NCBI RefSeq assembly: GCF_020076305.1
Contig: NZ_JAIQXE010000001.1
Span: 2,046,001 to 2,110,000 of the forward strand
Source: Flavihumibacter profundi
GTDB lineage: Bacteria; Bacteroidota; Bacteroidia; Chitinophagales; Chitinophagaceae
Direction: 5' to 3'
DNA length: 64,000 nt
Notes under the pieces: model-generated
Told to the model about the DNA's origin: nothing
Database searches by the model: none
The model's input: the letters and a program-made list of their open reading frames with translations, nothing else
In this document: positions 1-64,000 of the stretch, piece by piece
Layout of the letters: each line of letters starts with the position of its first letter
Position numbering within the stretch: position 1 is the first letter of the stretch
Position numbers and translations under genes: made by a program

Positions 1-368
1 GTTACCATAACCACGACTTTGAATTTGAAATGGAAAATGACACAGTCTTGTATGATGTGCTGCTTGAAGAAACAGAACCGTCGCTGGTTTGTATGGAAAT
101 GGACCTGGGCTGGGTTGTAGCATCAGGGAAAGACCCGCTGGAGTATTTTAAAAAATATCCCGGACGTTTCCCCTTATGGCACCTGAAAGACATGGACCTT
201 AAGAAAAAACAAAGTACTGAATTTGGCAAAGGCGGACTACCCATTAAAAAAATGTTTGACCATGCCAGGCAATCGGGATTGAAATACTTCTTTATCGAGC
301 AGGAAGAATATAGCAGTACGCCATTTGAAAGCATCAAATACAACCTCAATTACCTTAAATCAATTTAA
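1..368 (+). CDS. Sugar phosphate isomerase/epimerase, 3' part
   Basis: This is the C-terminal part of a xylose-isomerase-like TIM-barrel protein; the gene starts before the window and the frame is open from base 3. The first visible residues read YHNHDFEFE, a hallmark of the family's central strand. Further on, WHLKDMD supplies the His/Lys/Asp metal-site signature and FIEQEEY carries the late metal-binding glutamate. The family isomerises or epimerises sugars or inositols using a divalent metal. The substrate cannot be told from this fragment. Its last 4 bases overlap the end of the convergent PhyH gene. Confidence 0.85.
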   Translation, partial: YHNHDFEFEMENDTVLYDVLLEETEPSLVCMEMDLGWVVASGKDPLEYFKKYPGRFPLWHLKDMDLKKKQSTEFGKGGLPIKKMFDHARQSGLKYFFIEQEEYSSTPFESIKYNLNYLKSI

Positions 369-1315
369 CTGTTTTGTTTAAGGAGGGCGGGCCTTTGCGT
401 GATCTCATGATAGCAGATAACGCCCTCCTTAAAATAATGCAGCACCATGCTTTTACGGGTTTTTGATTTATTGAGCTGCGGTTCGCCACCATGGAACAGG
501 TTAGCATGCCAGATCATCATATCCCCTTTTTTGGGCCGCCAGGTTTCTTTTTTCAATCCCAGTTCATGGATTTTCTGTTGCATCATAGCTTCATAGGCCG
601 CATAGGATTTAGAACCCGTCATAAAATAGCTGCCCTCGTTATCATAATCAGCGTTCAGGTAATAAGGCAATAAATGACTTCCGGGATAATAATGCAGCGG
701 TCCGTTTTCATCAGTCACATCTTCCAGGGCAATCCACACGCCCAATAAGCCACCAAGCGGATAGGTCGTCATGTGGAAACTATCAGAATGTGTTGCCAGT
801 TCACTGCCGTACATAAAATTCATGCTTTGGAAAAGCACAGGTTTGCCGCCGATGAGGTGGGATAATAATTCCACCAGGGATCCATCAGACCCGACTGAAC
901 TGATGAGTGGCGACTGGTGAAACGCGAACATGATCTTTTTCCCATACAATAGCTTAGCCTTCTTTTCTGCCAATAAGCGATCCACTTCTGCATTGATGGC
1001 ATCCGCTTTAGCCGAGGGCAGATATTGCTCAATAATCGCATACCCGTTTTTGTTATATGCATCAAGGCTTTGCCGGCTTGTCGCATTGGCCCGTTGGTAT
1101 AAACCCGATCCTTGTAAGGCAGCCGGATCTATTGCCGGATGGCTTTCAGGTTGATTTTCCAATCCGGCAAAATCCTTGCTGGATATGGGGGAAAAATACT
1201 TTTTCTTTAGACCAAGCCTGCGGTATATTTCCACATTATGCTTCAATTCCCCTGGATGGAAAAAATTATACACGGCATAAGACAATTTTAGCCGCCTGAT
1301 AAATGCTTTAAACAT
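365..1315 (-). CDS. Phytanoyl-CoA dioxygenase (PhyH) family protein
   Basis: A 316-aa protein of the non-haem Fe(II)/2-oxoglutarate oxygenase superfamily, PhyH branch. The facial triad is visible: His176 and Asp178 in THSDSFH, and a distal His275 in HANLFHGGEP. A basic KSKTRK stretch about 10 residues later would hold the Arg that binds 2-oxoglutarate. The core also has the PhyH pattern GPLHYYPGSHLLPYY. Such enzymes hydroxylate small molecules or lipids; the substrate here is unknown. The gene is convergent with the upstream isomerase gene (4-nt overlap) and divergent from the radical SAM gene, so a shared pathway is possible but unproven. Confidence 0.85.
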   Translation of the reverse strand: MFKAFIRRLKLSYAVYNFFHPGELKHNVEIYRRLGLKKKYFSPISSKDFAGLENQPESHPAIDPAALQGSGLYQRANATSRQSLDAYNKNGYAIIEQYLPSAKADAINAEVDRLLAEKKAKLLYGKKIMFAFHQSPLISSVGSDGSLVELLSHLIGGKPVLFQSMNFMYGSELATHSDSFHMTTYPLGGLLGVWIALEDVTDENGPLHYYPGSHLLPYYLNADYDNEGSYFMTGSKSYAAYEAMMQQKIHELGLKKETWRPKKGDMMIWHANLFHGGEPQLNKSKTRKSMVLHYFKEGVICYHEITQRPALLKQNS

Positions 1316-1476
1316 GCCGGTGATTTTAAGGCCGAAGTCCTGGCCTCGAAGTTTTGAAGTTAGGCGGAAAAATCATATATGCAAAGAAGGGTGCCATTGA
1401 AACTTCTGCCATGAAAACAATAATAATTGACCATCCGCTGATAGGTCGGTATTTTTGAGTAGTAAAACAAACAAAT

Positions 1477-3675
1477 TTGCCCGTTTCCGTTTACCTCATT
1501 ACACCCCCATTTACCCAGCTGAATACGCCATACCCGGCAACGGCCTACCTGAAAGGTTTCCTGAACACAAAGGGCATTTCTGCGTTCCAGTCCGACCTGG
1601 GAATTGAAGTCACGCTCGCCCTTTTTTCGAAAAGCGGGCTTACCCAATTATTTGATGCTATCCCAAAAGATATTTCTGCACTAACACCAAATGCAAAAAG
1701 GATAATCGCCTTAAAGGATGACTATATCCAAAGCATTGATGCCGTAATCAATTTTTTACAAGGCAATAATCCCACCCTTGCCCATTTGATCTGTAAAAGG
1801 GACTTCTTACCCGAAGCGGGTCGTTTTGAACAACTGGATGACCTGGTTTGGGCATTCGGCAGTATGGGCACACAGGACAAGGCCAAGCACCTGGCGACGA
1901 TGTACCTGGAAGATCTTTCCGACCTCATCAAAGAAACAGTAGATGAACACTTCGGTTTTAGCCGCTATGCGGAAAAGCTGGCCCGGTCTGCTAATAGTTT
2001 TGACGAGTTATACAATTTATTACAGCAGGAATACACCTATATCGACGAGTTGCTTATTAAAATCCTCAAAGAGAGAATGGAAACTGTGCAGCCGGCCCTG
2101 GTGGCATTGTCTGTACCTTTTCCCGGCAACCTGTATACCTCGCTCCGATGCGCACAATGGATCAGGAGGAATTACCCTTCTGTCAAAGTAGCGATGGGTG
2201 GTGGATTTGCCAATACAGAACTGCGTTCACTTAGTGATCCAAGGGTCTTCGAATTCTATGACTTCATAACGCTCGATGACGGCGAAGCACCTATCGAACA
2301 ACTGATCGCCTATATTGATAATCACATACCAGTAACTAACCTGAAACGGACCTTCCTGCTGCAGGATGGCCTGGTCACTTACATCAATAACAAGTCCTGT
2401 ACCGATTATAAACAAGGGCAGGTTGGCACACCAGATTACAGTGATTTCCTGCTCAATAAATACATTTCTGCTATTGAAATCCTCAACCCCATGCACAGCC
2501 TGTGGAGTGATGGCCGCTGGAACAAACTCACCATGGCGCATGGCTGCTATTGGGGCAAATGCACTTTTTGCGATATATCGCTGGATTATATTCGTTTATA
2601 CGAACCCGTAGCCGCGTCCCTGCTTTGTGACCGTATGGAAGAAATGATTGCCCAAACCGGGCAAAACGGTTTCCATTTTGTTGACGAAGCAGCGCCACCG
2701 GCATTAATGCGCGCCCTGGCGATAGAGATATTGAGAAGGAAACTGGTGGTGAGCTGGTGGACCAATATCCGCTTTGAGAAAAGCTTCACCCGCGACCTTT
2801 GTCTTTTACTGAAATCATCCGGATGCATTGGGGTTTCCGGCGGACTTGAAGTGGCATCAGACCGATTGCTGGCATTGATCCGGAAAGGCATTACTGTTGC
2901 ACAGGTTGCCAGGGTCACCAAACATTTTGCAGAAGCGGGTATTATGGTTCATGCTTACCTCATGTATGGTTTCCCGACACAGACTGCCCAGGAAACCATC
3001 GACTCGCTCGAAATGGTAAGGCAACTATTTGAAGCAGGTGTGCTGCAGTCTGCATTCTGGCACCAGTTCACTATGACTGCGCATAGCCCGGTTGGACTGG
3101 AGCCTGAAAAATACAAAGTAAAAAAACAATCAGCATTGGTGGGCAGCTTTGCCAATAATGATATTGAACATGAAGACCCCACTGGTGCAGACCATGCAAG
3201 TTTCAGTTATGGGCTGAAAAAATCATTGCTGAACTATATGCATGGGGCTTGCCTCGACTACCCGCTGCACCGCTGGTTTGATTTCAAAACACCCAAACCA
3301 TCAGTTGCGCCAGATTTTATCAAAAAGGCACTGGAAGAAGAAGAATTCACAACAGCGAAATCCAACAGCAAAATAATTTTCCTGGGAATTCCCCCTACGA
3401 TGGAAATGATCACCAAATCCAAAAAAGGACAGCAGTGGGAACTTGCAGAATTAGCCTTTCAAAGCAAAAAAGGGGAACTCAGTATCAGGGTAAGTAATGA
3501 TGAGGGCAGGTGGTTAAATGACCTGCTGCCAAAACTATCAGTACATGAGGCAAAGACCTGGACCCTCCAGGAAATAAAAGGAGATTATGAAACAGCAGGC
3601 CTGCCCGACTTTGAATTATTCTGGCACAATAAACCAGTGAACACTCTGTATAAGGCCGGCCTGCTTGAAATCTGA
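1477..3675 (+). CDS. B12-binding-type radical SAM protein
   Basis: A 732-aa radical SAM protein. The N-terminal half has the layout of a cobalamin-binding region, starting VYLITPPFTQLNTPYPA and including GGGFANTE near residue 240. The [4Fe-4S]/SAM motif follows at Cys357, Cys362 and Cys365 within GCYWGKCTFCD. This is CX4CX2C rather than the usual CX3CX2C. Downstream, GVSGGLEVAS and HAYLMYGFPTQT fit the radical SAM barrel. The start is TTG at 1477: an in-frame stop lies at 1456 and there is no ATG or GTG between them, while the protein begins with the expected strand directly after it. The substrate is unknown. It converges on the BI-1 gene 3 nt away. Confidence 0.8.
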   Translation: MPVSVYLITPPFTQLNTPYPATAYLKGFLNTKGISAFQSDLGIEVTLALFSKSGLTQLFDAIPKDISALTPNAKRIIALKDDYIQSIDAVINFLQGNNPTLAHLICKRDFLPEAGRFEQLDDLVWAFGSMGTQDKAKHLATMYLEDLSDLIKETVDEHFGFSRYAEKLARSANSFDELYNLLQQEYTYIDELLIKILKERMETVQPALVALSVPFPGNLYTSLRCAQWIRRNYPSVKVAMGGGFANTELRSLSDPRVFEFYDFITLDDGEAPIEQLIAYIDNHIPVTNLKRTFLLQDGLVTYINNKSCTDYKQGQVGTPDYSDFLLNKYISAIEILNPMHSLWSDGRWNKLTMAHGCYWGKCTFCDISLDYIRLYEPVAASLLCDRMEEMIAQTGQNGFHFVDEAAPPALMRALAIEILRRKLVVSWWTNIRFEKSFTRDLCLLLKSSGCIGVSGGLEVASDRLLALIRKGITVAQVARVTKHFAEAGIMVHAYLMYGFPTQTAQETIDSLEMVRQLFEAGVLQSAFWHQFTMTAHSPVGLEPEKYKVKKQSALVGSFANNDIEHEDPTGADHASFSYGLKKSLLNYMHGACLDYPLHRWFDFKTPKPSVAPDFIKKALEEEEFTTAKSNSKIIFLGIPPTMEMITKSKKGQQWELAELAFQSKKGELSIRVSNDEGRWLNDLLPKLSVHEAKTWTLQEIKGDYETAGLPDFELFWHNKPVNTLYKAGLLEI

Positions 3676-3678
3676 CCA

Positions 3679-4434
3679 TCATTTCCTGCTGCTCAACTTG
3701 CTAAGCAGCCGGAGTATCTCTATATACAACCAAACAATGGTAACAATTAGGCCAAATGCGCCATACCATTCCATATATTTTGGGGCGCCCATTGCGACAC
3801 CTTGTTCGATCCTGTCAAAATCGAGGATCAGGTTCAAGGCAGCAATAGCTACAACAAATACTGAAAAAAGGATACCAATCATACTGCCTTCATGAAGGAA
3901 GGCGATGTCGATACTGAATAGCCGCAGTACCATGGCAATCAGGTAAAAAATAGCAATGCCGGCAGTAGCGGTAAATACGATTGACTTAAACCTTTCAGTT
4001 GCTTTAATAATCCCAGTGCGGTACAAAACAAACATCGCGATAACAGTCCCGAAAGTGAGTACCACAGCCTGCATTACAATCCCGGGGGCCACTCCGGCGA
4101 AAGCGTCATTGTAAATAGCACTGATTCCGCCAACGAAAACACCTTGCATAAGTCCATATGGCGGAGCCAGGTAGGAACCCAGGTGGGGTTTGAAAGACAG
4201 TACCAATGCCAGGATAAGTCCACCAATAGCTGCGCCGATCATCCACGGAAAAACATTTACACCCTGGTTAAAAGCGTTCCAGGTGAAGACAGCCGAGGCC
4301 ATTACCATGAAAAAAAGGAAGAAAAACTTATTGAGTGTACCGCTACTTGTCATCAGTTCTGAGCGGTCACCGGTAAGGGATTGTTCGAATTTAGATTCGC
4401 TTAGGGTAGGGTTACCAGATTTGAATAAGGCCAT
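3679..4434 (-). CDS. Bax inhibitor-1/YccA family membrane protein
   Basis: A 251-aa integral membrane protein of the BI-1 superfamily. About 25-30 polar residues (ALFKSGNPTLSES, then a basic stretch) precede roughly seven hydrophobic segments, starting with FFFLFFMVMASAVFTW. Typical features are GLMQGVFVGGIS in the middle and LNLILDFDRIEQGVAMGAPK near the end, the Asp-containing segment that closes the pore in family members. The family covers proton-sensitive calcium leak channels and YccA, an FtsH modulator. Which role applies here cannot be told from sequence. Confidence 0.88.
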   Translation of the reverse strand: MALFKSGNPTLSESKFEQSLTGDRSELMTSSGTLNKFFFLFFMVMASAVFTWNAFNQGVNVFPWMIGAAIGGLILALVLSFKPHLGSYLAPPYGLMQGVFVGGISAIYNDAFAGVAPGIVMQAVVLTFGTVIAMFVLYRTGIIKATERFKSIVFTATAGIAIFYLIAMVLRLFSIDIAFLHEGSMIGILFSVFVVAIAALNLILDFDRIEQGVAMGAPKYMEWYGAFGLIVTIVWLYIEILRLLSKLSSRK

Positions 4435-4510
4435 TGTTGCAAATATTTATTCCGGCAAATTAAAAGATTTAGTCAAAACTCCCAATGAAACGGCTGATTA
4501 TATACGTAAA

Positions 4511-5293
4511 TTATTTGCCAAAAAATTTCTCCACTACCAGGTTAAGCACTTCAACTGCAATGAGAATGATAACAATCCATTCCAGTGCCATGCTTTTGCG
4601 GTATTGCAGCAGGTCTTTAAAAAGTTCGAGGTTTTCTTTTACTATGGCGAGCCCTTCTTCGATGGTCCTGAACCGTGATTGCAGGTCAAATGTTTTTTTA
4701 AGGCCCAGGTCAAGCTTGCTAAGCCTTTCATCTTCCCAGGTTTCTTCAGGAGAGTCGAAAATATACAGGTTTTCAGCAATCCTGTTTTTCAGGTTCAGGG
4801 TTTTGCCGATATATCTTTTCAGGCTGGTGCCCGATAAATCGAGTTTGCCCTTTATTTCCAAAACCTGGGTATGCGAATTTGCTTCTTCGAGTAATTGATT
4901 GGTAAGAATTTCAAAATGGTCAAGTGCAACAGACTGTGAGACATGCATCATGATAAGCCGCAACATTTCTGTATCGGGTTCAGTAATACTCACCTTATTA
5001 AAACCCAGCTGAAATTTTGAGGCGTCAGTTTCAATTTCAAATTCATCACTGAGTCTTTCTTTGAGCGTGTTACGGCAAAACGGGGAAATAAGTTGCAGAA
5101 AACCCGACATCTCCACTTCAGAATGGTCCAGGAAGCAAACCACCCCATATTTAAACACATAAATAAATTTATGTGTACCAACCTGGTAAAACAATTCATC
5201 GTTGTCGGAATAATAGATTTCAGCGGTAAATGCTGACTTGAAGCTTTTAATATCAATACTGTCTGCAATCTGGAATGCTAAAACTTTAAACAT
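4511..5293 (-). CDS. RMD1 family protein (DUF155)
   Basis: A 260-aa protein of the RMD1/DUF155 family, known from yeast sporulation and mitochondrial proteins and from many bacteria without an established biochemical function. The N-terminal domain (VLAFQIADSIDIKSFK and KFIYVFKYGVVCFLDHS) is followed by a long, probably coiled-coil helix. One C-terminal transmembrane segment (WIVIILIAVEVLNLVVEKFF) anchors it, so the bulk of the protein should be cytosolic. Length and layout match bacterial family members. Confidence 0.8.
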   Translation of the reverse strand: MFKVLAFQIADSIDIKSFKSAFTAEIYYSDNDELFYQVGTHKFIYVFKYGVVCFLDHSEVEMSGFLQLISPFCRNTLKERLSDEFEIETDASKFQLGFNKVSITEPDTEMLRLIMMHVSQSVALDHFEILTNQLLEEANSHTQVLEIKGKLDLSGTSLKRYIGKTLNLKNRIAENLYIFDSPEETWEDERLSKLDLGLKKTFDLQSRFRTIEEGLAIVKENLELFKDLLQYRKSMALEWIVIILIAVEVLNLVVEKFFGK

Positions 5294-5361
5294 AGAATGG
5301 GCTTTGGGAAACGGGATATTTACCGTTAAAAATCACATCCTGAAAGATAGCCATTTTCGGG

Positions 5362-5811
5362 TTAGCGAACTGATTCAAGGCCTTTAAATGCAGGCCGTGC
5401 AAGGTTCAGTGTCAATGATACAGATGGAATTGCCCTTTTTACAAAATATCCCTCCTGGAGGTGTATAGTATTAGTTTTACCAAATGAAATAGTAGCCCGT
5501 CTTTTATTATTTGCCGCACCAATAAAAAATGGGATACTCGTGATCGTTAAACATCCCCCAAAAAGCGCGATAGCACTACCGGTATAATCTGTTGCTTCAG
5601 TACCATTGTTTTTTTCATTACTATTTGCCTGGACAAGGACACCAATGGTCGTAATAGCTAATCCACCACCCACAAGAAACCATCCTGCCCGGTGCTGCTT
5701 TTTACTTTTGGCCATATATTCTGCCCTTATTTTAGAAAAGCTTGTATCGGCCTGGCTGAATGCCGGAACCCAGATACAAAATGAAAAAAATACCAACAGT
5801 AAACCTTTCAT
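5362..5811 (-). CDS. Hypothetical exported membrane protein
   Basis: A 149-aa protein that I do not recognise. A signal peptide covers about residues 1-19 (LLLVFFSFCIWVPAFSQ). The mature part has two hydrophobic segments, FLVGGGLAITTIGVLVQ and ALFGGCLTITSIPFFIGAA, separated by a polar Asn/Lys-rich loop. This suggests a periplasm-facing inner-membrane protein. No catalytic motif is visible. It is transcribed in the same direction as the RMD1 gene, 68 nt upstream of it. Confidence 0.6.
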   Translation of the reverse strand: MKGLLLVFFSFCIWVPAFSQADTSFSKIRAEYMAKSKKQHRAGWFLVGGGLAITTIGVLVQANSNEKNNGTEATDYTGSAIALFGGCLTITSIPFFIGAANNKRRATISFGKTNTIHLQEGYFVKRAIPSVSLTLNLARPAFKGLESVR

Positions 5812-6141
5812 ATTAACTGCTTTACAAAATCACCACAGGAACATAAATACACCCGATTTTAAATATATAAACCAAAAATAAAAATTTAGTTGATCATACT
5901 CATCCTAAATACTGAATATAATCAACTGGAAATGAATCAGAAATACAAAAAGATACGCATTTAAGAAATAAATTATCTGACGCATTAGGATAATAAAAAT
6001 TATATCCATTAAAAAGGTGTCTATATTTTTGCACCCTAAAGGACAATTTAACAATTGTTAACCGTTTGTTAACACGATTCCTTTCAATTCAAAGGGTAAA
6101 TAACAACGTAATTTTCAATTTTTTATCGATAAAAACAGAAT
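5812..6141. other. AT-rich intergenic region before kdnA
   Basis: This 330-bp stretch between two divergent genes has no open frame worth calling and is very AT-rich. It contains one -7-like box at 6024-6031 and a TTGTTAAC-CGTTTGTTAAC direct repeat near 6055-6073. No RNA gene or long inverted repeat was recognised. Confidence 0.6.
6024..6031 (+). promoter_or_regulatory. Candidate -7 promoter element of the kdn operon
   Basis: TATTTTTG matches the Bacteroidota -7 consensus TAnnTTTG. Transcription would start near 6035, leaving a leader of about 107 nt before kdnA. No TTTG is seen at the expected -33 position, so support rests on the -7 box and its place in a long non-coding stretch. Confidence 0.35.
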
Positions 6142-7332
6142 ATGCCGGGATATGAATTTTTTGGTGATGAAGAGAGAAAGGAAGTCCAGGATGTAACTGA
6201 CTCCGGAATCCTAATGCGATATGGATTTGATAAACAAAGACAGGGCCATTGGAAAGCGAAAGAACTGGAAGAAGCGATCTGCCAAAAGCTAAATGTACAA
6301 CACACCCAATTAACTTCCAGTGGTACTGCGGCGCTGACCACGGCAATGGCAGCTTTGGGCATTGGTGAGGGAGATGAAATAATCTTACCCTGCTTTACAT
6401 TCGTAGCAAGTTTTGAAGCCATTTTATCTGTAGGGGCAACCCCTGTTTTCGTAGATATAGACGAATCGCTAACGCTCGACCCCAAAGCCGTTGAAGCGGC
6501 AATCAGCCCGCGTACCAAAGCTATTATGCCGGTACACATGTGTGGCTCAATGGCGGATATGAATGCGCTGTTAAATATTTGCAGGGAAAGAAAACTCTTT
6601 CTGCTGGAAGATGCCTGCCAGGCTATTGGCGGCACTTATAAAGGCAGGTATCTTGGTACTATTGGCGATGCAGGCACCTTTTCGTTTGATTTTGTAAAAA
6701 CAATTACTTGTGGTGAAGGCGGTGCTGTTATGACGAATAATAAAGACATCTACACCAAATGCGATGCCTATACTGATCATGGCCATGACCACCTGGGTAT
6801 AGACCGCGGGGCCGACCTTCACGAATTCATCGGCTATAATTTTCGAATTTCTGAATTGCATGCCGCAGTCGGCCTGGCGCAGATCAGGAAACTGGATCAA
6901 TTCCTTCAGATTCAAAGGAGCAACAAGGCGTTTTTGAAAACAGCCATTGCTGAAATTCCCGGAATACAATTCAGGAAAGTTCACGATCCTGCCGGAGATA
7001 GTGCGACGTTTTTATCTTTTTTTCTTCCAACTGCTGAAATTGCCAGGAAAGTTATTGGCCATCTAAAGGCAGCCGGCCTGGCTGCATTTTATTATTTCGA
7101 CAATAACTGGCACTATATCAGGAACTGGCAACACTTAAAAAGCGGCAGTACAGTTTACCCTTTAAATCCCGGCCTTAAAAAACAATTGCAAAACCTGGCC
7201 CTTCAATCATTTGAGCAATCAGATAACCTGATCAGCCGCTCAATTTCCATTCCAATAAACTTAAGCTGGACAGAAAACGATTTGCTCGTAAAAAAAGACA
7301 TCCTGCGAAATGCTATCCTAAGTGAATTATGA
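6142..7332 (+). CDS. kdnA: DegT/DnrJ/EryC1-type aminotransferase, probable 8-amino-Kdo transaminase
   Basis: A 396-aa PLP-dependent sugar aminotransferase. The cofactor-site elements are visible: SSGTAALTTAM near residue 57, LEDACQAIGG near 155, and Lys186 in SFDFVKTITCGEGG, the Schiff-base lysine. GYNFRISELHAAVGLAQ near 232 is the usual substrate-binding segment. Its stop overlaps the kdsB start by 4 nt, and kdsB in turn overlaps an iron-type alcohol dehydrogenase gene. In Shewanella the same three activities (KdnB oxidises C8 of Kdo, KdnA transaminates it, KdsB activates it with CTP) make 8-amino-3,8-dideoxy-octulosonate. The specific name rests on this context; family membership alone is certain. 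Confidence 0.8.
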   Translation: MPGYEFFGDEERKEVQDVTDSGILMRYGFDKQRQGHWKAKELEEAICQKLNVQHTQLTSSGTAALTTAMAALGIGEGDEIILPCFTFVASFEAILSVGATPVFVDIDESLTLDPKAVEAAISPRTKAIMPVHMCGSMADMNALLNICRERKLFLLEDACQAIGGTYKGRYLGTIGDAGTFSFDFVKTITCGEGGAVMTNNKDIYTKCDAYTDHGHDHLGIDRGADLHEFIGYNFRISELHAAVGLAQIRKLDQFLQIQRSNKAFLKTAIAEIPGIQFRKVHDPAGDSATFLSFFLPTAEIARKVIGHLKAAGLAAFYYFDNNWHYIRNWQHLKSGSTVYPLNPGLKKQLQNLALQSFEQSDNLISRSISIPINLSWTENDLLVKKDILRNAILSEL

Positions 7333-8078
7333 AAATAGTTGCGATCATTCCAGCCAGGTTTGGATCTACCCGTTTCCCGGGAAAAATGTTAGCACTGCTG
7401 CAAAACAAGCCTGTCATTGTACATACTTATGAATCGGTATTCAATACAGGTTTATTTGATGAAGTAATCGTAGCCTGCGATGATGAAGCCATATATAAGG
7501 CTATCCAGCTGGCAGGTGGCAAGGTGGTAATGACTAGTCCTACACATTTGTGTGGCACAGACCGGATAGCTGAAGCAGCAGGAAATCTTGATGCTGATAT
7601 TGTAGTAAACATTCAAGGTGATGAACCCTTCACGCAAAGAGAGCCATTAGAAAAGTTACTGGCTGTTTTCCGGAATGATGTTAAGGCTGAAATAGAAATC
7701 GCTTCCTTAATGCAGCCCTTAAAGCTGCAGGAACAGATAGAAGACCCGAATTTTGTAAAAGTAGCTATTGACCTAAATGGATTCGCCCTTTATTTTTCAA
7801 GGTCAGTCATACCCTATAATCGCAACAATATCGGGGCCAAATATTATGAACACATTGGTGTTTACGCATTCAGGAAAAGCACATTACTAAAAGTCACGAA
7901 ACTTGACCCGACTCCGCTTGAAATGGCCGAACAAATTGAATGCCTGCGATGGCTTGAATATCGTATTCCACTGAAAATGGTCATTACAGAATATAACAGA
8001 ATTGAAATAGACACTCCGGAAGACCTTGCCATGGCAAACAATATGATGAACAGGCCGGTTAAAAATAACCAATTATGA
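7329..8078 (+). CDS. kdsB: 3-deoxy-manno-octulosonate cytidylyltransferase
   Basis: A 249-aa CMP-Kdo synthetase, about the usual length. The nucleotidyltransferase signature IPARFGSTRFPGKML is at the N terminus, followed by CGTDRIAEAA and the metal-binding VVNIQGDEPF near residue 95. The last third holds HIGVYAFRKSTL and a QIECLRWLE stretch, as in other KdsB proteins. It activates Kdo, or 8-amino-Kdo in this setting, with CTP for lipid A attachment in the cytosol. Both gene borders are 4-nt ATGA overlaps, so kdnA-kdsB-kdnB are translationally coupled. Confidence 0.93.
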   Translation: MKIVAIIPARFGSTRFPGKMLALLQNKPVIVHTYESVFNTGLFDEVIVACDDEAIYKAIQLAGGKVVMTSPTHLCGTDRIAEAAGNLDADIVVNIQGDEPFTQREPLEKLLAVFRNDVKAEIEIASLMQPLKLQEQIEDPNFVKVAIDLNGFALYFSRSVIPYNRNNIGAKYYEHIGVYAFRKSTLLKVTKLDPTPLEMAEQIECLRWLEYRIPLKMVITEYNRIEIDTPEDLAMANNMMNRPVKNNQL

Positions 8079-9151
8079 ATTTTAGAAATTTCAAATTACC
8101 CGGATTTGTTACTTATGGAAAAGGCTCGTTCCAAAAGGTTGATGAAATACTGAGCCACAAAAGGGTAAACAATCTTCCTGTTATATTTTTTGTAGATGAT
8201 TTTTTTAAAAACAATGCCAACTTTTTAGGTACGATTCCTTTGAGGGGAAATGACCAGGTAATCTTTATTGATGTTACCCACGAACCAAAAACCACCTATG
8301 TTGATGAATTAAAAGACAGCCTGACTGCACAATTTGGGGAAGTTTCAGGTATCGTGGGAATCGGAGGTGGATCTGTTTTGGATATAACGAAAGCCGTTTC
8401 CCTGATGATGAAAAATCCGGGATCTTCAGCTGATTACCAGGGCTGGGACCTTGTAAAATATGCGGGGGTTTATAAGATGGGCATACCGAGTATTTCTGGT
8501 ACTGGTGCTGAAGTAAGCAGGACCTGTGTACTTACGGGTCCAACCAGGAAATTGGGCATGAATTCAGACTTTACGCCATTTGACCAGATACTTCTTGACC
8601 CCCTGCTACTAAAAACAGTACCAGAACAGCAGCGATTTTATACCGGGATGGATTGTTATATACATTGCATTGAATCCCTTAACGGCACCTACCTGAATGC
8701 TTTTAGCCGTATGTACGGGGAAAAGGCCCTTGACCTGTGCGAAGAAATATTCCTGCATAAGGATGAATGGGATGATGATTCTGACGAGAAATTGATGATG
8801 GCCTCCTATGCAGGCGGCATGAGTATTGCTTATTCACAGGTCGGGGTTGCCCATGCCGTAAGCTATGGATTGTCCTATTTGTTAGGTACGAAACACGGTA
8901 TTGGTAATTGTATCGTATTCGACAAATTAGCACATTATTACCCGGATGGGGTCTTGAAATTCAAGGAAATGATCTCGAAAAACAAGATCGAAATACCTAA
9001 AAACCTAACCCAATCACTAACTGAAGACCAGTTTAATAAAATGATTTCGATATCGCTGGGCATGGAACCTCTTTGGGAAAATGCAATTGGGAAAAACTGG
9101 AAATCAACTATAGACCATAAAACTCTACGTGAGCTGTACGGACAATTTTAG
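8075..9151 (+). CDS. kdnB: Iron-containing alcohol dehydrogenase family, probable Kdo 8-oxidase
   Basis: A 358-aa protein of the iron-type alcohol dehydrogenase family. The NAD-binding signature is GIGGGSVLDITKA near residue 98 and SGTGAEVSRT follows near 143. Histidines of the metal site are seen in DCYIHCIESLNG, VGVAHAVSYGLSYL and GTKHGIGNC. In Shewanella, KdnB oxidises the C8 hydroxyl of Kdo to an aldehyde that KdnA then transaminates. Coupling to kdsB and kdnA supports the same assignment here. The gene ends 14 nt from the convergent histidine kinase gene. Confidence 0.8.
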   Translation: MNFRNFKLPGFVTYGKGSFQKVDEILSHKRVNNLPVIFFVDDFFKNNANFLGTIPLRGNDQVIFIDVTHEPKTTYVDELKDSLTAQFGEVSGIVGIGGGSVLDITKAVSLMMKNPGSSADYQGWDLVKYAGVYKMGIPSISGTGAEVSRTCVLTGPTRKLGMNSDFTPFDQILLDPLLLKTVPEQQRFYTGMDCYIHCIESLNGTYLNAFSRMYGEKALDLCEEIFLHKDEWDDDSDEKLMMASYAGGMSIAYSQVGVAHAVSYGLSYLLGTKHGIGNCIVFDKLAHYYPDGVLKFKEMISKNKIEIPKNLTQSLTEDQFNKMISISLGMEPLWENAIGKNWKSTIDHKTLRELYGQF

Positions 9152-9165
9152 CAATAGGCAATAAA

Positions 9166-11127
9166 TTATACCGGCAATTGAATAATAAATAACGAGCCTT
9201 CACCTGGTTCAGATTCAAGCAATATAGCTCCGCCATGGCCTTTAGTAATAATGTCATACGATAAAGACAGGCCTAACCCTGTACCCTGACCGGTTGGCTT
9301 TGTGGTAAAAAATGGCTGGAATATTTTTCCGCGCAGTTTTTCAGGAATACCGATACCATTGTCTTTTATCCTGATTTCAACTTTATCACCCAGTTTCCTT
9401 GTACTTACGGAAACCGTTGGTATATATTCAACCATTGATGATTTCTTTTTCTCCAGCACCGCATGAAAAGCATTGTTGTAGAGGTTTAGTAAAACCCGGC
9501 CGATATCCTGGGGAATAATATTGATTTTTCCCAACCCCTGGTCAAAATCCGTATGCAACGTTGCATTAAATGATTTGTCTTTAGCCCTTAATCCATGATA
9601 CGCCAGCCGCAGGAATTCATCAGCCAATGCATTGATATCAGTTGGTTCCTTTAGCCCACTGCTGCTGCGACTGTGTTGTAACATGCCTTTTACAATAGCA
9701 TCTGCCCTTTTACCATGTTGATTTATTCTTTCTGCATTGTCAATCAAGGCATGAGCAATAGATTTTACTTCATTTAAGTTCCCTTTATCAATCTCTTCTT
9801 TCATTTCTACGAGCAACTCTTTATTCACTTCTGAAAAATTATTGACGAAGTTTAACGGATTCTGGATTTCATGGGCGATTCCTGCCGTAAGCTCACCAAG
9901 AGATGCCATTTTTTCACGCAACACTAATTGCGACTGGGTGGATCTTAGTTCATCCAGCGCATCGTCTGTCTTAGCCTTTTGTTGTTGCAATAAGGTATAG
10001 GCTTCCTGCTTTTGTTTGTTATTGCGCCATAGCACAAGGGCGATCCCCAAAAAGATAAATGATGCAGAAATTACCAGGTATAATTTCACTTTATTCCGGT
10101 ATTCAATCCTTGCAGTTTCAATGGATTGCTGCCTTTGCAGTTCCTGTAATTTCAGGTTTTGGACTTTCTTTACATTTTCAATATTAAACAGGCTATCCTT
10201 TGTAGCAATACTTAATTCAAGGTATTTAAACGCACTGTCATATTTCTTCTGGACCTTAAATGCGCCTGCAAGGAACATGCCTGCATCCAATACTGTTTTA
10301 AGAAATGGAGCCTCACTGGCCAAAATCAGTGCTTTACGTGCATAATAGGTGGAAGAATCGGTATTGTTGTTTTGGCCAAATATCCTGGCCAGTGCGAGGT
10401 AATCTTCTGACAACACCTGGTTATCATTAATATCCCGCGCATAATAAATACTATTGTGATAATAATTTATAGCAACCGGAATGTTTTTCAGGCTCGAATA
10501 AATATCGCCATATTTAATTAAAATGGCAGGGACCATATTCTTATCGTCCAGCCGGTTGCAAACCCGGTTTGACAGGTGCAAATAATACAATGCAGAATCA
10601 GTCTTTCCCATACGAAGGTAGGCATCGCTTAAACTATACAGGTCGAACATTATCCCTGAACTGTCCCCGGCCTTTTCATCCTCTTTCTTTGTTTTAAAAA
10701 GATAGTATAATGCCTGTGTGGTATCTCCCTGGACATTGTAAACATTTGATATATTAAAGTAATAAACGGCAAGATTTTGCCGGATTTTTAACTGCTCTTT
10801 CATTTGCAAGGCCTGCAAATACAATTCTAACGCTTTGGCATAATCACCGACATGGAAATTAACACTGCCCAATGCATTTATGCAGATCGCTTCACCATTT
10901 GTATCCCCGATTTTCCTGGCAAGTTCTAATCCTTTTAATGCATAATGCAGTGCTGTATCAGGACTGGTTGATAAATATGCATAGCTTAATCCTTCCAGGA
11001 CCCTTACCTGCGCGTGATCTTCCTTAGCATTGGGTAGTAATTTTTTTAAACTATCCGCTTCCGTATTCTGTGCCTGCAGAGAACAAAAGGCAGCCATTGC
11101 AACCAAAAGAAGTTTCAGCATTTTCAT
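9166..11127 (-). CDS. TPR-repeat sensor histidine kinase
   Basis: A 653-aa two-component sensor. A signal peptide (LLLVAMAAFCSLQAQ) precedes a periplasmic array of tetratricopeptide repeats spanning about residues 25-320, with recurring patterns such as GDYAKALELYLQAL. One transmembrane segment (LYLVISASFIFLGIALVLW) and a cytosolic coiled coil lead to the kinase core. The phosphorylated His419 lies in GIAHEIQNPLNFVNNFSE. The ATP-binding boxes are NLYNNAFHAV, DNGIGIPEK and GTGLGLSLSYD. No response regulator is adjacent, so the partner is unknown. The gene is monocistronic and convergent with kdnB. Confidence 0.9.
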   Translation of the reverse strand: MKMLKLLLVAMAAFCSLQAQNTEADSLKKLLPNAKEDHAQVRVLEGLSYAYLSTSPDTALHYALKGLELARKIGDTNGEAICINALGSVNFHVGDYAKALELYLQALQMKEQLKIRQNLAVYYFNISNVYNVQGDTTQALYYLFKTKKEDEKAGDSSGIMFDLYSLSDAYLRMGKTDSALYYLHLSNRVCNRLDDKNMVPAILIKYGDIYSSLKNIPVAINYYHNSIYYARDINDNQVLSEDYLALARIFGQNNNTDSSTYYARKALILASEAPFLKTVLDAGMFLAGAFKVQKKYDSAFKYLELSIATKDSLFNIENVKKVQNLKLQELQRQQSIETARIEYRNKVKLYLVISASFIFLGIALVLWRNNKQKQEAYTLLQQQKAKTDDALDELRSTQSQLVLREKMASLGELTAGIAHEIQNPLNFVNNFSEVNKELLVEMKEEIDKGNLNEVKSIAHALIDNAERINQHGKRADAIVKGMLQHSRSSSGLKEPTDINALADEFLRLAYHGLRAKDKSFNATLHTDFDQGLGKINIIPQDIGRVLLNLYNNAFHAVLEKKKSSMVEYIPTVSVSTRKLGDKVEIRIKDNGIGIPEKLRGKIFQPFFTTKPTGQGTGLGLSLSYDIITKGHGGAILLESEPGEGSLFIIQLPV

Positions 11128-11386
11128 TTTACTGATGAATTTTACTTACTGAAATTATTTTTCCAGGCAGAAAAATTTTGATTCTTTCCATGTTACCCCA
11201 TCGAAGTGCCGAAAGACAGGTTATAATTTGAATTTAGTGAATAGTACGGAAAAACAATAACCCGGCAAAAAAGGCAAAATATGATTTAAATCAGGTTTAT
11301 TCGAGCCCATTGTCATAAAACTGTCAAATACTCCTGAATAATTTGCACCCGATTTCCTTCAATACTATTTAATAAAATCACGCTGT

Positions 11387-12700
11387 ATGAAACTGTTTAA
11401 AAAAAGTTACGCATTAGTAGCCTTAATGTCTGCATCTGTTTTAACGCTAACTTATTGCACAAAGGATAATCAGGTACTCACCACTACCCCAACTACGAAT
11501 AGTTCAACCGACCTGGTGGCCTTACTAACCACTACACCACCGGCAATTGATGGCACAATCGACGCAATCTGGGAAAACGCCACCAAGTTAACCGGGCAAA
11601 CTGAAGTACCCAACCCTGGCAACGGCCTGTTCGCAGGATACATTGGTGATAAATACACCTACACCCTACGGGCAATGTATGACGCGCAATACATTTATTT
11701 CCTGGCTGAATGGAATGATCCCACACAGGGAACAGCTGTTCAACCCTGGTATTTTGATCCGGCAAAAAAACGCTGGGCACAAGAAGCAAACAGCCGCCAA
11801 TTTGATGTAAACGGTGTTCTAACCAGGGAAGGTATCGGCCAGGATCAATTGGCCATGCTTTGGGATATAGATAACTCAACTCCAAAATTCACCGGGCAAA
11901 CCTGCTATGCAAGCTGCCACCTCTTTAATTCTTACAGGAATTATGCTGGTGTTATGGTAGCGAATAAAAGCGGAAACCACTATACCAATGGCGCAAACGA
12001 AAAAATTGACATGTGGTGGCTGCATTTGCAAAAAGACTTGCTGACCAATCAAATGGATGACCAATACCAGGATTGGGCTGGTGGTCCAGCTACGACAGAT
12101 ACAGTTGGTGGTGCCGGAAATGGCCGCCATGCTGACGACCTGGTTCCACCTACACCATATTCAACTAGCTACAAAAACAACAATACAGATCCAAGTAATG
12201 GTCCCATCAACAACCGCGTTTCCCTGAAACTTGACGGCGATGGCGCAAGCGTAAACGTTCCGGCCTGGATTATTCCGGACGCAACCAATAAAGCCTACTA
12301 TGATGTAGCAGATACTTTACCAGGAGGCGCTGCCAGAAAAGTAACCGGCGTAAGTAGTGATGGTGTATTAACTTATGATGGCGGCACATTAGACCCCTCA
12401 ACAGACGGAGAATACCTGCAAAAACCGGGTGTTAACGGTGGTGTCGGAACTAAATGTATTCCCAGTTTCATAGCAGTTCAATATACAGCTGGTCGCGCAG
12501 ACTTTACTGCGAAAGGCACCCATACAGGATCAGGCTGGGTCGTAGAATTTAAAAGGCTACTGAACACCAATAGCTCATTAAAACAAGATATAAATTTTGA
12601 AAGCCTCCAGGATCAGCCTTTCGGAATGGCCATATTTAATAATTCAAACAACCAACACTCTATCAAGCCAAACCTGGTATTGAAATTTAAAAAAGACTGA
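11387..12700 (+). CDS. Haem-binding lipoprotein, ethylbenzene-dehydrogenase-gamma-like
   Basis: A 437-aa exported lipoprotein. The signal peptide ends in a lipobox-like LTLTYC at about residue 24. The body resembles the haem-binding domain of the ethylbenzene dehydrogenase / DMSO reductase gamma subunit: PPAIDGTIDAIWENA near residue 52, then YDAQYIYFLAEWNDP near 100 and MAIFNNSNNQHS close to the end. A c-type haem-like motif with unusual spacing, Cys173-X3-Cys177-His178 (TCYASCH), is embedded in it. Two genes for another haem lipoprotein and an outer-membrane protein follow at once, suggesting a respiratory or extracellular electron-transfer complex. Family fit is good; the electron partner is unknown. 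Confidence 0.72.
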   Translation: MKLFKKSYALVALMSASVLTLTYCTKDNQVLTTTPTTNSSTDLVALLTTTPPAIDGTIDAIWENATKLTGQTEVPNPGNGLFAGYIGDKYTYTLRAMYDAQYIYFLAEWNDPTQGTAVQPWYFDPAKKRWAQEANSRQFDVNGVLTREGIGQDQLAMLWDIDNSTPKFTGQTCYASCHLFNSYRNYAGVMVANKSGNHYTNGANEKIDMWWLHLQKDLLTNQMDDQYQDWAGGPATTDTVGGAGNGRHADDLVPPTPYSTSYKNNNTDPSNGPINNRVSLKLDGDGASVNVPAWIIPDATNKAYYDVADTLPGGAARKVTGVSSDGVLTYDGGTLDPSTDGEYLQKPGVNGGVGTKCIPSFIAVQYTAGRADFTAKGTHTGSGWVVEFKRLLNTNSSLKQDINFESLQDQPFGMAIFNNSNNQHSIKPNLVLKFKKD

Positions 12701-12742
12701 CAGGCCCTGTTACTGAAAACCTAAACGCTAAATGCGAAGATC

Positions 12743-13135
12743 ATGTTACAATATAAAAAAACAATAGGGTTTTTGGCCTGCTTTATCATGCTTCTGCTGA
12801 TTGGGTGTTACAAGAATGTATCAGTCATTTCTACAACAGGTGAAGAGATTACCAGGCCTGTAAGTTTCACTGCTGATATCATCCCGATATTCAATAGCAG
12901 CTGCAGTTTAAGCGGATGCCATACAACAGGCGGAAAATCCCCGGACCTTACAGCAGCCAATGCTTATAATTCCCTTATGAATGGAGGTTACGTCAATACC
13001 GCAGATCCTGAATCAAGTGTTATTTATCTGTGGATGACTGGTAAAAAATCAACACCAATGCCACCCAGTGGAATCAATAAAGATTATAACTCTTTAATGC
13101 TTGCATGGATCAAACAAGGGGCTAAAAACAACTAA
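12743..13135 (+). CDS. Small c-type cytochrome lipoprotein
   Basis: A 130-aa lipoprotein with signal peptide and lipobox LLLIGC (Cys22). A single cytochrome c domain carries Cys54-X4-Cys59-His60 (CSLSGCH), the expanded CX4CH spacing seen in some Bacteroidota and Planctomycetes cytochromes. A late MPPSG motif near residue 108 probably provides the methionine axial ligand. It sits 42 nt after the haem lipoprotein gene and 10 nt before a DUF5777 gene, so the three likely form one operon. Confidence 0.75.
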   Translation: MLQYKKTIGFLACFIMLLLIGCYKNVSVISTTGEEITRPVSFTADIIPIFNSSCSLSGCHTTGGKSPDLTAANAYNSLMNGGYVNTADPESSVIYLWMTGKKSTPMPPSGINKDYNSLMLAWIKQGAKNN

Positions 13136-13145
13136 ACTTAAGGTT

Positions 13146-14060
13146 ATGAAAAAATACTTCAATAATATTCCTACATTCCTAAAATCCAGGTTCCTGCTGC
13201 CGGCCGTATTACTCTGTCTCCAGGCAGGACTTGCCATAGGGCAAGACACCACACTGGCACCTGCACCAAAGAAAGTGAAACCGGTGAAAAACACTTTTGG
13301 AAGTAACTATATAATCGATAACCAATCTGTAATGGTGCCAATTAAGGGATCCCTGGAGTTCGCTATCCAACACCGGTTTGGCACATGGGATAATGGCAAA
13401 AAAGATTTCTGGGGAATGTTCGCACCTACAAATATCAGGCTGGCAATGAACTATTCACCTATTAACAAACTTTACGTAGGTGCCGGGATAACTAAAGAAA
13501 GATACCAGATTGACTTTAATGCAAAATACGCCCTGTTGCAACAGACGACAGATAATTCAATGCCGATCAGTCTTACATATTTCGGAAATATGGTCATCGA
13601 CGCAAGGGACAAAAGCAATTTCGTTAATAGTGTTGACCGGTTTTCCTATTACAATGAGTTGATTGTTGCACGAAAAATTACTGAAAAATTTTCCGCACAG
13701 GTTTCTGCAAACTATTCCTGGTTCAATAATGTAGAAGGTTATGTTGATGAAAAGGGTGAGGTCCAGAATAAAATGTATAATGGACATTTCGCCTTTGCAA
13801 TTTATGGACGGTATAAAATCACTGAAAAATCTGCCATTATTGCCGGATATAACCAGCCGGTTACTCAACACCCTACCAATAACCCACACCCGAATATCTG
13901 TTTCGGATTCGAAACCACAACAAGTGCGCACTCTTTCCAGGTATTTGCAACCAATTATTATGGTATAGTACCACAGAGTAATAATATGTATAATCAAAAC
14001 GACTACACCAATAATCAATTCCTGATTGGCTTTAATATTACAAGGCTTTGGAATTACTGA
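13146..14060 (+). CDS. DUF5777 family outer-membrane beta-barrel protein
   Basis: A 304-aa protein. The ATG at 13146 is chosen because a typical signal peptide (FLLPAVLLCLQAGLAIGQ) follows it; an upstream ATG in the same frame lies inside the preceding cytochrome gene. The mature part alternates short amphipathic strands with turns, for example FAIQHRFGTWDNGKKDFWG and FQVFATNYYGIVPQSN, as expected for a DUF5777 barrel. The family has no defined function but is often found beside cytochromes. It ends just before a strong bidirectional terminator at 14070-14098, which closes the three-gene cluster. Confidence 0.75.
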   Translation: MKKYFNNIPTFLKSRFLLPAVLLCLQAGLAIGQDTTLAPAPKKVKPVKNTFGSNYIIDNQSVMVPIKGSLEFAIQHRFGTWDNGKKDFWGMFAPTNIRLAMNYSPINKLYVGAGITKERYQIDFNAKYALLQQTTDNSMPISLTYFGNMVIDARDKSNFVNSVDRFSYYNELIVARKITEKFSAQVSANYSWFNNVEGYVDEKGEVQNKMYNGHFAFAIYGRYKITEKSAIIAGYNQPVTQHPTNNPHPNICFGFETTTSAHSFQVFATNYYGIVPQSNNMYNQNDYTNNQFLIGFNITRLWNY

Positions 14061-14069
14061 CTTTTTTAA

Positions 14070-14098
14070 AAAAGCCGGCCGTTTACTGGCCGGCTTTT
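14070..14098. terminator. Bidirectional rho-independent terminator
   Basis: An 11-bp perfect stem, AAAAGCCGGCC / GGCCGGCTTTT, encloses a 7-nt loop. It has A and T tracts on both sides, so it can stop transcripts from either convergent gene. The last codons of the PPOX gene lie inside it. Confidence 0.9.
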
Positions 14099-14643
14099 AA
14101 TCCAAGTACAGTTGGCAATCCATCAAGACTAATTAAATTTTTTTCTTCGACATATTTCTTCAATCCATCAGGGCCTTTCTTTTCTGCCCATTCGAAATGG
14201 ATATCCCTTTCACCGGAATACTCAAAAAGCGGAACACCAAATCCGCAGGAGGTTTGGACGAGATCAATATTCGCCACTATGATTTGCCGTGTGCTCGGGT
14301 AAATTTTGAAATGGGGCGCATATACTTCCCACGCCTCAGTGCCTGGCAAAATTGTTTTAGCCTTTCCATATAGGCGCAGGATATTCGGCTTGCCCTCGAA
14401 AGAGCAGAACATAAAAGTTATCCTGCCATTTTCCAATGTATGTGCCGAGGTTTCATTGCCACTACTGATAAGGTCCATATAAGCCACCTCGTTTTCAGAT
14501 AACACTTTAAAAGAATCTAAACCTTTGGGAGAAAGGTTCACCCTCCCCTCTGCACTTAATGGAGCTGTAGCGACGAAAAAAACATGCTGTTTCTCAATGA
14601 ATTCCCGGTGGGATTGACTTATGCTTTCCAAAAATTTTCCCAT
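14083..14643 (-). CDS. Pyridoxamine 5'-phosphate oxidase family protein
   Basis: A 186-aa protein with the split-barrel FMN-binding fold of the PPOX family. The N-terminal pattern VFFVATAPLSAEGRVNLSPKG and the core YMDLISSGNETSAHTLENG are typical of the widespread stand-alone branch. NILRLYGKAKTI completes the barrel. These are flavin- or deazaflavin-binding oxidoreductases whose substrates are mostly unknown; it is not the PdxH vitamin B6 enzyme. The GNAT gene lies 29 nt upstream on the same strand and may be co-transcribed. Confidence 0.85.
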   Translation of the reverse strand: MGKFLESISQSHREFIEKQHVFFVATAPLSAEGRVNLSPKGLDSFKVLSENEVAYMDLISSGNETSAHTLENGRITFMFCSFEGKPNILRLYGKAKTILPGTEAWEVYAPHFKIYPSTRQIIVANIDLVQTSCGFGVPLFEYSGERDIHFEWAEKKGPDGLKKYVEEKNLISLDGLPTVLGLKAGQ

Positions 14644-14672
14644 ATACCAGAATTATTTATACATTAAAACGC

Positions 14673-15515
14673 CTATCCAAACTCAGGGCCCAAAATCGCA
14701 AATTGCTTTCCTGGTATTCCAGGAAAACGATTACTGCCATGGTACATCCGGATAAAAGGACGCTGTTCCGCAAAACCAATTGAATCGAGCCATTTGAACC
14801 ATTCCTCATCAAAATGTGTTGCATCCAAAATTACAGTTCCCCCGATACATTTCTGCAAGGCAGCTGAAACAAGGTTTTTAGCTATCGCGGTATCCGTTGC
14901 AACTACAGGCCCGATTTGTGTAAAATTATGTCCGGGCCTCCCAAAACAGTAACCCATAATTCCAACTTCCCCCTCTGCAATAAATGCATATTGTGGCGCA
15001 CCTGTAAACAGCCATTCCAATAAAAGATGCCGCCTGGCACCAAATACCTTTTGGTCAAATTCGAACACGGCTGGCAAATCATCCCTGCTGAGAGACCTTG
15101 CTGTGGAAACAGGTAATTTTACAGGGTTAACAACCGCACCCATCCGGCTTAACCTATATTCATCAACAAAATTTAATTTCAAATACACTTCGCGGCCCGC
15201 GGGGGTAGCATCCAGTTTAACCGTTTCTTCTTCCCCTAAAATATGAAGCGCTTCCTGCAATAAGCGGAGACCAATCCCTTGCCGCCTGTTTGCCGGATCA
15301 ACCAAAACCATCCCAATCCAACTGAATATGTGCTCATAACTTATAGTGGTAACTGTCCCAATAATTTTACCATCACAAACTGCAACACAAGAACCACGGG
15401 GACTGAGTTCCAGGAAAACCTGCCAATCCCGCGCAAGCTGGTTCCATTGGGCTTTACGGCAGAGCTCAAGCCCTGCACCAATATTATCAGGCTCCATATG
15501 GCGGTATTCAATCAT
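14673..15515 (-). CDS. GNAT family N-acetyltransferase, two-domain
   Basis: A 280-aa protein with an N-terminal GNAT domain and a second, degenerate acetyltransferase domain. The acetyl-CoA-binding loop is RRQGIGLRLL near residue 77, after the strand VLVDPANR. The C-terminal half ends with RMYHGSNRFPGIP and FAILGPEFG, a pattern characteristic of the two-domain GNAT branch. The acceptor substrate is unknown. A -7-like promoter box lies 12 nt before the start codon. It is divergent from prmC. Confidence 0.85.
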   Translation of the reverse strand: MIEYRHMEPDNIGAGLELCRKAQWNQLARDWQVFLELSPRGSCVAVCDGKIIGTVTTISYEHIFSWIGMVLVDPANRRQGIGLRLLQEALHILGEEETVKLDATPAGREVYLKLNFVDEYRLSRMGAVVNPVKLPVSTARSLSRDDLPAVFEFDQKVFGARRHLLLEWLFTGAPQYAFIAEGEVGIMGYCFGRPGHNFTQIGPVVATDTAIAKNLVSAALQKCIGGTVILDATHFDEEWFKWLDSIGFAEQRPFIRMYHGSNRFPGIPGKQFAILGPEFG

Positions 15516-15526
15516 AGCAGGTTGTA

Positions 15527-15534
15527 CAAATCTA
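15527..15534 (-). promoter_or_regulatory. Candidate -7 promoter element of the GNAT gene
   Basis: On the minus strand this reads TAGATTTG, a full match to TAnnTTTG. Transcription would start about 8 nt before the start codon at 15515. No clear -33 TTTG was found at the usual distance. Confidence 0.4.
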
Positions 15535-15612
15535 CCAGAAACCGCATCATTAATATTATAGAATTCCTGTCATTTTGTAGCGGAAACCAGAGATTCAAAA
15601 TTACCTTTACGG

Positions 15613-16458
15613 ATGACCATTGCCGAAAAATTCCATTTCCTGCAAGGCAAGCTTGTTGCTGATTACGGTGAACGTGAAGCCTTTATCATTGCCAATATGG
15701 TGATGGAAAAAATTACCGGCATGCGAAATAACGAAAGCCTGGGATCCTCCCTCCAGGCGGAACAGGAAATAAGGATCAACCAGTTTCTCAACCAGCTCCT
15801 GGACCACCGCCCCGTCCAATATGTACTCAATGAAGCCTGGTTCCAGGGTATGAAATTTTTTGTGGATGAAAGGGTACTCATCCCGCGGCCTGAAACTGAA
15901 GAACTTGTTGAATGGATCGTAAAAGAGGAAAAAGGCCATCCGGCAATTACCGTACTGGATATCGGCAGTGGAAGTGGTTGTATTCCTATCAGCCTGGCAA
16001 AGAAACTGCCAATGGCAACTATACATAGCTGTGATATCAGCGAAGGGGCATTAGAAGTAGCTGCTTTAAATGCAAAAGCATTAGGTACAAATATCCATTG
16101 GCACCATATTGATTTCCTGCAGGAACAGGACCGGGCATCCCTTCCCAGGCCAAATATAATTGTGAGCAACCCGCCATATATTCCGCAAAGTGGCCGTAAT
16201 GAAATGGACCAGCACGTAGTAAAATATGAACCCGGTATTGCCCTTTTTGTACCTGACGAAAATGCCCTGGTTTTTTATGCGGCTATTGCAAAATTTGCAA
16301 CAGGATATGCGGCGCCGGGAGCCAGGTTGTATGTAGAAATCCATGAAAACCTGGGTGAGCAAGTGAGGCAGTGTTTTTCGAAGGCAGGATTAACCCGGAT
16401 CGAAACAAGAAAAGATATGCAGGATAAAGAAAGGATGATCAGGGCGATCAAACCGTAA
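15613..16458 (+). CDS. prmC: Peptide chain release factor N5-glutamine methyltransferase
   Basis: A 281-aa SAM-dependent methyltransferase that methylates the glutamine of the GGQ motif in class I release factors. The N-terminal helical domain is followed by the SAM site VLDIGSGSGCIPISLA near residue 116 and the catalytic IVSNPPYIP near 183, whose NPPY is diagnostic. RVLIPRPETEELVEW is another PrmC signature. The gene converges with exbD, 7 nt apart. Confidence 0.95.
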   Translation: MTIAEKFHFLQGKLVADYGEREAFIIANMVMEKITGMRNNESLGSSLQAEQEIRINQFLNQLLDHRPVQYVLNEAWFQGMKFFVDERVLIPRPETEELVEWIVKEEKGHPAITVLDIGSGSGCIPISLAKKLPMATIHSCDISEGALEVAALNAKALGTNIHWHHIDFLQEQDRASLPRPNIIVSNPPYIPQSGRNEMDQHVVKYEPGIALFVPDENALVFYAAIAKFATGYAAPGARLYVEIHENLGEQVRQCFSKAGLTRIETRKDMQDKERMIRAIKP

Positions 16459-16465
16459 ACAAAAT

Positions 16466-16876
16466 TTACTGCCCGCTTTTATCAACAGCCAAAACTGACT
16501 TTGCGCCTAATTCACGGGCCACCCGCATTACGGCAACAACGTCCTCCACCGGGACAGATTTATCGGCGTTAATTACCACAGAAGGCTGGTCGGTTTCCTT
16601 CGCTAAAATAGGCTGGAGCTTCGATTTAAGATCAGGCAGCGTTACAGGGGAAGTGCCTACATAAATCTGCTTTTTTGCATCAATTGAAACCACCACAGTT
16701 TGTTTCGCCTTGGTATCACTCTTCGCTTTAGGCTGCGACAATTTGATCACATTCGGATTAGCCAGGGTGGACACGATAAGGAAAAACAATAGCAAAATGA
16801 ACAGGATATCGTTCAGTGCTCCTGTATGTACTTCCGCATTTCCCCTGAGTCTTCTTCTTAAATTCATGGTTTGCAT
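16466..16876 (-). CDS. exbD: ExbD/TolR-type biopolymer transport protein
   Basis: A 136-aa single-pass inner-membrane protein. A short basic cytosolic N terminus (NLRRRLRG) leads to one membrane segment, ILFILLLFFLIVSTL, preceded by the Asn-Asp of LNDILF that holds the conserved proton-path aspartate. The periplasmic domain ends with AVMRVARELGAKSVLAV. With ExbB it forms the proton-driven motor that energises TonB-dependent receptors, or a TolQR-type complex. It starts 15 nt after exbB. Confidence 0.88.
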   Translation of the reverse strand: MQTMNLRRRLRGNAEVHTGALNDILFILLLFFLIVSTLANPNVIKLSQPKAKSDTKAKQTVVVSIDAKKQIYVGTSPVTLPDLKSKLQPILAKETDQPSVVINADKSVPVEDVVAVMRVARELGAKSVLAVDKSGQ

Positions 16877-16891
16877 TTTGTCAACCGCAGA

Positions 16892-17596
16892 CTATCGGGT
16901 TGGTTCCTGTAACGTATCTATAAAATCGGCACTTGCCACTTCCATCTTGTTCACGGTCTTGTCAACCTGTGCATTTAAAAAACTATGTCCTACATAAGCC
17001 AGCAAGCCGATAATCAAACCGGTTGCAGAAGTGATCATCTTCACATAAATACCACTCGCAATAGTACTTAGCGTATACTCACCGGTTGAAGAAATGCCGT
17101 AAAACAATTGCACCATACCCACAATGGTTCCCAAAAACCCGAACATCGGGGCGATGCCTGAAACCAGCGACAATACCGACAAATTCCTTTCCATTTTATA
17201 CATTTCAAGCTTGCCTACATTCTCCATGCTCTTCTCAATGGCATCAATGGGCTTTCCAATGCGCTGGATGCCTTTATCAATCATCCGCGCTACCGGGTTG
17301 TTGGTATTCTTTGCCAATGAACGGGCAGCAGATACATTGCCATTGATAATATGGTCCTTAATGATCGCCATAAAATTTTCATCTACCTGGCTGGCTTTCT
17401 TTATGGCTATCCATCTTTCAAAGAAAAAATATACGGCAATCACCAGCAACAACAACAATGGGATCATCAGCACCCCGCCTTTGAACAGCAGGTCGAGCAG
17501 GTTCAGTTTTGCTGCCCCCCCATCCTGTAATGCGGCATGTGTACTGTCAATTATGCGCTTTGCTGTATCAGTTACCTGTAACAAAAACAAATTCAT
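16892..17596 (-). CDS. exbB: MotA/TolQ/ExbB proton channel family protein
   Basis: A 234-aa protein with three membrane segments: LMIPLLLLLVIAVYFFF near residue 40, then the pair ISGIAPMFGFLGTIVGMVQLF and ATGLIIGLLAYVGHSFL that forms the ExbB/TolQ channel signature. It is the pentameric core of the proton motor with the ExbD partner 15 nt downstream. A TonB gene was not seen nearby. A TAnnTTTG box lies just upstream, predicting a very short leader. Confidence 0.9.
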   Translation of the reverse strand: MNLFLLQVTDTAKRIIDSTHAALQDGGAAKLNLLDLLFKGGVLMIPLLLLLVIAVYFFFERWIAIKKASQVDENFMAIIKDHIINGNVSAARSLAKNTNNPVARMIDKGIQRIGKPIDAIEKSMENVGKLEMYKMERNLSVLSLVSGIAPMFGFLGTIVGMVQLFYGISSTGEYTLSTIASGIYVKMITSATGLIIGLLAYVGHSFLNAQVDKTVNKMEVASADFIDTLQEPTR

Positions 17597-17611
17597 GTGG
17601 CTAGTTTAAAT

Positions 17612-17619
17612 CAAATGTA
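17612..17619 (-). promoter_or_regulatory. Candidate -7 promoter element of exbBD
   Basis: The minus strand reads TACATTTG, a perfect TAnnTTTG match. The predicted start of transcription, near 17608, leaves a leader of about 12 nt before exbB. No -33 TTTG was seen. Confidence 0.4.
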
Positions 17620-17671
17620 TAGTGCAACGTAAAAATAAAATCATAATTAACAATATCTAAAGATAATGTCA

Positions 17672-18613
17672 TCAGCTTTGCGTACCGCTGTGGCGCACTG
17701 ACAGGGCCATAATCTGCTTCATGGTTTTTTCCATGCCATCAGGGCTGCCGTCAAGGAAGATCACATTCCCTTTACCATATTCCGCAAAATTCTTTACGGC
17801 TTCGGTCCACATGCTAAACAAAATAACATTTGTATCGAGGTTGGCCTGCCGCATCCGGTCCGCGGCTTCGGTCATGCCTTTTGCCACTTCTTCCCGGAAC
17901 AAAGCCACCCCCTGTCCACGTAAACGGGCAGCCTCACGTTCAGCTTCTGCTGCAATTTTAATGGCATTACCTTCAGCCTCGGCACCCTTTGTCTTGGTAA
18001 TCAGCAAAGCCTGGCCTTCGTTCTCTGCCGCCGCTTTCAGGTTATTCGAAGCCACTACCCTGCTCATGGAATCCATGATCACCTGGTCAAACGTAATATC
18101 ATTGATCTGGAGGTCCAGCAAGTGGTAGCCCCATTCTTCCAGTAGCTGGTCTATCTGCTCTTTAACATATTCAACAATTTCTTTACGCAAAGCCAGTATC
18201 TCCGCCTGCCGCTTGGTGGCCACAAAAGACCTGATTGTGCCTTCGATTGTTCGGCTCAGTGCCTGCATCAGGTCACGCTCACTTATAAATTTAAACGCGA
18301 CTTTTTTAATGGTCTCTTCTTCTGAATTCTGCACCGCATACAGCAGCATATTCTTAAAATATACATTAGCCTGGTCGGATGTCACTGCCTGGAATTCCAG
18401 CTCAATGCTCCGGTTCTGTACCGATACCCGTTTTGAAATCTGCTCGATAAAGGGGATAATCAGGTTCAGTCCGGGAGGCAATACCCGCCTGTATTTTCCG
18501 AACATGGTTACCACGCCAACCGATCCCTGGTTGATGGTTTTTAATCCCATTAACACCACCAGCACCAGGATCAGAATCCACCAGTTTGATAGAATAAATT
18601 CCGGCATTTTCAA
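17672..18613 (-). CDS. SPFH domain / band 7 family protein (stomatin-like)
   Basis: A 313-aa protein anchored by an N-terminal membrane segment (WWILILVLVVLMGLKTI). It is followed by the band 7 domain with GSVGVVTMFGKYRRVLPPGLN and NRSIELEFQAVTSDQANVYF. A long Ala/Glu-rich coiled coil (about residues 195-250, KGAEAEGNAIKIAAEAEREA) drives oligomerisation. Bacterial stomatin-like proteins form membrane microdomain scaffolds and often control proteases. The partner NfeD gene is not adjacent. It lies between exbB and pepT on the same strand. Confidence 0.88.
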   Translation of the reverse strand: MKMPEFILSNWWILILVLVVLMGLKTINQGSVGVVTMFGKYRRVLPPGLNLIIPFIEQISKRVSVQNRSIELEFQAVTSDQANVYFKNMLLYAVQNSEEETIKKVAFKFISERDLMQALSRTIEGTIRSFVATKRQAEILALRKEIVEYVKEQIDQLLEEWGYHLLDLQINDITFDQVIMDSMSRVVASNNLKAAAENEGQALLITKTKGAEAEGNAIKIAAEAEREAARLRGQGVALFREEVAKGMTEAADRMRQANLDTNVILFSMWTEAVKNFAEYGKGNVIFLDGSPDGMEKTMKQIMALSVRHSGTQS

Positions 18614-18645
18614 TGATTTAAGTCTACAATATACTCAAGTAATTC

Positions 18646-19893
18646 TTATTCGCCTTTTTCCCAGAGCTGCACCAGTTCTACCAGTGTATTCACACTCCGC
18701 TGCATGTCCTGCACACTTACAAATTCATGCTTACTGTGCAGGGCCATTTCACCGGTAAATAAATTCGGGCAGGGCAACCCCATAAAAGACAATCTTGCAC
18801 CGTCTGTTCCACCCCTGATAGGCAGCTTCCTAACGGTACCGCCTGCACGACTTATCGCTTCTTCAGCGTATGCCACCAGTTTCGGAAAATGCTGCACCAC
18901 TTCTTTCATGTTGCGGTATTGTTCCTTCACTTCCCAGGAAAAAGATGAGCCGGGGAATTTTTTCACTATTTCATCCCCCAGGTGCTGCAACATATATTCA
19001 TATTCACCCAATTTAATGGTGTCAAAATCGCGGATGATAAATTGAAGGGTCGCTTTTTCAGCGCTTCCCTGCAAATTCACCGGATGCACAAACCCTTCCC
19101 GGCCTTCAGTAAATTCCGGCGCCAGTTTTTCTTTGGGCAGTGATTCTAAAAATGCTGCGGCAATTTTTATTGCATTCACCATTTTACCCTTGGCAGCCCC
19201 GGGATGGGCCGCGACCCCGTGAAAATGAAGGGTCATACCATCCGCTGAAAAGTTCTCCTCCTCCAGGCTGCCTGCTTCACCAGCATCCAGGGTATAGCCA
19301 ATATCGGCACCAAGCTTTTTCATATCGAGCTTGTTTACGCCACGGCCCACCTCTTCATCCGGCGTAAAGAGGATCCTTATTTTACCATGCTTCAGTTCAG
19401 GGTGGGTTACCAGGAAATTTGCCAGGTCCATAATCACTGCCACGCCGGCTTTGTCATCGGCCCCCAGCAATGTTGTGCCCGAAGCCGTAACAATATCTTC
19501 ACCAATCTTCTCTTTCAGGTAGGGGTGGTCGGCCATAGTGATCACCTGCGAAGGATCATCCGGTAAGACAATATCGCCACCGTCATAATTGCGATGGATT
19601 AAAGGCTTTACACCTGTACCGCTTACATCCGGTGAAGTATCCATATGGGAACAAAAGCAGATGGTGGGAATTTCCTTTTCACTGTTGGCAGGAATTGTCG
19701 CATATACATACCCGAATTGATCCATTTCTGCGTCTGCAAGCCCGATGGCTTTTAATTCTTCCACCAGCATCAGGCCCAGGTCTTTCTGCTTTTCAGTAGA
19801 CGGGAAGCTGTCGGAAAAGAAATCACTTTGTGTATCCACCTGCACATACCGTAAAAAGCGATCCTCCACAGTATATTGATACGTATTGATCAT
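18646..19893 (-). CDS. pepT: Tripeptidase T (peptidase M20B)
   Basis: A 415-aa cytosolic zinc aminopeptidase that removes the N-terminal residue of tripeptides. The metal and catalytic motifs are CFCSHMDTSPDVSG near residue 84, GADDKAGVAV near 145, and TPDEEVGRG near 180, with the late RGGTDGARLSFMG. The start ATG at 19893 is chosen over a longer open frame because INTYQYTVEDRFLRYV matches the usual PepT N terminus and the length is then normal. The longer frame would run through the divergent CPBP gene. Confidence 0.94.
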   Translation of the reverse strand: MINTYQYTVEDRFLRYVQVDTQSDFFSDSFPSTEKQKDLGLMLVEELKAIGLADAEMDQFGYVYATIPANSEKEIPTICFCSHMDTSPDVSGTGVKPLIHRNYDGGDIVLPDDPSQVITMADHPYLKEKIGEDIVTASGTTLLGADDKAGVAVIMDLANFLVTHPELKHGKIRILFTPDEEVGRGVNKLDMKKLGADIGYTLDAGEAGSLEEENFSADGMTLHFHGVAAHPGAAKGKMVNAIKIAAAFLESLPKEKLAPEFTEGREGFVHPVNLQGSAEKATLQFIIRDFDTIKLGEYEYMLQHLGDEIVKKFPGSSFSWEVKEQYRNMKEVVQHFPKLVAYAEEAISRAGGTVRKLPIRGGTDGARLSFMGLPCPNLFTGEMALHSKHEFVSVQDMQRSVNTLVELVQLWEKGE

Positions 19894-19926
19894 GAATGCA
19901 ATAATTTCGGGCAAATTAATCTTTTG

Positions 19927-20778
19927 ATGGCAAAGGCAAATCTGGCTAAACCGCTTATTCCTTTTGGATGGCTGCGAACAATCCTTTTCCTGCTCGTTTA
20001 CCTGGCTGCCATTGTTGCAACTGGCTTTCTTAAGCTGGACTTCTACACAATGTACACGCTGATCTGTATAATTAGCGTAACACTGGTCCTTGTTTTCAGT
20101 CTGTACATTGACCGGATAAACTGGCGCGACATAGGTATACAATGGTCGGGGTTCCAGCTGCAGGCCGCAACAGGATTCTCCACTGCAATTGCCATCCTCG
20201 GTTCGGGCACCTGCATCCTGGTAGCCATTGACCAGCTTAACTGGATGGATTACCAGTTCAATGGCAGTTCCCTGGTATTATCCTTCGGACTGATGTTGAT
20301 GGTCGCATTTGCAGAAGAAGGGGTTTTTCGGGGCTATGTGCTGAGAAACCTGTTGCAAAGCACTACCCCTGTTCCTGCCCTAATGGTTTCAGCGGCCTTA
20401 TTCGCCATTTTTCATGGCGCAAACCCCAATGCCAGCTGGCTTGCCCTCGTGAATGTATTTATTGCCGGCATACTGTTGGGCATCAATTATATTTTCACCA
20501 AAAACCTGTGGTTCGGTATAGCCCTGCATTTCGCCTGGAATTTCTTCCAGGGCCCGGTTCTGGGGTATGAAGTAAGCGGACTGGACCTGCCTTCAATTCT
20601 CACGCAGAGTATTGGTACGAACACGCTGCTTACCGGTGGGGCATTCGGGTTCGAGGGTTCTTTGATCAATACAATCTTATGTACACTGGCTACAGGCATC
20701 CTGGGCATAATTTATTGGAAACAATACAGGCCCCGGAATAACCAGCCTGTCACAACAAAAACTGCCACCAGCTTTTAA
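19927..20778 (+). CDS. CPBP family intramembrane metalloprotease
   Basis: A 283-aa multi-pass membrane protein of the CAAX-protease / bacteriocin-processing (Abi) family. The active-site motifs are AEEGVFRGYVLRN near residue 137 (EExxxR), AIFHGANPN near 174, and HFAWNFFQGPVLG near 213. About seven to eight hydrophobic segments are visible. The ATG at 19927 is preferred over an upstream ATG at 19876 because the basic AKANLAKPL start leads directly into the first membrane helix. Substrate unknown. Its 3' end overlaps the slyD terminator. Confidence 0.87.
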   Translation: MAKANLAKPLIPFGWLRTILFLLVYLAAIVATGFLKLDFYTMYTLICIISVTLVLVFSLYIDRINWRDIGIQWSGFQLQAATGFSTAIAILGSGTCILVAIDQLNWMDYQFNGSSLVLSFGLMLMVAFAEEGVFRGYVLRNLLQSTTPVPALMVSAALFAIFHGANPNASWLALVNVFIAGILLGINYIFTKNLWFGIALHFAWNFFQGPVLGYEVSGLDLPSILTQSIGTNTLLTGGAFGFEGSLINTILCTLATGILGIIYWKQYRPRNNQPVTTKTATSF

Positions 20779-20792
20779 AGGATGGTGGCAGT
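20756..20792 (-). terminator. Rho-independent terminator of the slyD-like gene
   Basis: A 10-bp perfect stem, ACTGCCACCA / TGGTGGCAGT, with a 12-nt loop. On the minus strand it is followed by a run of five T. It lies partly inside the convergent CPBP gene. Confidence 0.75.
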
Positions 20793-20838
20793 TACTTAGC
20801 CGGACACTAATATACCGGCACAGATTTTACTGACTTTG

Positions 20839-21294
20839 TTAAGGCATAATGATCCTGGACTTAGGCGCTTTGATTTCAACCAGCTCAATATCAAATACCA
20901 GGTCTTCACCCGCAAGCGGATGGTTGGCATCCAATAAAACTGCTTCATCCAATACTTCGGTAATCACTACCGGTACTACTTGTCCCTCACTGTTGTTCAG
21001 GTTCAGGCGCATTCCTACTTCCAATGGCATATCCTCTGGAACCTGGTCACGCGGAAACTCAATTACCATTTCAGGATTCTTAGGACCATAAGCTTCATCT
21101 ACCGCTATATGAACGGTTCTTTTATCGCCAATGACCATTCCTATCACGCCGTTGTCGAAACCAGCGATCACCATACCACTGCCCACTTCGAACTCTAATG
21201 GATCGCGGCCTTCGGAACTGTCAAATGTTGTTCCGTCGGTAAGGCGACCATGGTAATGCACACGAACGGTATCGCCGGATTGTACTTGTTGCAT
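20839..21294 (-). CDS. FKBP-type peptidyl-prolyl isomerase, SlyD-like
   Basis: A 151-aa proline isomerase and chaperone of the SlyD branch. The FKBP half starts VQSGDTVRVHYHGRLTDGT and contains DSSEGRDPLEFEVGSG. The insert-in-flap chaperone domain follows (about residues 65-125, AYGPKNPEMVIEFPRD), and the protein ends with the second FKBP part NHPLAGEDLVFDIELVEI. There is no His-rich metal tail as in enterobacterial SlyD. Probably cytosolic. Monocistronic, closed by its own terminator. Confidence 0.92.
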   Translation of the reverse strand: MQQVQSGDTVRVHYHGRLTDGTTFDSSEGRDPLEFEVGSGMVIAGFDNGVIGMVIGDKRTVHIAVDEAYGPKNPEMVIEFPRDQVPEDMPLEVGMRLNLNNSEGQVVPVVITEVLDEAVLLDANHPLAGEDLVFDIELVEIKAPKSRIIMP

Positions 21295-21336
21295 ATCAAT
21301 TTTTTTTATTGAAAAATCGGGTGGAAAGGTAAGAGT

Positions 21337-21344
21337 TATATTTG
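21337..21344 (+). promoter_or_regulatory. -7 promoter box abutting the namZ start codon
   Basis: TATATTTG is a perfect TAnnTTTG match ending 4 nt before the ATG at 21349. If used, transcription starts within about 1-2 nt of the start codon, giving a leaderless mRNA. No TTTG is present 19 nt upstream. Confidence 0.45.
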
Positions 21345-21348
21345 GACC

Positions 21349-22563
21349 ATGAAACAGATAATCTGCTGGCTGCTGGCCCTGATGCTTTCACAGCCCCTTC
21401 CCGCACAGCGTATACAGCCTGCCGCCGAACGCTTTTCGTCCTACCTGCACCTGCTCAAAGGCAAACGGGTGGCTATTTTCGCCAACCAGACCTCGGTTAT
21501 TTCCGACCGCATCCACCTTGTAGATACGCTTAGTAAACAGGGCATACATATTATAAAAATATTTGCTCCCGAACATGGTTTCCGGGGCACCGCCGATGCC
21601 GGCGAAAAAGTGGACAACTCCATTGATCCGGCAACCGGCATCAGGGTCATTTCCCTGTATGGCAAAAACCGGAAGGCTACCGCTGCTGACCTTGCCGATG
21701 TAGATATTCTCGTATTTGACATCCAGGATGTTGGCTGCCGGTTTTATACGTTTATTTCCTCCCTCGAAGAATTTATGGAGTCTGCAATACAAGCCAGGCT
21801 TCCCCTGGTGATCCTCGACAGGCCTAACCCGAATGGTTTTTATGTTGATGGTCCCGTACTGGAAAAGCCTTTCCGTTCATTCGTGGGCATGCAACCAGTT
21901 CCTGTAGTTTATGGTATGACCATTGGTGAATATGCCAAAATGCTGGCTGGTGAAAAATGGCTGGACAGCAGCCTGCATGGCGCACTCGCTACATTTTCCC
22001 TGACAGTGATTCCCTGTGGCAATTATACACATAAAAGCAAATATGTATTACCGGTAAAACCTTCTCCCAACCTGCCCGATATGTCGGCCATTTACTGGTA
22101 TCCCTCAACCTGTTTTTTTGAAGGAACCGCATTGAGTGAAGGAAGGGGAACCGACCATCCCTTCCAGGTTTTTGGCCATCCCAGCCTGCCAAAAAATTTA
22201 TTTGCCTTTACCCCGGTTTCCCGCGATGGGGCAAAAGACCCGAAACTCAAAAACCAATTGTGTTATGGATGGGATATTTCCAGCGACCCGCAAAAGGCAT
22301 TGGCAGCTATTAATAACCGGTTGCAATTGAAGTACCTGTTGCAGGCCTACCAACTGTTTCCTCAAAAAGACAGTTTTTTCCTGGGAAAACCGGGCGCGCC
22401 GCCTTCAGGGTATTTTTTTAATAAACTGGCCGGAAATGCCAGCCTGATGGACCAGGTGAAGAACGGTGCATCCGAAGCCACCATTCGTGAATCATGGCAG
22501 CCGGCGCTTAACCGGTTCAAAGCCATACGAAAAAAATATTTACTCTATCCTGATTTTGAATAA
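21349..22563 (+). CDS. namZ: Exo-beta-N-acetylmuramidase NamZ (DUF1343)
   Basis: A 404-aa exported protein with signal peptide (IICWLLALMLSQPLPAQ). It belongs to the DUF1343 family, shown to be exo-acting N-acetylmuramidases that release MurNAc from peptidoglycan fragments. Signatures are GKRVAIFANQTSV near residue 38, IFAPEHGFRGTADAGE near 76, DILVFDIQDVGCRFYTF near 120 and LDRPNPNGFYVDGP near 160. The length is normal. It probably acts in the periplasm in cell-wall recycling. Confidence 0.9.
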   Translation: MKQIICWLLALMLSQPLPAQRIQPAAERFSSYLHLLKGKRVAIFANQTSVISDRIHLVDTLSKQGIHIIKIFAPEHGFRGTADAGEKVDNSIDPATGIRVISLYGKNRKATAADLADVDILVFDIQDVGCRFYTFISSLEEFMESAIQARLPLVILDRPNPNGFYVDGPVLEKPFRSFVGMQPVPVVYGMTIGEYAKMLAGEKWLDSSLHGALATFSLTVIPCGNYTHKSKYVLPVKPSPNLPDMSAIYWYPSTCFFEGTALSEGRGTDHPFQVFGHPSLPKNLFAFTPVSRDGAKDPKLKNQLCYGWDISSDPQKALAAINNRLQLKYLLQAYQLFPQKDSFFLGKPGAPPSGYFFNKLAGNASLMDQVKNGASEATIRESWQPALNRFKAIRKKYLLYPDFE

Positions 22564-22585
22564 GCCCGGTTCAGTTAACGCACTG

Positions 22586-22593
22586 TAATTTTG
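22586..22593 (+). promoter_or_regulatory. -7 promoter box abutting the fmt start codon
   Basis: TAATTTTG is a perfect TAnnTTTG match ending 5 nt before the ATG at 22599, so transcripts from it would be leaderless or nearly so. A TTTG at 22555-22558 is too far upstream (27-bp spacer) to be a standard -33 element. Confidence 0.45.
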
Positions 22594-22598
22594 CGAAT

Positions 22599-23552
22599 AT
22601 GGATTATCGTCAGTTAAGAATTGTTTTCATGGGTACACCAGAATTTGCCGTTGCTTCCCTGGATGCACTGGTAAAAGGCGGCTGCAGGATTGTTGGTGTA
22701 ATTACTGCGCCCGATAAGCCGGCAGGGCGGGGTATGCAACTGCAGCAAAGCGCGGTGAAACAATATGCAGTAGCCCATCACCTGAATGTACTACAGCCCG
22801 TTAAACTGAAGGATCCCTTATTTGTAGCGCAATTGAAAGCATTGAAAGCCGACTTGCAGGTGGTGGTGGCTTTTCGCATGCTACCCGAAATTGTCTGGAA
22901 TATGCCACCGCTGGGAACGATCAATGTTCACGGATCGCTCCTGCCCCAATACCGGGGCGCCGCGCCAATCAACTGGGCTATCATTAACGGGGAAACTGAA
23001 ACCGGTGTTACCACTTTCAAGCTTCGCCAGGAAATTGATACAGGCAATATATTAATGCATGCCAAACTGGATATTGGCGAAAATGAAACCGCAGGTTCCC
23101 TTCACGACCGGATGAAATTGCTTGGTGCCGACCTGCTGCTTGAAACGATCAATGAGCTGGCAGCCGGGGAGTTGGAAGAAATCACGCAAAGCATGTTGGA
23201 AGTTGACCCTTTGCTGGTTCGGACCGCACCGAAAATCTTCACCGAAACCTGCAGGATCAACTGGGAAGATCCGATCGACAAAATATATAACCTCATCCGC
23301 GGGCTATCACCTTATCCGGCAGCCTTCACGGAACTCGATGGAAAAAAACTGAAGATTTTTGCAGCAAGTAAAGAATATACTCAACCAGCAGAAACTCCCG
23401 GGGCATATGCAACCGACCATAAATCCTGGTTGAAATTCGCTGGCCCGGATGGTTATCTGTTCGTTACTGATATCCAGCTGGAAGGAAAGAAAAGGATGCC
23501 GGTCACCGATTTCCTGCGTGGCTACCGCTTTCCACAAAATGACTTATCCTGA
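22599..23552 (+). CDS. fmt: Methionyl-tRNA formyltransferase
   Basis: A 317-aa enzyme that formylates initiator Met-tRNA. The formyltransferase domain carries RIVFMGTPEFAVASLDAL at the start, and the catalytic Asn-His region NVHGSLLPQYRGAAPINWA near residue 110. The loop VGVITAPDKPAGRG is typical of Fmt. The C-terminal OB-like domain (IYNLIRGLSPYPAAF) binds tRNA. Its stop codon overlaps the start of the next small gene by 1 nt. The initiator tRNA it serves is encoded at 40.2 kb. Confidence 0.96.
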   Translation: MDYRQLRIVFMGTPEFAVASLDALVKGGCRIVGVITAPDKPAGRGMQLQQSAVKQYAVAHHLNVLQPVKLKDPLFVAQLKALKADLQVVVAFRMLPEIVWNMPPLGTINVHGSLLPQYRGAAPINWAIINGETETGVTTFKLRQEIDTGNILMHAKLDIGENETAGSLHDRMKLLGADLLLETINELAAGELEEITQSMLEVDPLLVRTAPKIFTETCRINWEDPIDKIYNLIRGLSPYPAAFTELDGKKLKIFAASKEYTQPAETPGAYATDHKSWLKFAGPDGYLFVTDIQLEGKKRMPVTDFLRGYRFPQNDLS

Positions 23553-23824
23553 TGATAAGCTATAACACGAAGGACTGGCTTACTGTCCTGTTCCGTTTTC
23601 ACAAAGCAGATACCATCAGGAAACTATTTTCCCTGATACAAAGCTTAATGGGATTTGCCATTTTCATTTATATACTTACGCCGCCCATCGGATATGTATT
23701 CGACCTGGGATGCCTGGTGATTCCGGCAGTGGCATTTGTTTTTTATGTTTTAGCCAGCCTGGAACTGATCGCTGAAATTATACGCATCCATATCACTGAA
23801 ATCCTTATACCCGGTCATGCATAA
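23552..23824 (+). CDS. Mini-bestrophin: internally deleted bestrophin-family remnant
   Basis: A 90-aa membrane protein. The first 30 residues, with SYNTKDWLTVLFRFHKADT, resemble the N terminus of bacterial bestrophins. From about residue 41, PPIGYVFDLGCLVIPAVAF and VFYVLASLELIAE resemble the last membrane helix of the same family, where EEIEDPFG normally follows. Here the tail instead reads IIRIHITEILIPGHA. Roughly 180-200 middle residues of a full-length (about 290-aa) channel seem to be missing, yet the frame stays open. It overlaps fmt by 1 nt and the next gene by 8 nt, so it is still translated in register with its neighbours. Probably a decaying gene or a miniaturised membrane protein; it cannot form a normal bestrophin pore. 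Confidence 0.6.
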   Translation: MISYNTKDWLTVLFRFHKADTIRKLFSLIQSLMGFAIFIYILTPPIGYVFDLGCLVIPAVAFVFYVLASLELIAEIIRIHITEILIPGHA

Positions 23825-25238
23825 GCGAAAACTTGCAACGTTTTACGTATTGCTAATTTTAGTAACTGCTTCCTGTTCAACCTCCAAAAAAACAGTCAGC
23901 GCGCCACTGCCCGCACCTGTCCGTAAAAGCCTTCCCCCACTGCCGGAATCTGTTGTAAACCTTCCGGTCACCATTGCCATACAGCCATTCCTGCTGGAGG
24001 CTGAAAAACTGGCACCAAAAGAGATTACTTCTGCAGGATGGCCAGGTTACCTGAATAGCGGCTGTGATTTTCGCTATAAATACCGTTTTATACGTTCGGG
24101 CTTCAGGTTTTCGTGCAGTAATAACCGCATTACGGTTGCGATGAACGGCAACTACCAGATTGCTGGCAGCAAAACAGTTTGTGTCATGAACCAGGCTATC
24201 TCCCCATGGGTGAACGGAAGTTGTGGTTTCGGTGATGAACCTATGCGAAAAGTTAATATCAGCCTGGTGTCCGACCTGCATTTCACCCCCGATTATCGCT
24301 TGCGAACCAATACCCGGGTCGATAAAATACAGGCCATCGACAAATGCCTGGTTACTTTTTTCAATAACGACGTTACTGCCGAAATCCTCGACAGCATTTC
24401 TGCTTCTATAAATGCATTCGGGAAAAACATCGATGCGGCAATAAGCAATTTGCGGTTCGACAATGTGCTGGAACCAATCGGGGAAAAATCCGGCAGGAAA
24501 ATACCCCTGAGCACATACGGTTACCTCAAACTCAATGCCAGTGAAGTAAACCTGGGTCCCATCAATTTTGCTGGCGGCAACCTCGATTTTATGGCCGGCA
24601 TTTCCTGTTACCCGGAAATCAGTTCAGATAGCAGTAACGAAAATGTTTCGCGGCACCTGCCACCACTTAAAGGAAATATTGCCGGAAATGGCTTTAACCT
24701 TTCGGCTAATGCTATTTATGATTATACGACAATCGACACTTTGCTTACGCGGACATTACGCAACCGGGAGTTCGATGTTAAGGGAGAGAAAATTAAGATC
24801 GAAAATGTAATGGTTCGGGGGCTGGACAATTACAAAGTTGAATTCAGGATCAGTTTTACCGGCACCAAAAAAGGCACACTCTACCTGCAAGGCAGTCCGG
24901 AGCTGGACCTGGCCACACAAACGATTACTGTGCCCGACCTGGAATATGACCTCAATTCTTCCAGTATCACGCTCCAGATAGGAAAAACATTTTTCAACAG
25001 GCAGATTCTGGAACGTTTACGGCAACAGGCGAAAGTAAATGTGTCTGAGTTGTACCAAAAAAACAAAACACGGATTGACAGCCAGTTCAACCGTACTGTT
25101 GCAGATGGTATAACCCTGAAAGGCGGCACCAGCCAATTGCGGTTAAACGGCCTCGTTATCAATAAGGATAATGTGCAGGTACAGGCAAATGTTACAGGTA
25201 ACCTGGCCTTAGCTATCGCCAAACTGCCCGGCAATTAA
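23817..25238 (+). CDS. DUF4403 family lipoprotein
   Basis: A 473-aa exported lipoprotein; the lipobox LVTASC ends the signal peptide at Cys20. The body fits DUF4403: LPPLPESVVNLPVTIAIQ near residue 40, a Cys-containing GWPGYLNSGCDFRYKYRF near 76, and C-terminal IQLQ-like repeats around GGTSQLRLNGLVINKDNVQ. The family is thought to adopt a lipid-binding tubular fold in the envelope, but its role is unestablished. Its stop overlaps the convergent SET gene by 4 nt. Confidence 0.8.
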   Translation: MHKRKLATFYVLLILVTASCSTSKKTVSAPLPAPVRKSLPPLPESVVNLPVTIAIQPFLLEAEKLAPKEITSAGWPGYLNSGCDFRYKYRFIRSGFRFSCSNNRITVAMNGNYQIAGSKTVCVMNQAISPWVNGSCGFGDEPMRKVNISLVSDLHFTPDYRLRTNTRVDKIQAIDKCLVTFFNNDVTAEILDSISASINAFGKNIDAAISNLRFDNVLEPIGEKSGRKIPLSTYGYLKLNASEVNLGPINFAGGNLDFMAGISCYPEISSDSSNENVSRHLPPLKGNIAGNGFNLSANAIYDYTTIDTLLTRTLRNREFDVKGEKIKIENVMVRGLDNYKVEFRISFTGTKKGTLYLQGSPELDLATQTITVPDLEYDLNSSSITLQIGKTFFNRQILERLRQQAKVNVSELYQKNKTRIDSQFNRTVADGITLKGGTSQLRLNGLVINKDNVQVQANVTGNLALAIAKLPGN

Positions 25239-25618
25239 ATTGCATCAAACCAAAGCGGCGTTGCGTCATCCCAGTCGCCGTTGTAATTGATGAACAACTC
25301 TTCCCCTGCGGCAATATCGCGCATGGTTTTAATACGTATCAGCCCGTGTTCAAAATCCATTTCGTATTCGCAATTACTGGCATATGAATGATTATATACA
25401 GGTACATAACCAAGGGCCATACAGCAGGATTGCCGGTCTTCACCCCACTCGAAAATATAATCGTGCAGGGTGGTCTGGTCGAGCAAAGCCCTTTCTCCGG
25501 CGCTCATTACGATAACCGGACTTATTTCTATTACTGTAAAAGCAGCAAGGGCTTCGGTCGTGAAAACACCTCTACCCATCTTATCAGTCGGGGCTACAAG
25601 TAAGCAGGGCAAAATCAT
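25235..25618 (-). CDS. SET domain protein (lysine methyltransferase-like)
   Basis: A 127-aa stand-alone SET domain. Start is set at the ATG at 25618: ILPCLLVAPTDKMGRGVFT matches the usual SET N terminus, whereas the same frame upstream runs antisense through mgtE. The SAM/active-site motifs YNHSYASNCEY (NHS) near residue 83 and GEELFINYNGDWD near 110 are present; the Tyr of INYN is the catalytic candidate. Bacterial single-domain SET proteins of this size are common in Bacteroidota, with unknown protein substrates. Confidence 0.85.
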   Translation of the reverse strand: MILPCLLVAPTDKMGRGVFTTEALAAFTVIEISPVIVMSAGERALLDQTTLHDYIFEWGEDRQSCCMALGYVPVYNHSYASNCEYEMDFEHGLIRIKTMRDIAAGEELFINYNGDWDDATPLWFDAI

Positions 25619-25643
25619 TGCACAATATAAAGACCTAAGTTGG

Positions 25644-25651
25644 TAATTTTG
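25644..25651 (+). promoter_or_regulatory. -7 promoter box abutting the mgtE start codon
   Basis: TAATTTTG, a perfect TAnnTTTG match, ends 4 nt before the ATG at 25656. Transcription would start at or next to the start codon. A TTG at 25618-25620 lies 23 bp upstream, slightly beyond the usual spacing. Confidence 0.45.
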
Positions 25652-25655
25652 GCCA

Positions 25656-27050
25656 ATGTCTGAAGAACTGGAAACACCCCAAACTATCAGCGAACAGTTT
25701 GAATCGATCATCCACCTGGAAGATAAACTGCTTATCAGGGAATTCCTGAATAACCAGAATATCAGTGATGTGGCTGAACTGGTAGATGAGTATGATGAAT
25801 ACGCCAGCCAGATAATTGGCAATATGAGTACCCATCGGGCAGCCAGTGTTTTCAAAATACTGGATGTGTCGGTACAGAAGGATATCATCAACCAGCTTCC
25901 ACCCCTGAAATCTGCTGAGTTGCTCAATGAGCTTCCGGCCGATGACCGCACCGCCTTCCTCGAAGAATTGCCCAGCGAAGTGGTGAAGGAACTAATCAAA
26001 ACCCTGGAACCTGAAGAACGCAAGATCACCCTCGCCCTGCTTGGTTACCCTGAAGGCAGCGTGGGCAGGTTAATGACACCCGATTATATCGCCGTAAAAG
26101 ACGACTGGACAATTGCGGAAGTGCTTGAGCATATCCGCAATGTTGGCCGGGATAGTGAAACAATTGATGTGATTTATGTGGTTAATGATAAGGGCGAATT
26201 TGTAGATGATATGCGGATCAGGGAAGTCATACTTGCCAGTCCGGACCATATCGTCAGCGAAATCATTGACTATCGTTATATCGCGTTGAAAGTTACAGAT
26301 GACCAGGAAGAAGCCAACCAGATTTTTAAAATGAATAACCGAGTGGCTTTACCGGTAGTGGATGATAATAATATTTTGCTGGGCATCGTTACGATCGATG
26401 ACATTTTATGGGTAGCGACAGAAGAATTCAGTGAAGACATCCAGAAAATTGGTGGTACCGAAGCGCTGGAGGAACCCTACCTCGAAATCCCATTATTTAA
26501 ACTTTTCCAAAAAAGGATAATATGGATGGTCGTGCTGTTTATAGGGGAAATGCTGACTGCCACGGCTATGGGTTATTTTGAAGACGAAATTTCCAAAGCA
26601 GTGGTACTTGCCCTTTTCATTCCACTGATCATTTCCAGCGGGGGAAACAGCGGATCCCAGGCTTCCACCCTTATCATACAGGCTATGGCCGTTGGCGAAA
26701 TTACCATTACAGACTGGTGGCGCGTCTTACGCCGTGAAATCATGTCTGGATTATTATTGGGATCGGTACTTGGATTGATTGGCTTTACCCGCGTAATGAT
26801 GTGGGCACAATTTTTCCCGCAAATTTACGGGCCGCACTATATTTCGGTTGCCTTTACCGTTGGATTTGCATTGGTTGGTGTTGTGCTTTGGGGAACACTC
26901 AGCGGATCGATGCTTCCAATTGTGCTGAAGAAGGCCGGGGCTGACCCTGCAGTATCATCCGCTCCTTTTGTGGCAACCCTTGTTGATGTAACAGGTTTAA
27001 TTATTTATTTTTCAGTTGCCTATATTTTCCTTCGCGGCATCCTGTTATAA
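25656..27050 (+). CDS. mgtE: Magnesium transporter MgtE
   Basis: A 464-aa Mg2+ channel. The cytosolic N domain of helical repeats (LPADDRTAFLEELPSEV) is followed by two CBS domains with RLMTPDYIAVKDDWTIAEV near residue 140 and VVDDNNILLGIVTIDDIL near 235. The C-terminal membrane domain has five helices; FIPLIISSGGNSGSQAST near residue 323 is the MgtE signature and the pore Asp lies in VATLVDVTGLIIYF. The length is typical. Confidence 0.96.
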   Translation: MSEELETPQTISEQFESIIHLEDKLLIREFLNNQNISDVAELVDEYDEYASQIIGNMSTHRAASVFKILDVSVQKDIINQLPPLKSAELLNELPADDRTAFLEELPSEVVKELIKTLEPEERKITLALLGYPEGSVGRLMTPDYIAVKDDWTIAEVLEHIRNVGRDSETIDVIYVVNDKGEFVDDMRIREVILASPDHIVSEIIDYRYIALKVTDDQEEANQIFKMNNRVALPVVDDNNILLGIVTIDDILWVATEEFSEDIQKIGGTEALEEPYLEIPLFKLFQKRIIWMVVLFIGEMLTATAMGYFEDEISKAVVLALFIPLIISSGGNSGSQASTLIIQAMAVGEITITDWWRVLRREIMSGLLLGSVLGLIGFTRVMMWAQFFPQIYGPHYISVAFTVGFALVGVVLWGTLSGSMLPIVLKKAGADPAVSSAPFVATLVDVTGLIIYFSVAYIFLRGILL

Positions 27051-27078
27051 TTTTATAAACCGACCATAGTTTCTACTC

Positions 27079-29433
27079 ATGAAATCATTTTTCATCTACA
27101 TCCTATTGTCCATAACCGTTAGCCTCCATGCGCAACAAAAAACAACAGGGCTTACCATAGAACAAATCATGCGCGATCCCAAATGGATCGGTTCTTCACC
27201 TGCTAACCCTTTCTGGTCTGCTGATGGAAAACTCTTTTTTTACTGGAACCCCGATAAATCAGTCAGCGATTCACTCTATTTTTTAATACCGGGGAAAACC
27301 GGCATCACAAAAGCGGATATACCAACCCGCCAGTCACTCATCACCCAGGACCAACTGGTTTTCAATACCACCAATTCAGCATATACATATAGCAAGGATG
27401 GCGATGTTTTTTATGTTGATATAAAATCAGGCATCAGGAAACGGATAACCCAGACAGCCGAAAATGAATCCGATCCATTCTTCTCATTTGCTGATACTAA
27501 AATTGTTTATGAGCGCAACCTGAATTTATTCGCATGGGATATCCGTTCAGGCGAAACTTTACAACTCAGTAATTTCAGGGCAGGCAATCCGCCCGCATCC
27601 GGTAAAAATGAGGCAACAACTTTACAGGAAAAATGGCTGGAAGAAGACCAGTTGAAAAATTTCGATGTACTGAAAAGCAGGAAGTACAAAAAAGACCTGG
27701 CAGATTCACTGCAAAAAAAAACCAGGCTTCAGGAATTGAAAAAGATATATACGGAAGATAAAATCCTGGATCGGTTGCAACTGAGCAGCGATGGCCGATA
27801 CATTACTTATTGCCTTACAAAACCAGCCGGTAACGCAAAAAAAACTATAGTCCCGAGTTATGTAACCGAAACGGGATTTACCGAGGAAATTCCCAGTCGC
27901 ACCAAGGTAGGCGCTCCCGAAGGAGACCAGGAATTATTCCTGTATGACCGAAGGAAAGACACTGTTTACAAAATCAAGACCGATTCACTCCCAGGTATCA
28001 GGCACCAGCCCGATTTCGCAAGTCCGGTTCCGGATCCGCCTGTCCGTAAAGTGAATGCCACTGACATAAGCTGGGCACCTTCAGCACCATATGCGGTTGT
28101 GGATTTTCGTTCCACCGACAACAAAGACCGCTGGCTAATACTATTGGACGGCAATACAGCCAGGCTAAGCCTGCTTGATCACCAATACGATTCAGCCTGG
28201 ATAGACGGGCCGGGTATCGGCGGCAGTTGGGGTGGTGGAAATTTTGGCTGGATCAGCAATGAACAGTTCTGGTTCCAATCAGAGAAAAGCGGTTACTCAC
28301 ATCTTTATATATTCTCCGTCAGTAGCCATTCCCTGAAAGCAATAACAGCAGGAAATTTCGAAATCCAGACAGCGAGGCTTTCATCCGATAAGAAATACTT
28401 TTATTTTACCAGCAATGAATTGCACCCGGGTGAACAGCATTTTTACCGGCTACCCGTAACCGGTGGAAAACCGGATCAGCTCACAACGCAGACAGGGGCA
28501 AACAAGGTATCTGTATCACCCGATGAAAAGAAACTCGCTATCCTGTACTCTTCCAGCAACAAGCCCTGGGAGCTTTACCTGCAAGACAATAAATCCGGCA
28601 GTCTGCCGCAGCAAATTACTTTCAAGGCTACCAGCGAAGAATTTTCGGCCTATCCCTGGAGGGTGCCGGAGCTGATCACATTTGTGGCACGCGATGGGGC
28701 AACTGTATATGCAAGGCTGTACCAACCAGCGAAATCCCATCCTTCGAAACCCGCTGTAATATTTGTGCATGGCGCCGGTTACCTGCAAAACGCACACAAA
28801 TGGTGGAGCAGTTATTTCAGGGAATATATGTTTCACAACCTGCTTGCAGATAATGGCTATACAGTTCTTGATATTGATTACCGGGCAAGTTCAGGTTATG
28901 GCCGCAACTGGCGCACGGGCATCTATCGTTTTATGGGCGGGAAAGACCTTACCGACAATGTAGATGGGGCAAAACTACTGGTCGAAAAATATGGCGTAAA
29001 CCCAAAGAATATCGGCATTTATGGAGGATCATATGGTGGCTTCATTACCCTGATGGCAATGTTTACCACACCAGGCGTATTTTCTGCCGGCGCTGCATTA
29101 CGGCCGGTTACCGACTGGGCCCACTATAACCACGGCTACACATCAAATATCCTTAATGAACCCTTTACCGATAGTGTCGCTTACCGGCGAAGCTCCCCGA
29201 TATACCATGCAGCCGGCCTCTGTGGCAAACTGTTAATCTGCCATGGCATGATTGACACCAATGTACATTTCGAAGATGTGGTTCGCCTAAGCCAGCGCCT
29301 GATTGAATTAGGCAAAGACAACTGGGAAATTGCCGCTTACCCGCTTGAAGACCATGGTTTTGTGGAACCCAGTAGCTGGACTGATGAATATAAGCGCATC
29401 TTCAGGCTCTTCGAAACAACATTAAAACAATAA
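27079..29433 (+). CDS. S9 family prolyl oligopeptidase-type peptidase (DPP IV-like)
   Basis: A 784-aa exported peptidase with signal peptide (SFFIYILLSITVSLHAQ). The N-terminal beta-propeller of the DPP IV type spans about residues 40-510 and includes WAPSAPYAVVDFRS. The C-terminal alpha/beta-hydrolase domain carries the catalytic serine in GIYGGSYGGFITLMA near residue 656, the aspartate in CHGMIDTNVHFED and the histidine in YPLEDHGFVEP. It probably removes dipeptides from periplasmic peptides. The length suits the family. Confidence 0.92.
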   Translation: MKSFFIYILLSITVSLHAQQKTTGLTIEQIMRDPKWIGSSPANPFWSADGKLFFYWNPDKSVSDSLYFLIPGKTGITKADIPTRQSLITQDQLVFNTTNSAYTYSKDGDVFYVDIKSGIRKRITQTAENESDPFFSFADTKIVYERNLNLFAWDIRSGETLQLSNFRAGNPPASGKNEATTLQEKWLEEDQLKNFDVLKSRKYKKDLADSLQKKTRLQELKKIYTEDKILDRLQLSSDGRYITYCLTKPAGNAKKTIVPSYVTETGFTEEIPSRTKVGAPEGDQELFLYDRRKDTVYKIKTDSLPGIRHQPDFASPVPDPPVRKVNATDISWAPSAPYAVVDFRSTDNKDRWLILLDGNTARLSLLDHQYDSAWIDGPGIGGSWGGGNFGWISNEQFWFQSEKSGYSHLYIFSVSSHSLKAITAGNFEIQTARLSSDKKYFYFTSNELHPGEQHFYRLPVTGGKPDQLTTQTGANKVSVSPDEKKLAILYSSSNKPWELYLQDNKSGSLPQQITFKATSEEFSAYPWRVPELITFVARDGATVYARLYQPAKSHPSKPAVIFVHGAGYLQNAHKWWSSYFREYMFHNLLADNGYTVLDIDYRASSGYGRNWRTGIYRFMGGKDLTDNVDGAKLLVEKYGVNPKNIGIYGGSYGGFITLMAMFTTPGVFSAGAALRPVTDWAHYNHGYTSNILNEPFTDSVAYRRSSPIYHAAGLCGKLLICHGMIDTNVHFEDVVRLSQRLIELGKDNWEIAAYPLEDHGFVEPSSWTDEYKRIFRLFETTLKQ

Positions 29434-29525
29434 ATAATGTTACGAGGCGTTCGCTTTAAGGTATAGCTAATATTAACTATTATTGCCTCAAAATTACCTC
29501 ATTTCGCCAAAGTCAACTGAATATC

Positions 29526-31361
29526 ATGTGTGGAATTGTTGCTTATATTGGACACAGGGAAGCCTACCCGGTTATACTAAAGGGACTTAAAAGACTTGAA
29601 TACCGTGGCTACGACAGTTCAGGTGTGGCCCTCATTAATAATGGACTGAGAGTATTTAAAAAACAGGGTAAAGTTGCCGAACTGGAAGAAACCCTGGTTG
29701 GCAAAGACCTGCATGCAAATATTGGCATTGGCCATACCCGTTGGGCAACCCATGGCGAACCCTGCGACCGCAATGCCCACCCGCATGTTTCCCGAAGCGG
29801 AAAACTGGCGATGATCCATAATGGCATTATCGAAAACTACATGCAATTAAAGCAGGACCTGGTAAAAAAAGGATACGAATTTACCAGTGATACTGACACC
29901 GAAGTTTTACTGAATTTCATCGACGATATCCATTCCAACAATGGCGGCGAACTGGAAGAAGCAATACGTATTGCCTTGAAACGTGTTGTCGGTGCATATG
30001 TTATTGTGGTCATCGACGAAGACCACCCGGATACTTTAATCGCGGCACGCAAAGGCTCACCGCTGGTAATCGGGATTGGCAAGGGTGAACATTTCCTGGC
30101 AAGTGATGCTTCCCCGATTATCGAATATACCAAAGAAGTGGTGTACGTCAATGACTATGAACTGGCCATCATCAAATCTGATGAGCTGATCCTTAAAAAC
30201 CTGGGTAACGAAAAAATTACCCCCTTCATAACCAAACTGGATATGGAACTGGCTGCAATTGAAAAAGGTGGCTATGACCATTTTATGCTGAAGGAAATTT
30301 TTGAGCAGCCCAATACTATTTTTGATTGCCTGCGCGGAAGGCTTGATGCTGCTAACGGCAGTATCACCATGAGTGGCATCCAGCAATATGCAGAACAACT
30401 CACTACTGCCAGCCGCATTATAATTATTGCCTGTGGTACCAGCTGGCATGCCGGACTGATTGCAGAATACATTTTTGAAGAAGTGACCCGTATACCTGTT
30501 GAAGTGGAATATGCTTCAGAGTTCCGGTACAGGAACCCCATCGTAAATAAAGGTGATGTTATTATTGCGATTTCGCAAAGCGGGGAAACTGCTGATACCC
30601 TGGTGGCTATCGAAAGCGCAAAAGAAAAAGGGGCGATCATCCTGGGTGTAGTGAATGTAGTTGGTTCTTCCATTGCCCGTACCTCTCACGCTGGCGCTTA
30701 TACGCATGCCGGCCCGGAGATAGGCGTAGCAAGTACAAAAGCATTTACGGCACAGCTTGCCGTGCTGACCATGATGGCACTGAAAATAGGCTACCTTAAA
30801 GGCACTCTTCCTGAAAAAAGATACATGCACCTGCTTACAGAATTGAATGATGTTCCGGAAAAAGTTGGGGCTGCATTATTAAACAAGGAAAATATCGAAA
30901 GAATTGCCTTGAAATACAAAGATGCTACAGATGCGCTCTTCCTTGGACGCGGTTATAATTTCCCGGTTGCCCTTGAAGGCGCCCTTAAACTCAAGGAAAT
31001 ATCATACATACACGCTGAAGGGTACCCTGCAGCAGAAATGAAACATGGCCCCATTGCGCTTGTTGATAATAAACTCCCCGTCTTTTTCGTGGCTACAAAA
31101 GACAGCTTCCATGAAAAAGTTTTGAGCAATATGCAGGAAATCAAAGCACGAAAAGGGAAGATTATTGCAATAGTCAGTGAAGGTGATGATGCCGCTAATT
31201 CCCTGGCTGATGACCTTATAGTTGTGCCTTATGCCGATGAGTTGATCGCACCAATTATAAATGCCATACCCATGCAATTAATTGCCTACTATATCGGCGT
31301 TGCCAAGGGCTATGATGTCGACAAACCCCGTAACCTGGCAAAAAGCGTAACTGTAGAATAA
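29526..31361 (+). CDS. glmS: Glutamine-fructose-6-phosphate aminotransferase (isomerizing)
   Basis: A 611-aa enzyme that makes glucosamine-6-phosphate, the entry to peptidoglycan and LPS amino sugars. Cys2 (CGIVAYIGHR) is the glutaminase nucleophile, with RWATHGEPCDRNAHPH near residue 73. Two SIS domains follow: IACGTSWHAGLIAEY near 300 and ISQSGETADTLVA near 347. The end DKPRNLAKSVTVE is the universal GlmS C terminus. No glmS ribozyme was recognised upstream. Confidence 0.97.
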   Translation: MCGIVAYIGHREAYPVILKGLKRLEYRGYDSSGVALINNGLRVFKKQGKVAELEETLVGKDLHANIGIGHTRWATHGEPCDRNAHPHVSRSGKLAMIHNGIIENYMQLKQDLVKKGYEFTSDTDTEVLLNFIDDIHSNNGGELEEAIRIALKRVVGAYVIVVIDEDHPDTLIAARKGSPLVIGIGKGEHFLASDASPIIEYTKEVVYVNDYELAIIKSDELILKNLGNEKITPFITKLDMELAAIEKGGYDHFMLKEIFEQPNTIFDCLRGRLDAANGSITMSGIQQYAEQLTTASRIIIIACGTSWHAGLIAEYIFEEVTRIPVEVEYASEFRYRNPIVNKGDVIIAISQSGETADTLVAIESAKEKGAIILGVVNVVGSSIARTSHAGAYTHAGPEIGVASTKAFTAQLAVLTMMALKIGYLKGTLPEKRYMHLLTELNDVPEKVGAALLNKENIERIALKYKDATDALFLGRGYNFPVALEGALKLKEISYIHAEGYPAAEMKHGPIALVDNKLPVFFVATKDSFHEKVLSNMQEIKARKGKIIAIVSEGDDAANSLADDLIVVPYADELIAPIINAIPMQLIAYYIGVAKGYDVDKPRNLAKSVTVE

Positions 31362-31362
31362 T

Positions 31363-32886
31363 TTACTTTGTTTTTTGTACCGGCTTTGTTCCGTATATAA
31401 GGATATCAGATATCCGGCACTGTTCACCTGCAACCGGGTTCAGCAGTTTTAACCTGACCAGGTGTTTCCCCAAGGGCAACTTATATTTCCAGGTCAGTTC
31501 ATGGCGGCGCGTAGTATAAGCAACAGGCAGTTTCGCTTTTTCAAATAGCTGGTTATCGATATACACTTCCAATTCAAAAACATACTGGCTGGTTGAATTC
31601 CACCTTGCAGTTTCACCTTTTACAACAAAACCTGTCCCCGTAAAATCAAAATTGTACTCACCCTCCAGCGCCTTGTTTACAAATTGCTGGGAAATTGGGT
31701 AAGCATCGCCGAAACTCTGCTCCAATTTTACTGCCTTGGGGGCTTCATAAGGCAGGCTGATAACATCTTTGCTGATATCCCCGCCATTCTTTGCAATATT
31801 CTGCAAGGCATGCTTGTAGCCAATTTCATAAACATCAGCCAATGAAGTGGAAGTATACTTGAAATCTATCTGCTCGGCATCTTTCAAGCCTTTTTTCCAG
31901 TAATCCGGAATTTTATTATAGCCCAGAATCGTACCCAGTATTCCTCCTGCGGAAGAAGGATTACAATCGGCATCCTGTCCGCATCGCGTTGTAATATCCA
32001 TAGTTTTTGAAAAATCACCATTGCCATACAATAACCCGATCACTACATAGGCAGAGTTTATGGTTGCATCAATGTTGAAAGGTGCAAAAACGCCATCCGG
32101 GCAACCGATATCCTGGGCCCATTTTTTTTGCAATTCAAACCATGTCTTTGTCCAGTCTGTGGGATAAGCCTTATGCCAGCGAATCACATCCGAAATACAT
32201 TGGTAATATTTGCTTTGCGAAGGAATTGTCTTCAGCGCTTCATTAATAATTTGCGGAATATCACTGGAAACAAAAGCCAGGGTATAACAGGATCCAAGGA
32301 ACACACCACCATAATATCCATCACCATAATTCATGATATGCCCGATCTTATCTGAAATTTTCGCAGCCACATTTGGCATCCCTGGAGACATCAGTCCGGC
32401 GAAATCACTTTCGATCTGGTAATCGATACAATCGGCATGCGGATTATTTTCCCAGTACCCCGATTGAGGCGGCATTATGCCCTGCAAAATATTGTACCGT
32501 GCGGCCTGGTTAGCATGCCAAAGCGCATAACCTGCGTTGGCAAAGGCTTTCGCATGCGATGCAACCGGTGCATCCAATCCCTCTTTTTCAAACACTTCAA
32601 CAAAAGTGAGGTCCATATACAGGTCATCATATAAGCCAGGGCTCTCCAGCATTGTTTTCTTCACATAGCCATCATACCAGGGAATAGGCTGGTATGCATT
32701 AATCATGGTACCACAATACCGAAACTCCATAGGTCCGCCATAGGTAACGCCAATAGTCTGGCCGGCCCATCCCCCTTTAATTTTATCCTTTAAGGCCAGC
32801 TTACTTATACTGTATTTTTTTTGCTGTGCGGTTACAACTCCGCAGGCAAATAATAGGCAAACAAAAAAAACAGCGGTTTTATGCAT
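31363..32886 (-). CDS. Exported ADP-ribosylglycohydrolase family protein
   Basis: A 507-aa protein with signal peptide (FFVCLLFACGVVTAQ). The ADP-ribosylglycohydrolase fold is indicated by GGWAGQTIGVTYGGPMEF near residue 40, acidic metal ligands in YDDLYMDLTFVEVF, and RCGQDADCNPSSAGGILG near 303, which supplies the other dinuclear-metal aspartates. The last 120 residues form a separate beta-rich domain (YVFELEVYIDNQLFEKA), perhaps carbohydrate-binding. Export makes a periplasmic O- or N-glycoside substrate likelier than protein ADP-ribose. It converges with glmS, 1 nt apart. Confidence 0.85.
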   Translation of the reverse strand: MHKTAVFFVCLLFACGVVTAQQKKYSISKLALKDKIKGGWAGQTIGVTYGGPMEFRYCGTMINAYQPIPWYDGYVKKTMLESPGLYDDLYMDLTFVEVFEKEGLDAPVASHAKAFANAGYALWHANQAARYNILQGIMPPQSGYWENNPHADCIDYQIESDFAGLMSPGMPNVAAKISDKIGHIMNYGDGYYGGVFLGSCYTLAFVSSDIPQIINEALKTIPSQSKYYQCISDVIRWHKAYPTDWTKTWFELQKKWAQDIGCPDGVFAPFNIDATINSAYVVIGLLYGNGDFSKTMDITTRCGQDADCNPSSAGGILGTILGYNKIPDYWKKGLKDAEQIDFKYTSTSLADVYEIGYKHALQNIAKNGGDISKDVISLPYEAPKAVKLEQSFGDAYPISQQFVNKALEGEYNFDFTGTGFVVKGETARWNSTSQYVFELEVYIDNQLFEKAKLPVAYTTRRHELTWKYKLPLGKHLVRLKLLNPVAGEQCRISDILIYGTKPVQKTK

Positions 32887-33007
32887 ACAAAATATATTGA
32901 AGGCTGATTCAATGCGGAGAAATTACGAAATAAACCACTCCCGGTAAAATCGGGTTGTGTTATCTTTAATTCCGGTTGAATCCGCTTCACTAAACCATTG
33001 TAGTTGT

Positions 33008-35203
33008 ATGAACCTTATACGAAAAAGCCCATTGCAGGCCCTGGGTTATGATTTTATTCCCGCCCCTTATCTTCCTGCAGGGAAAAACGAATACTACCTG
33101 CGTAACCAGCAGAATAAGAGTGGTATCAGCTACCGGCAATTAAGCGCGTACGAAATTGAGGTGCTGGTACGCAACCGCAACCAGAGTGACGACTGGAATA
33201 AAATTTTAGTGTCGGATGCTTTTAATCCGGAGCTCGTAAAGAATTGTAAATTCTTTGGACTTGTACGCATAGGGAAACTGGAACCCTATTGCATGGAATT
33301 CAACAACCTCCGCATGGCAGTTGGCTTATACAACAGTACTATTATCAGTTGCGATTTTGGTGACAACGTTGTGGTTGATAATGTGAATTACATGGCGCAT
33401 TATATTATTGGGAATGAAGTGATGCTCGTCAACGTCAATGAACTGGCAACCACAAGCCATTCCAAATTCGGCAATGGCATAATAAAGGAAGGAGAAGATG
33501 AGAAAGTACGGATCTGGCTGGAAGTATGCAATGAAAACGGAGGCCGCAGTATCCTGCCATTTGATGGCATGCTGGCCGGCGATGCTTATTTATGGAGCCG
33601 AAACCGGAATGACAAATCCCTACAACAAAAATTTATTGATTTTACTGCCAGTCGCTTTGACACAAGGCGGGGTTATTATGGAATGATAGGTGATCGCACA
33701 GTTGTTAAAAACAGCCGTATACTAAAAGATACCTGGATCGGACAGGATGCTTACATTAAAGGAGCAAACAAAATAAAAAATGTAACTATTCATTCCATTC
33801 CTGATGCCCGCACACAAATCGGTGAAGGATGCGAACTGGTGAATGGAATCATTGGTGTTGGCTGCAGGGTCTTCTACGGGGTTAAGGCAGTAAGGTTTGT
33901 GATGGCATCCCACTCACAACTTAAATACGGCGCCCGCCTTATTAACTCTTACCTGGGAAACAATGCCACCATCTCCTGCTGTGAAGTTTTGAATTCCTTA
34001 ATCTTCCCGGCTCATGAACAACACCACAATAATTCATTCTTATGTGCAGCACTGGTAATGGGACAAAGCAATATGGCTGCAGGAGCAACCATTGGTTCCA
34101 ACCATAATTCACGAAGTGCAGACGGAGAACTGATTGCCGGAAGGGGCTTCTGGCCAGGCCTGTGTGTAAGCCTTAAACACAATTCAAAATTCGCTTCTTT
34201 TGCCATTCTTGCAAAAGGCGACTACCCTGCCGAACTAAATATTGAACTGCCTTTTTCACTAATCAGTAATGATGCAGCCAATGACCGGCTTGTTATTATG
34301 CCCGGTTATTGGTTCCAGTACAATATGTATGCCCTGGCCAGGAACGCGTGGAAATATGTTGACCGCGATAACCGCATTGACAAAACCCAACACCTGGAAT
34401 TTGATTACCTGGCGCCTGATACAGCGAATGAAATGGTAAGAGCTGTTGCCCTGTTGGAAAAAATTACTGGTGAGGCCTACTATCGTTCTTCAGGCAAGGA
34501 GGTATCGGAACCAGTTGCCAGGAAAAAAGGGAAAGCCCTGCTTGAAGCAGGTGATGATGCGATTGCCCAACTTAATATCGAACTACACGGAGCAGAAAAC
34601 AGCAGCCGCCCGGTTATAGTTTTAAAAGCCGCTATGGGTTACCGATGGTACCTTAGCCTGCTGGACCACTATGCTGCTAAAGAAATTTTACATTTCCAGC
34701 AAAGGCATGCTTTTTCAAGTGTTTTAAAACTATGCAACAAACTTCCAATGGCCGGCAAACCCAAAGAATGGGAAAACATAGGTGGCCAGTTGATCGAAAA
34801 GGATGCTGTGAATGCCTGCCTTGCACAAATTAAAAAAGGCAGCCTGAACAGCTGGGATGCCCTGCATGCTTTTTACAAAAAACAATCCGCGGGATATGGT
34901 GATCAGAAGCTGGCCCATGCCCTGGCCATATACAAGACAATTCATGGCGAAGACCTTTCGAAAAATAAAAACAAGGTCGTTCAACTGCTTGAAGAGAGTA
35001 TCAGCTTCCGTAAGGAAATTACAGACCTGATCTTCGAGTCCAGGGAAAAAGACTACCAGAATCCATTCCGCCTGATGGTATATAATAATCCGGAGGAAAT
35101 GGATGCAGTAGTAGGCAAGCTCGACCAAAACAGCTTTATACTGGAAGAGCAGAAATCATTCAGGAATTATAAGAAAATGGTGACTACGCTTTTAAAAAAA
35201 TAA
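33008..35203 (+). CDS. DUF4954 family protein (hexapeptide beta-helix)
   Basis: A 731-aa cytosolic protein. The ATG at 33008 is chosen because NLIRKSPLQALGYDFIPAP fits family starts; the GTG at 32957 would add a Ser/Cys-rich tail of no clear relation. The middle (about residues 90-400) contains imperfect hexapeptide-like turns typical of left-handed beta-helix sugar acyltransferases, e.g. NCDFGDNVVVDNVNYMAHY-like patterns and VKNSRILKDTWIGQDAYIKG. The C terminus is helical. The family is restricted to Bacteroidota and spirochaetes and has no known function. The end overlaps the convergent T9SS gene by 12 nt. Confidence 0.82.
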   Translation: MNLIRKSPLQALGYDFIPAPYLPAGKNEYYLRNQQNKSGISYRQLSAYEIEVLVRNRNQSDDWNKILVSDAFNPELVKNCKFFGLVRIGKLEPYCMEFNNLRMAVGLYNSTIISCDFGDNVVVDNVNYMAHYIIGNEVMLVNVNELATTSHSKFGNGIIKEGEDEKVRIWLEVCNENGGRSILPFDGMLAGDAYLWSRNRNDKSLQQKFIDFTASRFDTRRGYYGMIGDRTVVKNSRILKDTWIGQDAYIKGANKIKNVTIHSIPDARTQIGEGCELVNGIIGVGCRVFYGVKAVRFVMASHSQLKYGARLINSYLGNNATISCCEVLNSLIFPAHEQHHNNSFLCAALVMGQSNMAAGATIGSNHNSRSADGELIAGRGFWPGLCVSLKHNSKFASFAILAKGDYPAELNIELPFSLISNDAANDRLVIMPGYWFQYNMYALARNAWKYVDRDNRIDKTQHLEFDYLAPDTANEMVRAVALLEKITGEAYYRSSGKEVSEPVARKKGKALLEAGDDAIAQLNIELHGAENSSRPVIVLKAAMGYRWYLSLLDHYAAKEILHFQQRHAFSSVLKLCNKLPMAGKPKEWENIGGQLIEKDAVNACLAQIKKGSLNSWDALHAFYKKQSAGYGDQKLAHALAIYKTIHGEDLSKNKNKVVQLLEESISFRKEITDLIFESREKDYQNPFRLMVYNNPEEMDAVVGKLDQNSFILEEQKSFRNYKKMVTTLLKK

Positions 35204-37267
35204 TTTTTTAACCTGAACCTGACCTTGCTTATCCTTCAGTTGCAAAAAATAAATACCCGGTGGTAATGAAATCCCGGATAAGGTATAACCTGTAACACCG
35301 GGGTGCAACCGAAGGTTATCCCGGACAATTATTCTTCCGCCCTGGTCAAGCAATTGCATGGCCACAACCCGTTCCCTATCTGAATTAAACTGGATAAAAT
35401 TTGTTCCTGCGGGATGAAGCACAGATACTTCCTGCACATCAGGATAGCTTTGTCCAAAACGCATCACATCCCCATGCATCGCAGATCCCTGGCGGTTAAT
35501 AACACGGATGCGGCAAAACCCGGACTTCCACATAGCGGGAATAACCTGCTGGTACAGTTGCTGGTTACGGATGGCCTTTACCTCGGCAACTGTATTATAT
35601 GACAAACCATTTCCTGATAGTTCAATTGCAAAATAGTCGGCTTCCGGATTACCATCCACTTTCCAATTACAAAACCAGCGATCCAGCTTCTGGTCCATCC
35701 ATTGCATCTCCATTAAAACAGGCAATACATTTGTTAAGCTGCTGGAACTGGCCAGTGTGAAAAATTTCCCGGATACACCTACACCATTCAACAAAATGCT
35801 TACAACAGAACCGTCCCCAGAAGCAGCGCCTGTTGTTGCCTGGTTACCCGCATCATTCCATTGACCGCCACTCCATGCCGCAACCCGCAAACTGGCCAGG
35901 TCAGATACGCCGCCACTGAGTTCATTATTAAAGGATAAACCAACATGCGCTACTGTTGCCGATTCGCCCAGCAATGACCAGTATTCAAGTTTTGAAATAT
36001 GATCCAGAGCAGGGTCAAGTGTATTACCAATAGCATAAGCTGATCCAGGGTGATATTCTGCGGTAATGTCTCCACTTGCATTTTGCAGGGATAACCAGCG
36101 AAGGGAACCATTCCTGCCAACAGGAAATAAAAAGTAGCTGTTTGCAAGCCCTATTTTCTTTATTGGTCCATTGATATAACTGGATAGTATTGATGAATCA
36201 GCTTTTACAACCCCTCGCGCGCCAATTGTCAGTAATTGTGTCGTACTGGTAGTTAGAATTCCCTCATCAAGTTTAAGTATATAAGGGAGGCTCAACGGGT
36301 TTTGCAGTATAGCACCTGCCTTATTTTTGAGCACAACAATGATACTATCGGTAACACCCCCGGTGCATTGTATTTTTTGCAATGCCGAACCCTGCAGGAG
36401 AATCGTCCCGGTTTTTTGCTGGAGGTTGGTTTCTGCAATTGCCCCTCCTGTTTGCAGCCAATCCCCTGCAAGTTGTAGTACTGAAGACCGGTTGCCACTG
36501 GCCATATTAAAAACAGCATTGTTCATGACAAGGTTTCCCGAAACCATTATCGTGTCGTCTAGGTTAATAGCAAAAGAAACACCCTGTTCTAACGCCAGGT
36601 CACCTCTTATTATAACCGGGTTGGTTCCTGAAGCAGAATAAGTGGTTGTTCCATTCGCGGTAGCCGCGGCAGACAATTGCAGGCTGCCATACACCCTTCC
36701 GCTCAGGGAAACAATTGATGCCGCATCAGTATTTTCAAAACGGAAAACACCATTTTCTGTCCCGGTTTTCCTGCTCAGGAATTGCACCAGTTCAGCATGC
36801 CCGGTTCTCGTACGATGAATATACGTGCCGCCATTGTCTACCCGCAGGGAATCATTCAACCTCAATGAATAACCGCTACTGCTTCCCGATGCATTTATAA
36901 ATACTGCACCCCTTCCAATAATTAAGGAATACCCGTTTCCGGTGGTTGTTAATGCACGTTCTGCAAGGCTGCCCGACGCACTGCTTACCAGGTTGGTAAT
37001 CGGCAGCTCTGCGATTATTGCATTAAATGGGCCGGGAACAACCTGGAGCGACCGGACGGTAACTGCAAAATCGGGCAGGCGTACTGTGTAATCTGCTGCC
37101 AGTAAACTGTTATCAAGAATAACATCATCAGCATTCCCCGGCAGGATACCATTCTCCCAATTCCCGGGATCAGCCCAAAGCCCGTTTCCGGTAACACCGG
37201 TCCACCTGATTTCTGCACCTGCTTCCAAAGAAAGCAGGCAAAGCAACACCAAACATCTGCAATTCAT
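35192..37267 (-). CDS. Secreted protein with type IX secretion sorting domain
   Basis: A 691-aa secreted protein. A signal peptide (CLVLLCLLSLEAGA) is followed by WTGVTGNGLWADPGNWENG, the N-terminal module seen in many large Bacteroidota surface proteins, then beta-strand-rich repeats. The last 80 residues are a T9SS type A sorting tail: GGRIIVRDNLRLHPG and LPPGIYFLQLKDKQG end in VQVKKLFF. It should be exported across the outer membrane by the Por/Gld system. No enzymatic domain is evident; an adhesin or surface-layer role is possible. Confidence 0.88.
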   Translation of the reverse strand: MNCRCLVLLCLLSLEAGAEIRWTGVTGNGLWADPGNWENGILPGNADDVILDNSLLAADYTVRLPDFAVTVRSLQVVPGPFNAIIAELPITNLVSSASGSLAERALTTTGNGYSLIIGRGAVFINASGSSSGYSLRLNDSLRVDNGGTYIHRTRTGHAELVQFLSRKTGTENGVFRFENTDAASIVSLSGRVYGSLQLSAAATANGTTTYSASGTNPVIIRGDLALEQGVSFAINLDDTIMVSGNLVMNNAVFNMASGNRSSVLQLAGDWLQTGGAIAETNLQQKTGTILLQGSALQKIQCTGGVTDSIIVVLKNKAGAILQNPLSLPYILKLDEGILTTSTTQLLTIGARGVVKADSSILSSYINGPIKKIGLANSYFLFPVGRNGSLRWLSLQNASGDITAEYHPGSAYAIGNTLDPALDHISKLEYWSLLGESATVAHVGLSFNNELSGGVSDLASLRVAAWSGGQWNDAGNQATTGAASGDGSVVSILLNGVGVSGKFFTLASSSSLTNVLPVLMEMQWMDQKLDRWFCNWKVDGNPEADYFAIELSGNGLSYNTVAEVKAIRNQQLYQQVIPAMWKSGFCRIRVINRQGSAMHGDVMRFGQSYPDVQEVSVLHPAGTNFIQFNSDRERVVAMQLLDQGGRIIVRDNLRLHPGVTGYTLSGISLPPGIYFLQLKDKQGQVQVKKLFF

Positions 37268-37363
37268 ACTTCACTTTTTTGCCTGGCACAAAGTACAAAG
37301 CAAAATAAGCGGAAGCAAGCGCCAATGCAGGTATGGGTGAAAAAACGGTTGGCCTATGTGCAA

Positions 37364-37392
37364 TAAAAAACCCCTTTCGTTTGGAAAGGGGC
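37364..37392 (-). terminator. Terminator of the small lipoprotein gene
   Basis: An 8-bp stem, GCCCCTTTC / GAAAGGGG, with a short CGTTTG-like loop is followed on the minus strand by TTTTTT. It lies 36 nt after the lipoprotein stop codon. Confidence 0.9.
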
Positions 37393-37427
37393 CTTCTTGC
37401 AAGAAGTTATGATAACGAAAGAAGCAA

Positions 37428-37619
37428 TTACTTCTTCAGGGTATCAACAGCAGCTTTAACTGTAGAATCGATTTTTGCAGCAGCTGTATCAACAACAGCA
37501 GCAGCTGTATCAACTACTGCAGCAGCAGTAGAATCAACTTTAGCTTCAGTTGTAGAAGCAGAATTGTTACAAGCAGCGATTGTAGCGGCGATAGCCAGAA
37601 CAGCAAATACTTTTTTCAT
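37428..37619 (-). CDS. Small alanine-zipper lipoprotein (Lpp-like)
   Basis: A 63-aa lipoprotein. The signal peptide MKKVFAVLAIAATIAAC ends in a lipobox with Cys17. The 46 residues after it are a run of heptad-like units (VDSTAAA, VVDTAAA, VVDTAAA, KIDSTVKA, AVDTLKK) with small aliphatic residues at the core positions and a C-terminal Lys-Lys. This layout resembles enterobacterial Lpp, a trimeric alanine-zipper coiled coil that is linked to peptidoglycan through its terminal lysine; similarity of design, not proven homology. The start at 37619 follows a canonical promoter and the gene has its own terminator, so it is an independent, probably highly expressed unit. Confidence 0.8.
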   Translation of the reverse strand: MKKVFAVLAIAATIAACNNSASTTEAKVDSTAAAVVDTAAAVVDTAAAKIDSTVKAAVDTLKK

Positions 37620-37658
37620 GATTGTTATGTTTTTTATGCGGTTTGTTTTTTCCGCGTG

Positions 37659-37689
37659 CAAAATTACACATTTTTCCCAACAAAACAAA
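37659..37689 (-). promoter_or_regulatory. Canonical Bacteroidota promoter of the small lipoprotein gene
   Basis: On the minus strand TTTG (37689-37686) and TAATTTTG (37666-37659) are separated by 19 bp, matching the Bacteroidota -33/-7 consensus in both boxes and spacing. Transcription should start near 37655, giving a leader of about 35 nt. Confidence 0.8.
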
Positions 37690-37716
37690 TTCCAGGCCAT
37701 TTTTTTAGCCTCCGGC

Positions 37717-39030
37717 CTATTTTTTTCGGAAAAATATCCGCACCGGCACTCCTTTGAAGTTGAAATTTTCCCTTAGCTGGTTTTCAAGGTAGTTCCTGTA
37801 AGGCGCTTTTACATCATCAGGGTAATTACAAAAAAATGCGAATGAAGGCACTACAGTAGGCAATTGTGTCACATATTTAATGCTCACCGGGTTTCCCCTT
37901 ACAACCGGCGGATGGTAAGCTGAAATAGCTTTAAGCATGGTATCATTCAGTTGTGAAGTAGGTATCTTGCGCTTCCTGTTTTCCACAACTTCCAGCCCTA
38001 TTTCAATAGCTTTGAATATCCTCGTCTTGTCTTTCGCAGAAATGAATAAAACAGGCACATCAGTAAATGGCGCAAGCCTTTCCTTCAGTTTCTTCTCATA
38101 ATCCCTGGCAGTATTGGTGGATTTCTCCATCAGGTCCCATTTGTTAACCAATATCACGATCCCCTTTCCTTTTTTTGCTGCAAGGCTGAAAATGGTGAGG
38201 TCCTGGGCTGCAATCCCTTTTTCAGCGTCTAAAACTATAAGGCACACATCGGCTTCATCCATGGCCTTTATAGCCCTGATCACTGAATAAAACTCGAGGT
38301 CTTCGTTCACTTTTTGCTTGCGTCTTATGCCTGCTGTATCAATGAGTATAAATTCCTTCTGGAAGAGGTTATAATGGGTATGGATGGTATCCCGTGTGGT
38401 CCCTGCTATATCACTTACGATGGTCCGTTCCTGGCCTACCAGTGCATTTAACAATGACGATTTACCTACATTTGGCTGACCGATAATGGCAAATTTCGGA
38501 ATGCCTTCTCCTTCGTTTTCCGCATAGCGGTCTTCAGGAATTTTCTCTACAACAGCGTCCAGTAATTCCCCTGTGCCGCTTCCGCTGATGGCAGACAAGA
38601 AAAATATATGCTCAAACCCAAGGCTATAGAACTCTGATGCTTCCAGCAGGCGCTGGTTATTATCCACCTTGTTCACCACCAGGTAAACAGGTTTTGTTGA
38701 ACGCCTTAATACATCTGCCATGGCTTCGTCAAGGTCGGTAATACCGGTAGAGGTATCCGTCATAAAGATGAGCGCATCTGCTTCGTCAAGTGCAATCAAT
38801 ACCTGCTTTTTGATCTCCTGTTCAAATACGTCATTACTGCGGGGTACGAATCCACCGGTGTCAATCACGTTGAAAGTCTTGCCGGTCCATTCTGCCACGC
38901 CATACTGGCGATCACGCGTTACACCACTTATGTCATCTACAATAGCTTTTCTCTGTTCGAGCAAACGATTGAAAAAAGTACTCTTTCCCACATTCGGCCT
39001 GCCAACAATGGCAACTGTATATCCAGCCAT
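37717..39030 (-). CDS. der: Ribosome biogenesis GTPase Der (EngA)
   Basis: A 437-aa protein with two tandem GTPase domains, the diagnostic feature of Der. The P-loops are GRPNVGKST (residue 9) and GQPNVGKSS (near 184); DTGGFVP and DTAGIRRK are the two G3 motifs, and NKVD and NKWD the G4 motifs. A C-terminal KH-like domain ends the protein (FNFKGVPVRIFFRKK). It acts in 50S subunit maturation. Length is normal. It lies downstream of era on the same strand (63 nt apart). Confidence 0.97.
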   Translation of the reverse strand: MAGYTVAIVGRPNVGKSTFFNRLLEQRKAIVDDISGVTRDRQYGVAEWTGKTFNVIDTGGFVPRSNDVFEQEIKKQVLIALDEADALIFMTDTSTGITDLDEAMADVLRRSTKPVYLVVNKVDNNQRLLEASEFYSLGFEHIFFLSAISGSGTGELLDAVVEKIPEDRYAENEGEGIPKFAIIGQPNVGKSSLLNALVGQERTIVSDIAGTTRDTIHTHYNLFQKEFILIDTAGIRRKQKVNEDLEFYSVIRAIKAMDEADVCLIVLDAEKGIAAQDLTIFSLAAKKGKGIVILVNKWDLMEKSTNTARDYEKKLKERLAPFTDVPVLFISAKDKTRIFKAIEIGLEVVENRKRKIPTSQLNDTMLKAISAYHPPVVRGNPVSIKYVTQLPTVVPSFAFFCNYPDDVKAPYRNYLENQLRENFNFKGVPVRIFFRKK

Positions 39031-39069
39031 ATTACAATGGTTTGTTATTTCTAAATTTTTCTTCTCTTA

Positions 39070-39090
39070 CCGCTCACCGCTCACCGCTTA
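39070..39090. repeat. Three tandem 7-bp units (CCGCTCA) between der and era
   Basis: The units are CCGCTCA, CCGCTCA and CCGCTTA, directly between the era stop codon and the der start region. Too short to assign a function; possibly a relic of a dispersed intergenic repeat. Confidence 0.6.
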
Positions 39091-39092
39091 CC

Positions 39093-39962
39093 CTAATTAT
39101 ACCCATACTCCCGCAAATGCAAATCATTATCCCGCCATTTCGGCCGCACTTTTACAAAGAGTTCCAAAAACACTTTTTGCCCCAGGAATTTCTCAATTTC
39201 TATCCGGGATCGTGTGCCTAATTCCCTTATCATTTTGCCTTTCTCCCCTAACACAATCCCTTTCTGGGTATCACGCTGCACAATGATATCAGCCATAATC
39301 TTTACCAGGGTCGATTTCTCCTTAAACTCCTGCACCAATACAGCAGTATGGTAGGGAATTTCATCCTGGTATAACTGGAATATCTGTTCCCGGATCAGCT
39401 CTCCCACAAAAAAGCGGGTAGGCAGGTCAGTTAGGTTGTCTTCATCAAAGAATGGTTCCCCTTCCGGCAACAGGGAAATTATTTTCTGCAGCAATTCATC
39501 TATGCCTTCTTTTTTCAGGGCTGAAACTGCTACGACTTCCTTTACATATGGCTTGCCTGTAAAAAATTGGCGCGCTTCTTCCAGCCTGCTTTTAGTGAGG
39601 CCATCGATCTTATTCAAAACCAGTAGCGCAGGCATCCTCAGGCGGAGCGAGGAAAAAATCGCATCGCTTTCAGCCCAGTCGTCATAAATATCCACCAGTA
39701 ACAAGGCCAGGTCAGCATCTTCCAATGCGCCTTTTACAGCCTGCATCATTTTTTCATGCAGCCTGTACTTTGGCTCAATTATACCGGGAGTATCGGAAAA
39801 AATTACCTGGTAACCAGGCTCTGACAATATGCCTTTGATACGGTGACGGGTTGTTTGCACTTTTGGGGAAACAATTGCCAGTTTCTCTCCCATAAACGCA
39901 TTCAGCAAAGTGCTCTTACCCGCGTTAGGCTTTCCGAAAATATTTACAAATCCTGCTTTCAT
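39093..39962 (-). CDS. era: GTPase Era
   Basis: A 289-aa GTPase that binds 16S rRNA near its 3' end and checks 30S assembly. The P-loop is GKPNAGKSTLLNA near residue 8, DTPGII the G3 motif, and NKID the G4 motif. The C-terminal KH domain has the Era signature GEKGKMIRELGTRSRIEIE near residue 243. The start at 39962 (KAGFVNIFGKPNAG) is chosen over an ATG 9 codons upstream, which lacks family support. Confidence 0.97.
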   Translation of the reverse strand: MKAGFVNIFGKPNAGKSTLLNAFMGEKLAIVSPKVQTTRHRIKGILSEPGYQVIFSDTPGIIEPKYRLHEKMMQAVKGALEDADLALLLVDIYDDWAESDAIFSSLRLRMPALLVLNKIDGLTKSRLEEARQFFTGKPYVKEVVAVSALKKEGIDELLQKIISLLPEGEPFFDEDNLTDLPTRFFVGELIREQIFQLYQDEIPYHTAVLVQEFKEKSTLVKIMADIIVQRDTQKGIVLGEKGKMIRELGTRSRIEIEKFLGQKVFLELFVKVRPKWRDNDLHLREYGYN

Positions 39963-40191
39963 CTTTAGTGTTTGCTGGCAACAATTCATACGCTAAAGAA
40001 TACAGGAGGTAGTCAGATTCTGCCGCGTGGCATTGCCGCCATTAGCATAATAAAGAGCGCAAAGGTAGGCCAAATCAGCCGGATAAGGAAATGATTCACT
40101 TCTTCCCGGGTTAGCGGCTTGTTATCAACGCTTTATCTTGCGTTGAAAAAGAAAAAGCAGAAATATGGAATTCCATTATTTCTGCTTTCTT
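39963..40191. other. Intergenic region between era and the initiator tRNA
   Basis: Apart from the tRNA terminator at 40153-40189 it holds a 6-bp inverted repeat with an 8-nt loop (CAACGC at 40126-40131 and GCGTTG at 40140-40145). No gene was seen. Confidence 0.5.
40153..40189 (-). terminator. Terminator after initiator tRNA
   Basis: A long hairpin, AGCAGAAATA and TGGAA pairing with TTCCA and TATTTCTGCT around a central GGAATTCC, followed on the minus strand by TTTTTC. It begins 3 nt after the tRNA CCA end. A single-base bulge interrupts the stem. Confidence 0.85.
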
Positions 40192-40266
<75 letters not shown>

Positions 40267-40376
40267 ATGCAAAGGTAATAGGCCGGGGCTTCCATTCCAA
40301 ATAAATCTGATCATTTACATGCATTAAATGGGAAAGTCCCGGCTGGCGGGACTTTCAAAGATGTACACTATTTTAT

Positions 40377-41096
40377 TCATCCATCCTTTCTGTTGATACT
40401 ACTTGCCCCGCTCGATTTCATTTCCCTGATTACGCCATTTCCCTTATAGTTAACATCACTGGCACCATTGGCCTTTACTTTCATTTCCTTATTTACAATA
40501 ACGTTTATGGATGATGCACCACTGGCGTCAATATCACAATTCTCAGCAACCAGTCCCCAGCCTTTTATAGAACTGGCACCGCTTAGCTTAACAGATACAT
40601 TGCCTACATTACCACTGAGTTTGGTGTCACTTGCCCCGGAAACATCCATATCCAGGTTATTGCATTCCAACTCACCCGACAAATCACTGGCACCGCTCAG
40701 GTCAATGGATAACCTTTCTGCCTTAACCTTACCCATAAACTTCACATCACAGGCGCCATCAGCCTTAATCATTTCAAGGGTTTTTACAGATACATAAGCC
40801 TTCATATGCTTATTTCCCTTCCAGTCATTCCAGCCTTTGCCATCAAACCAGATATTCAAAACCCCGTCTTTTACTTCAGTCATAATCCGGTCACGCACTT
40901 TTGTATCTGTTGAACTCACGGCTACGCCAATTTCATTACCCTGGGAAATATATAAATCAATTGCACTGGATACATGAACACCCGAAAACTCATTAACCTG
41001 CCTGGCAACGGCATTGGCATCATTTACGACAAACTTTTGTGCATTTGCGGTCAAACCAGCCAGGACAACCAACCCGAATACGATTATTTTTTTCAT
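40377..41096 (-). CDS. DUF2807 / head-GIN domain protein (copy 1)
   Basis: A 239-aa exported protein, signal peptide IIVFGLVVLAGLTANA. The mature protein is a repetitive right-handed beta-helix of the head-GIN/DUF2807 family, with SGAS cores (LSGASDLSG, VSGASDTKL, LSGASSIKG, ASGASSINV) recurring about every 20 residues. It is a paralogue of the adjacent 239-aa gene; both start NDxNAxxRxVxxF(S/T)GVxVS. Proteins of this type are predicted surface or adhesin-like factors. No experimental role is known to me. Confidence 0.88.
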   Translation of the reverse strand: MKKIIVFGLVVLAGLTANAQKFVVNDANAVARQVNEFSGVHVSSAIDLYISQGNEIGVAVSSTDTKVRDRIMTEVKDGVLNIWFDGKGWNDWKGNKHMKAYVSVKTLEMIKADGACDVKFMGKVKAERLSIDLSGASDLSGELECNNLDMDVSGASDTKLSGNVGNVSVKLSGASSIKGWGLVAENCDIDASGASSINVIVNKEMKVKANGASDVNYKGNGVIREMKSSGASSINRKDG

Positions 41097-41114
41097 ATAA
41101 ACTGTTTAAAAAGA

Positions 41115-41834
41115 TCAACTATTTGATTTCACGCTACCACCACTGCTGGTATGTAATTTACGGATCACTGCACCACCTTTGTAATCAATCATACCACCAC
41201 TGCTGGCTTCGGCATTTAATTCCTTGGTAACTGTAGTATTTATCATTCCGCCGCTGCTGGCATCTGCAGAGCAATTGGTAGAGGAAAGGTCAAAGCCTTT
41301 GAAAATAGCGCCGCTGCTGGCTTCTACTTCAAGCATTTCTACATTGCCTTTCAATGTGGTTATTGCCCCGCTGCTATTGTCTACACTAATACTCTGCCCT
41401 TTAAATTCTGCTTCAATGATTGCGCCGGAACTGCAGTCTATATCCAGCTTGTTTACATTTACCACCGCCCCGGTTTTTACTGTTGAACCGGATGAGGCCG
41501 ACAATTTATCCAGCTGCCGGATTGAAACATACGCTTTGAACTTTACATTCCTGCGCCAATGCGAATCACTATAAACATTATCAATAGAAATTTTCAACAC
41601 GCCTCCTTCCACAACAGTCTTGATCCTGTCCTGGTATTCCGGACGGCTACAACTCACGGCAACGGCATCCTTATCACCCTGCTGCAACAACAATTCAATG
41701 CCCGCAGATACCTTCACACCAGTAAATGCACCAACCTCACGCACACGTGCGTTTGGATCATTCACCGTTGTCGTTTGGGCCCGTACACCCGCCGTGGCCA
41801 GCAATAAAAATGCGATCGTCAATATTTTTTTCAT
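41115..41834 (-). CDS. DUF2807 / head-GIN domain protein (copy 2)
   Basis: A 239-aa paralogue of the next gene, the same length, 18 nt upstream of it. Signal peptide IAFLLLATAGVRAQ. The beta-helix repeats here use SSGA cores (CSSGAIIEA, NSSGAITTL, ASSGAIFKG, ASSGGMINT, ASSGGMIDY) instead of SGAS, so the two copies have changed the register or residue of the repeat in parallel. They are probably one operon, with this gene first. Confidence 0.88.
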   Translation of the reverse strand: MKKILTIAFLLLATAGVRAQTTTVNDPNARVREVGAFTGVKVSAGIELLLQQGDKDAVAVSCSRPEYQDRIKTVVEGGVLKISIDNVYSDSHWRRNVKFKAYVSIRQLDKLSASSGSTVKTGAVVNVNKLDIDCSSGAIIEAEFKGQSISVDNSSGAITTLKGNVEMLEVEASSGAIFKGFDLSSTNCSADASSGGMINTTVTKELNAEASSGGMIDYKGGAVIRKLHTSSGGSVKSNS

Positions 41835-41909
41835 TGTATTTCTTTTAGGTTATGAAGGTGTGACGGGCACCAATTACAAAATGTTACAGTAATTAGGAAA
41901 AAATGCCTT

Positions 41910-41917
41910 TATTTTTG
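41910..41917 (+). promoter_or_regulatory. Candidate -7 promoter of the TPP-regulated receptor
   Basis: TATTTTTG is a perfect TAnnTTTG match 34 nt before the TPP aptamer. Transcription would start near 41921, at the edge of the inverted repeat 41921-41942. The -33 TTTG is not evident. Confidence 0.45.
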
Positions 41918-41920
41918 CTT

Positions 41921-41942
41921 TTCGATTACCAAAGTAATCGAA
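41921..41942 (+). repeat. Perfect 9-bp inverted repeat before the TPP riboswitch
   Basis: TTCGATTAC and GTAATCGAA flank a CAAA loop. It starts at the predicted transcription start, so it would form a 5'-terminal hairpin of the receptor mRNA or serve as a palindromic operator. Confidence 0.75.
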
Positions 41943-41948
41943 ACAGTT

Positions 41949-42045
41949 TCCTCGGGGTGCTGCTGGAATGGTAACAATAACTTTTCAGATGCTGAGATAA
42001 TACCCGTAGAACCTGGACAGGGTAATGCCTGCGCAGGGAAGGTGG
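41949..42045 (+). promoter_or_regulatory. TPP riboswitch (THI element)
   Basis: All conserved blocks are present in order: TCGGGGTGCT at 41952, then GCTGAGATAATACCCGTAGAACCTG across 41991-42014, and GGTAATGCCTGCGCAGGGAA at 42021-42040. The sequence GCTGAGA...ACCCGT...ACCTG...GGTAATGCC...GCGnAGGGAA is the classic TPP aptamer. The variable P3 arm is GCTGGAATGG...AACTTTTCAGAT. It precedes the receptor gene by about 72 nt, so thiamin pyrophosphate should repress the receptor; no obvious intrinsic terminator is seen, suggesting control of translation. Confidence 0.95.
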
Positions 42046-42117
42046 CCGGATATTCTATTCCTCCTTTTGCTTTCGCAGCATTTCTCTCAAATCATTTTTT
42101 CAAATTAATGTAACAAC

Positions 42118-44463
42118 ATGAAAAAATTGTTTTTGGGGATTTGCGCTTTAATGACTGTATTTCCCCTCCTGGCGCAACAACGCCGGATCATTGTTTCAGA
42201 CGCCCAAACCAGGCAGCCTCTTGCGGGTGCCACTATTGAACTGACAGATGGCACCAGCATGGTTGCTGACCAGGATGGCAGGATCCTGCTGCCCATTGGC
42301 GCCAGCAAACTGGCAGTTAGCTGTATTGGCTATCGCACCAACAAACTTGCCCTTGCCGGCCAGGATACCATCCTGCTTGAAAGGCTTAACCTTTTCCTTC
42401 AGCCCGTTGAAGTGAAAGCGATGAGGGCGGGTGACAAAGCCCCATTTGCCAGGACCAACCTAACGGCAAAAGACATTGAAAAACAAAACCTGGGCCAGGA
42501 CCTGCCTTTCCTGCTGAACCAAACACCTTCAGTAGTGGTCAATTCAGACGCCGGCAACGGGGTTGGCTATACCGGTATCCGAATCCGTGGCACAGACGCA
42601 ACCAGGATCAACATGACCCTGAACGGCATCCCTTATAACGATGCAGAAAGCCAGGGCCTTTACTTTGTCGACCTTCCAGATTTTGCCTCTTCAGTAAACA
42701 GCATCCAAATCCAGCGGGGCGTTGGCACTTCGAGTAACGGTGCCGGTGCATTCGGTGCAACCCTTAGCCTGGGAACCAATGAATTCAACGAATCACCATA
42801 TGGTGAACTAAACAATAGTTATGGCTCTTTCAATACCTGGAAGAATACGGTTAAAGCCGGCAGCGGACTGATCAATAACCATTTTACCATAGATGCCCGG
42901 CTTTCGCGCATCAGCAGCGATGGCTACATGGACCGTGCGAATTCAAACCTTGGCTCCTTCTATCTTTCAGGTGCCTACCTCTCAAAAAAATCAAGCCTTC
43001 GCCTGAATATATTTTCAGGGAAGGAAAAGACCTACCAGGTATGGAATGGGGTATTACAGTCCGACCTGGAAAATTGCCGTACCTGCAATAGCGCCGGTAC
43101 TGAAAAACCCGGTAAACCATACGAAAACCAAACCGACAATTACCAGCAGGACCATTACCAGCTGTTTTTCAACCATGCTTTCACTGACAAACTTTCCCTG
43201 AACACAGCTGCCTTCCTGTCCAGGGGCCGTGGATACTATGAAGAATACAAAGCAGGCCAGGCTTATGCCGATTATGGACTTCCAAACCCGGTTTTCGGCG
43301 ATACCACACTTGAAAACACAGACCTGGTGCGGCAACTGTGGCTCGACAATTATTACTATGGTGGCATTTATTCACTGCACTATAAAAATAAAGGCACCCA
43401 ATTGACATTTGGCGGCGGCTATAACCAGTATAAAGGCCGGCATTACGGTAAAATCATCTGGGCCGGCGCCGGCATTCCCGATAACTATAAGTGGTATGAC
43501 CTCGATGCCCTGAAAACCGACCTCAGTTTTTATGGCAAATGGCAACAACAGGTTTTTGGCCATTGGCAAACATTCCTTGACCTCCAGTACAGAAGGGTGA
43601 AATATGATATCAATGGCTTCGAGGACAATCCCAGCCTTTTGGTCAGCAATACCTACAATTTCCTGAATCCCAAAGCGGGCATAAGCTATAGTAAAAACTA
43701 CTGGACTGTATTTGGCTCATTTTCCGCAGCGAGTAAAGAGCCCAACCGCGATGATTTTGAAGCGGACCTGAACCACCAGCCCAAAAAAGAAACACTGAAT
43801 GATTATGAATTCGGGGTTGAACACAGAAGAGCAACAACAAACTGGAGCGCCAATTTATATTACATGAATTATCATGATCAGCTTGTATTAACAGGAAAGC
43901 TGAATGATGTTGGTGCCTATACGCGCACAAATATTGATCGCAGCTACCGGCTGGGCGTTGAACTACAGGGCAGCATACGCCCGGTGGAATGGATGCAGTT
44001 AAGCGGTAATATGACACTTAGTGAAAATAAAGTACTGGATTTTAAGGAATACCTTGATGATTATGACGAAGGTGGCCAGAAAATAAATCAATACCATAAA
44101 ACAGATATTTCTTTTTCACCGGCATTTATCGCAGGGGCTACAGCCAGTTTCATTCCTATCCGCCAGGGTGAAATCGCCCTTATCGGGAAGTATGTCGGCC
44201 GCCAATTCCTCGACAATACCTCCAACACGCAAAGAAGCCTTAATGCATTTTATGTGCAGGACCTTCGATTACGCTATACCGTTAAAGAGAAACTGTTGCA
44301 CGAAATCAATTTCATTTTCCAGGTGAACAACCTGTTCAATAAACTGTACGAACCAAATGGATATACGTTTAGTTACATCTACAACAAAACCACAAATACG
44401 GAGAATTACGTATACCCAATGGCAGGAATCAACTGTATGGCAGCCGTAAATATCCGGTTATAA
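42118..44463 (+). CDS. TonB-dependent receptor, predicted thiamin uptake
   Basis: A 781-aa outer-membrane receptor. Signal peptide (FLGICALMTVFPLLAQ), then a carboxypeptidase-regulatory-like domain (about residues 22-95, QTRQPLAGATIELTDG), a plug domain (NQTPSVVVNSDAGNGVGYT near 140 and TGIRIRGTDATRINMTLNG) and a 22-strand barrel ending MAGINCMAAVNIRL. It is the only gene behind the TPP riboswitch. In Bacteroidota such receptors are predicted to take up thiamin or its derivatives across the outer membrane, powered by TonB-ExbBD. The substrate rests on the riboswitch, not on the protein itself. Confidence 0.92.
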   Translation: MKKLFLGICALMTVFPLLAQQRRIIVSDAQTRQPLAGATIELTDGTSMVADQDGRILLPIGASKLAVSCIGYRTNKLALAGQDTILLERLNLFLQPVEVKAMRAGDKAPFARTNLTAKDIEKQNLGQDLPFLLNQTPSVVVNSDAGNGVGYTGIRIRGTDATRINMTLNGIPYNDAESQGLYFVDLPDFASSVNSIQIQRGVGTSSNGAGAFGATLSLGTNEFNESPYGELNNSYGSFNTWKNTVKAGSGLINNHFTIDARLSRISSDGYMDRANSNLGSFYLSGAYLSKKSSLRLNIFSGKEKTYQVWNGVLQSDLENCRTCNSAGTEKPGKPYENQTDNYQQDHYQLFFNHAFTDKLSLNTAAFLSRGRGYYEEYKAGQAYADYGLPNPVFGDTTLENTDLVRQLWLDNYYYGGIYSLHYKNKGTQLTFGGGYNQYKGRHYGKIIWAGAGIPDNYKWYDLDALKTDLSFYGKWQQQVFGHWQTFLDLQYRRVKYDINGFEDNPSLLVSNTYNFLNPKAGISYSKNYWTVFGSFSAASKEPNRDDFEADLNHQPKKETLNDYEFGVEHRRATTNWSANLYYMNYHDQLVLTGKLNDVGAYTRTNIDRSYRLGVELQGSIRPVEWMQLSGNMTLSENKVLDFKEYLDDYDEGGQKINQYHKTDISFSPAFIAGATASFIPIRQGEIALIGKYVGRQFLDNTSNTQRSLNAFYVQDLRLRYTVKEKLLHEINFIFQVNNLFNKLYEPNGYTFSYIYNKTTNTENYVYPMAGINCMAAVNIRL

Positions 44464-44558
44464 TAACAGTTCGTAAAAATCCATGTATTAATCCTATGTG
44501 GATAAGTCGGGTTTGGCATCATTTTGATGGATAAAAAATGTCAAATCATCCATAACCG

Positions 44559-44636
44559 ATGAAGAAAACCATTGTAATGAATGTGATTTTCATTCTGCTG
44601 TTCTTCCTGTTCTTTTTCTATGCAGGCGGGAAATAG
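44559..44636 (+). CDS. Possible 25-aa hydrophobic peptide
   Basis: A small frame from ATG 44559 to TAG 44636. After a basic MKKTIVMN it is almost entirely hydrophobic (VIFILLFFLFFFYAGGK), a shape of a single membrane-spanning micropeptide. It lies between the receptor gene and a shared downstream terminator. There is no clear ribosome-binding site, and a hydrophobic T-rich frame of this size can arise by chance. Confidence 0.35.
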   Translation: MKKTIVMNVIFILLFFLFFFYAGGK

Positions 44637-44647
44637 CAAGGAAACGT

Positions 44648-44698
44648 AAATAGGTGGATAGGTCAATAAAGGAGTGTTGACCTGTTCACCTATTTTTT
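44648..44698 (+). terminator. Terminator of the TonB-dependent receptor unit
   Basis: A long stem made of TAGGTG / CACCTA and AGGTCAA / TTGACCT with a small internal loop, followed by TTTTTT. It stops rightward transcripts of the receptor and any small peptide gene. It overlaps the end of the convergent rhodanese gene. Confidence 0.9.
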
Positions 44699-45007
44699 GG
44701 TCGCACCAAATTTCTCCTGCCAGGCAAGCATACCGCCTTCAAGGTTTTTGGTATTTTTAAAGCCCATTGTCTCCAGGAACATACAGGCAGTCATGCTTCT
44801 TTTACCACTGCGGCAATGGATAATCAACTCTTCATTCTGAAGGCCATCCAGCTCGTCGATCTGCATCGCCTGGATCTTACCTAATGGCACCAGCAGTGCG
44901 CCAATATTAAAATCAGCATATTCCTCCGGTTCACGCACATCAATTATGTGGAGATGCTCACCCGCATCCATACGCGCTTTTAGTTCATCTACAGTAATAA
45001 TTTCCAT
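44690..45007 (-). CDS. Rhodanese-like domain protein
   Basis: A 105-aa single-domain rhodanese. It starts EIITVDELKARMDAG and has HIIDVREPEEYADFNIG near residue 20. The active-site Cys is in LIIHCRSGKRSMTA near residue 64, with the six-residue loop of sulfurtransferases. It probably transfers sulfane sulfur, in the cytosol. It follows the PASTA gene by 16 nt, on the same strand. Confidence 0.94.
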   Translation of the reverse strand: MEIITVDELKARMDAGEHLHIIDVREPEEYADFNIGALLVPLGKIQAMQIDELDGLQNEELIIHCRSGKRSMTACMFLETMGFKNTKNLEGGMLAWQEKFGATKK

Positions 45008-45023
45008 AATTGTAATTTTAAAA

Positions 45024-45845
45024 TTAAAAGTTGTTTTCGACTGGACTTATATTGCGGTTGGTAGTATCCCGCTGCGGTTTTTTGGCACTTAACCAAACAT
45101 CAATCATCTGACCCTGCCTGATCCGGTTTACCCTGAAATCGGGCGTGTTGCGATCGGGACTTTGCCGGTAAATATAAGCACTGGAAGTATCCTTCACATC
45201 AGGATCCAGCACTTTAGCGCCGAAACTAATACCAGTGGTACTTAAGAAGGATGCAGCTTCCCCATAGGTCATACCGAATAAATCAGGAACTGACATATCA
45301 ATATCAGACAAGCCGCTTCCCAGCACCAACGATATGGGTGTACCCATCGGAAGCTTGGTACCCGGTTTAATTTCCTTACTGTTCATCAGTTGGCTGAGTA
45401 TAGAATTCTTGGCAAAATCCGGGCGATATGTAGTGTCGCCCAATTTCAATCCGAATTGCCGCAATATGATTGCTGCATTCCTTAAACTCATCCCAACAAG
45501 GTTTGGCATTACCACTTCGGGCGCCACAGCCCTGTTCACCGTAAGGTAAACTGTACGGTTAACTTTCACGCTGGCTTCCGCTTCAGGAAATTGTTTCACC
45601 ACAGCAAGCGCAGCGATTGTATCGCGGTAAACCGAATCCTGGATGACTACTTCAAAGCCTTGGGCTTCTAACTCCTTCTTCGCCTGATCAAAAGATTTGC
45701 CTGTTACCGAAGGCACTGCAATGACCTCTCCATGGCGGGTAAAAAAATCAAGGGTCCCGAAAAACAATAAGGCCAGGAGGGCTACAAGGCCAATAGCAAT
45801 CAGCAGGTTGACCCAAAGCGGTTTTTTAGAAATAGATGCGAGCAC
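45024..45845 (-). CDS. PASTA domain-containing protein
   Basis: A 273-aa protein with one N-terminal transmembrane segment (LLIAIGLVALLALLFFG). Three PASTA repeats follow: VTGKSFDQAKKELEAQGFEV near residue 43, PNLVGMSLRNAAIILRQFGL near 118, and LFGMTYGEAASFLSTTGIS near 194. PASTA domains bind muropeptides or unlinked peptidoglycan, usually on kinases or penicillin-binding proteins; here there is no kinase domain. Following ddl by 43 nt, it is likely in a cell-wall operon. Confidence 0.88.
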   Translation of the reverse strand: MLASISKKPLWVNLLIAIGLVALLALLFFGTLDFFTRHGEVIAVPSVTGKSFDQAKKELEAQGFEVVIQDSVYRDTIAALAVVKQFPEAEASVKVNRTVYLTVNRAVAPEVVMPNLVGMSLRNAAIILRQFGLKLGDTTYRPDFAKNSILSQLMNSKEIKPGTKLPMGTPISLVLGSGLSDIDMSVPDLFGMTYGEAASFLSTTGISFGAKVLDPDVKDTSSAYIYRQSPDRNTPDFRVNRIRQGQMIDVWLSAKKPQRDTTNRNISPVENNF

Positions 45846-45888
45846 TTGATCAATTTTATTTTGGGAATGGATTCAAAGAAAACGAAAA

Positions 45889-46881
45889 TTATTTATGTTC
45901 CAGGGCATCTTCTATTAAAGCTGAATAGAAGTCCTTTAAAGTCCAGCCCATCGCTTTTACCTGCTGGGGTACAATACTGGCTTCGCTTTGTCCGGGTACC
46001 GTATTGATCTCCAGCATAAAAGGTTCACCCCTGGCTTCATTATAAATAAAGTCGATCCGTACAATACCCCGGCAATTAAAAACCTGGTAAACCTTAAGGG
46101 CAGCCGACCTCACCTTTTCAGCAATGGCTTCGTCAACCATGGCAGGGGTGATTTCTTCACTTTTGCCATGGTACTTGGCTTCAAAATCGAAGAACTCATT
46201 TTTAGCAATCACTTCAGTAAAAGGGAGGGTTATAATCTTACCCTTACTGCGAAATACACCAATCGTAAACTCGCGGCCTGAGATGAATTCTTCTACCAGG
46301 ACCTGGTCATCTTCCATGAAAGCCTTTGCCAGTGCAGCTTCAAGGTCATCACCACTTTTAACCTTACTCATACCGATACTACTCCCCCCGTTATTAGGTT
46401 TTACAAATACCGGAAAATGTAATTGCGCTGCGATAACAGCAGCATCAACGGGCCTGTCCTTAAAGAGGTGCAAAGACTTTGCCACATGAATTCCCGCAAA
46501 TGCCGCTACGGCTACAGTATACCGTTTGTTAAAGGTAAGCGCCGATGTAGCTGCATCACAACTTGTATATGGAATCCCCAGCATGTCGAAATACCCCTGT
46601 AATTTCCCATCCTCGCCTGGGGTTCCATGGATACCAACCAGCACAGCATCAAAATAAATTTTGTTACCGTTTATTAAAAGGCTGAAATCATTTTTGTCAA
46701 TCATATACAGCCCTCCATCAGCATGTGTATACAACCAGCCGTCCTTACGGATATCAATTTTGTATACTTCAAACTTAGAAGTGTCAATATTTTTTTCGAT
46801 GGTAATAGCGCTTTTGTAGGAGATCTCTGCCTCACCGGAATACCCCCCGGTTATAAAGGCGATGATGGGTCTCGCATGCAT
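45889..46881 (-). CDS. ddl: D-alanine--D-alanine ligase
   Basis: A 330-aa ATP-grasp ligase that makes the D-Ala-D-Ala peptidoglycan terminus in the cytosol. The N-terminal FITGGYSGEAEISYKSA carries the substrate-binding Glu, and HGTPGEDGKLQGYFDMLGI near residue 86 is the Ddl signature. ATP and metal sites are KPNNGGSSIGMSKV near 161, and RIDFIYNE and LEINTVPGQSEASIVP near 290. It heads a possible ddl-PASTA-rhodanese operon on the minus strand. Confidence 0.96.
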   Translation of the reverse strand: MHARPIIAFITGGYSGEAEISYKSAITIEKNIDTSKFEVYKIDIRKDGWLYTHADGGLYMIDKNDFSLLINGNKIYFDAVLVGIHGTPGEDGKLQGYFDMLGIPYTSCDAATSALTFNKRYTVAVAAFAGIHVAKSLHLFKDRPVDAAVIAAQLHFPVFVKPNNGGSSIGMSKVKSGDDLEAALAKAFMEDDQVLVEEFISGREFTIGVFRSKGKIITLPFTEVIAKNEFFDFEAKYHGKSEEITPAMVDEAIAEKVRSAALKVYQVFNCRGIVRIDFIYNEARGEPFMLEINTVPGQSEASIVPQQVKAMGWTLKDFYSALIEDALEHK

Positions 46882-46900
46882 ATTGGTAGACTTGGTTTTA

Positions 46901-46930
46901 AAAAAAAGGTGAAGGAGCTATTCCTTCACC
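46901..46930 (-). terminator. Terminator downstream of the ferredoxin gene
   Basis: A 9-bp perfect stem GGTGAAGGA / TCCTTCACC with a 5-nt loop is followed on the minus strand by TTTTTTT. It ends leftward transcripts of the ferredoxin gene before ddl starts. Confidence 0.92.
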
Positions 46931-47046
46931 TGTTACATAGTGGGAAATATCACCCACCTATACGAAGTAGCTCTCGCTACTGTTAAACTTCTGTACAGTT
47001 AAGGTACAATTTTCATTCCTTTCCTGCAAACAATCGGCCAAAAAAA

Positions 47047-47394
47047 TCAGACGTGCAAACGCTCTTTTTTTGCCATCAGCTGTTCTACCGTTTCCACATA
47101 CATTTCGTCAGGAACGCAACAGTCTACAGGGCAAACCGCCGCGCATTGTGGTTCCTCATGAAAACCCTGGCATTCCGTGCATTTATTGGGTACAATATAA
47201 TAGGTATCTACACTTACCGGGGCATTCCGCTTATCTGCATCCAAAACGGATCCGTCCAGCAGGGTGAAACTGCCTTTCACCGTTGTACCATCGCTTAAGG
47301 CCCATTCTACACCACCTTCATAAATGGCATTATTAGGACACTCGGGCTCACAGGCCCCGCAATTGATACATTCTTCGGTTATTTTAATAGCCAT
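47047..47394 (-). CDS. 4Fe-4S dicluster ferredoxin
   Basis: A 115-aa ferredoxin with two four-cysteine clusters. The N-terminal motif CINCGACEPECPNNA gives CX2CX2CX3C. The second motif starts CTECQGFHEEPQC and ends AVCPVDCC, with an expanded first spacing, as in the YfhL/FdxA-like group. Asp/Glu-rich surfaces suit an electron carrier in the cytosol. It has its own promoter and terminator. Confidence 0.93.
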   Translation of the reverse strand: MAIKITEECINCGACEPECPNNAIYEGGVEWALSDGTTVKGSFTLLDGSVLDADKRNAPVSVDTYYIVPNKCTECQGFHEEPQCAAVCPVDCCVPDEMYVETVEQLMAKKERLHV

Positions 47395-47437
47395 CAGTAC
47401 AAATTTTTAATGGGTTTTTTATGAATTAACTTGCATA

Positions 47438-47468
47438 CAAATTTATAGGGACATGTTGAATTTACAAC
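47438..47468 (-). promoter_or_regulatory. Promoter of the ferredoxin gene
   Basis: On the minus strand, GTTG (47468-47465) and TAAATTTG (47445-47438) are 19 bp apart, matching the Bacteroidota -33/-7 layout. Transcription should start near 47434, giving about 40 nt of leader. The elements overlap the first codons of the divergent acyl-CoA reductase gene. Confidence 0.7.
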
Positions 47469-48460
47469 ACCGGATTGATTTATTGATTGAACTAAGCAAA
47501 TATATTAGGAATAATAGTCCCGAATGGCAGGCCGCCAAACTAAGTGCGAGCCAGTATAACGGATGGTTTACCCCCGAATTTATTGATGCCGCTGCCGGAA
47601 ATATTGCCACATGCTTCCTTTCGGAGCAAGCCCTGTACGAAATTGCAAAAAAATACCAATTAACAGATATTCCCCAAAAAACTACCTCCGTCGGTATCGT
47701 TATGGCCGGCAATATACCCCTGGTCGGATTCCACGACTGGCTTTGCATTTTCCTGAGCGGCCATAACTCGCTGGTAAAACTTTCTTCCAAAGACAATATC
47801 CTTTTCCAACACCTGCTTGGGAAGCTTTCCGAATGGGAGCCGACCATACAAAGTAATACCGGCTTCGCAGAAATGCTGAAAGGCTGCGACGCTTATATCG
47901 CCACCGGCAGCGACAACAGTGCCCGGTATTTCGACTATTATTTCCGGCGTTTCCCAAGTATTATCCGGCGCAACCGTACTTCCGTTGCTATTTTAACCGG
48001 GGAGGAATCTGCTGACGAACTAACCAGCCTGGCTGATGATACCCACCTTTATTTCGGGCTGGGGTGCCGCAACGTGACCAAAATTTATGTGCCTTCCGGA
48101 TACGATTTTGTTCCTATGCTCGAAGCCATGCGGAAATACAGCTACTTCAGCGAACATGGCAAATACAAGCATAATTACGACTACCAGCTGGCCATCCACC
48201 TGCTCAATAAACAATACTATATGACCAATGGATCAGTCCTTCTTTCAGAAAACAGTTCGTTGTTTTCACCGATCAGCCAACTGAACTATGAATTTTATGC
48301 TGATAAAGAAAAGGCGCTGATTGAACTTTCCAACAATAATTCAGTCCAATGTATCGTTGGACACGGTCAGCTTCCCTTTGGCAAGGCGCAAAGCCCTGAT
48401 TGGGAAGATTATGCCGACGGTGTAAATACAATGGCATTTTTGCAGGAATTAAATCGCTGA
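47453..48460 (+). CDS. Acyl-CoA reductase (LuxC-like)
   Basis: A 335-aa protein of the LuxC acyl-CoA reductase family. The NAD(P)-binding and core patterns are VGIVMAGNIPLVGFHDWL near residue 81, CDAYIATGSDNSARYFDYY near 145, and the acyl-acceptor region FGLGCRNVTKIYVPSGYD near 202, where the cysteine of GLGCRN is the probable thioester nucleophile. It reduces long-chain acyl-CoA or acyl-ACP to an aldehyde. Adjacent ferredoxin is divergent, so a functional link is only possible. Confidence 0.85.
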   Translation: MLNLQHRIDLLIELSKYIRNNSPEWQAAKLSASQYNGWFTPEFIDAAAGNIATCFLSEQALYEIAKKYQLTDIPQKTTSVGIVMAGNIPLVGFHDWLCIFLSGHNSLVKLSSKDNILFQHLLGKLSEWEPTIQSNTGFAEMLKGCDAYIATGSDNSARYFDYYFRRFPSIIRRNRTSVAILTGEESADELTSLADDTHLYFGLGCRNVTKIYVPSGYDFVPMLEAMRKYSYFSEHGKYKHNYDYQLAIHLLNKQYYMTNGSVLLSENSSLFSPISQLNYEFYADKEKALIELSNNNSVQCIVGHGQLPFGKAQSPDWEDYADGVNTMAFLQELNR

Positions 48461-48628
48461 TGTCATAAAAGCAGGAATTGAAGTACTTTTAGGTGGCATC
48501 TACGAAGACCTTAGTAAAACTATTGTTAAACTCCCGGTTCGGTGAACTGAAAAGATGTCGCCTTCGTTAAATTGTAACAGGTTAGGCACAAGCTTTGACT
48601 TATTAAAGAACAAAAAAGGATTAATCAT

Positions 48629-50119
48629 ATGAAACTGCAGCAAATTGTACCCGTAATTCTTGTCAGTGCGGTTACATCAGTTGGAAGTATGTGGGCTTAC
48701 AATAAATATGTAAGCAATGATGTGTATACTTACCGGGCTTCTGATAGTAACACCAACCACATCCCTGCCAATTATGCCGGATTTTTTGACGGCATCAATG
48801 GCACCCCTACCGATTTTACCGACGCAGCAAGCACATCAATCCCCGCTACTGTACACATTAAAACAAAGGCGACCCGTACCGCCAGCAATAACCTGCCAAA
48901 ACGCAGTCCCTTGTTCGACCTGTTTGGTTTCGACTGGGACGAAGGCATGGCACCCCGCAGTCTTCCGCAGATGGCTTCAGGATCAGGCGCAATCATCAGC
49001 CAGGATGGTTATATCGTCACCAACAACCACGTTGTAGACGGCGCAGATGAAATAACCGTTAACCTGGCCGATAAAAAGACTTTCAAAGCAAAGCTGGTTG
49101 GTGCCGACCCGAGCAGCGACCTGGCTGTGATCAAAATTGATGCAAAAAACCTTCCTTTCCTGCTTTACGGTAATTCCGATGAAGTAAAAGTTGGCCAGTG
49201 GGTACTTGCGGTTGGTTATCCCCTGAACCTGGAAGCCACTGTAACTGCTGGTATCGTGAGTGCAAAAAGCCGCACCCTCGATATCAACCGCCGGCAAAGC
49301 AAAAGCCCGATTGAATCTTTCATACAGACCGATGCTGCCGTTAACCCCGGTAACAGTGGAGGTCCATTAATTAATACATCCGGACAGTTAATCGGTATCA
49401 ACTCTGCCATCGCTTCCCCTACCGGGTCATATGCAGGTTATTCCTTTACCATCCCGGTTAACGTGGTAAAGAAAATCGTAGCTGACCTAATGAAATTTGG
49501 CACTGTTCAAAGGGCTTACCTGGGTATTAATTATGCCCCGGACAACCTGAGTGATGAAGTGAAAAAACAGGAAGGTATCAAAGACGGCGAGGGCGTTTAT
49601 GTGCTGGATGTAACCAAAGACGGCGCTGCCGCTGCTTCTGGTATCCGCAAAGGCGATTTCATTACACAAATCAATAACATCCCCGTAAAATCAGGCGCTG
49701 AAATGGTTGGCCAGATTGCTACCTACCGCCCCGGCGATAAAATAAAAATCGTTTACCACAGGGATGGCCGCAATTATACCAGTGACGTGGTTTTGCGAAA
49801 CAGCAGCGGAAACACAGATGTAGTTAAAACTACCGTCATTGATAAACTGGGTGCCGACCTGGCCACAATCGATAGTAAAATGGCTAAGGAAATGGGCATC
49901 AAAGGCGGTGTAATGGTAAAAGGTATCGATGAAAATGGTGCCTTTAGCAAAACCCGTATGGAAGAAGGATTCGTTATCCTTAAAGTGAATGGAAAAGAAG
50001 TGACCAGCGTTGAACAGTTCCAGGCCGAAATGGAGAAAGCCGGAAATTCCGTAACCCTTGATGGCATGTACCCGGGTTATGAGGGCGTGTTCAGGTATCC
50101 GATGAAAATCAGCGAATAG
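48629..50119 (+). CDS. degP: Do/DegP-type serine endoprotease
   Basis: A 496-aa HtrA-family protease. An N-terminal membrane anchor or signal segment precedes the trypsin-like domain. The catalytic triad is His134 (TNNHVVDGADE), Asp164 (SSDLAVIKID) and Ser243 (NPGNSGGPLIN). Two PDZ domains follow (AYLGINYAPDNLSDEVKKQ near 292 and GADLATIDSKMAKEMGIKG near 410). It acts in the periplasm on misfolded envelope proteins. A strong terminator follows, so it is monocistronic. Confidence 0.95.
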   Translation: MKLQQIVPVILVSAVTSVGSMWAYNKYVSNDVYTYRASDSNTNHIPANYAGFFDGINGTPTDFTDAASTSIPATVHIKTKATRTASNNLPKRSPLFDLFGFDWDEGMAPRSLPQMASGSGAIISQDGYIVTNNHVVDGADEITVNLADKKTFKAKLVGADPSSDLAVIKIDAKNLPFLLYGNSDEVKVGQWVLAVGYPLNLEATVTAGIVSAKSRTLDINRRQSKSPIESFIQTDAAVNPGNSGGPLINTSGQLIGINSAIASPTGSYAGYSFTIPVNVVKKIVADLMKFGTVQRAYLGINYAPDNLSDEVKKQEGIKDGEGVYVLDVTKDGAAAASGIRKGDFITQINNIPVKSGAEMVGQIATYRPGDKIKIVYHRDGRNYTSDVVLRNSSGNTDVVKTTVIDKLGADLATIDSKMAKEMGIKGGVMVKGIDENGAFSKTRMEEGFVILKVNGKEVTSVEQFQAEMEKAGNSVTLDGMYPGYEGVFRYPMKISE

Positions 50120-50140
50120 CAAGGACGAATAATCTTCTAT

Positions 50141-50175
50141 AAAAGCTACCGGTTAAAATAGCCGGTAGCTTTTTT
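50141..50175 (+). terminator. Terminator of the degP gene
   Basis: A 12-bp stem, AAAAGCTACCGG / CCGGTAGCTTTT, with a 9-nt loop followed by more T. It lies 21 nt after the protease stop codon. Confidence 0.92.
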
Positions 50176-50254
50176 ATTACACCACTTTCAAGCGTTTTCA
50201 TCACATTTATGGCTGGTTTAATCACATATCCAAAAACAGCCACCGAAGGCTCGC

Positions 50255-50262
50255 TAGCTTTG
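50255..50262 (+). promoter_or_regulatory. Candidate -7 promoter element of the LytS/LytTR pair
   Basis: TAGCTTTG matches TAnnTTTG exactly and lies 16 nt before the kinase start codon, predicting a leader of about 13 nt. No TTTG was found 19 nt upstream. Confidence 0.4.
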
Positions 50263-50278
50263 GTGAAAATTAACAGGT

Positions 50279-51832
50279 ATGAAAATCAGGTGGCGGGAAC
50301 ATGAATTACTTTTGATAACGATTTTAGCGGTCGTCCAGGTCATTAATATACTGATGAATGCATACCACGCCGGTTATGAAGACATCAGGCAATTAACGGA
50401 AAGGTTCAGCCAGGCAGCCCTGGACTTCAATTATGGCTGGAATGTATTATTGCCCAAGGTCGGATCTGTTGTACTTTTCTACTGCACATACCTGGCCATT
50501 AACAAGCTGTTGATTCCCTTATTACGCAAGATCTCGTTCAATGAAATTGAAAAAATATTATCTGCAAGTATTGCCCGGGCATTCGCCCTGGTGATCACTT
50601 TTAGTTTCTTACTAGCACTGGGCGCTAATCTTTTTTCCTATTTTGGGCGGCCGGATTTCTTTAATTACGCGGAATACGGGCTCCTGGCCCTGCTTGGCTA
50701 TAACGACCAGCCGCTGACAGATATCTTCTTCGGCTTCCAAAGGGCTTTAGGCATTGTACTGACCATATTATCCTTCGGGATCTTACGGGAGCTGGCCATT
50801 TCCCGCATTGAAAGGGATGGCCCCCAAAAGGACTACCGGATCTTAATGGCGAACAATATTACCCTGATCATTTCCATTTACCTGATCATCATCTCTTTTA
50901 TCAATCCATTGCATATTACATTTATCCGGCTGCTATTTACGGGAATCGCCGGACTGCTATTTTATATCTATACTACATTCTGGCTTTTCCCATTTAAGGC
51001 AGACAGGAAGTTCCGCAGCAAACCGGTATTAACCAGGTTATTGCTGGCTGCATTCTGCTGCTCCATCCCTTTTTGGTTTGTCTTTGATGGTGATGATGAG
51101 CGGCTGGCAATGTTTTTGAGGACCTGGGGTGCATTTGTTTTTATAGTTACACCAATTTTTTGGGTACTCTACCAATTAAGGAAAGACAACTTATTAGCAC
51201 TTCGGGGAATCCGGGCCGAGTTGGCCAATTCAACAGCTGACCTGCAATTCCTGCGCGCACAGATCAATCCGCATTTTTTGTTCAATGCGCTGAATACCTT
51301 GTATGGAACGGCATTGATGGAGAAATCCGAACTTACTGCCAATGGCATTCAAAAACTGGGCGACATGATGCGCTTCGTACTTCATGAAAATAATAAGGAC
51401 TTTATTTCCATGCAAAAAGAAACGGAATACCTGTCCAACTATATTGACCTGCAAAAACTTCGCCTGCAGACCTCACCAGGCATCCTCATCGAAGATAATC
51501 TTGAAGAAACCAATTGCAGGCAGCAAATCGCCCCCATGCTATTGATCCCCTTAGTGGAGAATGCTTTTAAACATGGTATCAGTCACCAGGAAAAATCATG
51601 GATTCATATACGACTGGAATGCGGGGATAACACCATCTATTTTGAAGTGAAGAACAGCTTGCATAAAAACAGGGACACCATCCAGGATAATGATGCCTCA
51701 GGAATTGGATTGGCCAATGTCAGGGAAAGACTCAACCTGATCTATCCCAACAGGCATGAATTGTATATCCACCAGGATGCCCGTGAATTTATCGCCAGGC
51801 TATTGATCAAAGAAACCTCATCAATACATTAG
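50279..51832 (+). CDS. LytS-type sensor histidine kinase
   Basis: A 517-aa sensor kinase. The N-terminal half has about eight membrane helices (e.g. LLITILAVVQVINILM and YRILMANNITLIISIYL). The kinase domain carries the LytS/YehU signature QINPHFLFNALNTLYGTAL near residue 328, with His of NPHFLFN as phospho-acceptor. The ATP-binding part has PLVENAFKHGI near 422 and DNDASGIGLANVRERL near 476. Its regulator follows after 1 nt, so the two form a sensor-regulator pair. Confidence 0.94.
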   Translation: MKIRWREHELLLITILAVVQVINILMNAYHAGYEDIRQLTERFSQAALDFNYGWNVLLPKVGSVVLFYCTYLAINKLLIPLLRKISFNEIEKILSASIARAFALVITFSFLLALGANLFSYFGRPDFFNYAEYGLLALLGYNDQPLTDIFFGFQRALGIVLTILSFGILRELAISRIERDGPQKDYRILMANNITLIISIYLIIISFINPLHITFIRLLFTGIAGLLFYIYTTFWLFPFKADRKFRSKPVLTRLLLAAFCCSIPFWFVFDGDDERLAMFLRTWGAFVFIVTPIFWVLYQLRKDNLLALRGIRAELANSTADLQFLRAQINPHFLFNALNTLYGTALMEKSELTANGIQKLGDMMRFVLHENNKDFISMQKETEYLSNYIDLQKLRLQTSPGILIEDNLEETNCRQQIAPMLLIPLVENAFKHGISHQEKSWIHIRLECGDNTIYFEVKNSLHKNRDTIQDNDASGIGLANVRERLNLIYPNRHELYIHQDAREFIARLLIKETSSIH

Positions 51833-51833
51833 T

Positions 51834-52526
51834 ATGCTAAAAGCAATTGTGCTGGACGATGAGCCCCTGGCCCTGGAAGTCGTGAAAAGCATGACGGAAA
51901 AAGTAAGTTTTGTTGATGTACTTGCTTACTTCGCCAATGCCTTTGAAGCGATGGATTTCCTGAAAAAAAATCCGGTTGACCTGGTCTTCCTTGATATTAA
52001 AATGCCCGACATCACAGGTATTGATTTCCTGAAATCCTTAGCCAATCCCCCAATGGTCATATTCACTACTGCATATAGCGAACATGCTGTGGAAAGTTTT
52101 GAACTCGACGCGATAGATTACCTGCTAAAACCTTTTTCAATGGTCCGGTTCCTGAAAGCCTGCAACAAAGCTTATGAAGCAGATGGCCGCAGGGCAAGGC
52201 AAACAGAAGAGAATAAAAAGCCCGATTATATTTTTATCAAAAGCGGCTATGAGCAGATCCGCATCCTGCTGGCTGATATCCTGTATGCAGAAGGCAGCGG
52301 TAACTATGTTCAATTTGTATTGGACAACAAGAAGATTGCCTCAAGGCTAACCATGGGTGAAGCTGAAGAGATATTGCCAAAATCAGCATTCATCAGAATA
52401 CACAGATCCTATATTGTCGCAAAACAACACATCCAAAAAATAGACCGCAAATCGGTGTGGACCAACATAACAGAATTGCCAATTGGACCGGCATACCTCA
52501 CTGAAATAGAAAAAATAACCCGCTAA
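51834..52526 (+). CDS. LytTR response regulator
   Basis: A 230-aa regulator. The receiver has the acidic pocket DDEP at 8-11, phospho-acceptor Asp54 in VFLDIKMPDITG, and the conserved YSEHAVESFELDAIDYLLKPF near residue 80. The LytTR DNA-binding domain fills about residues 130-228, including SGNYVQFVLDNKKIASRLTM and RIHRSYIVAKQHIQKI. It is coupled to the sensor kinase gene immediately upstream and probably controls a small regulon. Confidence 0.95.
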   Translation: MLKAIVLDDEPLALEVVKSMTEKVSFVDVLAYFANAFEAMDFLKKNPVDLVFLDIKMPDITGIDFLKSLANPPMVIFTTAYSEHAVESFELDAIDYLLKPFSMVRFLKACNKAYEADGRRARQTEENKKPDYIFIKSGYEQIRILLADILYAEGSGNYVQFVLDNKKIASRLTMGEAEEILPKSAFIRIHRSYIVAKQHIQKIDRKSVWTNITELPIGPAYLTEIEKITR

Positions 52527-52578
52527 ATCATGAAAGATTACCCACCAGCAAATTATCAATACAACTGCCATGAAAAGA

Positions 52579-52617
52579 AATCCCCCGGCGCTAGCCTCCG
52601 GGGGATTACTTTTTTTA
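52579..52617. terminator. Bidirectional terminator between the LytTR regulator and the 189-aa gene
   Basis: A 10-bp perfect GC-rich stem, AATCCCCCGG / CCGGGGGATT, with a 9-nt loop. It is followed by ACTTTTTTT on the plus strand and TTCTTTTC on the minus strand, serving both convergent units. Confidence 0.9.
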
Positions 52618-53184
52618 CAGGGTAATGTCCAATTTCCCCTCGTTGCCTGGGATATCCCTGGCCGTGGCACTGATACTGCAGCCAGCCACCAACGGGTTTT
52701 CCTTTACCGTCGTATATCCCCACCTGTTGCGGTGGATGGGATTCAGGATGGCATTACCTTCTTCCACCAATTCGCCGGTGGCCGTGCGAATGCTAACAAA
52801 GACACTGGCCACACGGAAATCATCTTTTGCATTAATCTCAATCAATGCTCCCGGAAGTCCGGCATATTTTCCCGGGTCGATACCTTTCACAACCGGCGCT
52901 TTCAGGGCATCCCTGAAGGCCATGTTATGGGCGGTTTTGCCCGACGGGGCTTTTCTTTCATACTCTGCTTTCAACTCGGGCGAAGCCATTGCACCTGTAG
53001 CATAAGCCGAAGCATCCGCAAATTTGTCACGTACCCTGACCTGGTTTTCGGTGGGGACTGTGTTTTTGTCGATGGTGGGCATCAGCGCGATGTGCGTGTT
53101 CTTCCCCCTTTTTTTGTAAACGAATTGTTTACCTACATTTCCACGCGCTCCATTTACAAGCGCATTTTTTGTAACTCTGGCCAT
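52615..53184 (-). CDS. Hypothetical protein, 189 aa, basic N terminus
   Basis: I do not recognise this protein with certainty. There is no signal peptide or membrane segment. The N terminus is basic and glycine-rich (RVTKNALVNGARGNVGKQFV, KKRGKNTHIA), a pattern seen in some Bacteroidota proteins of unknown function (DUF6266-like). The last half is strand-rich, ending KENPLVAGCSISATARDI and GNEGKLDITL. The terminator at its 3' end and a 375-bp gap before it indicate a single-gene unit, next to the CACATGG array. Confidence 0.65.
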   Translation of the reverse strand: MARVTKNALVNGARGNVGKQFVYKKRGKNTHIALMPTIDKNTVPTENQVRVRDKFADASAYATGAMASPELKAEYERKAPSGKTAHNMAFRDALKAPVVKGIDPGKYAGLPGALIEINAKDDFRVASVFVSIRTATGELVEEGNAILNPIHRNRWGYTTVKENPLVAGCSISATARDIPGNEGKLDITL

Positions 53185-53446
53185 TTTTTTGTTTTTTAGT
53201 TTTTAATAAAAATTGGGTTTTTTGTGTTTGCTGCAGAAGGAAGCCTGGCGGGTCACAACTCCCGTTTCAGCTTATGTGATGCTCCTCAGCAATAACAACA
53301 ACCAAAAATAATTAGCCAGAAAATAGTTTTTCAGTCTTTGGTACTGGCTATACTCATTTCCGGTACCGGATATAGAGAAATCAGGGACGTACCGGTTTTT
53401 GAGGGGGCATAAAGCATGTATTCGCAGCCGTTGAAAGAAGTCCGGA
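53185..53446. other. Intergenic region between the 189-aa gene and the CACATGG array
   Basis: No gene was called here. It contains a perfect 12-bp palindrome TCCGGTACCGGA at 53359-53370 and low-complexity T-runs beside the minus-strand gene start. A possible frame on the minus strand (53272-53526) was rejected. Confidence 0.5.
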
Positions 53447-53530
53447 CCATGTGCCATCCATGTGCCATCCATGTGAAAAATGCCTATTTTACGCAGGAAA
53501 GCACATGGTTGGCACATGGTTGGCACATGG
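53447..53530. repeat. Array of six CACATGG sites in two inverted triplets
   Basis: CCATGTG occurs at 53447-53453, 53458-53464 and 53469-53475, exactly 11 bp apart; the reverse complement CACATGG occurs at 53502-53508, 53513-53519 and 53524-53530, again exactly 11 bp apart. The four bases between copies are CCAT on the left and TTGG on the right. A 26-bp spacer separates the triplets. All sites lie one helical turn apart, facing the same side of DNA, and stop 29 bp before the start codon of the solo LytTR gene. This is the layout of a cooperative operator, most simply for that LytTR protein itself. Confidence 0.9.
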
Positions 53531-53559
53531 ATCAGGCTAAAAAAACTTAACCGATCAAT

Positions 53560-53919
53560 ATGACAAAATCAATCTATTTCTACCGGAACAATGGCACCTT
53601 GCAAAGGATCGACCTCGATGAAGTTTTCGCCCTGGAAACGGCTAAGAATTATGTGAAATTTTATACCCCCGAAGGAAAACACGTGGTGCGCATTTCACTT
53701 GAAACGGCCATGAAACAATTGAAGGATAAAGGCTTTGTACAGATCCATCGGTATTATGCAGTAGCCATCGAAAAGATCCATGTCATCGATAAAGAGAATG
53801 TATATTTTAGTCAAAATAAAGAAGACAACCTGCCGGTCACAAAAAGTTATTATGCGAATTTGATCAGTCGATTAAAAATGCTTGGGGAAGACGGGGAAAC
53901 CGATAACGAAATAGGATAG
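53560..53919 (+). CDS. Solo LytTR DNA-binding protein
   Basis: A 119-aa protein that is only a LytTR domain, without receiver or other sensor. It starts KSIYFYRNNGTLQRIDLDEV and carries LETAKNYVKFYTPEGKHVV, then QIHRYYAVAIEKIHVIDKEN, the core of LytTR domains with the DNA-contacting Arg/His. With no receiver it may be constitutively active, activated by a partner, or an auxiliary regulator. It is preceded by a six-site CACATGG array and is probably autoregulated. Confidence 0.88.
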   Translation: MTKSIYFYRNNGTLQRIDLDEVFALETAKNYVKFYTPEGKHVVRISLETAMKQLKDKGFVQIHRYYAVAIEKIHVIDKENVYFSQNKEDNLPVTKSYYANLISRLKMLGEDGETDNEIG

Positions 53920-53929
53920 CATCACCAGA

Positions 53930-54294
53930 TTAATGAGTATTCCTGGCATACACCTGGTATCCCCAGGCAGTTAAGCTGTTATTATGATCATGGTTGGTCT
54001 TTGCAGCATTACCATACTTTTCAAACTCAGGGCGGTTGGTGCAAAAATGCCTTCTGCAGTATATTGCCGCAAGTTCACTTCATAAATATTGGTAGTATGG
54101 TTCCAACCAGGAGGTGCAAAAAACAAAGTACTCATGGTTGCAGAATTACCAGGTTTCAATTTAGCAGCTTGTTTATTAGTGGATAACAAAGTAAATGCCA
54201 GCAGAGCCAGCGGCAGTTTCTGCAGTATACTCTGGTTTTTGGTGAAAATAAGATAATCACACACCCACTTCCTTACGTAACAAACAAAGTACAT
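53930..54294 (-). pseudogene. Remnant of a glycoside hydrolase (alpha-amylase-like N terminus)
   Basis: From 54294 leftwards a frame reads a signal-peptide-like LPLALLAFTLLSTNKQAA, then WNHTTNIYEVNLRQYTAEGIF, which matches the first strand of Bacteroidota alpha-amylase family proteins (IYEVNxRQYTxEGTF). After about 20 further codons the frame ends in a stop near 53971 with no relation to the family. In another frame of the same strand an open stretch (RPEFEKYGNAAKTNHD, LTAWGYQVYARNTH) ends in a stop at 53930. This suggests that a deletion joined the first 100 codons of an exported amylase to the end of another gene, out of frame. No functional product is expected. Confidence 0.5.
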
Positions 54295-54297
54295 TTG
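54290..54297 (+). promoter_or_regulatory. Candidate -7 promoter element of ispH
   Basis: TACATTTG is a full TAnnTTTG match, 35 nt before the ispH start codon. It sits at the very end of the amylase remnant. No clear -33 element is seen. Confidence 0.4.
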
Positions 54298-54332
54298 CAG
54301 CTGTTAAAGAGAGATTACACAACTAACCAGTA

Positions 54333-55532
54333 ATGAAACAATTTGAAGTGCCGGTTAAATACCGGAGCCCTATAATATCAGCCATCAAGAATAAACGGAA
54401 ACAGGAAGACCGGTTAAAAAAGGATTTTTCCCCGACCATGCTGGATTTAGGTGCTGTAAAAATTTACCTGGCCCGGCACTTTGGTTTCTGCTATGGGGTT
54501 GAAAATGCTATCGAAATCGCTTTTCGTACAGTGGAAGAGAACCCCGGCAAACGGATTTTCCTGTTAAGTGAAATGATCCATAACCCACAGGTAAATGCCG
54601 ATCTCCAGTCTTATGGGGTTCGGTTTTTACAAGACACTTACGGAAAGCAGTTGATTTCTTTTGACGATGTTACACCTGAAGATATAGTAGTAATACCAGC
54701 TTTTGGAACCACCCTGGCTATAGAACAAATGCTTCGGGAAAAAGGGATTCAGACAGAAAAATATAATACGACCTGCCCATTTGTGGAGAAGGTTTGGAAC
54801 CGGAGTGAGCAGATTGCTGCCAAAGGATACAGCATAGTAATTCACGGAAAGCCCATGCACGAAGAAACCAGGGCAACCTTTTCACATGCTGCAGCCAATG
54901 CACCGGTTGTGATTGTAAATGACATGCAGGATGCAAAAATCCTGGGGCAATACATTACCGGGGAACATGCACCGGAAAGTTTTTATGAAACATTTAAGGG
55001 GAAATATTCCAAGGGGTTTGATATTACCCGCGACCTGGAGCGATTTGGTGTAGTCAACCAGACCACGCAACTGGCGAGTGATACGCAGGCAATCGCAGAA
55101 TACCTGAAAGCGCTGGTCATGAAACATTATGGACTAACGGCATCCAGCATTGGGGAAAGATTTGCCGACACACGCGATACTTTATGTTATGCCACCAGTG
55201 ACAACCAGACAGCAGTTACCAGGATGCTTGAAACTCCAGCCGACCTGGCAATTGTAGTTGGTGGCTACAACTCTTCAAATACTACGCACCTGGTGGAACT
55301 TTGCGAAGAAAAGCTTCCAACCTATTTTATAAGCAATGCGGAAAAGATCATATCTGCTGAAGAAATTCTCCATTTCAATTTCCATACAAAGGCTGAACTA
55401 ATCACAGGCAAATTCCTTCCTGAAAAATCTCCAATAAATATCCTGCTAACCAGCGGCGCTTCCTGCCCTGATGCAGTTGTAGAGGAAGTAATCAAACGAT
55501 TGGCCGAGGTGAAAGGCGTGGCAATCCAATGA
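54333..55532 (+). CDS. ispH: 4-hydroxy-3-methylbut-2-enyl diphosphate reductase
   Basis: A 399-aa iron-sulfur enzyme of the non-mevalonate isoprenoid pathway (releases IPP and DMAPP), long form. It has the cluster-binding Cys in HFGFCYGVENAIEIAF near residue 53, a second Cys in TTCPFVEKVWNRSEQ near 147, and a third in SGASCPDAVVEEVI near 376. HGKPMHEETRATFSHA near 174 is the substrate region. It is monocistronic. Confidence 0.96.
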   Translation: MKQFEVPVKYRSPIISAIKNKRKQEDRLKKDFSPTMLDLGAVKIYLARHFGFCYGVENAIEIAFRTVEENPGKRIFLLSEMIHNPQVNADLQSYGVRFLQDTYGKQLISFDDVTPEDIVVIPAFGTTLAIEQMLREKGIQTEKYNTTCPFVEKVWNRSEQIAAKGYSIVIHGKPMHEETRATFSHAAANAPVVIVNDMQDAKILGQYITGEHAPESFYETFKGKYSKGFDITRDLERFGVVNQTTQLASDTQAIAEYLKALVMKHYGLTASSIGERFADTRDTLCYATSDNQTAVTRMLETPADLAIVVGGYNSSNTTHLVELCEEKLPTYFISNAEKIISAEEILHFNFHTKAELITGKFLPEKSPINILLTSGASCPDAVVEEVIKRLAEVKGVAIQ

Positions 55533-55634
55533 TTATGAGGTTCTGATTACAGTTTAGAGGCTAAAAAGGGTGAAAACACCCTTGCGGGAAGTAATTGAGT
55601 TATTTAAATTTAAATAAACATTACTTCGAAATCA

Positions 55635-56291
55635 ATGGAGCTATATCAGAAAATTCAAGTAGTACAATTTATTGTAATAATAATAACATGTTGCTTTGGG
55701 ATATTTCTACTTTGGAATAAAAAAAGCCCTGAGCGAAAATTTATATTAATATTTTGTTTAATCGACATTCCAGTAATGGCATTTACGATTTATCAATATT
55801 ATATTAAAATTTATTTTAGTTCATTTTGGTTATCTACAGTTATTTTTAGTTGGTGCGAAATATTTTTTCTGTCATACTATATCTCAGAAATTATCTCAAA
55901 AAGGAAGACAATAATTATCCCAATAATCATTTGCCTAACTTGTCCAATCATATCGTCTATATTATTAAAAAACATACATGAAATACCTCTTCTTGTAAGC
56001 AATATATATATAACCTATTATGTATTTCTTTACTTTCAATGGGTTTTCACAAAACAGTCTAATTGTAAATTAATAAACACTAGCCATTTTTGGATAATTC
56101 TTGGTCTTCTCTTATGCTATTCAACAACAATTCCAATCTGGATTTCAGAATTGGTCATATGGTCCTGGGGTAATTGGGACCTACACATTAAAGTTGATCT
56201 AAACTTGCTTATAATATTCACCATTTTAAATATGATTATGTATATATTATTTATTCGTTCATTTTTTTTAGTAAAATCAAACTCAAATTAA
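55635..56291 (+). CDS. Multi-pass membrane protein, module 1 (unrecognised)
   Basis: A 218-aa protein of about seven hydrophobic helices (VVQFIVIIITCCFGIFLLW, FWLSTVIFSWCEIFFLSYY, SHFWIILGLLLCYSTTIPI) with almost no soluble domain. Base composition is very AT-rich (poly-Ile/Asn codons), unlike ispH just before it. It lies 75 nt before a HisKA_3 kinase gene. It is related to the 242-aa membrane protein of module 2: both share a length of 210-240 aa, a helix starting xFWIIxG, and the same position directly before the kinase. I infer an input domain or ligand-binding partner for the kinase; no named family was recognised. Confidence 0.7.
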   Translation: MELYQKIQVVQFIVIIITCCFGIFLLWNKKSPERKFILIFCLIDIPVMAFTIYQYYIKIYFSSFWLSTVIFSWCEIFFLSYYISEIISKRKTIIIPIIICLTCPIISSILLKNIHEIPLLVSNIYITYYVFLYFQWVFTKQSNCKLINTSHFWIILGLLLCYSTTIPIWISELVIWSWGNWDLHIKVDLNLLIIFTILNMIMYILFIRSFFLVKSNSN

Positions 56292-56366
56292 TATAGAAGT
56301 TAAAACCTCGAAAACTCACGTTACAGAATCCTAAGAAATATTTTCTCCAATTTCAAAAAAAATGAA

Positions 56367-57203
56367 ATGTCGCCTACCACAATATTACTCATCATTGTTA
56401 TGGGATCTATATTTATTCTAATAGTTTTTTCAATTTTTATACTTCATTTAATTAAACTTTATAATAATAGACAAATTGAGTTTACAAACAATATGATGCT
56501 TAATCAAATAGAAAATGAAAAGCGAATATTAAGTACTAGAATAGAAGTTTATGAAGAAACAATCCAGAATATTTCAAGAGAAATTCATGATAATGTTAAC
56601 CAATTATTGACTCTGTCAAAATTGAACTTAAACTCAATTGACAACACAAGTAATAATGAAAATAGAATACAAATAGCAAAGGACCTTATAACTACAGCTA
56701 TTGGGGAATTGACAAATATTTCAAGAAGTTTAAGTGCGGAAATTCTAAATGAAGTAGGTTTATTCAGATCTATTGAAATTGAAACCGAAAGATTGAATAA
56801 AATAAATTTAATTGAAATTGAAACAGATCTAAGATGTAATGTACCAGCCTTAAATCCGGATTTGCAGTTAATAATATATAGAATTTTTCAAGAATCATTA
56901 CGTAATTCAATAATTCATGGAAAGGCATCTAAAATAAAAATTGAACTAGAGCTATTAAATCAAAATCTATTATTGACCATTACGGATAATGGCAAAGGGT
57001 TTGATTATACAAAATTTTTTGAGTCTGAAAATTTTGTCCACCAAGGGCTTAAAAACATGAAAAAAAGAATTGAATTAGTAAACGGTAAAATGATTATTAA
57101 TTCCAAATTAGAACAAGGTACAGTATTAGTTTTCGAAATACCAATTATGACAAATCAGAAGGATTCAATCAATAATTTTATTTCGCATCCCATACATAAT
57201 TAA
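56367..57203 (+). CDS. HisKA_3-type sensor histidine kinase, module 1
   Basis: A 278-aa membrane kinase. One N-terminal transmembrane helix (ILLIIVMGSIFILIVFSIF) is followed by a short coiled coil, the HisKA_3 helix with phospho-His in ISREIHDNVNQLLTLSKL near residue 70, and an ATP-binding domain (LIIYRIFQESLRNSIIHG, TDNGKGFDY, GLKNMKKRIELVNGKM). Sensing must come from the partner membrane protein. Its 3' end overlaps the convergent LuxR-type regulator by 39 nt. Very AT-rich like the gene before it. Confidence 0.92.
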   Translation: MSPTTILLIIVMGSIFILIVFSIFILHLIKLYNNRQIEFTNNMMLNQIENEKRILSTRIEVYEETIQNISREIHDNVNQLLTLSKLNLNSIDNTSNNENRIQIAKDLITTAIGELTNISRSLSAEILNEVGLFRSIEIETERLNKINLIEIETDLRCNVPALNPDLQLIIYRIFQESLRNSIIHGKASKIKIELELLNQNLLLTITDNGKGFDYTKFFESENFVHQGLKNMKKRIELVNGKMIINSKLEQGTVLVFEIPIMTNQKDSINNFISHPIHN

Positions 57204-57824
57204 TCCAGCAATAGTTTTTGCGCCAACCTTTGATTTCATGTTCTGCCGTATCGTTTCAATTGTTCTTGGGCTTAAAAAAACTTCCTTGGATATTTCTTCT
57301 GTGGTTTTATCTTCAGCCAGAAGTTTTAAAATCCGGGTTTCCTTTTCGGAAAACTTTATGGGATTGGGATAAAATTGACGGACAGTTTTTTTTGTCTGCA
57401 GCTTGGATAAGACCGCTTTATTAACGAGATCATTAAAATAAAAATCCTCATTCATACAGGCCAGGATTGCCTGGTAAATTTCTTCGGGGTCAGAAGTTTT
57501 TGTTAAGTAGGCATTTGCACCCATCTCCATCATCTTAGTTATCATCTCCTGGTCATCATACATTGTAAGCACAATAATCCTTACATCATCATATTCCTTC
57601 CGGAGCATACCAATAGCATTTACACCATCAACTTCAGGCATCCTGATATCCATTAATAAAACATCAGGCTTTTTGAGTTGCATTTTGTGCATCAAATCAC
57701 GACCATCTTCAGCTTCCCATAAGATTTTCAGGTATTCTTTCCCCTTCAGGGCCATTTTTATGCCGTCACGAAAGATTTTATGATCATCGGCCAGACTAAC
57801 CTTGATACTTAACTCAGCGCTCAT
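57165..57824 (-). CDS. NarL/LuxR-type response regulator, module 1
   Basis: A 219-aa regulator. The receiver carries DDHK at 13-16, phospho-acceptor Asp59 in VLLMDIRMPEVDGVNA, and Thr and Lys of the switch in IIVLTMYDDQEM and YLTKTSDPEE. A LuxR-type HTH fills residues 155-215, with ETRILKLLAEDKTTEEISKE and FLSPRTIETIRQNMKSK. It faces its probable kinase tail-to-tail with a 39-nt overlap. Base composition is normal for the window. Confidence 0.94.
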   Translation of the reverse strand: MSAELSIKVSLADDHKIFRDGIKMALKGKEYLKILWEAEDGRDLMHKMQLKKPDVLLMDIRMPEVDGVNAIGMLRKEYDDVRIIVLTMYDDQEMITKMMEMGANAYLTKTSDPEEIYQAILACMNEDFYFNDLVNKAVLSKLQTKKTVRQFYPNPIKFSEKETRILKLLAEDKTTEEISKEVFLSPRTIETIRQNMKSKVGAKTIAGLIMYGMRNKIID

Positions 57825-58299
57825 GGGTTTGGGTAGTTTTTATTAGGATGTTCAGTTTTGGTTGAATATTAACGTATAAGATTACAATATCGTATTTCCA
57901 CTCGATTTTTTCAGTAATTCTAAACCTAAGTTCCTTTCTTAAATACGTGATATAAGTGGAAAATACTATGCCAAATCATCAAATAAATCAAAAAATTAAA
58001 GCTTTTGACAAATAGAATAATTCCCTCTATTCTACCCAATCGCCCCTAATATCTATTTTTTTTATTATTAAAATCGTAAACTTACAAAAACATAGATAGT
58101 AATTATACGGTTTTTATAACGTATTTTTACTTATTTTTACTTCGTATCTTTACTATACTTTTCTTCGTAAATCCACTATGGTATTGAATTACAGCCAAAT
58201 TAGAACAATTTCTATTAGAAATAGCCCATTGCCGTATTTTTTTTTTTACTGGTTATTCACAGTACGAAATCAATCCACTTCTTACTAAAACTTACAATT
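57825..58299. other. 475-bp AT-rich intergenic region with phased T-tracts
   Basis: No gene or terminator was found. A cluster of T-runs (58111-58115, 58124-58128, 58134-58138, 58149-58151, 58159-58162) recurs at about 10-13 bp, so the DNA is likely curved. A long T13 run occurs near 58236. It separates the divergent regulator and 129-aa genes, and must hold their promoters; none matches the TAnnTTTG box well (nearest TATCTTTA at 58145). Confidence 0.55.
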
Positions 58300-58689
58300 A
58301 TGCTTAAAAATGAAATTTTGACTCCCTCACTGGAGACTATTGGCGAAGAAATCGGCCAAGAGTTGGGCGCCAAAATGGTTAAGGACTTCCAGGATGCTTA
58401 TCCCGCAGAAATGAAAACCTTTCTGATTGGCAAGAATATTTTAGAACAAATTCTAAACCAGCCAGGATGCGTTGCCATTCGTTTTTACGGCGGGCTTAAT
58501 GAATTGGGCCAAAAAACGTTTGTTTATGTTGGAGTAAATGAAAAAGATGAGATAATTACAGAATACCCAATAATTAATGTTGAAGGTAAAATTGAAATGA
58601 ATAAAGGAATAGTTGCTGATAGGATTGGCGGTAATGGTAAAGGTTCCTCAACTACAACGACAACAACTTCAGTTAATTGGTCTAGTTGA
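58300..58689 (+). CDS. Small soluble protein with Gly-Gly and Ser/Thr-rich tail (unrecognised)
   Basis: A 129-aa protein without signal peptide or membrane segment that I do not recognise. It has an acidic helical N terminus (ETIGEEIGQELGAKMVKDFQ), a mixed alpha/beta middle (PGCVAIRFYGGLNELGQK, VYVGVNEKDEIITEY) and an unusual end: VADRIGGNGKGSS followed by six Thr and SVNWSS. The tail after Gly-Gly is 18 residues of Ser/Thr/Gly with no cysteine. It heads the second membrane-protein/kinase/regulator module, 66 nt before the membrane protein, so it may be its ligand or effector. That role is inference. Confidence 0.7.
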   Translation: MLKNEILTPSLETIGEEIGQELGAKMVKDFQDAYPAEMKTFLIGKNILEQILNQPGCVAIRFYGGLNELGQKTFVYVGVNEKDEIITEYPIINVEGKIEMNKGIVADRIGGNGKGSSTTTTTTSVNWSS

Positions 58690-58755
58690 TATTTTCACTA
58701 TTATAACTAAATAAGGGCTAGGATTATGTTATACCGCAGGTATTATTATATTTGA

Positions 58756-59484
58756 TTGATAATACTAACTGTGGTTTTCCTAAAAACTTTAGCTTATATA
58801 ACACTTGTATTACCCTTGGTGGTTTATTTAATCCTCAATAAAAGGAATAACAATAAACCATCAAGGGTAATATTTTATTATTTAGTATACTCCATTGTTC
58901 ATGAAATATTGGTATACTATCTAACTAATTTTACCGATAATATATCAGATTCAAACGCTATTCCATTATTATATGCGATTTTTACTATTATTGAATTTTT
59001 TTTCCTGGGATATTATATATACGATTCACTAAAAAATAAGTTGTTTAAAAAAGTTCTTCTTCTCTGTTCTATCATATTCCTAATTACAGCTCTAATTAAT
59101 CTTTTTTTCATAATATCTTCAGGAGTAAATAATCAATTAATTGATACAATTCCTGTATCGACAAGCGCGATTTTATTAATAATTTTTTCGATTCTTTATT
59201 TATTTGAAGAAATCCAAGCACCAAAAATTGGATTTATATACAGTAATCCTAAATTTTGGATTATTGTTGGGATTATGATTTATTTTACTGGTACTTTTTT
59301 TTTCTTCCTTTTATTTTCTGATTTATCTGGCAAAGACCAATATAATTATTGGATAATAAATCTTATATGCATTATTTTAAAAAATATATTCTTTACCATT
59401 TCGTTCTTTCTACCATTGGAAAATGAAAATTCAAATGAATTTGATTCTTCATTTGGTATAAATCATTATAATACAATTAAATAA
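58756..59484 (+). CDS. Multi-pass membrane protein, module 2 (unrecognised)
   Basis: A 242-aa protein with about seven hydrophobic helices and an AT-rich gene. Examples are ILTVVFLKTLAYITLVLPLV, YAIFTIIEFFFLGYYIYD and KFWIIVGIMIYFTGTFFFF. The start is uncertain: a TTG at 58756 or an in-frame GTG at 58771 give similar proteins; no ATG is available before the first helix. It is related to the module 1 membrane protein and occupies the same place directly before a HisKA_3 kinase, 28 nt apart. I infer that it provides the input for that kinase. No catalytic or binding motif is visible. Confidence 0.7.
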   Translation: MIILTVVFLKTLAYITLVLPLVVYLILNKRNNNKPSRVIFYYLVYSIVHEILVYYLTNFTDNISDSNAIPLLYAIFTIIEFFFLGYYIYDSLKNKLFKKVLLLCSIIFLITALINLFFIISSGVNNQLIDTIPVSTSAILLIIFSILYLFEEIQAPKIGFIYSNPKFWIIVGIMIYFTGTFFFFLLFSDLSGKDQYNYWIINLICIILKNIFFTISFFLPLENENSNEFDSSFGINHYNTIK

Positions 59485-59512
59485 CAAATATTAATACTCC
59501 TACCCCCAATAA

Positions 59513-60340
59513 ATGTTTCTCTTACAGGTAAATAACCAACATTCTGACGTTTCTGTAGTGCTTTTTTTTGGTACTATAGGAATGTTGGCACTAACAATTG
59601 GCCTCATCGTCTTTATCATCTTCCACCAACGTAAAGTCATTAAATACCAGATGACTTTGCAAAAAATGGAGAATGAGCAGCAGAAGATGTTACTGAATGC
59701 CTCTATCCGCCTGCAGGAAGAGGAAAGGCAGCGTATTGCGGCAGACCTGCACGATGATGCCGGCCCTTTGCTGGCTACCGCCAGGCTGTACCTGAATGAG
59801 AACCTGGTGAATATGGATAAAACCACCCAGTTGCAAAGTATCTACAATGCAAAGCAGATTATAGATGATACCATACAGCTAATCCGTAATATCTCCCATA
59901 GCCTGATGCCGCCAACACTAAAAAACTTTGGCCTGGAGTCGGCTGTAAATGATACTTTCCAGAAAATAAGCGGATCGGGAAACCTTAATGCAAGCGCCCG
60001 TTTTCATGATTACCGCGAACGCCTGCCCCTGGATAACGAACTGATTGTTTTCAGGGTAATCCAGGAACTGATCAATAATATTCTTAAACACAGCAACGCC
60101 AGTTTCATACACCTTACCCAGAATACCAATGGCAACAAATTCTATATCAGGATGCACCACGACGGGAAAGGTATGACCCAGGCCGATTTTGAAAGATTAA
60201 CCAAAAGCGCCGCAGGCCTCGGACTTAAAAATATCCAGAGCCGGTTAAAGGTATTACAGGGTCGTATTTTCTTTGAAAAAGACCCTTCCCAGACTTATTA
60301 CAAGGTGACAATCGAATTAAACAGGGAGGAACCCCAATAA
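59513..60340 (+). CDS. HisKA_3-type sensor histidine kinase, module 2
   Basis: A 275-aa kinase similar in layout to the module 1 kinase. One membrane helix (VLFFGTIGMLALTIGLIVF), a coiled coil, then the HisKA_3 phospho-His in IAADLHDDAGPLLATARLYL near residue 80. The ATP-binding boxes are VIQELINNILKHSNA near 182, HHDGKGM near 215, and AAGLGLKNIQSRLKVL near 231. Base composition is normal, unlike the membrane gene before it. Its regulator follows 60 nt later on the same strand. Confidence 0.94.
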   Translation: MFLLQVNNQHSDVSVVLFFGTIGMLALTIGLIVFIIFHQRKVIKYQMTLQKMENEQQKMLLNASIRLQEEERQRIAADLHDDAGPLLATARLYLNENLVNMDKTTQLQSIYNAKQIIDDTIQLIRNISHSLMPPTLKNFGLESAVNDTFQKISGSGNLNASARFHDYRERLPLDNELIVFRVIQELINNILKHSNASFIHLTQNTNGNKFYIRMHHDGKGMTQADFERLTKSAAGLGLKNIQSRLKVLQGRIFFEKDPSQTYYKVTIELNREEPQ

Positions 60341-60400
60341 TTCATTTACTTCCTACGTTCGGATGTATTAATTTTAAGGCGACGCCAACTGCAATATCCA

Positions 60401-61051
60401 ATGACCGTAATTAAAGTAGCCATTGCTGACGACCATAAGATTTTTCGTAAAGGAGTAATTCTTTCACTTCGGCCCTTCACTAATATCAAATTTGTTCAGG
60501 AAGCTGAAAACGGCCAGGAACTGATCGATGGCCTTCCAAGTTCTGAACCGGATGTTATCCTGATGGACCTGAGAATGCCACAGAAAGACGGCATCGAAAC
60601 CACCAAAGTAATCGCTAAACAATACCCGAACATTCATATTGTCGTCCTCACCATGTTTGAAGATGAACGCTTTGTAACCCACCTTATGGAGATCGGGGCT
60701 AATGGTTACCTGCTTAAAAGTGCAGATCCAACCGAAATAAGGAGGGCCATTATGGATGTGGCTGAAAAAGGCTACTACCTCAATAATTTCGTAAACCGCA
60801 TACTCCTCAAAAAATCTCACGCTAAACAAAAAGTGGTTCCCAGCCTTAGTAGCGAGATTACCCTAACCGATCGGGAAAAAGATGTCATAAAATTCATCTG
60901 TATGGAATTTACAGCGCAGGAAATTGCCCAGAAAATGGATGTAAGTCCGCGTACAGTAGAAGCTATTAAAGACCGGCTAATGGAGAAATTTGGCAGTAAA
61001 AACACTGCAGGACTCGTATTTTTTGCGGTAAAGAATAACCTGATCGATTAA
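60401..61051 (+). CDS. NarL/LuxR-type response regulator, module 2
   Basis: A 216-aa regulator. Receiver features are DDHK at 10-13, phospho-acceptor Asp56 in [15 protein letters not shown], and [14 protein letters not shown] with [10 protein letters not shown]. The LuxR HTH covers residues 150-210, with [20 protein letters not shown] and [18 protein letters not shown]. Sequence is close to the module 1 regulator. It is probably phosphorylated by the kinase just upstream. It ends 4 nt into the convergent CoA-transferase gene (61048-61051 overlap). Confidence 0.95.
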
Positions 61052-61704
61052 ATTGAAATTTCGGGTATCTCACCTTCCACAATGAGTTTTCCGGCTGTTT
61101 TCTGGCGGATCTCTTCAACAGTTACTCCCGGAGCCCTTTCCAGCAAGCGGAAGCCCAGTGGTGTTATATCCAGCACCGCCAGTTCGGTAACCACTTTCCG
61201 GACACAGCCAACCCCGGTAAGCGGCAATTCGCAGGCTGGCAATAACTTTGATTCTCCTTTGGGATTGGTATGCATCATCGCAACGATAATATTCTTAGCA
61301 CTCGCCACCAGGTCCATAGCCCCGCCCATGCCCTTCACCATCTTACCCGGAATTTTCCAGTTCGCAATATCACCCTGTTCGCTCACTTCCATGGCTCCCA
61401 ACACGGTTAAATCTACCTTCCCTGCCCTGATCATACCAAAACTTTCAGCACTGTCAAAGAATGCACCACCTGGCAAAATCGTCACTGTTTCCTTCCCAGC
61501 ATTGATCAGGTCTGCATCAATTTCATCTTCAACTGGATATGGACCCATACCCAGCATGCCATTTTCACTTTGCAGCATAATAAACATGCCTTCCGGGATG
61601 TAATTAGCCACGAGGGTAGGAATCCCAATACCCAGGTTTACATACATGCCGTCCTTTAGCTCCTTTGCAATCCGCCTGGCAATGCCATATTTATCAAGTG
61701 CCAT
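61048..61704 (-). CDS. scoB: 3-oxoacid CoA-transferase subunit B
   Basis: A 218-aa beta subunit of succinyl-CoA:3-oxoacid CoA-transferase (ketone-body or short-chain acid use). The catalytic glutamate lies in [15 protein letters not shown] near residue 46. Other signatures are [18 protein letters not shown] at the start and [18 protein letters not shown] near 124. It begins at the stop of the intervening gene (61704). The alpha subunit gene is 1 gene upstream on the same strand. Confidence 0.96.
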
Positions 61705-62453
61705 TATTTTTCGTTTAATATTAATTGAAAATAAGTGGACTGTTTTTTTTGATCCAGCATCGACCTGAAAAAATTTCCAAGTAAGGGATTTACAGCTGAA
61801 ATAGCAGCAAAATTATTATCCAGCAAATCTATTGCTTTACGCACCCCTTCTGTATCATATCCGAAATGCGACAAGGAATTCTCTTCCTGATTATCCTGGT
61901 CCTCCTGCAGATCCATGATATCATCCAGCAATAAAAATGAAGGAACTAACAGGTACCAATAAGCTATTATTTTTTTTATAATGTCAGCATGGGCATCCAA
62001 AACTGTAAGCAGGTAAAGCAAGGCATCTCCCCTGTTCATTGCAGGAATTCCGGTTCCCAGTATCCCATAAGCATCCAGTGGTCGTTGTTTAAAATAGGTG
62101 CTCAGGTTTTCGAGCAATTCCGGTTGAACACTTTTCGCCCTCACGAGTTCCTCAATAAACCCGATATGTGCTTCAAAATCCATTTTTTTCAACTCGTATT
62201 GTGCCGCGAAATCAAGGATTTTTTCCATAAGCTGCACATAACTTTCATCCAGTAAAATTTTACGATCGATCCCGGCCCTTAACTGCAGGTCAAAAAACAA
62301 GGGAATGAAAAGAAAGCCCGTTCCGCGGGCAACATAGAGGTATTTGCCTTTCCAATATTGATTACCAGCAGGTATTTTACGATCTACAAAAAAAGCGGCT
62401 ATTTCAGGATCAACGCCCATAGCACCTGATAACTCTTGTTTACTGGTAAACAT
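61704..62453 (-). CDS. Hypothetical helical protein between the CoA-transferase subunits
   Basis: A 249-aa, all-helical, soluble protein that I do not recognise. The start ATG at 62453 is chosen because the same frame upstream runs antisense-like through scoA without family support. A single Asp-rich stretch, [17 protein letters not shown] near residue 180, recalls the DDxxD of isoprenoid synthases, but the first DDxxD and other motifs of that family are missing. It is placed between scoA (16-nt gap) and scoB (1-nt overlap), so it is co-translated with the transferase. Confidence 0.65.
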
Positions 62454-62469
62454 GGTAATTAAAATTATA

Positions 62470-63174
62470 TTAGGATTTACCGGATAACTGTACGGTTCTT
62501 TTTTCAATCCGTTTTTCGTAGTGGTCGCCCTGAAATATGCGGTGCACAAAAATACCGGGAACATGAATCTCGTCGGGGTCAAGCATGCCCGGACCGACCA
62601 ATTCTTCCACTTCTGCAATTGTAATATTTCCTGCGCGCGCCATCGATGTGGAAAAATTACGTGTCGTCTTCCGGAATACAAGGTTGCCATAGCGGTCACC
62701 CTTCCACGCCTTAACGATCGCGAAATCGGCATGCAGCGCTTCTTCCATTAAATAATGTTTCCCATTAAATACCCTCACTTCTTTCCCCGATGCAATTTCA
62801 GTTCCAAATCCGGCAGGTGTAAAAAAAGCTGGAATCCCCATCCCGGCCATTTGTATCCGTGTAGCCAAAGTTCCCTGGGGGATAAGGTCAACTTCCAATT
62901 CGCCTGACAGCAACTGTCTTTCGAACTCAGCATTCTCACCAACATAGGAGCTCATCATTTTCTTTATTTGCCGGGTCTTCAGTAACAGGCCCAATCCAAA
63001 ATCATCAACTCCTGCATTGTTCGAAATACAGGTCAACCCTTTTACGCCCTTCCTAACCAAAGCTGTGATGCTGTTTTCGGGGATTCCGCAAAGCCCGAAT
63101 CCTCCCAGCATAATTGTTACATTATCGGCAATGTCTGCTATAGCTTCATCAGCATTATTCAATACTTTATTCAT
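62470..63174 (-). CDS. scoA: 3-oxoacid CoA-transferase subunit A
   Basis: A 234-aa alpha subunit. It has the N-terminal [19 protein letters not shown] and [20 protein letters not shown] near residue 53 that are typical of SCOT/AtoD alpha subunits, and [20 protein letters not shown] near 142. It joins the beta subunit to form the active CoA-transferase in the cytosol. First gene of the scoA - 249-aa gene - scoB operon on the minus strand. Confidence 0.96.
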
Positions 63175-63217
63175 ACTATAGGAATTAAACTGTTCCTGAA
63201 AAAAAACTGAACTGCGC

Positions 63218-63616
63218 CTATTTGGGGTTTGCCGGTTTTTTGTAGATATCCATTTGTTTTAATGGCCTGACAAATTCCAACCTGTTGCGGCTTCCCATCG
63301 CTTCGACCGAATCAAAAATTATTTTCAACTCGTTCGGATGTCCAAGGTAATAGCTATAACTATCCGCAAATGTCTTTTGGTCGATTTTGTGCAGTTGAAA
63401 AACCTGCTGGTACTTTACGGAGCGCAATTCCGGAAGCACCAGTGTAGTATCCCTTCCCTTTAAGGCAATACTACATTCTTCACTAAGTAATAATTCATAA
63501 ATAACCGGCACCATTTCCTTATCGGATAATGCAGGCTTTACAACAGCCTTATTATTCTGGCAAGCACCCAAAAAGCTGCATAAAAGGATTATTATGCCAT
63601 GCCATTTTAACCTCAT
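63218..63616 (-). CDS. DUF4296 family lipoprotein
   Basis: A 132-aa lipoprotein with lipobox LLCSFLGAC (Cys19). The remainder is mostly helical and fits DUF4296: [18 protein letters not shown] near residue 30, then [19 protein letters not shown] and a C-terminal [16 protein letters not shown]. The family is Bacteroidota-specific with unknown function. Its start codon overlaps the stop of the PorD-like gene by 4 nt (ATGA), so the two are co-translated. Confidence 0.75.
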
Positions 63617-64000
63617 TGCATTTCTTGTTTGTAGGTGTTGGCATTGGAAATATCCAGCCTGGTCAGCAAGTCAAGGGCAACTGACTTTTCTTCAGGGGGC
63701 GATTTCTTAAACATGCGCGATAACTCAGCAGTCCTGCCCTGGAAAAAAAATGGCAATATCATTGAATTAGGCGTTTCGCCATTTACGGTATTCAGTTGCT
63801 GCAATGCCGTAATTACTGCTTTACGTGCATCCGGTTCTTTTTCATAAAACTGGTCCAGCCCCAGCCTGAAGTAGCCATAAAAAGCGTCATGAACAAGTGT
63901 ATACTTACTGCTGGTCAGGTTTTCCATTAACCAATACCGGTTTCTTTGTCCGTCAAATGCTTTCCACCCAAGGATATCCCTGCTTTCAGGGGAGTTGTTC
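63613..64000 (-). CDS. Type IX secretion PorD-like protein (DUF4835), C-terminal part
   Basis: The frame is open to the window end and stops at 63613, so only the last 129 residues are seen. They read GWKAFDGQRNRYWLMENL, then DAFYGYFRLGLDQFYEKEP and NSMILPFFFQGRTAELSRMF, as in DUF4835, a family now often called PorD of the type IX secretion system. The first part, including the signal peptide, lies beyond the window. Together with the T9SS cargo gene at 35.2 kb, this points to an organism with a functional T9SS. The PorD name is by family, not experiment. Confidence 0.75.
   Translation of the reverse strand, partial: NNSPESRDILGWKAFDGQRNRYWLMENLTSSKYTLVHDAFYGYFRLGLDQFYEKEPDARKAVITALQQLNTVNGETPNSMILPFFFQGRTAELSRMFKKSPPEEKSVALDLLTRLDISNANTYKQEMQ

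Follow-up and report, generated by a model that had tools for sequence, protein, structure and literature searches.

An 11-bp phased repeat array that accompanies an uncharacterised, multi-copy gene family in Chitinophagaceae

REP/RAYT elements are dispersed palindromes with a cognate gene, and plasmid iterons are repeat arrays beside a gene, bound by the Rep protein. Both differ from the array analysed here, a set of 11-bp units next to a solo LytTR gene in the genome of a Flavihumibacter (Chitinophagaceae; a soil bacterium). We rejected a REP/RAYT identity because this genome has no Y1 transposase (0 matches to PF01797, with 5 of 14 controls positive), and in contrast to iterons, the 189-aa gene family beside the array is without a known replication role.

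LytTR operators of the AgrA/LRS type resemble the array in having direct repeats on one face of the helix. In the accessible parts of two sources, canonical sites are 9-bp repeats 10–13 bp apart (PMC11347149), or 9-bp repeats with mostly 12-bp spacers (PMC6193735). For Bacteroides, the latter gives repeats and spacers of 11 bp each, upstream of the promoter, with TATCTTTG as a promoter element downstream of the repeats, and a set of boxes with 22-bp spacing at our locus matches this arrangement as far as that text describes it. The array, however, has units every 11 bp, inverted halves, a locus-specific sequence and usually no adjoining LytTR gene.

Three other systems are similar in part. BldC sites are direct repeats in varying number that BldC binds head-to-tail, but the accessible text describes 9-bp AT-rich units and no cassette, and does not mention inverted halves (PMC5859096). 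The BrickBuilt MITE of Porphyromonas gingivalis, also in Bacteroidota, is a dispersed intergenic element with a tandem repeat; its unit is 23 nt, its inverted-repeat ends are small, and no accompanying gene is mentioned in the portion available (PMC4596501). TAACTGA heptamers form intergenic direct repeats, often before start codons, in some Bacteroidetes, but as one heptamer across many genomes, beside genes without common function, and with no 11-bp period mentioned in the available part of the report (PMC4679880). Neither the array nor the gene family was recognised in the open-access literature searched.

Layout of the array locus

The window is a 64,000-nucleotide stretch of the Flavihumibacter genome (G000, below the own genome), and W denotes its array locus. 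The array and the two genes that flank it lie at the following window positions.

52615..53184, minus strand, 189-aa gene of an uncharacterised multi-copy Chitinophagaceae family
53447..53475, no strand, left arm of the array, three CCATGTG in 11-bp steps (starts 53447, 53458, 53469)
53476..53501, no strand, array core of 26 bp between the arms, resembling the cores of other arrays
53502..53530, no strand, right arm of the array, three CACATGG in 11-bp steps (starts 53502, 53513, 53524)
53560..53919, plus strand, solo LytTR gene (119 aa), beyond the edge of the cassette

A sequence-only reading of this stretch had described six sites in two facing triplets, with exact 11-bp steps and a 26-bp gap, ending (53530) 29 bp before the LytTR ATG at 53560. 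All of this was confirmed, and the phasing of one helical turn per unit that it proposed is supported. Its description of the 119-aa protein as a LytTR domain alone also held, LytTR being the sole Pfam match (residues 16–105, 57.3 bits).

The heptamer CACATGG/CCATGTG was not enriched in the window (7 found versus 9.84 expected); the unusual feature of W is the arrangement, not heptamer frequency. A detector for inverted 11-bp arrays gave 0 matches in 60 order-1 Markov copies of the window. When it was run on the window and 14 loci, which had been picked around arrays or LytTR genes, there were 11 matches at period 11, seven at period 8 and none at periods 9, 10 and 12–15. Applied to the window together with 20 own-genome samples of 20 kb each, it returned the W array itself as the single match at period 11, along with 11 matches at period 8, one each at periods 9 and 14, and none at 10, 12, 13 and 15. 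We note that the period-8 matches make this test weaker for short units.

The 189-aa gene family and dispersed copies of the array

A search of 147 Chitinophagaceae genomes for the gene family to which the 189-aa gene belongs gave 67 matches, spread over 14 of them, and 30 loci were taken from these. Each locus was scored by its best 22-column lag match within 620 bp upstream of the start, with at least 16 of 22 counted as positive and low-complexity tracts removed. The first set held 42 loci, the 30 mentioned above and 12 from a protein search, after removal of duplicate entries for one place and of L129 and L131 (partial, or short of upstream sequence). An 11-bp array lay upstream in 29 of the 42, compared with 0–2 for each of the other ten periods (7–17); on the downstream side, period 11 occurred once and the remaining periods 0–2 times. 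A second set (20 stretches with 26 family ORFs) had 17 positives at period 11 and 0–1 at each other period. Nine of these ORFs duplicated the first set (six positive), and 11 of the 17 new ones were positive. Combined, the array was present at 40 of 59 distinct family loci, with paralogues counted separately, and the other 19 were without a clear array. As controls, 216 other ORFs sampled from the own genome, with an ATG start and at least 200 aa (a cut that drops both window genes flanking the array), gave no positive at period 11 and up to 9 at other periods (period 7). On these comparisons, arrays accompany the 189-aa family more often than the LytTR gene, and do so in several related genera. 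At two loci scored as misses, L093 and L183, the repeat ahead of the family gene has a period of 10 bp.

The sequence of the array unit varies by locus or genome, and eight paralogues in genome G142 have a common unit resembling CACCCAACCAT. The family itself had no convincing match in Pfam, NCBIfam, PHROG or PDB: single members matched weakly in Pfam and PHROGs, five members tested against NCBIfam had no match, and the best PDB match had an E value of 1.5. A phage or plasmid origin was rejected after searches of plasmid and phage collections and IMG/VR with the 189-aa protein gave no match. An orphan, patchy, multi-copy gene family tied to a strict 11-bp array in several genera may offer a handle on both its function and the spread of its cassette.

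A whole-genome scan for further sites, which the sequence-only reading had proposed, revealed seven arrays. The pattern search with up to two mismatches returned 60 places versus 16 for a reversed-pattern control, and all 35 places with at most one mismatch belong to these face-to-face arrays.

C1:111267, 548342, 791664, 1296621 and 2099447 (W); C2:1017415; C3:398816 (L036): the seven own-genome arrays

With one mismatch permitted, the pattern was present in 8 of 59 related genomes, six of which belong to the same genus and include the W genome itself. The other two belong to different families and have one single one-mismatch site each, around which the detector found no array. The same reading had named dispersal at unrelated loci as a point against its operator proposal; the arrays are indeed dispersed, but as part of a cassette, whose ends in W are listed here.

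52575..53530, minus strand, W copy of the cassette, duplicated at G000:C3:398816-399774 (L036), 95% identity over 961 aligned columns
52579..52608, no strand, terminator-like hairpin at the cassette's other end

Homology between W and L036 runs from the first array base, the right arm's outer edge at 53530, to just past the terminator-like hairpin, with nothing matching outside. In a second pair, L010 and L088, the array is distinct (GAGGACCCAAA type) and the copies align in two blocks (231 and 662 bp) at 99% identity; L010 is without part of the leader relative to L088. Here homology begins roughly 30 bp beyond the clear repeats, in a margin that we read as degenerate units, and ends at the terminator hairpin. 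Because both pairs share a unit that reaches from the array to the terminator hairpin, the array marks one end of the duplicated cassette. As judged from the alignments, the W LytTR gene stands outside it. The flanks of these two pairs showed no common target repeat by eye.

Elsewhere, the limits of homology were variable. The arrays of F. solisilvae loci L125, L126 and L127 align as a separate block whose limits are the array edges, and the ORF forms another block, which in two of the three pairs also takes in some of the leader. Among 45 pairs compared in G142, 20 match in the gene, and none of the 20 extends upstream of the array: five start at the array, five have array and gene as separate blocks, and ten start inside. 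Homology passes the array by about 300 bp upstream in L161/L172 (G009) and by about 200 bp in L175/L184 (G060), which weakens the view that the array bounds cassette copying. The same two ends thus recur in near-identical unlinked copies for W/L036, nearly so for L010/L088, and not for these last two pairs; four further locus pairs that we compared had no match. For L175/L184, the point where homology starts is not the 11-bp array but a long palindrome (CGGAGATACTCCACTAATTAGTGGAGTATCTCCG in L175), some 280 bp before the family gene.

L034 and L031 share mainly the array, and homology with W continues past the array on the LytTR side for about 46 bp in L034 and 16 bp in L035. Both L035 and L033 retain the array and leader-region sequence, with no family ORF found at either, and L032 matches the leader region of G013, a close relative, over 134 bp. 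At L031, a possible relic start was read by eye, at a place where the family profile found no ORF. Comparison with G013 gave no clean empty site or target duplication: the places of W, L036 and L034 are deleted or rearranged there, and a single flank matched for L032 when sought in G013 and for the second G013 array when sought in the own genome. The first G013 array shares 95% identity with L034; it sits in the opposite orientation, 2.4 kb upstream of the gene orthologous to L034's neighbour. Since the two may be one displaced array, we dropped this identity as evidence of mobility.

The 22-bp boxes, candidate promoter and possible leader

Between the array and the 189-aa gene lie three further candidate elements.

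53340..53399, minus strand, boxes with 22-bp spacing upstream of the 189-aa gene, candidate LytTR-type operator
53303..53310, minus strand, TATTTTTG, which fits the Bacteroidota −7 promoter box consensus TAnnTTTG
53230..53290, minus strand, possible pseudoknot leader of the 189-aa gene (H-type candidate)

In a first box test of 15 loci, lag 22 was found in five, lag 21 in three and other lags from 14 to 30 in none. The wider test, for which 46 loci were entered and 37 had a long enough region, found a 12-mer repeated at lag 22 in 8 of 37 and at lag 21 in 5 of 37, with other lags from 13 to 30 at three or fewer. By eye, a single base separates the W box ACCGGAAATGA from the B. thetaiotaomicron repeat ACCGGAAATCA, as given in the accessible text of PMC6193735, and neighbouring W boxes are less alike. 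LytTR proteins had been proposed, from the sequence alone, to recognise the array as repeats about two turns apart. The array fits that spacing only when alternate units are counted (22 bp), and on sequence the adjacent boxes fit the published LytTR repeats better than the 11-bp array does. A single intergenic region may hold two phased elements, one LytTR-like with 22-bp spacing and a second, 11-bp kind.

The leader showed less consistent evidence of structure. Among 15 leaders, the proposed fold was best and above all 12 mononucleotide shuffles in five (L127, L130, L160, L174 and L165); those of L125 and L010 beat the shuffles with another fold, and those of W, G013, L036, L126, L128, L088, L158 and L159 were not above them. 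Because further pairs were chosen by eye, the pseudoknot remains a candidate. In W, L127, L130, L160, L174 and L165, the candidate stems differ in sequence yet are complementary. Rfam had no match for the leader and nothing at gathering score in window positions 52500–54400, where matches to microRNA models arise from the hairpin only. Known RNAs were likewise rejected, as 14 loci searched at gathering scores gave three tRNAs only.

Candidate roles of the array and the LytTR gene

We favour, with a probability of about 0.42, a reading in which the array serves the cassette as a helically phased platform for protein binding, and perhaps also as a copying boundary. The sequence itself establishes the link with the family, the period of 11, the dispersal and, for some copies, homology limits at or close to the array. 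The array would be a cis-acting part of a dispersed cassette ordered as array, 22-bp boxes, promoter, leader, ORF and terminator hairpin, with a single gene of the ~190-aa family. A protein would bind one unit per helical turn, on both sides toward the core, and could influence expression or copying. In the genus Flavihumibacter, the outer edge of the array would lie near the point where the cassette is copied, and LytTR would act via the 22-bp boxes rather than the array. The protein bound to the array might be the product of the family gene, a host factor, or LytTR acting in trans. Counting against the favoured reading, 19 of the 59 family loci have no clear array, the 189-aa ORF of G013 is intact although its array is lost, homology passes the array in some pairs, the searches for a Y1 transposase, a clean empty site and a target duplication were negative, and 11-bp tandem tracts occur away from the family as well. 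A long shot, in our judgement, is the more extensive version in which these are mobile Chitinophagaceae cassettes without a visible transposase, each lineage's 11-bp unit being read for copying and expression by a matching factor, which might be the protein that the cassette encodes, with solo LytTR as a recurrent accessory regulator via the 22-bp boxes.

The sequence-only reading had instead taken the array as a cooperative, autoregulatory operator of the solo LytTR gene that also controls the 189-aa gene; other arrays would then be a regulon or relics. We consider this possible but doubtful. The 29-bp adjacency and the phasing stand in its favour, as does the 22-bp distance between alternate units, which is near the LytTR period. 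A profile of seven solo LytTR proteins found LytTR ORFs, divergent or tandem, at 11 of 43 family loci in four genera, which supports the earlier suggestion of a recurrent neighbourhood of solo LytTR, array and family gene. Inverted arrays lie between divergent LytTR and family-gene pairs in two other genera (L159, L160), and a single deletion in G013 removed array and LytTR sequence together.

53400..53842, no strand, 443 bp (array and 5' part of the LytTR gene) absent in G013

In contrast, six of the seven own-genome arrays have no LytTR gene near: the genome has 22 LytTR matches, the nearest of which to any of those six is about 38 kb away. The profile also found none in 13 other array loci (six in the own genome, seven in relatives), and L036, L088, L125, L126 and L158 have an array and no LytTR ORF in the flanks fetched. 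In G142, eight paralogues have a common unit, yet L210 is the only G142 stretch in which a LytTR ORF was found. G013 keeps arrays at two other loci although its LytTR gene is reduced to a 25-aa remnant. Orthologues of the W LytTR were found at E≤1e-10 in 5 of 15 genomes of the genus, of which four were counted (that of G002 is a 248-aa frame, not solo). LytTR orthologues in the genus are only 32–36% identical to it, yet the array units of W and F. solisilvae remain similar. The boxes, finally, fit the spacing in the accessible literature better than the array. The two-component regulator beside W also matches the LytTR profile, and at L129 (55–1752) in Flavihumibacter sp. CACIAM 22H1, two family ORFs stand in a row with a LytTR ORF between them.

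An iteron-like alternative, which we regard as unlikely, makes the family protein the binder of the array: it would recognise the repeats next to the gene that encodes it, and regulate or copy the cassette to which that gene belongs. The family gene is the commonest partner of the array, and unit similarity tracks N-domain identity (r = 0.43 over 300 pairs from 25 of the 29 array-positive loci of the first census set, with 0 of 2000 permutations reaching it). In the 285 pairs below 60% identity, however, r was only 0.145 (60 of 2000 permutations), the unit GCGAAGGATGA reappears beside distant family members, and cis linkage alone could produce the correlation. Given the weak correlation below 60% identity, we make no claim that the family protein binds the array.

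Passive, minisatellite-like repeats, which arise by slippage and copying between arms and hitch-hike with a duplicating gene, are in our view distinctly unlikely. Array copy number does differ from locus to locus, and the 19 family loci noted above manage without a clear array. In the 231-bp 5' block of L010 (3082–3312) and L088 (1140–1370), two of three differences fall in the array and are mirrored between arms, which suggests copying from one arm to the other. Passive repeats would, however, have to keep strictly to the 11-bp step in several genera although the sequences differ, and arrays of different loci are 82–95% identical although their surroundings often fail to align. We consider it very improbable that the array works as a hairpin, in RNA or extruded DNA, since any inverted arrangement would give strong scores like those of all five arrays folded (z −5.7 to −8.8 versus shuffles), many arrays of the family consist of direct repeats only and could not form such a hairpin, and the W version has a mismatch between successive units.

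About 464 kb of sampled own genome contained four 11-bp tandem tracts besides the W array, away from the family (L100:311, L107:16624, L110:16749 and L119:17001, with no family match among the matches listed). The sequence CACATGGTCTTCATGTGG has five copies elsewhere in G000, at C1:2022615, C2:384389, C2:1017820, C3:851458 and C4:611074, one of which lies about 0.4 kb from the C2 array.
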